From a virus, in IMG/VR virus record IMGVR_UViG_3300042467_003293, positions 1 to 25,539 of that record: 25,539 nt of DNA; one strand, written 5' to 3'. The notes under the pieces were generated by a model. It had not been told where the DNA came from, made no database searches, and saw nothing but the letters and a program-made list of their open reading frames with translations. How positions within the stretch are numbered: the stretch's first letter is position 1; every line of letters begins with the position of its first letter. The position numbers and the translations under genes are program-made. Below, piece by piece: positions 1-25,539 of this stretch.

Positions 1-496
1 GCCCTGCCAGGAAGACCATGCTGAGGCTTTGGTAGCCGCCCCAGCTAAACATGCGACTCCAGACCAGCTTGGGGCTGATCATGATGCCGCCGACGTAGTA
101 AAAATCAGTGCGGCCGTTGATGTTTAGCTGGACGCGCTGTTGTTTAGTGAAGACAATGGGAATCGTTTCGCCGTAGCGGCTTAATTCTTGGTTGGCCTGG
201 AATCCATATGTTGGAGCAAAACGGTCGCGACCGACGATATTGTCGAGGGCTCGATTGCCGCCTTGACGTTGTTGCGCAGATGGCTTAGGCGCCAGCAACA
301 ATGACAGACCTTGAGAAACAAGGCCAAGAACCAAAGAAACGATGGCAACAGTTAACGCGTCATTTTGTACGTCTGGAATATGCGCGTACTCGGCCGGGCG
401 TTCGCGACTGAGCCAGTCGATACGTTGCTTGAACTGAAGATATTCCTGTTCAGTGCAGCCCAGCTCTTCGGCTAGCTGGCGCTCGTAGGGCAGCAG
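1..496 (-). CDS. Tail-tip / host-specificity protein (J-like), N-terminal part
   Basis: This open frame runs off the left edge, so only about the first 165 residues are visible. The N-terminus is a charged helical stretch (ERQLAEELGCTEQEYLQFKQ), then a hydrophobic segment at about residues 48-68, then a Gly/Arg-rich linker and a segment containing YGETIPIVF and YYVGGIM. This order, with the 'YG..IP' strand after a membrane-like helix, is typical of phage central tail-tip proteins of the lambda J type that contact the host. There is no ATG. CTG at 496 or 493, or TTG at 592, are the possible starts, so the exact start is uncertain. It overlaps the end of the NlpC/P60-like gene, the usual K-then-J order. 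Function is inferred from order and N-terminal pattern. Confidence 0.65.
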   Translation of the reverse strand, partial: MLPYERQLAEELGCTEQEYLQFKQRIDWLSRERPAEYAHIPDVQNDALTVAIVSLVLGLVSQGLSLLLAPKPSAQQRQGGNRALDNIVGRDRFAPTYGFQANQELSRYGETIPIVFTKQQRVQLNINGRTDFYYVGGIMISPKLVWSRMFSWGGYQSLSMVFLAG

Positions 497-852
497 TTGC
501 TGCGGTAGCAGCGGAGTGCAGGAAACGCCGTAAGCGGGTGCCAGGTCACCGCTTGCAGACTGGCCGTTATGTAGAGGATGCCGTCCTGCCAAACTGTCCC
601 GAAAGCGTAATTCTTGTGTGGTAGAAGAACCACGTCTCCATCATACAAAGGATCTAGCACGCGGCGTCCCCAGCCGTGGATAGCCTTGAGGATTTGACGA
701 GGCGGGGCGTCGTACCAGCAGGGGTCGAAGGCGGGGGTGGCGATGCCGAGGCGGTCAAGGACTGTGTAGGCGAGGTGGATGCAGTCGATGGCGCCATCAG
801 GGTCGGTGCCGTCTGCGCCGAGGCGATAAGGGCGACCGATCAGGTCGTACAT
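472..852 (-). CDS. NlpC/P60-like tail assembly protein, probably degenerate
   Basis: A 126-residue protein whose N-terminus (IGRPYRLGADG, then GAIDCIHL with Cys24) matches the start of an NlpC/P60 cysteine peptidase fold, as in lambda K-type tail proteins that cut peptidoglycan or assist tip assembly. The later strand pair (DGDVVLLP, then FGTVWQDGILYI) aligns with the family's 'GD..f....H.giy.g.g' block, but the catalytic His is replaced, so hydrolysis is doubtful. The start ATG shares its A with the TGA of the preceding gene (TGATG), which implies coupled translation. It lies between the minor tail protein and the J-like protein, where K-like genes usually sit. Confidence 0.6.
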   Translation of the reverse strand: MYDLIGRPYRLGADGTDPDGAIDCIHLAYTVLDRLGIATPAFDPCWYDAPPRQILKAIHGWGRRVLDPLYDGDVVLLPHKNYAFGTVWQDGILYITASLQAVTWHPLTAFPALRCYRSNCCPTSAS

Positions 853-1340
853 CAGCTCAGGCGGACCTGCGCAGTGGTGGGCAGTGGGCCAAACACGTCT
901 TCAGTGATGCGGCGTCTTGGTACGTCACCACCAACTGCATCAAGGACTGAAGAGATTTCCAGGCGGAGTTCGGCGTCGCTCCAGATGGCACCGGCAACTT
1001 GACCTGCGTAGGAGCTAAGCACACGGTAGTCGGCCTTGTTGTCGGGGTTGAGCATCAGCATGTCCACCAGTACCACCCAACTACCATCGACCAGTGTGGA
1101 GGCCCAGCTACGGCTGAGGGAGTTGTTAGGCAAGGCAAGTTGCGTGGACTGGTTGTCGCCGCTACGGTTGACCGTCACGCCCGAAAAGCCGAAGGGCAGG
1201 AAGCCGTGGGTGTTGCCGTTGTAAGCGACGTTTTCGTTGATCCAGAAGTTTTGGAAGTAGAGCGGGGATGCGCCGTCCGTGCGGGGCTTGGCGGTCAGCA
1301 TGTGACCCAGGGCTATTTCGGTCTTGAAGCTGGTGTCCAT
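852..1340 (-). CDS. Minor tail protein (distal tail / L-like)
   Basis: A 162-residue protein with beta-rich, Asn/Ser-rich sequence and no signal peptide or membrane segment. The stretch RSWASTLVDGSWVVLVDML followed by VLSSYAGQVAGAIW, with a C-terminal VLDAVGGDVPRRR, resembles phage distal-tail and minor tail proteins (the DUF1833/DUF2163/L-like group). That group sits between the tape measure and the NlpC/P60-like protein. The ATG overlaps the tape-measure stop by one base (TGATG), and its own stop overlaps the next start the same way. Family membership is judged by eye; the position in the tail operon is the stronger evidence. Confidence 0.55.
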   Translation of the reverse strand: MDTSFKTEIALGHMLTAKPRTDGASPLYFQNFWINENVAYNGNTHGFLPFGFSGVTVNRSGDNQSTQLALPNNSLSRSWASTLVDGSWVVLVDMLMLNPDNKADYRVLSSYAGQVAGAIWSDAELRLEISSVLDAVGGDVPRRRITEDVFGPLPTTAQVRLS

Positions 1341-4300
1341 CAGTTCATGCCGAGGCGGCTACGGGTGGCGCGGGACTGCTGCAGGCGGCGAAGGGTGCGC
1401 TGTTCGCCTTGCGTAGCGCCTTGCTGGGCAGCTTGTGCCATGCCAGCACGGAATTGGTCGGCGGTGACGTAGTCAACGGAGTTAATGCGTTCCACTGTAT
1501 AACGCACATCAATGGAGGAAGCGTTCATTGCTGCCAAGCCACTTGTCGGTCCTGCGTCGCTTTCTCCATTGCCAGGGATTACTGCAGAGCCACGAGCGCC
1601 TGAAGCATAGCGATTCATGGCAGAACGCATCTTGCTAGCAGGAATAACGTATTCCGATTCACCACCTTCCCCAATAATTGCATTCGTCGGGCCATTAACA
1701 AAGCCACCCTCTGCAAACTTAAAAGCGCCACTGTAATTCGGGACCCCGCCCAGCCCTGAAATTCCCGCATCAAACGAGCCGCCGAAGCCGGCTGCTCCAC
1801 CCGAGAATCCGCCACCAATGCCGCCGCCAAAAAGACCAAGTACAGACTTGATGGTATACATGACAAGCATTTGAGCAATAATTTGCGCTGCCATGTCAAA
1901 GAAATGATCAGCAATGCTTTGGAACATAGAGGACAGCGCCTCCTGCGTAGTTTTAGATCCGCTGGCAATATCTTTGAATGCCTGACCAAAGGCACTGCCA
2001 ATGGACTTGGCGCCCTCTGCGACTTGATAGCCCCAGTTAGACAACTTTGCTAATTCTTCTTGCGCACTAACAGATGCTTCCTTGATGAATTCCATTGGGC
2101 TCTTTTTCTTCTCCTGATCAAGAGGTACGCCAGCTTCAGCAGCAGCTCCCTTAGTTGTAATCCCTCCTCTCGCCGCTTCAAGGTCGGCCAGTGCCTTTTT
2201 GAGTCGATCCACTTGATCAGCAGAAGCCTTTCTTGCTTCGGCGTCTGCCACGGCGGCTTTTGCATTGGCAATGGAAAGGTCTAAGCTCTCCAATTGTGCC
2301 CGCACAAGCTTGCGCACTTCTGCCACCTGCTTGGCCCTTTCCGGCAGCATACCTTCTGCCATAAGCTTTTCAACATCTCGCTCATATTGCAATTGCTCTC
2401 TTTGGCTCTTCAACAGATCTTCGATAGGCTTAAGCGCTTCTTCTCTGACATCTTTAATTGCCTGTTCAAGCTCCAAAGAGTTGGTGATACTTTGAAGACG
2501 CGATGCTTCTTTGATATCCTCTCTCTCTTTCGCGCCCTTTGCCTCTTGCAGTGCTTTATTCAACTCACGCTGAATTGCTACTTCCTTGTTGGAATACTCA
2601 GCGAATGCTTTGGCTATTGGATTGGTTTGCTGAAGCACCAAGAGTCGCTGCTGTTCCGCGAATAAAGCATCGGAAGCGGCTTGGGCTTGTTTTGCGATTT
2701 GCTCTCTAAGGCGCTCGGCTTCTTTTGCGGCTTTGTCTGCCCCTTTCTTTTTGCTCTTTTCATCGCCAGCCCCTTGCGGTATAGCAGCTATCGCACCAGC
2801 GCCAGTTTGTTCAATTTGAGCTCGTGTGCGATTTCCTCTTGCTCCAGCGAGCACTGCTTCCTGGGTTTGCTGAACAACTCTGCGGGCACGCAATTCTTCA
2901 TCTCGTCCCGTAACGAGTCCACGAACGAATCCAATCGGACCAGCAAATTTCTTCAATTCCTCTTGCGTCTGCCTTTGCGATCTTCTGTTGACGATGATCC
3001 TGCTATTTACCTCTTCCCGACTTAAGCCCTGCACCTGCCTCCTGTATTCTTTAGAGCTGAATCCTGCAATTTCATCTAATGATTTTTTTAATCTATCAAT
3101 TTCCGCCATGCCGCTAATTGCCACTTCAATCGCGATGGCAATTAAGCCAAAACGAGCCAGTCCAACGAGAGCAGTCTTAAGCATTGTCACCGGACCTATG
3201 GCAGATGTCGCGTTTCTTGTAAGCAGCGCCATTTGCAATTGAGTGCCAGCCAAGGAAGAATTAGCAACTGCGCTAGTTCGCTGCAAAGCTACGACAGAGG
3301 CATTGAGTGCAATAAATTTTGCAATTGCCGATCCAATACTTGAAATTAAGCTGATAAGAATTTTACCGCCCAACAGAGTAAAAACAGTATTGACAAGAAG
3401 AACATTTGCGTAAACTTTCAGAAGAAAGCCGGTGATTGGGTTGCCGACTATAACTGCCAAGGCCCTTGCGGCGTTTAATAGCACGTTGCCGAACAACTGA
3501 AAAGTCGGAACAAGTTGCTTTAAGTTGTTGCCAATTCCGTCAAGAGATGGCTTAAGGCGCTCCAATTCTCTTGCAAAGGCCATGCCTCCTGCGGTTTTTG
3601 CCTGAGTGCCAGTAAAGAAAGCATTGAAACCATCGGTGATTGTTTTAATACCGCTCGTGAGCGGCACAACCACACTATTCAAGAAACCAATTGCTACTGG
3701 CTCGAAGCTTTCATAAAGAAGCCTGAGCGAATTTTGCATACGATTAATTGCACCCTGGAAAGTTCGTGCAGCACCTTCCGCGCCAGGGCCAAATTCCTTG
3801 CTCATGACAACGCCCACGTTGTTCAAGAGCACATTCATAGCCTTGCCCTTATAGGCTCCATCCTCCAAGGCGGCCGAGAATTTTTGAATTGCATCTGGCC
3901 CCTTAAAGCCTGCCGCTTCGGCAAAAATGGCCATCGCGCCAGGAAGAACATCGCCCAACTGCCCTTTCAATTCTTCGCTCATCACCTGGCCCTTGCTGGC
4001 CATCTGAGCGAACGCGTAATTGACGCGATCAACTTTGTCGGCGCTCATTCCAAATGTTGCTGCCGCCTGGCTGATTCCAGTGAAGAGGTCACGAATTTGC
4101 TCCCCATTGAATCCAGCAGGGGCCATGGAGGCGTAAAGCTTCGTAAAGCCATCGCGTGCGGATTGGAGGGGAACGTTGTAACGATCAACGATGTCCAGAA
4201 TGAACTGGTTTGAGAGGGCTGCTTCCTTGGCCGATGGAGAAATGTTATTCAGGGTGTTCCTGAAACTTTGTAGCTGACCTACGGCATTGCCAACTTGTCC

Positions 4301-6382
4301 TGGAAAATCTTGCAAGAATGCAAGCAGTTTATAGGCTTGCCCAAACAACAGCACTTGTTTGGTGGCAAATGCAAACTCGCTACCAAGTTCGTTGATTAAA
4401 CCAGCGCCAGGCAGTGAAACCTTGCCAATTGCACCAAAGAAATCTCCGCCGCCGGCGCCGCCTCCCCTGCCTCCGCCGCCATCACCAGGAGGAATGGCTC
4501 CTCCTCCACCAACTCTCGATGGGGTGGGGACAATTGCCCCTGGAGCCGCATAGGGCACAATTGCGCTCTGGGGACGCGCTGAGCGATATGCGTAGCTATA
4601 GGGAGCGGCGCCGCGTCCTCCACTGCCTCCCATAATGTCGACGCCTCTCAGCGCAGACCTGACGCGTGCTTCACGCTCGCGACGAGCGAACATTTCAGCT
4701 CGACTCTCCCCGTCGCGCCCAAGTCGCCCAGACGAATAGCCTGCTGGTGCGCGACCAACACCTTGGGGCAGGAAACCTGCCACTCGAGTGCCGCCAAGCA
4801 TTGGCCTGCCCGCTGTACCAAGATCGCGAACATTGACAGCGCGAACAGCACTATTCAGTCCGTCACGAACAGCATCAACAAAAGCATTTGCAGCGCCGCG
4901 CAAAGCTTCTTTAAGACCAGCATTCAGGATGTCACCAACGAGCCTTTTCTGTGAGGCAAAAGCAGAGCCAGGAAGTTCCGCGAATTGACGCCCAGCAGGC
5001 AGTGCCATTGTCCCGGCCGTCGACACCCCGCCCCTAGAGGGGCGCATTGCAGGCCAATCAATGGGAGGCAGAGATGCCGTGGCTGCCTTTAACTGACGCT
5101 GAATTCCACGGAAGAGCGATGTAGTTACATCCCTCACCATCACTTGGACCACATTGTTCATCGAGCCGCTAGACACGGCAAGCAATGCAGCTAAAATTCT
5201 GTTTCGAATGGCGGTGGCCGCCTGAAGAACCAGGGATCCAGTGGCTCCTCTTGCAAAGCCCGCAGCTCCCGCAACGCCACCAACCGCAGCAGCTCCAATA
5301 AGAGCCCCTTGCCCGCCACTGCTCATGGCAGTATGGACAATATGAGCAACCGTCTCTTGGATGAAGGTCGTCAGTCCACTGGTGTCTCCAATGGCAAGCC
5401 TTCCCATTTGACCTGCCAGCCCAAATATTCCGCCAGCACCTAGTTTCGCAAGTCCTCCGGTGGCCGCGCCACCTAAGGCCTTTGCCCCGCCCATTGCCGC
5501 ACCAGTGGCAGCTCCTCCCAGTGCTCCGACGGCTCCGCCTTTTAGTCCTGGGACAATGGAGGCAGAAATTCCTTCCCGCATCGCCTTGCGTACAGCAAGT
5601 TGCACGCTTGTAGCTAGCTGGCGCTCGAATCCAACCAGAGCACCACCCAGCCCAGGCAGATTGCTTAATCCTTCCTTGAGGGCGCCAATCACGGCCGAAC
5701 GAATGGCTTGGGCCATTTGCCGCTCAGCCTTGACCATGCTGGTGATAAAGCCCTTTTCGAACCCTTCGGCCGCAAATTTGCCAAGCTTTCCTGTCTCTTT
5801 AGAGGGGCTTGCAATACCAAGAGTGTCTTTAATGGCCCTGATCAAGCCAATGCCTAAATCCGCTGCGGCAGCCCTGATCTTTTCGTCTCCACTTTGCAAA
5901 CCATTGAGCAAGCCAGCAATCGAATCTTGCCCTACCTGGCTTAGGTCTTTCGCAATCTTTTGTTTATTATTTGCGATTCCTTCTTGAAATGCCAAGAAAC
6001 CGGCGTCTGCAGCGGCTCTGTAAAGTCGCTTAATTTGATCTGGCTTTAACTGCTTGAGAGCCTCTTGAGTGAAGCCTTTTTGAACAACTCCCGAAGCTCC
6101 ACCACTTCCTCCGCCCGAAGGTAGATTGCGCAGCGCTTCAGCAAGTTTTTGCGCCTTAAGAATTTCTGCGCTTAAATTTGTATTAACCTCAAGGTCGTAC
6201 CTTCTGCGTCGAATGTTTGCGCCTAACGCATTCAGCTCGTTTTGAATTGCTCGTCGATCAAAGCGAACGTTGATCGGCAAGTTGTACCCAGCCGCCGCTT
6301 GTCCAAGCCCAGAAAGCTGCTGGCGAAAAAATGCCAGGTCAAGACTTACCCTAAGTTTCAGATCGGCGTCTTGAACTGCCAT
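1340..6382 (-). CDS. Tail tape measure protein
   Basis: This protein of about 1,680 residues sets tail length and is thought to enter the cell with DNA. Seen in order: an Ala/Gly-rich N-terminal third with the tape-measure repeat motif SPSKETGKLGKFAAEGFEKG; a conserved tape-measure core around residues 700-830 (GFNGEQIRDLFTGISQAAAT, SEELKGQLGDVLPGA); strongly hydrophobic helices near 970-1030; a charged coiled coil near 1300-1410; and a C-terminal GGFVNGPTNAIIGEGGESEY motif near 1560, very common in phage tape measures. ATG 6382 is preferred over the in-frame TTG at 6388 because AAGGTAGGG lies at normal distance from the ATG. It directly follows the G/GT chaperone pair, the canonical order. 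Confidence 0.95.
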   Translation of the reverse strand: MAVQDADLKLRVSLDLAFFRQQLSGLGQAAAGYNLPINVRFDRRAIQNELNALGANIRRRRYDLEVNTNLSAEILKAQKLAEALRNLPSGGGSGGASGVVQKGFTQEALKQLKPDQIKRLYRAAADAGFLAFQEGIANNKQKIAKDLSQVGQDSIAGLLNGLQSGDEKIRAAAADLGIGLIRAIKDTLGIASPSKETGKLGKFAAEGFEKGFITSMVKAERQMAQAIRSAVIGALKEGLSNLPGLGGALVGFERQLATSVQLAVRKAMREGISASIVPGLKGGAVGALGGAATGAAMGGAKALGGAATGGLAKLGAGGIFGLAGQMGRLAIGDTSGLTTFIQETVAHIVHTAMSSGGQGALIGAAAVGGVAGAAGFARGATGSLVLQAATAIRNRILAALLAVSSGSMNNVVQVMVRDVTTSLFRGIQRQLKAATASLPPIDWPAMRPSRGGVSTAGTMALPAGRQFAELPGSAFASQKRLVGDILNAGLKEALRGAANAFVDAVRDGLNSAVRAVNVRDLGTAGRPMLGGTRVAGFLPQGVGRAPAGYSSGRLGRDGESRAEMFARREREARVRSALRGVDIMGGSGGRGAAPYSYAYRSARPQSAIVPYAAPGAIVPTPSRVGGGGAIPPGDGGGGRGGGAGGGDFFGAIGKVSLPGAGLINELGSEFAFATKQVLLFGQAYKLLAFLQDFPGQVGNAVGQLQSFRNTLNNISPSAKEAALSNQFILDIVDRYNVPLQSARDGFTKLYASMAPAGFNGEQIRDLFTGISQAAATFGMSADKVDRVNYAFAQMASKGQVMSEELKGQLGDVLPGAMAIFAEAAGFKGPDAIQKFSAALEDGAYKGKAMNVLLNNVGVVMSKEFGPGAEGAARTFQGAINRMQNSLRLLYESFEPVAIGFLNSVVVPLTSGIKTITDGFNAFFTGTQAKTAGGMAFARELERLKPSLDGIGNNLKQLVPTFQLFGNVLLNAARALAVIVGNPITGFLLKVYANVLLVNTVFTLLGGKILISLISSIGSAIAKFIALNASVVALQRTSAVANSSLAGTQLQMALLTRNATSAIGPVTMLKTALVGLARFGLIAIAIEVAISGMAEIDRLKKSLDEIAGFSSKEYRRQVQGLSREEVNSRIIVNRRSQRQTQEELKKFAGPIGFVRGLVTGRDEELRARRVVQQTQEAVLAGARGNRTRAQIEQTGAGAIAAIPQGAGDEKSKKKGADKAAKEAERLREQIAKQAQAASDALFAEQQRLLVLQQTNPIAKAFAEYSNKEVAIQRELNKALQEAKGAKEREDIKEASRLQSITNSLELEQAIKDVREEALKPIEDLLKSQREQLQYERDVEKLMAEGMLPERAKQVAEVRKLVRAQLESLDLSIANAKAAVADAEARKASADQVDRLKKALADLEAARGGITTKGAAAEAGVPLDQEKKKSPMEFIKEASVSAQEELAKLSNWGYQVAEGAKSIGSAFGQAFKDIASGSKTTQEALSSMFQSIADHFFDMAAQIIAQMLVMYTIKSVLGLFGGGIGGGFSGGAAGFGGSFDAGISGLGGVPNYSGAFKFAEGGFVNGPTNAIIGEGGESEYVIPASKMRSAMNRYASGARGSAVIPGNGESDAGPTSGLAAMNASSIDVRYTVERINSVDYVTADQFRAGMAQAAQQGATQGEQRTLRRLQQSRATRSRLGMN

Positions 6383-6412
6383 TCTCAAATCCCTACCTTG
6401 TCAATTCTATAA

Positions 6413-6880
6413 TCATTGGTCCTGGTTGCGGCTGCTGAATGTCTTGAGCTCGTCAGCAAGCAGCGCAATCACTCTTCCATCCATTCGTCTCTGCTTCATC
6501 AATCGTTGCAGCACGGTCATACTTTCACCAGTGACGCTCTCCTCTTTTTGAATTTTCTTAACGTCAAACGGCAAAAAGTAGTCGGCCTTAATCGAACCCT
6601 TCTTGCCGCCCATCATGGTGGACGCCATTGCGCCAAACTTTGCCGTCGCAATGCTTTGAATGTTGTACTTCGCTATGTCGTGCTTCTCCAGATATTTCAA
6701 TGCAGCCTGAACATCTTTTAGCCTTTGTCTCCCAAAATTTTGCGAGCTCCAGCGATCATCCCTAAAGTCCGAAGACACAAGCCGAAAATACAGCTCATTC
6801 CAATTTGTCATTGAGGCCAGAAACTTCCTGGCCTGGGCTTCTAGCTGTTCTGCGATGGAGGAGAATTCCTCTTCGACGCT
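6413..6880 (-). CDS. Tail assembly chaperone GT, -1 frameshift extension (T domain)
   Basis: This frame (155 codons from the slip site) has no stop and continues the chaperone upstream after a -1 shift at 6880-6886, giving a predicted GT fusion of about 325 residues. An internal ATG at 6811 could start a 132-residue product, but the frame is open and protein-like upstream of it (SVEEEFSSIAEQLEAQARKF), as expected of a frameshift extension. The sequence is basic and helical, with several Lys-rich runs and FSSRNQDQ at the end. In lambda-like phages the T part recruits the tape measure while G coats it. The gene sits directly before the tape measure. The assignment rests on synteny plus the slip signal. 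Confidence 0.8.
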   Translation of the reverse strand, partial: SVEEEFSSIAEQLEAQARKFLASMTNWNELYFRLVSSDFRDDRWSSQNFGRQRLKDVQAALKYLEKHDIAKYNIQSIATAKFGAMASTMMGGKKGSIKADYFLPFDVKKIQKEESVTGESMTVLQRLMKQRRMDGRVIALLADELKTFSSRNQDQ

Positions 6881-7389
6881 TTTTTTGCTTCTCCGGCCTC
6901 CTTCATTTCTGATTCTTGCTCAGAGCTGATAAATTCAACCACCTTGGCAATAATGCGACGTGGCAGCGCATTGGTGTCTTCTGTGCTCCAATCTCCAGTA
7001 TCACGCCATTCCCCATCGATCAGCCCTTGTCCGCGAGAGCGAATAAAGGCAGTGACCATTCGCGCATTGGTAGCTTCAACAGAAGAGCCGCTTGTCAGCA
7101 TGCTCAGGGTTTCTTCCGTAAATTCGGAGAGAAGCTCTGCCTCGCTGATTGTGCTACCTCCGCCTTGGAGTAGGGCAAAAGCTTCGTCCAGGCTGATACC
7201 CTTTGAAGTGGCGATTCTTTTTGCCAATTGCACGGCCTTGATAGTTGCCTGGCTTTGAAGCTTGCCAATTTCTTCTTGCTCAATAGCTTCGGCAACAAGC
7301 CAGCCACCAAACTTTTTCAGGCGCAAGCCAGGCAGGAGTTCACAAAAACCTTCTTCCTTGGTCTCCAGCAGAAAACTGTATTTGCTCAT
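6841..7389 (-). CDS. Tail assembly chaperone G
   Basis: A 182-residue protein starting MSKYSFLLE (ATG 7389; a TTG two codons upstream is less likely). It has the composition of phage G proteins: an alpha-helical body (EEIGKLQSQATIKAVQLAKR), then an acidic and Lys-rich C-terminal tail that ends at the frameshift site. G coats the tape measure during tail assembly and is made in excess over the GT fusion. Ribosomes that do not slip end at the TAG at 6841. It overlaps the preceding small gene by about 50 bases, and no strong ribosome site is visible, so translation may be coupled to that gene. Confidence 0.8.
   Translation of the reverse strand: MSKYSFLLETKEEGFCELLPGLRLKKFGGWLVAEAIEQEEIGKLQSQATIKAVQLAKRIATSKGISLDEAFALLQGGGSTISEAELLSEFTEETLSMLTSGSSVEATNARMVTAFIRSRGQGLIDGEWRDTGDWSTEDTNALPRRIIAKVVEFISSEQESEMKEAGEAKKASKRNSPPSQNS
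6880..6886 (-). promoter_or_regulatory. Programmed -1 frameshift site of the G/GT chaperone
   Basis: On the minus strand the codons GCA AAA AAA GCG contain the heptamer A AAA AAA in the correct zero-frame phase. A small hairpin (GAGGA, loop ATTC, TCCTC) starts 8 nt downstream. A stronger 7-bp hairpin lies further on at 6814-6834. The -1 frame stays open into the T domain, while the zero frame stops about 12 codons later. This is the expected layout for the conserved tail chaperone frameshift. Confidence 0.85.
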
Positions 7390-7615
7390 GATCAAGAATG
7401 TTAAGAAGAGCGTTGAACACCTTCACTCGCTCAAAACTAGAGCGAAACTGAGGCGGTATTTCAACGAGAAACGAGTGGTAGTCGTTCGCAATTCTAATGG
7501 TCGCCTGTCTATGGGAAATAAGGCAAAGGATGCCCACTTCCATTGCGGTGCCATCAATGCTGTTGTTTATTGCATGAACCAGATTATCAACGCTATGCAA
7601 ATAGTCGATTTTCAT
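7340..7615 (-). CDS. Hypothetical protein between tail completion and chaperone genes
   Basis: A 91-residue protein not recognised as a known family. The start ATG overlaps the stop of the upstream gene as ATGA, a common coupling arrangement, which argues that the frame is real. Its last 50 bases overlap the start of chaperone G in another frame. The sequence is mixed alpha/beta with no membrane segment or motif; HAINNSIDGTAMEVGILCLI is the most regular stretch. The position suggests a neck or tail accessory role, but that is inference only. Confidence 0.6.
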   Translation of the reverse strand: MKIDYLHSVDNLVHAINNSIDGTAMEVGILCLISHRQATIRIANDYHSFLVEIPPQFRSSFERVKVFNALLNILDHEQIQFSAGDQGRRFL

Positions 7616-8082
7616 TTGCCCATCGATGTGCTTCTAATGCGAGAAATAAGTTCTCTGCGAAGAGAGCTAGCTTGAAATTTGGCGCCTACAAGAAAAACGT
7701 CTGTCCACGGACGAGGGTTCCCATAGTTTGCACCCTCTCCCTCGTGAACGTAATAAGCATATGGACGCCCGGAGCTATTTTGGGCATCCCAATGCCAAGA
7801 GGCGGAAACATTGACGCCGCCTTGCGAAATGGAAAAGCTGTTCCTACCGCTTTCGTATAGATCGCCGTAGTCATAAATATCCCGAGGGGATCCTGCTTCT
7901 TTGATAGGGGCTCCAGGGTTGCGCCTAGTTGTTTCTCGACCATACGGCCAAATTGGCTCCGTGAATTGCTCTTGAAAATACTCATTGACATCTTCTCGCG
8001 CCCAATCAGAAAAAGCCTGAGTCAATTGAGCTTCAAGCCTTTTTGTGCTAGACAGTGTTGCCCCAACGATAATCGCACTCAT
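7612..8082 (-). CDS. Tail completion / neck protein (HK97 gp10-like)
   Basis: A protein of about 156 residues starting MSAIIVGATL (ATG 8082). The ATG overlaps the upstream stop as ATGA, which fixes the start over longer in-frame alternatives. It shows the HK97 gp10-like pattern: an N-terminal helix (LEAQLTQAFSDWAREDVNEY), then a loop with YGDLYESGRNSFSISQ, then beta strands with SGRPYAYYVHEG and an NPRPWTDVF segment. Such proteins sit at the head-tail joint and are needed to attach or finish the tail. The neighbours (tail terminator candidate upstream, chaperones downstream) agree. Confidence 0.7.
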   Translation of the reverse strand: MSAIIVGATLSSTKRLEAQLTQAFSDWAREDVNEYFQEQFTEPIWPYGRETTRRNPGAPIKEAGSPRDIYDYGDLYESGRNSFSISQGGVNVSASWHWDAQNSSGRPYAYYVHEGEGANYGNPRPWTDVFLVGAKFQASSLRRELISRIRSTSMGK

Positions 8083-8489
8083 GCTGAATAAAGCGGACGA
8101 AAAATAAGATCCGGGATTGAAAATCTGCAGCGCTCGTAAGCTATGTCGTCGCCCGGGAAATAGCGAGGGGTGGCATCTGGAAACCTTCTTACCATTCTGT
8201 CCATAGCCTCTGCAATTTGCTTGCCATCTGGATTGTATTGAACCAATACAACTTCCCATACTTGTGTAACCTTGACAGTGCCACTTATCGGAGAGGCCGG
8301 AAGGAGCTCTGGATACTGCCGCATTGTCACCTCCAGGCCGGTCACCTTCCATTCGCTTGGCACACTTTTTTGGCCAACAACATAAACAGCGGGAATTGTA
8401 GTATTGTTTGGCAACACGTAATTGCCGACCAGGCTAGGTGCGGCGCTCAAAAGCTCTGTCACAGCATCGCGCAATTCAAGAATATTCAT
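8079..8489 (-). CDS. Tail terminator-like protein
   Basis: A 136-residue protein starting MNILELRDAVTELLS (ATG 8489). The start is set by GGGGAGG seven bases upstream; longer in-frame starts would read through a terminator hairpin. It has alternating strands and a helix (VWEVVLVQYNPDGKQIAEAM) and ends in RFSIPDLIFRP, which fits tail-terminator or minor-connector folds. In this position between tail tube and gp10-like protein, a terminator that caps the tube and joins it to the head is expected. Identification is by position and general fold pattern. Confidence 0.5.
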   Translation of the reverse strand: MNILELRDAVTELLSAAPSLVGNYVLPNNTTIPAVYVVGQKSVPSEWKVTGLEVTMRQYPELLPASPISGTVKVTQVWEVVLVQYNPDGKQIAEAMDRMVRRFPDATPRYFPGDDIAYERCRFSIPDLIFRPLYSA

Positions 8490-8514
8490 AAAAAAACCTC
8501 CCCGTAAGGAGAGG
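8490..8514 (-). terminator. Intrinsic terminator carrying the next gene's ribosome site
   Basis: Read on the minus strand: CCTCTCC, loop TTAC, GGGGAGG, then seven T. The seven-base-pair stem has one G-U pair and is followed at once by the T run, as in a Rho-independent terminator. It lies after the tail tube gene (stop at 8539). The 3' arm GGGGAGG is also the Shine-Dalgarno of the gene starting at 8489, so the structure can both end most transcripts and hide that ribosome site. Confidence 0.75.
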
Positions 8515-8538
8515 CTAGCAAGAAAACAAGTCGACGGA

Positions 8539-9120
8539 TCAGTTGGGCGCCGTCGGAATAATGCTGCCAGAGCTGGTTGCTGACTGGTGAACGCCAATGC
8601 GTCCGCGACTGGTCAGATCAAACGTAACCTCCACAAGGTTATCAGCAGGGTAGCTTTCGTTGTAATTCATGACGCAAGCAGCAAATGCCACTCGGTCGTA
8701 GTAATAAGTGTTACCCGAAGCGCCAAGTTGCTTGTTGATTTCAACGTACACTTCGTAAAACTTGTCGTAGCGAGCGGTTGAAATTACCTGGAAAGCCTCG
8801 TCAAAGCTATCGGGCACAAAAACGGTGCCATCCACATCCTTCTGGAAATACGAAGTAATCGAAGCTGTTGCTTGACTCGTCGTGATCACACTGTCTGCAA
8901 AGCCGCCACCGCCAAGGAGGTAAAACTCTTGGTTGTTGTCATTGAAGGCCATTGACGCGGTGGTCACGCCTTGCATCGTGTACAGAGTAGGAGCGCCGCT
9001 AACGGTAAAGGTGGCGCCGCTTTGTGTGATCGTAGGACGAACAGAATTGGAAGGGATAGCGCCAACACGCAGGATAACGTCTTGGCTCTTAACCAGTTCC
9101 TGGGGAGAAAAAAGTGCCAT
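8539..9120 (-). CDS. Major tail tube protein
   Basis: A 193-residue beta-rich protein with Thr/Ser/Gly-rich strands (ITQSGATFTVSGAPTLYTMQ), a central helix region (DSFDEAFQVISTARYDKFYE) and a C-terminal strand ending EVTFDLTSRGRIGVH. These features match siphovirus tail tube subunits, which stack as hexamers around the tape measure. The gene ends in front of a strong terminator, so it is the last gene of the abundant head-to-tube transcript. That fits a protein needed in high copy. No strong Shine-Dalgarno precedes ATG 9120. Confidence 0.75.
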   Translation of the reverse strand: MALFSPQELVKSQDVILRVGAIPSNSVRPTITQSGATFTVSGAPTLYTMQGVTTASMAFNDNNQEFYLLGGGGFADSVITTSQATASITSYFQKDVDGTVFVPDSFDEAFQVISTARYDKFYEVYVEINKQLGASGNTYYYDRVAFAACVMNYNESYPADNLVEVTFDLTSRGRIGVHQSATSSGSIIPTAPN

Positions 9121-9146
9121 GGAAAATCTCGGTAGAAAAAGAGCGA

Positions 9147-9536
9147 TTAAGCGTTCAAGACGCTTCCTTTGCCAACCAGTCTAAAGATGCCCCTGATTGG
9201 CGTGCCGAGAAACTGCCAATAATGATCGGCAATTTGCTCGTTTGGCAATAGCTCAAACCGCCCCTCCCTTCCATTGATTGTTGCAGCAGCAGAGCTTCCA
9301 GGAGTGACTCCCGACAGGGTCAATGGACCAGTCAGCCGCCCTTCCATGTACACCGCTGTATTATCCGCACCAAGCAAATAATCGAAACGAGGATTTTGCT
9401 TCTGCTTCAACGAGGCGTAGTAGGTGATACCAGTGGCAGTAGCCACATAGTTACCAGTGCCGCTTTCGACCACGTACCCAGACGCCACCTGCCAAACCAG
9501 AGTGGCATTAGCAAGTGGAGCGAGCACGTTGGTCAT
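9147..9536 (-). CDS. Head-tail joining protein (stopper-like), hypothetical
   Basis: A 129-residue protein, mostly predicted beta (GTGNYVATATGITYYASL, RLTGPLTLSGVTPG), without a motif I recognise. The ATG overlaps the stop of the upstream connector gene as ATGA. Position between the DUF4054 connector and the tail tube suggests a head-closure or stopper ring protein. The text IADHYWQFLGTPIRGIF near the end is the most distinctive segment. The functional call is inference from order. Confidence 0.5.
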   Translation of the reverse strand: MTNVLAPLANATLVWQVASGYVVESGTGNYVATATGITYYASLKQKQNPRFDYLLGADNTAVYMEGRLTGPLTLSGVTPGSSAAATINGREGRFELLPNEQIADHYWQFLGTPIRGIFRLVGKGSVLNA

Positions 9537-9844
9537 ACGACAAAGCCAATGGAAGAAGCACCAACGACGGTTTCAAGCATTCGCTTAAACTCTTGGCCGT
9601 ATTGAGTGGCCTCAAGTCCTTTGCCATACACCTTGCCATCTGTAGCTCCAATTTGGATGCCCATTTGAGCAAGTTGAATGGCGATGATATGAGCGGCTAA
9701 ATGTTTTGTTGCGCGATCGGCCTGGTCGCCAAACACGTCGCCCACATCAGCCGTTGCCTCGGTGATGGCCCCATTCACGATTCCCGATGGATGGGGAGTG
9801 AACTCAGGAAAACGCTCGAGAAAGCTGGCGTAGGTAACAGCCAT
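9533..9844 (-). CDS. Head-tail connector, DUF4054-like
   Basis: A 103-residue protein starting MAVTYASFLERFPEF, then helices including ADRATKHLAAHIIAIQLAQM. This matches the DUF4054 pattern (short N-terminal 'F...FPEF', long helix with AAH), which is related to gp6-type adaptor proteins that bind below the portal. The length is normal for the family. It overlaps the next gene by four bases and lies close behind the unknown gene at 10233. The adaptor role is well supported by sequence pattern and place. Confidence 0.75.
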   Translation of the reverse strand: MAVTYASFLERFPEFTPHPSGIVNGAITEATADVGDVFGDQADRATKHLAAHIIAIQLAQMGIQIGATDGKVYGKGLEATQYGQEFKRMLETVVGASSIGFVV

Positions 9845-9846
9845 AA

Positions 9847-10233
9847 TCAGGCTTTTCCAATGCGAATGGCTTCAAGGCGCTTGCTGATGGCATTGCGCAC
9901 CCTTACGCGACCCTCCACTTTTTTCCATTGCTGGAGCTGATCTTCGTCGTGCATAATTTCAATCATGCGGACGGCATCAGAAAGTGGAAGACCGGTAAGT
10001 GTGGACACCTTTTGGGGGATGTCCTGAACAGTGGGGGTTTCTTTCAGTTCTTCAATGGCGCCAATTGCCATAAGGCGTTTGACAGTGCCATTGCTACGTG
10101 CTTGAGCCCATTTGGTCTCGGGCACGTCTGAATTCACCCCCGGACTGAGCTGGATCATACCGGCGTCAGTGATAACGCCGAGTCCCCCTTCACGAGGCGG
10201 ATTTTCGAGCTCAGGGCGATAAGCAATCAACAT
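9847..10233 (-). CDS. Hypothetical head-associated protein
   Basis: A 128-residue protein of unknown family following the major capsid gene. The N-terminal half carries GLGVITDAGMIQLSPGVN, and the middle has a helix-like segment that ends SNGTVKRLMAIGAIEEL; the C-terminus is basic and helical. Similar small proteins occur between capsid and connector genes in many siphoviruses. The start ATG is preceded by a 13-base palindrome (10240-10252) rather than a clear ribosome site. No enzymatic motif is seen. Confidence 0.6.
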   Translation of the reverse strand: MLIAYRPELENPPREGGLGVITDAGMIQLSPGVNSDVPETKWAQARSNGTVKRLMAIGAIEELKETPTVQDIPQKVSTLTGLPLSDAVRMIEIMHDEDQLQQWKKVEGRVRVRNAISKRLEAIRIGKA

Positions 10234-10239
10234 TTGAAT

Positions 10240-10252
10240 GTTCTATAAGAAC
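10240..10252 (-). other. Short hairpin just upstream of the start codon at 10233
   Basis: GTTCT, loop TAT, AGAAC forms a perfect 5-bp hairpin six bases before the ATG of the small head gene, where a ribosome site would be expected. It might tune translation, but the stem is short. Confidence 0.3.
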
Positions 10253-10277
10253 TGCCAACAAGCTTAACGCCCCGATC

Positions 10278-10298
10278 ACGTTCAGTTGTCTTGAACGT
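10278..10298 (-). other. Hairpin across the major capsid stop codon
   Basis: ACGTTCA, a 7-base loop and TGAACGT form a perfect 7-bp stem that contains the TGA of the capsid gene. No T run follows, so it is not a classical terminator. It could stabilise the 3' end of a processed capsid transcript. Confidence 0.35.
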
Positions 10299-11187
10299 AG
10301 ATAACGCTCTTGGGATAATAGAGAGCCACGCCACCAACACGAGCATGGGCAGGAACAATGAATTCCAGGCCACGCTGCTGGGGCGGGAACAGCTCAAGCG
10401 GTTGAGGAATGTGCAGTTGCACCTTTTGAGGATCGCGCTTGTACACCACCATGCGGTTCTTGTCCAGCACGCTGTTGTCGGCATCAAGCTGGTTGATGGG
10501 CTCAACGTTGCGGATGTAGGGGTTGGTGCGCAGGAAGTACTCCAGCACAGTCACATCCGAAGAGTCGCTATTGCGGGTGGTGCTGACCTTGTTGTAGTCC
10601 TCATAAGGCATGAGGATGGTGTCAGGCTCTTCCTTCATCTTGGAGCCATTGACAATGGCAGTCACGCCATAGTTCAGCAGCTCAAGCATTTCCTGGGCGG
10701 TGGTGCCACTATCAGTGAACCACTTATCGGCAACCACAAGGTCAACCGTGGAATTGTTAAAGAAACCACCCAGGCCAACAGAAGCCTCGCCAAACATGGC
10801 GATGTCTTCCACCTTCTCCTCGTAAGCGCGGCGAACGGCAGAAGCGCGGCGCTGCTCAAGGGCGATGTTCGCCATCTGTGCAGCACGAAGCTCTTGAACG
10901 GTGTAACCAAACGAGCCACCGATCGAGCGGATGTTGATGCTCTTCTCGGTTTGGCTGATGTCCGCACGGGGCAGATCGTCAGCAGCGTCGGCAATCACCT
11001 TGAACTCACCAGTCGCATCCATGATGCGGTAGGTGAAGGTCTGGGCGCCAGGGCCAGCCTCGCTGGTCACAGGCAGGATGGTGGGGTATTTGATGTCAGC
11101 GTACTGAACTTCAAACACCTGAGGGCGGATGTACTCAAGCTGACGCTCGAGAAACAGACCCGCTTCGTCCATACGAAAATCAGACAT
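10282..11187 (-). CDS. Major capsid protein (DUF2184 type)
   Basis: A 301-residue protein with the layout of DUF2184 major capsid proteins (HK97 fold): an N-terminal arm (FLERQLEYIRPQVFEVQYAD), a hinge with TFTYRIMDATGEFKVI, a long backbone helix region (LRAAQMANIALEQRRASAVR), and a C-terminal P-domain strand near ALYYPKSVIYVQ. The start is certain: a perfect AGGAGG lies 8 bases upstream of ATG 11187, the best ribosome site in the window. It follows the cement gene by 15 bases. Codon use avoids TTA, CTA and TCA, consistent with very high expression. Confidence 0.9.
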   Translation of the reverse strand: MSDFRMDEAGLFLERQLEYIRPQVFEVQYADIKYPTILPVTSEAGPGAQTFTYRIMDATGEFKVIADAADDLPRADISQTEKSINIRSIGGSFGYTVQELRAAQMANIALEQRRASAVRRAYEEKVEDIAMFGEASVGLGGFFNNSTVDLVVADKWFTDSGTTAQEMLELLNYGVTAIVNGSKMKEEPDTILMPYEDYNKVSTTRNSDSSDVTVLEYFLRTNPYIRNVEPINQLDADNSVLDKNRMVVYKRDPQKVQLHIPQPLELFPPQQRGLEFIVPAHARVGGVALYYPKSVIYVQDN

Positions 11188-11195
11188 TTTGAGGG

Positions 11196-11201
11196 CCTCC
11201 T
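11196..11201 (-). promoter_or_regulatory. Strong ribosome binding site of the major capsid gene
   Basis: AGGAGG on the minus strand with an 8-base spacer to the ATG. It is a full-length Shine-Dalgarno, unlike most genes here, and settles the capsid start. Confidence 0.85.
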
Positions 11202-11202
11202 A

Positions 11203-11763
11203 TCAAGTGTCAGCGGTGAGGGTGAAAGCAGGACCGTTGAACTCAACAATCGCCAGGCCGGAACCGGTGACGGAAGTGAGGTAACGAGCGTTCGAAAGAA
11301 CGGCGGTCTTGCCCGAAAGCGATGCGCTACGCAGTTGACCTGCATATTGCACGCCGGTAGCGGTGTGGATCACGCGCACTGCAGTGGCAGGGGTGACAGA
11401 ACCATGCACATACATGGCGACGGCCCCTTCGTTGGCAACATTCATTGCCTGAGCAGCCTTTACGCCAGGACGGCTATTGGTATCTTCAGCGGTTTCGTCG
11501 ACATAGGTGAGAACATTGACGCCCACCACGGTTTCGCCAGTACCACTGATGGTCTTAGCGGAATTGGCGACAGTACCACCACTTGCATAGGTGACGATGT
11601 TACCAAAAGGAATTACGGCACCAGTTTCGTTGATGTAGGTGCCAATGGTGTTGTCGCGGATGTCGGACAGTTGGCCTTCCAGGAGGGCGGTCAGCTCAAG
11701 CGAGTAGCTCTGCTGAACACCACCTGCAGTAGCCGTGCCCGAAGGGGTGAAAGTAACGGCCAT
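11203..11763 (-). CDS. Head decoration / structural cement protein (Gp24-like)
   Basis: A 186-residue Thr/Val/Gly/Ala-rich protein lacking charged clusters, with repeated short beta strands (SGTGETVVGVNVLTYV, VTPATAVRVIHTATGV). This matches the cement or decoration proteins (Gp24-like, DUF2190-like) encoded between protease and capsid genes, which bind the capsid surface and stabilise it. AAGGAG lies 9 bases upstream of ATG 11763. Gene order protease, cement, capsid is the standard one for DUF2213/DUF2184 phages. Confidence 0.75.
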   Translation of the reverse strand: MAVTFTPSGTATAGGVQQSYSLELTALLEGQLSDIRDNTIGTYINETGAVIPFGNIVTYASGGTVANSAKTISGTGETVVGVNVLTYVDETAEDTNSRPGVKAAQAMNVANEGAVAMYVHGSVTPATAVRVIHTATGVQYAGQLRSASLSGKTAVLSNARYLTSVTGSGLAIVEFNGPAFTLTADT

Positions 11764-11766
11764 GGA

Positions 11767-12384
11767 TCAGCGCTCCTTGGAGATGGAAAGAGGGGTCTTC
11801 CAAGCGTTCTGCAGTCGCTCCATGTAAGAGGAGGGTGCAGAGGCGGGAGAGGCGATGGAAGCAACGGCTTTACGAAGCTCATCGGTGGCGGCAGAATCGC
11901 TACGAGCAGACTCGGCCAGGGTGTCGAACATGGCCTGCACGTAATCGTCGGACTTCTCCGACAGATCAATGGCATCGCCACGAACCGCCTTGACAGCGGC
12001 TTCCATGATTTCACGGGCATCTTTGCCTGCGAAATCAAACTCGCCATCCAGGGTGGTGCGAGCTTTGTCGATCAGAGCAACACGCTCCTCAACAAGCGAA
12101 TCAATGTTCACTTGCTTTGCAGCTTCCAGCTCGGCCTTGGCGGCCTCAAGCTCTTGCTCCAGAGCGTCAGCGCGACCCTCGGCGGAATCACACTTGCCCT
12201 TCATTTCTTTGCCCATGGCGTCCATTTCTTCCTTCATTTTGGAAGCTTCGGCCATCATGGCATCGTACTGTTTCTTCATGTCCTCGTAGGACATTTTGGC
12301 ATCTTCGCGCTCTTTGGTGATCGCCAGAGCAACGCTCTCGCTCACCTCGAACTCGGCGCCATCAAAATTGACCTTAGCAGTCAT
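11767..12384 (-). CDS. Possible separately translated scaffold (internal start)
   Basis: Within the protease/scaffold gene, Met193 (ATG 12384) is preceded by GAGGA with an 8-base spacer, a good ribosome site located exactly at the junction between the protease domain and the coiled coil. Starting there would give a 205-residue scaffold without protease, as lambda Nu3 is made inside gene C. The site is visible; use of it is inference. Confidence 0.5.
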   Translation of the reverse strand: MTAKVNFDGAEFEVSESVALAITKEREDAKMSYEDMKKQYDAMMAEASKMKEEMDAMGKEMKGKCDSAEGRADALEQELEAAKAELEAAKQVNIDSLVEERVALIDKARTTLDGEFDFAGKDAREIMEAAVKAVRGDAIDLSEKSDDYVQAMFDTLAESARSDSAATDELRKAVASIASPASAPSSYMERLQNAWKTPLSISKER

Positions 12385-12960
12385 AGATGGTTCCTCAATG
12401 GGAGATAGTAAAGACGGGTCGGCGGCATCTAGGCGATCTAGATGAAGCTTCACCTGCGGGCCTGCCCTGCCCCTGCGAACAACGGCAATGTGATTACCAT
12501 CGATCATCCGTTGGATGCCGTCGTAATGTTCACCGCTTTCCGCAACGCCGGGCGTCGGGTCAAATTGCACCCTGTAACCAGCACTCACTTCTTTTGCATC
12601 ACCCCGCATAATGCGTTCAATCGCATCCTTGTCAGTAATGGTCATGACGGCACGGACGAAACCGTTGTCATAAACCACTTCAGTACCCGAAAAACCAATT
12701 TGATAGTCTTTCGTGTTGGCGCTGTCAAGCAGAGCGGGGGGATGTTCAAAAGTTACAGCCTTGCCCGCAAACGAAGCGAGGCTTTCTGGCGAGCCCACTT
12801 CTTCTTCGGGACGATATTCACGCCGAACTCCACCGTCCGCATCGGTGTACATCTGTACGCCTGTGCGAGCAATGGTGGCCCAAGTACGAAGATAACCCTC
12901 GGGGGTTAGCTCATACTTTTCGATGGGCGCGACATCGTAACGAAAAGAAGTTTCGCTCAT
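11767..12960 (-). CDS. Prohead protease (DUF2213) fused to scaffold
   Basis: A 397-residue protein. Residues 1-180 are a DUF2213 serine protease: His73 in VTFEHPP, Ser126 in EVSAGYR and His157 in IDGNHIAVV form the likely catalytic set. Residues about 200-300 form a long, highly charged coiled coil rich in Glu, Lys, Met and Ala, typical of a capsid scaffold. The C-terminal part is helical and ends SYMERLQNAWKTPL, a likely capsid-binding tip. Protease and scaffold are thus one chain, which cleaves itself and the capsid during maturation. ATG 12960 has no clear Shine-Dalgarno. An in-frame internal start is listed separately. Confidence 0.85.
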   Translation of the reverse strand: MSETSFRYDVAPIEKYELTPEGYLRTWATIARTGVQMYTDADGGVRREYRPEEEVGSPESLASFAGKAVTFEHPPALLDSANTKDYQIGFSGTEVVYDNGFVRAVMTITDKDAIERIMRGDAKEVSAGYRVQFDPTPGVAESGEHYDGIQRMIDGNHIAVVRRGRAGPQVKLHLDRLDAADPSLLSPIEEPSMTAKVNFDGAEFEVSESVALAITKEREDAKMSYEDMKKQYDAMMAEASKMKEEMDAMGKEMKGKCDSAEGRADALEQELEAAKAELEAAKQVNIDSLVEERVALIDKARTTLDGEFDFAGKDAREIMEAAVKAVRGDAIDLSEKSDDYVQAMFDTLAESARSDSAATDELRKAVASIASPASAPSSYMERLQNAWKTPLSISKER

Positions 12961-13021
12961 AGTATAAAACTAGCAAAATCTATTACAATACTCACAACTC
13001 TTGATCCATACGCGAATCAAA

Positions 13022-13321
13022 ATGCGTTACTTAATGGCAAGCAAGGCCAATGCCCTTCGTATGCCTCACCACCAAAGAAAGCTGCTTGTGGCGGAGCGCA
13101 TGAGAGACGCCCGATTAAATAGTGGACTGTCACAAAGAGCTGTTGCCAAAGAGCTGCACATAGGTCAAGCCACTTATTGCAGAATGGAGAGCGCCGAAAC
13201 AGAGCCCTCTGCAGTTCAACTTGCAACCCTGAGCGGCCTCTATGGTCTGTCCGTGCTCTGGTTACTCGGAATGCCTAACTTCGTCGTCAATGCTGCTCAG
13301 TCTTCGCCGTCTTCGTCTTGA
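13022..13321 (+). CDS. XRE-family HTH transcriptional regulator
   Basis: A DNA-binding protein of about 99 residues with a Cro/C1-type helix-turn-helix: AERMRDARLNSGLSQRAVAK, then a recognition helix in LHIGQATYCRMESAE and the closing helix VQLATLSGLYGLSVLWLLG. Starts at 13022 or 13034 (ATG) or a TTG at 13001 are possible; none has a clear ribosome site. It is the only plus-strand gene between 1 and 16984. It is divergent to the protease gene across about 61 bases, and its 3' end overlaps the small acidic gene by 25 bases. It probably controls one of these promoters or a lysogeny switch elsewhere. The target is unknown. Confidence 0.8.
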   Translation: MRYLMASKANALRMPHHQRKLLVAERMRDARLNSGLSQRAVAKELHIGQATYCRMESAETEPSAVQLATLSGLYGLSVLWLLGMPNFVVNAAQSSPSSS

Positions 13322-13608
13322 ATCTCGCGAATTTGAGCTTCAATGTTTTCCATCACATAAGCCTTGGCAATAGCCTCTGCTTCAAAGGTAAGCATTTTTA
13401 CGGGCTCAAAATGCTCGTCGGGCTTGTCGTAAAAACTTTCAACAAAGATATGGGTTTCGTCAAGTCTTCCATTTCTGAAATGCTGCCGCTCGACAAGGCG
13501 CCATTGAGAAGTGCCGCGATGCTCCTGAGAGGAAAGGATAGCAAGGGCCTTCATGACGCCAATGCCATCTTCTTCTTCTTCTTCAATGACACGCACGTAT
13601 TCACTCAT
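13297..13608 (-). CDS. Small acidic hypothetical protein
   Basis: A 103-residue acidic protein starting MSEYVRVIEEEEEDGIGVM. Its ATG overlaps the upstream stop as ATGA, so translation is coupled to the frame ending at 13605. The middle (WRLVERQHFRNGRLDETHIF) looks like a compact alpha/beta fold, and the C-terminus is a charged helix ending IQDEDGED. I do not recognise a family. The 3' end overlaps the convergent XRE gene. Confidence 0.65.
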   Translation of the reverse strand: MSEYVRVIEEEEEDGIGVMKALAILSSQEHRGTSQWRLVERQHFRNGRLDETHIFVESFYDKPDEHFEPVKMLTFEAEAIAKAYVMENIEAQIREIQDEDGED

Positions 13609-13967
13609 TGACTCTTGTCGCGACTTTCAACCATCTTAATGATGCGATTAGCCCAGGCTTTGCCCGCATCTCCACCCCACAGAAGCCAAGCTATGTAGCC
13701 GGCGTCATCTTCGCCCCCGCTCTTGTTTTTTTCGTGGCGCGAGAAAAAGGCAGCCATTCTCTTGATTGTGGCATAGCTCATCGCATCGCCACCAGCCAAG
13801 TTGGAAGCCCTGGCCACTCCACTGCCAATGCCCTGTTCTCCCGCCTCTTGCGTGGTCAGGCCGCCTTTTCCGTATTTCCGGCGAAGCTCGAGGCCGCGAC
13901 GCGCTGCAGAACGAACAGACGATGGAGGGAGGAAAGATTCAACATCCCCCCTCGTTACTTTTTTGCG
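13605..13967 (-). CDS. Frameshift-linked conserved domain (GLELR...WLLWGGDAG)
   Basis: This frame encodes 120 residues after a predicted -1 shift from the DUF6496 gene. It contains AARRGLELRRKYGKGG, then GVARASNLAGG, ATIKRMAAFFSRHEKNKSG and YIAWLLWGGDAGKAWANRI. I know this signature as a small domain recurring in phage proteins and usually beginning at the 'AA.RGLELR' part. No ATG, GTG or TTG precedes that part in frame. The first GTG (13817) would cut it off and leave a 70-residue product. An in-frame TAA sits right before the slippery run, so the whole domain can only be made by frameshifting. The function is unknown; DNA or virion association is a guess. Confidence 0.7.
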   Translation of the reverse strand, partial: RKKVTRGDVESFLPPSSVRSAARRGLELRRKYGKGGLTTQEAGEQGIGSGVARASNLAGGDAMSYATIKRMAAFFSRHEKNKSGGEDDAGYIAWLLWGGDAGKAWANRIIKMVESRDKSQ

Positions 13968-13975
13968 TTTTTTTT
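13925..13975 (-). promoter_or_regulatory. Candidate programmed -1 frameshift signal, tandem slippery sites plus hairpin
   Basis: On the minus strand the codons GTT AAA AAA AAC GCA AAA AAG TAA contain two in-phase heptamers, A AAA AAC (13973-13967) and A AAA AAG (13964-13958, as in dnaX). Four bases after the second begins a 9-bp stem, GAGGGGGGA with TCCTCCCTC (13945-13953 with 13925-13933), with an 11-base loop and one G-U pair. The -1 frame opens just upstream of the run and continues for 120 codons. No T run follows, so it is not a terminator. Confidence 0.75.
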
Positions 13976-14251
13976 AACAGTTGCCAAATATGCCTTGCAG
14001 CGCTTTTCGCCAACGCTTTCATCCATTGCCTCCTCTTCCTCTTCCTCGCCCGCGATTTCTTTCATGAAGGCCATGTAATACTCGTCACCCATGTCCTTCT
14101 TCGGCTTGCGAGACAAGCCAGCCTCCGAAAGGGCAATGGCCAGTGCTTGCTGAGGGCTTTTTACTGCCTCTCCGCTGCTGCTTTTGAGTTTGCCGCTTTT
14201 GAACTCGCGCATAACAGAGGCAACTTTCGCCTGCTTTTCTTTTGCGGTCAT
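13955..14251 (-). CDS. DUF6496-like protein
   Basis: A 98-residue basic protein. KVASVMREFKSGKLKSSSG followed by SPQQALAIALSEAGLSRK is the DUF6496 signature, a small domain frequent in phages and bacteria with unknown role. After it come an acidic run (residues around 68-78) and a Lys-rich C-terminus that forms the slippery sequence. Ribosomes that do not slip end here; those that slip add 120 residues, giving about 215 in total. No strong ribosome site precedes ATG 14251. It lies directly after the glycan cassette. Confidence 0.75.
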   Translation of the reverse strand: MTAKEKQAKVASVMREFKSGKLKSSSGEAVKSPQQALAIALSEAGLSRKPKKDMGDEYYMAFMKEIAGEEEEEEAMDESVGEKRCKAYLATVKKNAKK

Positions 14252-14272
14252 GGCAATAGCTTTTCTTTTAGT

Positions 14273-15019
14273 TTAAGGGCCAAAAAATTGGATGGGGGCT
14301 GTTTCAATCCTTAAGCTCGGCCACACTTTCCCTCGATTAAGCACAAGGGCAGTCATAATACGTTCGGCCAAGAACGAAACGTAGCGGCAGTTATAGCCTT
14401 CAATTTGCATAATTTCCTCTTTTCCATTGTTCCATATTGGCCACATGCAATCCAAAAGCGTTTGCATAAATTGGCAATAAAGGTGGTGAGGACCTCGAGC
14501 CATAATATGGCCGTAAAAAACTTTTTGCTCAAATGCAGTCTCGAGATCTTGCCTGGAAAGAGGAAGTTTTCCGCTGTCTGCCGCAGCCAAGGCTTGACTG
14601 ATGCCGTCCATCCCGCTATGTCCACCTAGATACTGATCCGCAACAGAGCAATAAAAATGTTCGGGCTCCGGAATATACAGCACATCACGAGCCGATGGCT
14701 CCAGTCCATCATCTCTCCATTTACGCCTGTACTGGGCATTACCAATAAAATCATGGGCCGAATTGTTGATAATCCAATAAATGCCCGTCAGCTCAGACCA
14801 CCATTTATTTAGCTCGGAAATACCAAGCCCTTGACTATCCAGTATCCATCCATTATGAACCAAAAACGACTGATCACAAGTGCTTAGTTTTTCGCCTCCC
14901 AATCGCATTTGATGCATTGTCGCAAGAGTGTCATAACGCGGCAAATTGTCGCCGTGACACATCACATAAAGATGCCAATCTTCAGCTCGCATAGACATCA
15001 CGAGCAGCCCAAAGTTCAT
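14273..15019 (-). CDS. DUF4422-like glycosyltransferase
   Basis: A protein of 248 residues or slightly fewer. It shows the DUF4422 pattern: an N-terminal strand (HLYVMCHGD), ELTGIYWIINN, then the 'GNAQYRRKW' box (HYRR-type), a segment with DVLYIPEPEHFY, and a late block (GHIMARGPHHLYCQFMQTLL) corresponding to the family's NMFI..Y...W helix. DUF4422 proteins are found in polysaccharide clusters and are treated as glycosyltransferases. The start is ATG 15019 (AAGGAG 12 bases upstream) or the in-frame ATG at 14998; both overlap the GT32-like gene. It is the last gene of the cassette. Confidence 0.7.
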   Translation of the reverse strand: MNFGLLVMSMRAEDWHLYVMCHGDNLPRYDTLATMHQMRLGGEKLSTCDQSFLVHNGWILDSQGLGISELNKWWSELTGIYWIINNSAHDFIGNAQYRRKWRDDGLEPSARDVLYIPEPEHFYCSVADQYLGGHSGMDGISQALAAADSGKLPLSRQDLETAFEQKVFYGHIMARGPHHLYCQFMQTLLDCMWPIWNNGKEEIMQIEGYNCRYVSFLAERIMTALVLNRGKVWPSLRIETAPIQFFGP

Positions 15020-15692
15020 TGTAGTTATTCACTCCTTTTGCCCCTACACCTGTCAGGTCACCACCTCCAGAGGGCTTGCTCCATGCCATGATCGTGCCAT
15101 CGGGCAACACAAAAGCGCGATTTTTTTGCTCGTGCGCCGGAGTCAGCTCCAAGTAATCGCCATATACGAAATTTGATTGACTGCCATTGACTGCCAAGGC
15201 CTTGCCAAGCAACGTGGGGCCAGTCGGACACAATGGTGTGATGCCATAGTATCGCTCTGTGCAATTAACTACAATCATTTCAATGGCAGCCTGAAGGGCC
15301 GAATTATTTGGCTGAGAGTAGAGAACAGTCGTGGCGCATGCCCAACTCGTAAAACTAAATCGCTGAATATCTCTAAAAGCTAAAAATTTAATGCGCGGCC
15401 CGATTTCCACTGGATTGGTAATTCTTACAGCAATATCCATGTACCATCCTCCCAGTTTATTCAGCAAGCAAAAGCGGCCAAGATCAGCCTTGTACGAATA
15501 AGGCTTGAGGGTGTCGTAGGCCCAGAGTACTTTCGTGTCGTAATTATCAGCAATGAACTGCCTCAGGCTCTCCTTGTTATAAATAGTGTGGCTAGCGTCA
15601 GGAAACGCAGCTTTAACAGTGCCAGTAGCATGTTGTAAAAACGGCGAAAGCCCATCGCCTGCATCGCTTAGAAAAATTTGCGAGATTTCCAT
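14982..15692 (-). CDS. GT32-like sugar transferase
   Basis: A 236-residue protein starting MEISQIFLSDAGDG (ATG 15692, two bases after the upstream stop, so longer in-frame starts are unlikely). The block SYKADLGRFCLLNKLGGWYM is the GT32 'DXD sugar-binding' region, and TGPTLLGKAL is the later conserved TGP motif. The DXD itself reads Asp-Ile-Ala, so the second acidic residue that normally binds the metal is missing. It may still transfer sugars using another ligand, or be altered. It lies between the GT4 and DUF4422 genes and overlaps the latter. Confidence 0.7.
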   Translation of the reverse strand: MEISQIFLSDAGDGLSPFLQHATGTVKAAFPDASHTIYNKESLRQFIADNYDTKVLWAYDTLKPYSYKADLGRFCLLNKLGGWYMDIAVRITNPVEIGPRIKFLAFRDIQRFSFTSWACATTVLYSQPNNSALQAAIEMIVVNCTERYYGITPLCPTGPTLLGKALAVNGSQSNFVYGDYLELTPAHEQKNRAFVLPDGTIMAWSKPSGGGDLTGVGAKGVNNYNELWAARDVYAS

Positions 15693-15694
15693 GG

Positions 15695-16918
15695 TCAAAC
15701 AATGCGAGCAGGAGTACCAAAGCCCTTGAACTCTACAGGGGCATCTTTTTGTTCTAGTGTCTGATTTACGATGTCTAGCATTTGCTTTTTTACGAAAGGC
15801 CAAGTGAAAGATTCTTGATGAATGCGGTCATGGCACCATTTCCCAGCGATTTGCAATTCTTCTCGATTGTGATAGTAATAGTCCAAAATGCCTGCCAGTT
15901 CTGAAGGGGATGGCTGCCCGCGTTCAAGTCCATAATTTCTATCAGTCTCCCAACTCTCAATAGCAATCCTCTTGACGCCATCGAAAATCTCTTTCAAGCT
16001 CGTATGATCGGGCACCACTTGCGCGACGCCGGTAGCGGCGTGCTCGGTATTGACCAGCCCCCATCCTTCCCCAATGCAAGTGTTAACGCCTAAGTCGCAA
16101 GCATTGTACACCTTGTTCAATTGTTCAATTGAAAGGCAGTTCTGAATAGAGAATTGCGGACTGGTCAAAATAAGTTTGCCAGTAGGATCGTAACCTTCGT
16201 CCCTGGCTACACGCTTAAACAATGGAACAATCTCCCATCCCATGTCTTTACTGCCCATATTGAGCCAAAGGCGAGCATCTGGCTTGTCCTTAGCAAACTT
16301 GATAAAACCTTTAATAGTCAAATCGATTCGCTTGCGCGGTTGATTTCTATTGCCATTGAAGACGATAAAAACATCCTCTGGCACTCCAAGCTCCTTCCGA
16401 CACTTTTGCTTGTCAATAGGAAAGAAATTAGAAAAATCGGTGCCATGGCCGACTATGTGCACATTTTTGTTGTAGCCGATTTTTTCGATTTCTTCCTTTG
16501 CAAATTGCGTATAAGTGATAAGGGTGTCCCATTTATTGATTGCAGGAAGCAATCCTGGAAAAAGACCATAAGAGTCGATGGGTGTATAAATAACAGTCTT
16601 AAAGCCAATGCTTTCCTTGAGTGTATCAATTTCATCCATCAAGTTAATGGCCACCCAGATATCATTTACAACAAAAACAAGGTCAGGCTTGATAATTTGC
16701 ACGAGCTCCGCAATTCGATGAGAGCCGAACGGATCGGAGCCGTGAGCCATGGCTGGATACATACGGCAATGCTGCTGCATCTCACTCGGATCGCCGTGCC
16801 AGTTCACCGCTAGCGCATGTACTTCATGCTCTGCTGCCATGGCAGGAATCAGGTATTCGGCCACCCGTCCGAATCCTGTCTGCACTCCAACATCGCCACA
16901 GTAAAGAATGGTAGCCAC
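15695..16918 (-). CDS. Glycosyltransferase family 4 (GT-B)
   Basis: A 407-residue GT-B enzyme. The N-terminal domain begins ILYCGDVGVQTGFGRVAEYL with the glycine loop. The C-terminal nucleotide-sugar domain starts at FNGNRNQPRKRIDLTIKGF (about residue 188) and contains the EX7E motif, Glu284 to Glu292, in GEGWGLVNTEHAATGVAQ. It would move a sugar from an activated donor to a growing glycan in the cytoplasm. The start is GTG 16918, the first codon of the MATILYCG-like sequence. It is divergent from the FAD oxidoreductase with 66 bases between them. The fold call is firm; donor and acceptor are unknown. Confidence 0.9.
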   Translation of the reverse strand: MATILYCGDVGVQTGFGRVAEYLIPAMAAEHEVHALAVNWHGDPSEMQQHCRMYPAMAHGSDPFGSHRIAELVQIIKPDLVFVVNDIWVAINLMDEIDTLKESIGFKTVIYTPIDSYGLFPGLLPAINKWDTLITYTQFAKEEIEKIGYNKNVHIVGHGTDFSNFFPIDKQKCRKELGVPEDVFIVFNGNRNQPRKRIDLTIKGFIKFAKDKPDARLWLNMGSKDMGWEIVPLFKRVARDEGYDPTGKLILTSPQFSIQNCLSIEQLNKVYNACDLGVNTCIGEGWGLVNTEHAATGVAQVVPDHTSLKEIFDGVKRIAIESWETDRNYGLERGQPSPSELAGILDYYYHNREELQIAGKWCHDRIHQESFTWPFVKKQMLDIVNQTLEQKDAPVEFKGFGTPARIV

Positions 16919-16984
16919 GAAAATCTTGAGACTGGCCTCATCTTAAGTGCGCTTTTAGACTGTGGCAAAAGCTGAGGCGGCGCA

Positions 16985-17959
16985 GTGGCGAAGGTGGCAA
17001 TTGTCGGGGCAGGGTGGGTGGGATGCCACCTGGCTTTAAGACTAAGCAGCCATTACGATGTGACACTTTTTGATCCATCCCCCTTCGAGGGCGCGTCACT
17101 TTTGAATCAAAACCGTCTTCACGTGGGCTACCATTACGCCCGGAACTATGCCACAAGAGAACTGTGTCAAAACACTTTTGACGCTTTCATGCGCGATTAT
17201 GGATTTTTAACAGAAGCCGTAGAGAACAATCTTTATGCCGTGCCAAGCGAAGAAAGCCTATTAGACGGAAGAACGATGGAAGCCATTTTTCCTCCATTGT
17301 CATGGCATCACGAAAGGATAGACGCTCCTTTTCTGCGTGACACTGAAATGGTCTGGCGTACTCAAGAAAGATACATCTGCCCCTTGAAAACCAAAAAATT
17401 TATGCTTGAGCGACTGTCTTCTGTTCTTCGTCGCGAGCGCATAAGCGCTGCGCAATTGCCAGCTTTGCGGCGAGACTATTCATTAATTATTGATTGCACA
17501 AACAATACGTTGCTGCGCCCTCGCACCAATGAATACTTTGAAGCAGTGGCAATGTTTATTTATGACATTGTAAAACCACTGCCGTTTGGCGCCCTCACTT
17601 ACATTGATGGTCCTTTATTCTCTATCTACCCTTTCCATGGCGGCACCATTTCTTTAAGCCATGTGATACATAGCGTCGTTCGCTCCTCTGTCGCGCCCAT
17701 CACGTTACAAGAAGTCGAGGATGATGGCCAATCAAGACGACAAGCAGAACTTCATGCTCGCCTTTATTGGCCGGACTTTTTGGACCACCTTTCGTTTTCC
17801 AGGACAGTATATTCAGTCAAGAGCAAACGTACCAATGCAAGCGCCTATAGGGCTCCTCTGTTCAAGCAAAACGACAACGTACTTTCATGCTTTACTGGTA
17901 AAATTCAAGGCATTTACTTAATAGAGGCCAGGGCTCGAGAAGTGTTGTCGGGCCTGTAA
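16985..17959 (+). CDS. FAD-dependent oxidoreductase (DAO-like)
   Basis: A 324-residue protein with an N-terminal Rossmann fold: KVAIVGAGWVGCHLALRL carries the GxGxxG dinucleotide motif, followed by an acidic strand end (VTLFDPS). NQNRLHVGYHYARNYATRE is a stretch typical of the DAO-type oxidoreductases linked to surface polysaccharide clusters. The C-terminus (SCFTGKIQGIYLIEARARE) fits the final FAD-binding part. The start is GTG 16985 with GAGG upstream. It is the only plus-strand gene of the cassette, and its end overlaps the TIM-barrel gene by 46 bases. It probably oxidises a sugar intermediate; the substrate is unknown. Confidence 0.8.
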   Translation: MAKVAIVGAGWVGCHLALRLSSHYDVTLFDPSPFEGASLLNQNRLHVGYHYARNYATRELCQNTFDAFMRDYGFLTEAVENNLYAVPSEESLLDGRTMEAIFPPLSWHHERIDAPFLRDTEMVWRTQERYICPLKTKKFMLERLSSVLRRERISAAQLPALRRDYSLIIDCTNNTLLRPRTNEYFEAVAMFIYDIVKPLPFGALTYIDGPLFSIYPFHGGTISLSHVIHSVVRSSVAPITLQEVEDDGQSRRQAELHARLYWPDFLDHLSFSRTVYSVKSKRTNASAYRAPLFKQNDNVLSCFTGKIQGIYLIEARAREVLSGL

Positions 17960-18657
17960 AGATGCGCAAAGTAATGATACTCTCCGGGATGATTTTTAGC
18001 TTTTAGCATTTCTCGAACTACGCCGCCAGAATAGCCCGTTCCGCGCAGGGCGCTTGCGAATCGTTCGTGCTTAATTTGCTCGGTGATCGGCCCAATCTTT
18101 TCGTCACTTATATGCACATGAGCGATGTAAGGAAAGTATTGCATTAAGACTTCTTCTGGCAATTGCCCTTCTAGCCAGCTACTATTTGTATCTATCATCG
18201 TTTGCACGCAAGGGAGCGAGTATTCCGCCAGGCTTTGGACAATTTCTTCGACCGTAAAGAAATAGTTTCCGCCATACTGCCTCGCCACTGGTTCGATACA
18301 AATGATGCATTCCGCTTCTTCTAACTTTTTGTGACAGGCGGCAAGGCCGTCCATTAGATAACGACAATCACCCTGTCTTAGCCCGGGACTACCAAGAATC
18401 ATGCGTTGCCATCCAAGGGTCTTGGCTTGTTTGATCAATAGCGCAAGGCATTTTTGAAGAGAAGCCTCATCCCAAAATGCTTCAATGTCCATTCCATAAA
18501 ATAATGACTGCGCCGAATATTTTTGCAAATAACCAGAGAAATGACTATGCCGCTTAAACGGCACCGCCTCTAAGAGCTCAATGCCATCAGGCAAATGCAG
18601 GACGATATCCGTATGGTCCTCCGCCTCCCAGCCAATAGCGCTAACCCCGAGCTTCAC
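17914..18657 (-). CDS. Sugar phosphate isomerase/epimerase-like TIM barrel
   Basis: A protein of about 247 residues from GTG 18657. This start is chosen because GGAGA lies 8 bases upstream and the sequence begins directly with the first barrel strand (KLGVSAIGW). The barrel shows the xylose-isomerase-like metal and substrate motifs: QRMILGSPG, ICIEPVARQYGGNYF (Glu), MIDTNSSW (Asp) and AHVHISDEK (His-x-His). Such enzymes isomerise or epimerise small sugars with a divalent metal. It overlaps the SDR gene stop by 17 bases and converges on the FAD oxidoreductase. Confidence 0.8.
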   Translation of the reverse strand: MKLGVSAIGWEAEDHTDIVLHLPDGIELLEAVPFKRHSHFSGYLQKYSAQSLFYGMDIEAFWDEASLQKCLALLIKQAKTLGWQRMILGSPGLRQGDCRYLMDGLAACHKKLEEAECIICIEPVARQYGGNYFFTVEEIVQSLAEYSLPCVQTMIDTNSSWLEGQLPEEVLMQYFPYIAHVHISDEKIGPITEQIKHERFASALRGTGYSGGVVREMLKAKNHPGEYHYFAHLYRPDNTSRALASIK

Positions 18658-19390
18658 TGATAAATTCTCCAATGAGGGTGAAATTGTCGTTGCGTCCTGG
18701 CGGCCAATAAGCGCTGCTTGTATGCATTGTAAAGTGATTGTATTCAATTCTCTCTCCCATCGTCTTTTGTGCCGAAGGAAAGAATTTGTCCATCAGTTCT
18801 TCAGTTTCGATGGGGGCGGGGAACAAATTAGCAATTCCATGAGCGGGACACCTGCGCAAATCACTCCAAAGATTACGCAGGGGATACCATTGATAACAAC
18901 TGTTGGCGTTGATTTTTTCTAATTGGTAATTGTTGGTCAAATCAAATAAGATGTTCTTCTTGATGAGCCGATGGTAAAGGGCAGGAAGTCGAACAATTTG
19001 CAAGGAATTGCACCAAAGCCGTTCTTTCACGAGCATTTCAAATAGCAAGCGATTTGCGCCATAACTCGGACTCTTTAGCTCCGGCGTAACGATTTCGTCC
19101 ATGAATGCGCATTCCCTTCCATACACGTCAATCGTCGAAATAAGCGTAACGTGATTAGCACAAATGCTTGACAAAATATCAATAATTGAAAAAATATTTT
19201 CCAGGTCGGACAGTGGATCTTGGTTCACCTTCCACTTGGAGGCAGGTAGGCAGCAAAGAACTAAGTGATCTATCGGCCAGCTTCCCGTTGTAATTTCATG
19301 AAAGTTGCTAGATGAATAGACGCGATCAAAACTGGTTTGCTCCTGCAGAGCAGAGCCAACCAATCCAGTGCTGCCAACGAGAACCTTCAT
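18641..19390 (-). CDS. NAD-dependent epimerase/dehydratase (extended SDR-like)
   Basis: A 249-residue protein, short for an extended SDR. MKVLVGSTGLVGSALQ carries the GxxGxxG nucleotide-binding loop. VTLISTIDVYGRE holds the Ser85/Thr86 site, and SPSYGANRLLFEML is the YxxxK helix, with Arg114 where Lys is usual. It probably modifies a nucleotide sugar feeding the transferases downstream. It is the first gene of the cassette, starting 21 bases after the MuF gene ends. The Lys to Arg change may lower or alter activity. Confidence 0.75.
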   Translation of the reverse strand: MKVLVGSTGLVGSALQEQTSFDRVYSSSNFHEITTGSWPIDHLVLCCLPASKWKVNQDPLSDLENIFSIIDILSSICANHVTLISTIDVYGRECAFMDEIVTPELKSPSYGANRLLFEMLVKERLWCNSLQIVRLPALYHRLIKKNILFDLTNNYQLEKINANSCYQWYPLRNLWSDLRRCPAHGIANLFPAPIETEELMDKFFPSAQKTMGERIEYNHFTMHTSSAYWPPGRNDNFTLIGEFISEARG

Positions 19391-19411
19391 GGCAAAAATA
19401 CGATAAAGCCA

Positions 19412-20089
19412 CTATACAGGCACTGTTGCTGGCTGCTGTCTTAAATACTGCACGCTGCAACGGCACCTAGCTCCGCATTCACATCGCCGGCCAGGGAGCG
19501 GCAAGGTGCCAATGGGAACTATTCCTTGGGAGGCATATCGGAGGCAGTCGGCGCAGTGTTGCGCTTGGCTGTCCAAAATTCTTCGCATAAGGCTATACCC
19601 TTGCTCTTGCTGCCGAAGCTCAGCCCCCTGCCAATAACTACCTCGAACGCTCTGAGCGTATAGGCCAATACGAGCAAGAGCCATGGGAGCAGAAACAGCC
19701 CCAGAAAGCAAGTCCCGAACAAAACCCTGTAGATAAGTATATTCTTCACGAAGTCGCTGACCGATGCGACCGTATTCTGAACTGCCCATATTGGCGCGAC
19801 CGCCATAGCCAATAACCGCTGCCTGAATATGAGCAGCTTTAAGCGATTCGCGGATACTGCCCTGCCACTGGTCAAGCGTAATTTGCTCATCAACCAACAT
19901 GCGCGTAAAGCGCCGCAGTTCTGCGTCCAGCTTATCTGTGCGCTTGTCCAAAAGCTTCTCCACTGAAGCTTTGCTTAAGAATCGGCCTTTCTCGTCCCGG
20001 TAACGTCCGCTTCGCTGGTCATATGACCACTCGGCGTCCATTCTGCTGGACAGAATGCTTTCGCTGAAGCCGCCAATATCATTCAGCAT
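19412..20089 (-). CDS. Phage head morphogenesis protein (MuF / SPP1 gp7-like)
   Basis: A 225-residue protein, the short form of the MuF family. The N-terminal part is helical and charged (EKLLDKRTDKLDAELRRFTR), and the C-terminal MuF core shows ILDSQAQHCADCLRYASQG, then LPLPGRRCECGARCRC. This Cys-rich pair replaces the usual 'C..C ... H.nCrC' and could bind a metal. MuF proteins enter the head with the portal in a few copies. ATG 20089 overlaps the portal stop by 11 bases. The identity is firm from the C-terminal core and from portal adjacency. Confidence 0.85.
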   Translation of the reverse strand: MLNDIGGFSESILSSRMDAEWSYDQRSGRYRDEKGRFLSKASVEKLLDKRTDKLDAELRRFTRMLVDEQITLDQWQGSIRESLKAAHIQAAVIGYGGRANMGSSEYGRIGQRLREEYTYLQGFVRDLLSGAVSAPMALARIGLYAQSVRGSYWQGAELRQQEQGYSLMRRILDSQAQHCADCLRYASQGIVPIGTLPLPGRRCECGARCRCSVQYLRQQPATVPV

Positions 20090-22151
20090 CGTCAGCTTCC
20101 AGAAGATCCTTAAAGCGCTCAGGGGCTTCCTCTTTCCATTGCTGTAGCGCTGCGTCTACATCGGCTTCGCTGATGAAAGAGGCTTCATCAATATCGCCAA
20201 GCATCAAGCCTTCAACCTTGACCGGCTCGATGGCATCGACTTTGCTGCTGACCAGCTTTGCAGCTCCTTTGCGGTCTGGATTGGGGTCGGCCTTGCGCTT
20301 GCGAGCAACGATTGTCTGACGCTCTTCTTTGCTCATAGCCTCGGCCTTGGCTTTGGGGAGGCACTTGGGCTTTCCCTCTTTTTCCTCGCGCCCGCCGCAT
20401 TCTCCGAGGATCTCCCCATTGGCGCCAATTCTCACCCACTCCTCTTTGAACCATTTGTCCAGATCGTCGTAGTTGACATCGCCATTGTCTCCCTTGAAGC
20501 CACTGCCGCTGCCGTGCTTCCTTTCATAAAGCTCTTTGTATTTCTGAACCATATAGGCGCTGGCATAGGCACTGGGCCACACTTTGAACTTTGCCTTGGC
20601 TGCGGCAATTGCCTGCTGATGCAAATCCTTGTCCTTGAATTCAACATCACCACGCACCTTCTCTAAGTCCCGAGAAAGAAATAGACCAGCGGAATCCTCC
20701 ACTTCCCTGCTTCCATCCATGGGAAGAGTGCCGTTTTCTTCATTCATGGGATCACGGCCACCGGGAGGCACAGCCAAGCCACCCCCCTTCTGAGTGGAAC
20801 CACCCCCTCCCTGAGCAGGAAGCTCGCGTACCACAGACGGATCGAGAGTGAGCTCCATTGACCACTCAGAGCCTCCGTAACGGGCATCTGCCACCTCCTT
20901 GGGGCTCAGCACGCCAAGCTGAATATACCGCCCGTCTACGGCCGCAACGCGAGCTCTTACGTCAGCCTTTTCTCGCTCATTAAGCTCAAACAAATTGTTG
21001 AACGAAATGCGCCAAGATTCGGGCATTCTGCCTTGCGTTGGCCCTGTCTTGCTGAGCATGATGTAAGTCATCAGCTTCTTCAAGGGGCGATGGAAAGTGG
21101 ATTGTTGATAGTCCGCAAGCGTCTTTGCAAAATCCCTTTCTTCGCTGCGCCCCGTAGATCCAAGACCGCTAGGACTTTCGCCAAACAGCACTGTGTGCGG
21201 GATTTTTGAAGCGCCAATAATGTCAACGCGCATTTTTTCTAAGATCTCTCCAACGCCGCCAAAATTTCGGCTAATGAATTCCAGCTCTTCTTTTTCTGCA
21301 TCAATTGCATAGCCGCGATACACGCTCTTGCTCATATCGTTTAGCACCAAACGATCTCGTACATCCTTCTCCTTTCCTGCCGCAAGCATTTGAGAGAGGC
21401 CGCGAATTTTATGGACGAAAATGTCAAACTCGCACAATAAAGTGGCAGCGCTATTTAGGCCGGTCCAATAGTGCTTAAAGCTTTCGTAAATAGTCTGCAG
21501 ACTGCTCATTCCCCACCCATAGTTTCTCTGTCTAATGCGATAGGGAAGCCAGTCGCCATCAAAGCGCAAAATTCTGTCTCTATGAATCTTGACTAGCTGC
21601 GGCTGGTTAATAAGATCGCCGGAAATGATTTGGTAGTAAGTTGCCTTGGAATAGTCGTACAAATTATCTTCGTTAATAAGCGGAGCGATTTGCCACCGAT
21701 CTAGAACCTCCATGCCCTCCACTGCATAAATGCGACTCTTGTCGACGGGCTGGTCGGCAGGGCGACCATCGTCAATGTAAAGAAGGATGACCGAACCTCC
21801 ATAGAGCCTGGAATTCTTAGAGGCAAGCATGAAGTTTTCAAGAATGTACAAATCCTCAATCACTTGCTCGATGCCCACCACCTCTTCGGCAGCGGCTCCC
21901 TCACCGCCGAACAAAACTTTGAAGCCCTTGCGAGTGGCCTGCTCTGCATAAATATCGACGATCCTTCGTGGCAGCCACTCCCCGTAGAGCCCCTCAAGCT
22001 CCTCTTGTGACAGAAAAATAATTGGTTGTGTCTGCGTGGACAGGCTTTTGTCTCGCCCGGCAATTCCCATGCCCGTCAAGGCATTGGCTAGCCCGTCATT
22101 TCGCAGGCCACCCACGGATGCATGACCAAGATCCACCACTTCTTCAGACAT
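20079..22151 (-). CDS. Portal protein (DUF1073) with C-terminal DUF5872 domain
   Basis: A 690-residue protein. Residues about 40-430 have the DUF1073/anti-receptor-type portal pattern: GEWLPRRIVDIYAEQATRKG, NSRLYGGSVILLYIDDG, IPHTVLFGESPSGLGSTGRS and SFNNLFELNEREKADVRA. After a Gly/Pro-rich linker (about 455-475), residues 509-635 form a separate basic domain (WPSAYASAYMVQKYKELYER, LDKWFKEEWVRIG, SKEERQTIVARKRKADP) that matches DUF5872. The portal forms the dodecameric DNA channel at one head vertex. ATG 22151 is divergent from the nuclease gene and lacks a clear ribosome site. Confidence 0.9.
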   Translation of the reverse strand: MSEEVVDLGHASVGGLRNDGLANALTGMGIAGRDKSLSTQTQPIIFLSQEELEGLYGEWLPRRIVDIYAEQATRKGFKVLFGGEGAAAEEVVGIEQVIEDLYILENFMLASKNSRLYGGSVILLYIDDGRPADQPVDKSRIYAVEGMEVLDRWQIAPLINEDNLYDYSKATYYQIISGDLINQPQLVKIHRDRILRFDGDWLPYRIRQRNYGWGMSSLQTIYESFKHYWTGLNSAATLLCEFDIFVHKIRGLSQMLAAGKEKDVRDRLVLNDMSKSVYRGYAIDAEKEELEFISRNFGGVGEILEKMRVDIIGASKIPHTVLFGESPSGLGSTGRSEERDFAKTLADYQQSTFHRPLKKLMTYIMLSKTGPTQGRMPESWRISFNNLFELNEREKADVRARVAAVDGRYIQLGVLSPKEVADARYGGSEWSMELTLDPSVVRELPAQGGGGSTQKGGGLAVPPGGRDPMNEENGTLPMDGSREVEDSAGLFLSRDLEKVRGDVEFKDKDLHQQAIAAAKAKFKVWPSAYASAYMVQKYKELYERKHGSGSGFKGDNGDVNYDDLDKWFKEEWVRIGANGEILGECGGREEKEGKPKCLPKAKAEAMSKEERQTIVARKRKADPNPDRKGAAKLVSSKVDAIEPVKVEGLMLGDIDEASFISEADVDAALQQWKEEAPERFKDLLEADDAE

Positions 22152-22202
22152 TGTTCACACAACAGGCTTGCATCTATTCTAAATGTGGCTACCATTGGGG
22201 CG

Positions 22203-22721
22203 ATGTTTTCGTTCTTTATGCCCACGCCCATTGAATTTGTCTTCTCCGAAGAGGAAAGAAAGCATGCAATGGAGGAGGGATACAGGCGACAATCGGTCAA
22301 TGAGGCGAAAGGGCTTCGTGGTCGAAACAAGGGTGCTGCTCGTGGCGACAAAGCTCTTGAAATTCACTTACTTGGCGCAGCAGGGGAAATGGCCGTGGCC
22401 ACCTTGCTGGGTCTTAAGCATGAGCTCTACAAGGAGAGCGAAGCTCGACGCGGGTCAGACGATCTGCCAGGTATCGACGTGAAAACGCGATCAAAGCACT
22501 CATACGACCTCATAGTCCAAAAAAACGAAGATCCGCGCAAGAAGTTTGTTCTCGTGACCATCGAAAATCAAAAAACCTTCATCCATGGCTGGTGCTGGGG
22601 GGAAGAGGCGATGGAGGAACGGTTTTGGGCTGATCCGGCCCGGGGGCGGCCTGCCTACTTTGTCCCCAAAGAATTTCTTCGTCCAATGAGCACCCTGAAG
22701 CCCCATGCTTTCGTGCAGTGA
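22203..22721 (+). CDS. PD-(D/E)XK-like nuclease beside TerL
   Basis: A protein of about 172 residues from ATG 22203 (an in-frame ATG at 22218 is possible). LGAAGEMAVATLLGL (Glu62), then LPGIDVKTRS (Asp92, Lys94), fits the PD-(D/E)XK nuclease core: helix with Glu, then D...xK. The C-terminal part (HGWCWGEEAM, RPAYFVPKEFLRPM) is well ordered. It overlaps TerL by 17 bases and is the first gene of the plus-strand packaging unit, in the slot where a small terminase is expected. It may assist DNA cutting or act as an independent endonuclease. The catalytic call is from motifs only. Confidence 0.6.
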   Translation: MFSFFMPTPIEFVFSEEERKHAMEEGYRRQSVNEAKGLRGRNKGAARGDKALEIHLLGAAGEMAVATLLGLKHELYKESEARRGSDDLPGIDVKTRSKHSYDLIVQKNEDPRKKFVLVTIENQKTFIHGWCWGEEAMEERFWADPARGRPAYFVPKEFLRPMSTLKPHAFVQ

Positions 22722-24078
22722 TTTTGCGAAGCACGTTCTAAAGCTAGAACTTTGGCCTGAGCAAAAAAGAATCCTCGATGCTTATTTTGGTGGCAACAAG
22801 ACCCATGCTGTATGGGCGCTTGGTAGACGGTGCGGCAAGACGCTCATGGCCTCGATCGCTGCACTCTATGCATGTTTTGTCCTGGAAGAGCATTACAGGC
22901 GTCGCGTAAGGAAGTCCGAAAAATGGTACATCTTGACCATCGCCAACGACCAGAGCCAGGCCAAACTAGCCCTTAATAACATTCGGCAGTTGCTGATGGA
23001 CAGTCCCTTAGTGAATGAGATCACTAGGGAAACTGCCACTGAAATTGAGACCAGTAACAACTGCGTGTTTCAGGCAATTCCAGCATCCGCCCGAGCCTCT
23101 CGAGGCAAGGCAGTGGTGATGCTGATCATGGACGAACTTAGCTTCGCGATTGAAGGTGATGCAAACCGAGGGGCCAAGGCAATTTACGATGCCCTCTCCC
23201 CGTCCATTGCTCAGTTTGGTCAGCATGGTCGCATCCTTGAGCTTTCCTCTCCTTGGCTCACGGATGGCCTCTTCTACCAGCATTACTGCGAGGCCAAGTC
23301 TGGAGAGTTCCCCTTTATGCAGGCAGTAAATCTCCCAACATGGGAGGTCAATGTCAACTTGCCGTGGGGATGCCCATTTCTTGATGCTGAACTCAAAAGA
23401 GATCCCGACAAATTCTGGGTGGAGTATGGCGCTCAGTTTGCCAAGAACAATACAGCCCTGCTTGCAACTGAAATCATAGATGCAGCAATCAACAAAGAGA
23501 GGAGTGTGCTTTTTCCAGAAAAGGAATTTACTGGCACCTATGTTCTTTCTCTTGACCCGGCTAGGGGCGGCGTTGGAAGGGATGATTACACGGCTTGTAT
23601 TGTTCATTATGAAGGCACAAGGCTAGTTGTGGACAAGTTTCACGCCTTTGAACCTGACTTTGAAATTGGCGGCAAAAAAGAAGTGAATATGGCAAAAGTG
23701 GAGGAATGGATTAAGGAGCATCATCGTATTTACGAGTTTCAAAGTATTGTCCTTGACCAGTTCAATAGCAGCTTCATCATTCAAAATCTCTCCAAGGATT
23801 TCCCCATTGCAGAGCTTGCTTGGTCTGTTAGCACAAAGATGAAAGCCTTCAGCAAGATGAAAGAGCTTTTTAACGCTGGCCTGATTGAGCTCTATCCGCA
23901 TCAAAAAGCAATCACTCAGTTAAAAAATCTCAGCGTCATTTATAGGGCAAGCGGACAATGGGCGGTGACTGGAGGCAAGGAAGTGGGAGTTGACGACTAT
24001 GCATTTGCGCTAGCTGCGGCTATTTTGGAGGCATCAAAAGATAACGACATTGACTGGTTAAACAGTCTCGTGCGATAA
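22705..24078 (+). CDS. Terminase large subunit
   Basis: A 457-residue packaging motor. The ATPase domain has Walker A GRRCGKT (residues 40-46), Walker B VVMLIMDE with Asp143 and Glu144, and the coupling motif ELSSPW near 179-184. The RNase H-like nuclease has its acidic residues at Asp284 (LSLDPARGG), Asp351 (IVLDQFNSS) and Asp430/431 (GVDDYAFALA). The length is normal. It pumps DNA through the portal and cuts the concatemer. ATG 22705 overlaps the nuclease gene. It is transcribed divergently from all other head genes. Confidence 0.95.
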   Translation: MLSCSDFAKHVLKLELWPEQKRILDAYFGGNKTHAVWALGRRCGKTLMASIAALYACFVLEEHYRRRVRKSEKWYILTIANDQSQAKLALNNIRQLLMDSPLVNEITRETATEIETSNNCVFQAIPASARASRGKAVVMLIMDELSFAIEGDANRGAKAIYDALSPSIAQFGQHGRILELSSPWLTDGLFYQHYCEAKSGEFPFMQAVNLPTWEVNVNLPWGCPFLDAELKRDPDKFWVEYGAQFAKNNTALLATEIIDAAINKERSVLFPEKEFTGTYVLSLDPARGGVGRDDYTACIVHYEGTRLVVDKFHAFEPDFEIGGKKEVNMAKVEEWIKEHHRIYEFQSIVLDQFNSSFIIQNLSKDFPIAELAWSVSTKMKAFSKMKELFNAGLIELYPHQKAITQLKNLSVIYRASGQWAVTGGKEVGVDDYAFALAAAILEASKDNDIDWLNSLVR

Positions 24079-24142
24079 CCGCCTGTAGAATTTTCACTAT
24101 TATTCCTTTTTCCACTTTGCTGAAAATTGGCTGGCAGTGAAA

Positions 24143-24319
24143 ATGACAAACATTGACCTATCGTTTGAAGAGCTTTCTTTCCTTTGCGCTCTTTTAACGG
24201 CAGACAGGCAAACTGCCCTCCAATTACTTGCCGCTGAGCATGCGTATCGTCCTTCATTGCTTCCCAAGTTAGAAGATGCGCATAAAGAGCTAAAGCGCAA
24301 GAAGATGGGACAGCAGTAA
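24143..24319 (+). CDS. Small helical hypothetical protein
   Basis: A 58-residue protein (ATG 24143, or GTG two codons upstream) following TerL by 64 bases. It is almost entirely helical (FEELSFLCALLTADRQTALQ) with a Lys-rich C-terminus. No family is recognised. The reading frame is supported by plausible composition and by the same strand and spacing as its neighbours. Confidence 0.5.
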   Translation: MTNIDLSFEELSFLCALLTADRQTALQLLAAEHAYRPSLLPKLEDAHKELKRKKMGQQ

Positions 24320-24340
24320 ACTGGAGAAAATGTTATTCCC

Positions 24341-24577
24341 ATGGTTCTCTCCGCTGCTGCCGAAGACGCCCTTGCCTGGGCGATGAAAGCGGCCGAGGCC
24401 GTGGAAGAGGCGGGCAAGAATTTTGGCCCTCTCAGTGAAGAAAGCCGCTTGGCAAAAGCCGCTTACGAACACCTTCTGGAAGATTATCGTTCGCTCGCTG
24501 GCAACGAAAGCGATTATTGGCAGAAGCGCTGCAAAGACTGTCCCGATTGCGCTGGCTGCAAGGACTACGACGCCTAG
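24341..24577 (+). CDS. Small protein with C-terminal cysteine cluster
   Basis: A 78-residue protein from ATG 24341. The N-terminal two thirds is an Ala/Glu-rich helix (DALAWAMKAAEAVEEAGKNF), and the end carries four Cys in CKDCPDCAGC, spaced two apart, a likely metal site. A GGAG lies 14 bases upstream, rather far. The gene is followed after two bases by another small frame. Family and role are unknown. Confidence 0.55.
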   Translation: MVLSAAAEDALAWAMKAAEAVEEAGKNFGPLSEESRLAKAAYEHLLEDYRSLAGNESDYWQKRCKDCPDCAGCKDYDA

Positions 24578-24579
24578 CC

Positions 24580-24708
24580 ATGGTCTGCTTGTGCTACAGC
24601 CTCCATGGCAAGAGGCATGAGCTCAGGGTGCCATTTCATGAGGCTCGTTACGCCAATAGAAGGCTGTTCGCGGAAGGGGCTGCCGTCTACTGGAGCTTCT
24701 TTTGTTAG
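24580..24708 (+). CDS. Very small hypothetical protein (42 residues)
   Basis: An ATG two bases after the preceding stop opens a 42-codon frame with sensible composition (HELRVPFHEARYANRRLF, ending AAVYWSFFC). The position suggests translational coupling to the Cys-cluster gene. Short length makes it uncertain. Its last bases overlap the -35 region of the putative RNA promoter. Confidence 0.4.
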   Translation: MVCLCYSLHGKRHELRVPFHEARYANRRLFAEGAAVYWSFFC

Positions 24709-24732
24709 CAAGTCCTGAAATAGTGCTATGCT
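24705..24732 (+). promoter_or_regulatory. Putative promoter of the structured RNA
   Basis: TTAGCA, 16 bases, then TATGCT with an extended -10 (TGC before it). Transcription would begin near 24738-24740, exactly where the first long-range helix of the predicted RNA starts. The match to consensus is moderate. Confidence 0.45.
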
Positions 24733-25282
24733 TCTGAGGCTTTCTGCAGAAGCCCGTTGGCCAACGGTTTACCCAGCATGCTCGTCCATGCTGGCTTCGT
24801 TTGTGGATTCCGTGATCGAGCGAGTTGAAGCGCTAGGTCTCTTCCTGCAGGGTGTTGGAGCCGCACTCCATTGATTCCCTAATGCGGGAACACTCTGCTT
24901 TCACCTCAATCTTTTCGCTTTGATAGACTGACAAGACGTTTGCCCTTTACGGGGTGCATGAAAGCCATCCAGGAAACGGGGGATGGGGACCATGGAGAAA
25001 CGCCCGTGAACAAGCTCATGCTTGTGAAGCTACAGCTCCTGAAAGCCGCGAGGCTTCATCAGGCGCAGTTGGCTTCAATCTACGGCTACCGCCCTTGTTT
25101 AGCCTGAAGACTACACCCAGCCGCTCTTGTCAATCTGACAGGGGCGATATTTTTGTCCGCGATAGACAAGCCAGCGAGAGGGCAAGTGCAGCAGATTCCA
25201 CCAGTCCGAAAAAGCCTGGTGCTCTTCTTCAGCCCAATAGGGAACACCTCGATACACGAGCAAGGTCATGGCTAAACAAGCG
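24730..25282 (+). ncRNA. Large ornate structured RNA (GOLLD/ROOL-like or new class)
   Basis: About 550 bases without a convincing gene but full of nested helices. The 5' domain is closed by 24738-24748 with 24955-24966 (11 bp, one bulge). Inside are hairpins at 24754-24767 and 24773-24794, helix 24825-24832 with 24916-24923, and helix 24847-24856 with 24889-24898 enclosing two hairpins as a three-way junction. An H-type pseudoknot follows (24965-25007), then a hairpin at 25010-25025 and a 20-bp hairpin with a GCGA tetraloop at 25026-25076. The 3' domain is closed by a perfect 11-bp helix (25094-25104 with 25270-25280) around hairpins at 25122-25146, 25152-25170, 25199-25221 and 25248-25260. 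Several pairs are G-U on this strand only, favouring a plus-strand RNA. Size and style recall GOLLD and ROOL phage RNAs; class membership is unproved. Confidence 0.75.
25026..25076 (+). other. 20-bp RNA hairpin with GNRA tetraloop
   Basis: GAAGC, bulge TA, CAGCT, CCTGA, AAGCC, loop GCGA, GGCTT, bulge CA, TCAGG, bulge CGC, AGTTG, GCTTC. All 20 pairs form, with one G-U. This is the strongest single helix of the structured RNA and is typical of tertiary-contact arms. Confidence 0.8.
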
Positions 25283-25295
25283 ATGCCCCTTTAAT

Positions 25296-25493
25296 CTATC
25301 TTCCCTCTTGTTTATGAATGTAAGTTTTTAGTTCGTGGAGATACTGTCGCAACATTTCCGCTTTCTCTAAGTGCCAAGGGTCATGATGGAGGAAGTAAAG
25401 CTCCATGTGGGCATCAATAGCTTTTAAGCAGTTATGAATGGGCGCGTTCCAGCGCGAGCGAACTGGCGTGTTAAACGTCCGACGCTCGTCCAT
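25296..25493 (-). CDS. Small helical hypothetical protein
   Basis: A 65-residue protein, MDERRTFNTPVRSRW at the start, then two helices around LKAIDAHMELYFLHHDPW and LEKAEMLRQYLHELKTYIH. The composition is strongly protein-like, and I believe similar small proteins occur in cyanophages, but no function is known. ATG 25493 overlaps the end of the upstream gene by about 23 bases. It converges on the structured RNA. Confidence 0.65.
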   Translation of the reverse strand: MDERRTFNTPVRSRWNAPIHNCLKAIDAHMELYFLHHDPWHLEKAEMLRQYLHELKTYIHKQEGR

Positions 25494-25539
25494 TGGCTTT
25501 GAAATAAGCCTTGATGTCCTCTAATGCTACTGGCTCAAA
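25471..25539 (-). CDS. C-terminal end of an unidentified gene
   Basis: The last 22 codons of a minus-strand gene entering from the right edge, ending EDIKAYFKANGRASDV before TAA at 25471. It overlaps the start of the next small gene, which supports both as an operon. Too little is visible to name it. Confidence 0.55.
   Translation of the reverse strand, partial: FEPVALEDIKAYFKANGRASDV

Follow-up and report, generated by a model that had tools for sequence, protein, structure and literature searches.

Background

Several structured RNAs of phages have been described in detail. GOLLD and ROOL RNAs are found in phages close to tRNA islands and form oligomers through kissing loops, and many GOLLD members are longer than 800 nt (PMC12286853). 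A much smaller example is the abiF RNA, which has been proven to act as an RNA antitoxin against the AbiF toxin (PMC12373285). In cyanobacteria, a type of glutamine-II riboswitch reported to be restricted to marine picocyanobacteria controls DUF4278 proteins that resemble the N-terminus of IF17, the glutamine synthetase inactivating factor (PMC6316151). A small peptide gene behind the Downstream-peptide riboswitch has been described for the RF01704 family (PMC2864571, PMC6316151), and glutamine riboswitches have been reported from phages earlier (PMC9004378; PMC9964418).

Here we analyse a stretch 3' of the packaging genes of a cyanophage, which contains a structured RNA next to a riboswitch of this type. 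No family of Rfam 15 matches the RNA at gathering score, and no description was found in the open-licence full-text literature, an earlier account elsewhere being possible. It represents an RNA family absent from Rfam that occurs in phages of picocyanobacteria.

Results

Genomic context of the RNA

The window, i.e. the whole 25.5-kb viral record that was analysed, contains a tape measure gene and the genes for a portal, a head maturation protease and the terminase large subunit (TerL). Since the closest cultured relative of this terminase belongs to Synechococcus phage S-CBS4 (62% identity; host CB0101), we regard the window as part of an S-CBS4-like cyanophage. With the window region as query, blastn against known phages gave no match, and S-CBS4 was reached via TerL. 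The extent of the conserved unit was judged from 80 terminase relatives.

In a large group of S-CBS4-like cyanosiphoviruses the position of the RNA is constant: it is separated from the terminase large subunit gene by two to three small genes, with the packaging genes on its 5' side and a block of convergent genes on its 3' side, and each phage genome contains one copy. The neighbouring genes are also conserved in all 20 checked contigs that were found by the RNA pattern, the terminase not being used in their selection. A prophage source was rejected, since TerL is absent from genome_contigs, and the sole match of the RNA pattern in a bacterial genome (L226) lies inside a coding sequence and was discarded as a chance hit. 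The features of the locus are compiled in Table 1.

Table 1. Position of the RNA, its structural elements and the neighbouring features (window coordinates unless a relative is named)
Feature	Position	Strand	Evidence or remark
Terminase large subunit	22705-24078		
Three small genes 3' of terminase	24137-24319, 24341-24577, 24580-24708	+	conserved in relatives
Small upstream gene, 42 aa, last before the RNA	24580..24708	+	tblastn relatives in 143 loci
Extended -10 box TGCTATGCT	24724..24732	+	predicted RNA start about 6 nt downstream, at first hairpin
Structured noncoding RNA, 166 nt	24738..24903	+	iterated nhmmer, non-triplet indels, covariation
Hairpin A, GGCUUUCUGCAGAAGCC, self-complementary	24738..24754	+	apex UGCA, or GGCC in some relatives
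Hairpin B, CCGUUGGCCAACGG, perfect palindrome	24754..24767	+	
Hairpin C, loop GCUCGUCC (consensus CCUCGUCA)	24773..24794	+	covariation
Conserved linker GGAUUCCGU	24805..24813	+	alignments
Hairpin D, UUGAAG loop	24814..24839	+	covariation
Domain E, three-way junction of outer helix and two hairpins	24847..24898	+	covariation, model R1
Hairpin E1, CCGCA loop at 24861-24865	24856..24870	+	loop invariant except CCGAA in L113
Hairpin E2, UAAUGC loop at 24880-24885	24875..24890	+	pairs to E1 loop
Glutamine-II (Downstream-peptide) riboswitch, separate element	24934..24988	+	RF01704, slightly below gathering score
33-aa peptide gene, GTG start, behind riboswitch	25006..25107	+	34 tblastn hits
Intrinsic terminator of the + transcript	25122..25156	+	stem 25122-25146, then AUAUUUUUG
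52-aa DUF4278-like gene, convergent	25111..25269	-	24 tblastn hits
Conserved 65-aa gene closing the slot	25296..25493	-	162 tblastn hits
abiF RNA in relatives	L010:8547-8583, L057:9088-9124, L011:10120-10156, L067:9514-9550, L078:3801-3837	-	

Extent and nature of the conserved unit

An earlier note on this DNA had proposed a structured RNA of about 550 nt. A single RNA of this length is ruled out, since many of the terminase relatives keep 24724-24898 and lack 24940-25270, and since the latter region holds coding genes. The proposal remains valid for 24738-24903, whereas 24934-25282 consists of a riboswitch, two small coding genes and a terminator. Iterated nhmmer searches yielded 67 matches to the conserved unit in the 81 sequences searched, its length reaching up to about 250 nt in relatives. 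The alignments show non-triplet indels as well as stems that are wholly altered in sequence yet still paired, and the unit is therefore considered noncoding and structured. We are practically certain that 24738-24903 is a genuine structured RNA of the plus strand. It is separable from the riboswitch and the peptide gene on its 3' side: L057 possesses the RNA with neither the riboswitch nor a following tRNA, and in L078 the riboswitch is present and a full-length match to the RNA was not found.

The excess in folding energy, which had been suggested as a check, turned out to be weak for the whole reported stretch (z -2.3 on the plus and -1.6 on the minus strand) and amounts to z -1.55 for the refined RNA and -1.4 to -3.8 for its relatives. 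Since folding energy by itself is weak, the proof of structure is the covariation. The wobble pairs favour the plus strand, with eight G-U pairs in the three-way junction and one position of hairpin C that, among 11 distinct sequences, is U-G in six and C-G in five. The earlier argument from G-U pairs thus holds for the junction and for hairpin C, whereas the hairpin at 25122-25146 with its three G-U pairs is an intrinsic terminator.

Architecture and covariation

RNAalifold recovered only 18 pairs from the whole gappy alignment, and covariation was computed on domain-wise gapless alignments instead. Double changes were found in four of the seven pairs of hairpin C and in six of the seven pairs of hairpin D (covariation 0.816 vs 0.291 shuffled). 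In the gapless 26-sequence alignment of domain E, 15 of 18 pairs exhibit double changes and 98.5% of the cells are paired, with a covariation score of 0.677 compared to 0.263 for shuffled alignments and at most 0.142 for slid structures. As the aligned sequences are related, the counts from shuffling cannot be read as probabilities. The slid controls, in which relatedness is kept, offer the stronger comparison, though biased toward a structure read off the same sequences.

Because of this bias, an independent test was run with a covariance model (R1) trained without the junction type of the window. R1 hits 24841-24902 of the window (37.4 bits, E 1.7e-7) and, with filters off, places the homologous slot of S-CBS4 at the top of that phage (21.4 bits, E 2e-4). 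With default filters the RNA of S-CBS4 was missed, also across the whole record, so that the records without a match in the default-filter search include a phage in which the RNA is found with filters off. Further loci of the S-CBS4 clade have the same junction and the same loops with wholly different stems. A blastn search of phages with the S-CBS4 slot gave, beyond S-CBS4 itself, short matches, which fall on its tRNA-Thr among the matches listed.

The two 5' hairpins are self-complementary. Among the relatives, hairpin B occurs as seven different perfect palindromes with the apex GGCC or GCGC, and in the S-CBS4 clade GCAU-UCGCG-AUGC is found in place of hairpin A. The 3' part also exists in other versions. 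In one subclade (L058:3690-3860, L065, L044, L099, L110, L116, L129) hairpins A and B are retained along with the GGGAUUCCGU linker, but the 3' domain has been rebuilt: a UUGAAG-loop hairpin stands where E2 would be, and the loop of E1 reads CCAA or CCGA; this is a modular shuffling of the same RNA parts. In the L033 clade (L028-L037, L111) a hairpin with a GGUGGAAG-like loop stands in place of hairpin C, which looks as if hairpin D had been duplicated.

The alignments further point to a loop-loop (pseudoknot) contact between E1 and E2 that locks the 3' three-way junction. Its two pairs, G24863-C24885 and C24864-G24884, are present in all 14 sequences compared. When the loops were left free in a generic scan, the genuine domain-E sequences were seen to combine E1 CCGCA with E2 U(A/G)NNGC, with the single exception of L113, where CCGAA faces UUCGG and both partners are altered together from C-G to A-U. 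This covariation amounts to a single independent event and concerns one of the two pairs; the second is invariant and uninformative. The earlier suggestion of a plus-strand RNA with a three-way junction and a pseudoknot is thus backed by the compensatory changes in domain E and in hairpins D and C and by the double change in the facing loops.

Promoter-like box

A promoter-like element had been noticed just before the first helix, and its arrangement recurs in the relatives: in some 50 distinct loci, drawn from both clades, a hairpin follows TAnnnT after 4-7 nt. From this spacing, transcription would start at the first hairpin. The box reads TGCTATGCT, TGCTAAGCT or CTATAGT, with TATAGT in the S-CBS4 clade, and T6, G7, T9, A10 and T14 are invariant in the alignment. 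The conservation of the box is partly due to coding, since in part of the loci its TGnTAA also ends the upstream gene, with a Cys codon and the stop. A promoter scan of the window found no -35/-10 pair.

Adjacent tRNA genes and abiF RNA

RNase P cleaves tRNAs at their 5' end. Of 46 distinct copies, 25 are followed by a tRNA (17 Leu-UAA, 8 Thr-UGU) that begins 2-7 nt 3' of the outer helix, and in these copies RNase P would release the RNA. The other 21 copies, including that of the window, have no tRNA within 60 nt, so maturation by RNase P is not general. Neither ARAGORN nor Rfam detected a tRNA or tmRNA in the window.

Five relatives carry an abiF RNA (RF03085) on the minus strand (49-56 bits, gathering score 37), which in L010, L057 and L011 ends 4-5 nt before tRNA-Ile(GAT). 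Near the copy in L057 no ORF of the size of an AbiF toxin stands out. As the abiF RNA is a known antitoxin, these copies may be orphan counter-defence RNAs.

Riboswitch, peptide gene and convergent gene

The RF01704 element of the window scores 31.7 bits (E 6.8e-6), the gathering score being 33, and syntenic elements in 14 relatives reach 34-48 bits. The short ORF directly 3' of it encodes a conserved peptide and is probably controlled by the riboswitch. The same order, a glutamine-II riboswitch before a peptide gene of 33-50 aa, was observed in L111:2030-2230, L153, L166 and L190, and in other clades the peptide has a YRGV motif like DUF4278 (read by eye). The convergent 52-aa gene overlaps the terminator of the peptide transcript and its product has two YRG motifs; its match to PF14105 (E 0.0058) is below the cut-off.

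The view that the stretch lacks a credible protein gene was not confirmed, given that the 33-aa peptide of the plus strand and the 52-aa protein of the minus strand are both conserved. Conserved coding within 24954-25331 had been named as evidence against an RNA, and these two genes account for part of that interval. The long GNRA hairpin (about 25037-25075) was rejected as an RNA element, as only close relatives conserve it; it lies inside the peptide gene.

Discussion

Taken together, the RNA at 24738-24903 appears to be a stand-alone noncoding RNA of the phage with its own promoter, which acts in trans and perhaps serves as a protein decoy; as a whole, we consider this explanation reasonably probable. 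According to it, the RNA would be transcribed from its own promoter with the 5' end at the first hairpin, which would protect it against 5'-dependent decay. In copies followed by a tRNA, cleavage by RNase P would release the RNA with 2-7 nt left behind the last helix. In the others, transcription may read through to the terminator, or a U-rich tail of the RNA itself may form its end. Once matured, the RNA would act in trans; most likely, its constant loops would be offered to a host protein in the manner of an antitoxin-like decoy. That the RNA stands alone, is matured and acts in trans is quite probable, as it occurs in L057 without riboswitch or tRNA and as a tRNA would sever it from the mRNA. 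The role of a decoy in counter-defence is a more tentative guess by analogy with the abiF RNA (PMC12373285), which relatives carry before tRNA-Ile, and against it speaks that no toxin or defence system with a sequence link to the RNA was found. It would be bolder still, and is rather improbable, to see here a new class of counter-defence RNAs that is freed by phage tRNA processing and mimics the RNA partner of a picocyanobacterial toxin or RNA-guided defence. If true, such an RNA would work alongside the abiF antitoxin RNA of the same phage group.

Other explanations have to be weighed against a decoy. The palindromic 5' hairpins would suit an RNA-only homo-oligomer in the style of GOLLD and ROOL, in which kissing contacts between different molecules, made by the apices of hairpins A and B, would build up a dimer or larger scaffold late in infection. 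The seven versions of hairpin B, whose apex swaps between GGCC and GCGC in step, agree with this, and the apex of hairpin A (UGCA or GGCC, UCGCG in the S-CBS4 clade) suits kissing as well, without being proof of it; the two known RNAs likewise lie near tRNA islands and assemble through kissing loops (PMC12286853). However, a palindromic apex arises in any fully paired dyad, a DNA operator included, and the present RNA is only about 165 nt long and shows no homology to GOLLD or ROOL, so that we judge an oligomer unlikely. The palindromes A and B directly downstream of a promoter could also belong to a DNA-level element such as operators, an origin or a pac site. This is hardly credible, since the wobble pairs obey the rules of a plus-strand RNA, and a three-way junction and loop-loop covariation make no sense in duplex DNA.

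The position of the RNA on the same strand and directly upstream of the tRNA, the riboswitch and the peptide gene would be in line with a cis-acting leader that regulates this transcript via termination or processing, and a T-rich tract, a second terminator-like site, lies 3' of hairpin C. In the window, the RNA could simply be the leader of the riboswitch mRNA. In contrast, the RNA of L057 is followed by neither tRNA nor riboswitch, in L078 the riboswitch is present and no full-length copy of the RNA was found, and excision of the tRNA would sever the RNA from the mRNA in 25 of 46 copies; on balance, a cis-acting role in general seems rather doubtful. The fixed place behind the terminase large subunit gene further raises the question of a packaging RNA that works with the nearby terminase or portal. 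The pRNA of phage phi29 also uses loop-loop contacts, a feature common to both RNAs. Yet there is no Rfam match of any kind, the terminase and portal match common phage families and not the phi29 type, and the element sits after a separate promoter-like box. A role in packaging is therefore very unlikely, and the stand-alone RNA acting in trans is the reading that we prefer.

Irrespective of its function, the structured RNA is new to Rfam and occurs in S-CBS4-like phages of ecologically important picocyanobacteria, and S-CBS4 on Synechococcus CB0101 is a cultured phage-host pair that carries it. The tRNA-coupled layout suggests a general route by which phages may mature small RNAs, and bears on the question why GOLLD and ROOL also adjoin tRNAs. 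The riboswitch with its small DUF4278-related gene points to a control of host glutamine synthetase by the phage, by extension from the cyanobacterial case (PMC6316151), and the phage may operate a switch on the nitrogen metabolism of its host.

In comparison with the known systems, the glutamine-II riboswitch RF01704 shares a transcript with the RNA and is yet separate, since the latter occurs with and without it. The abiF RNA is, like the RNA described here, a structured phage RNA located just before a tRNA, in its case on the opposite strand, but it comprises 37 nt and differs in fold and sequence. The phi29 pRNA resembles the RNA described here in adjoining packaging genes, but comes from another phage type, and the Rfam pRNA model gave no match. 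The locus had also been compared to the large GOLLD and ROOL RNAs, as a member or as a new class. The covariance models of GOLLD and ROOL gave no match at gathering score and none at E up to 10, so that membership is dismissed, and the idea of a structured RNA that is perhaps a new class holds for the first 165 nt. At 166 nt in the window, and no more than about 250 nt in relatives, the RNA has about a quarter of the size of GOLLD and ROOL, its own promoter-like box and a different architecture. It shares with them that it is a phage-borne structured RNA beside tRNA genes with loop-loop contacts, and with GOLLD that the 3' part is better conserved while the 5' part is variable. The resemblance to GOLLD and ROOL that remains is thus one of context.
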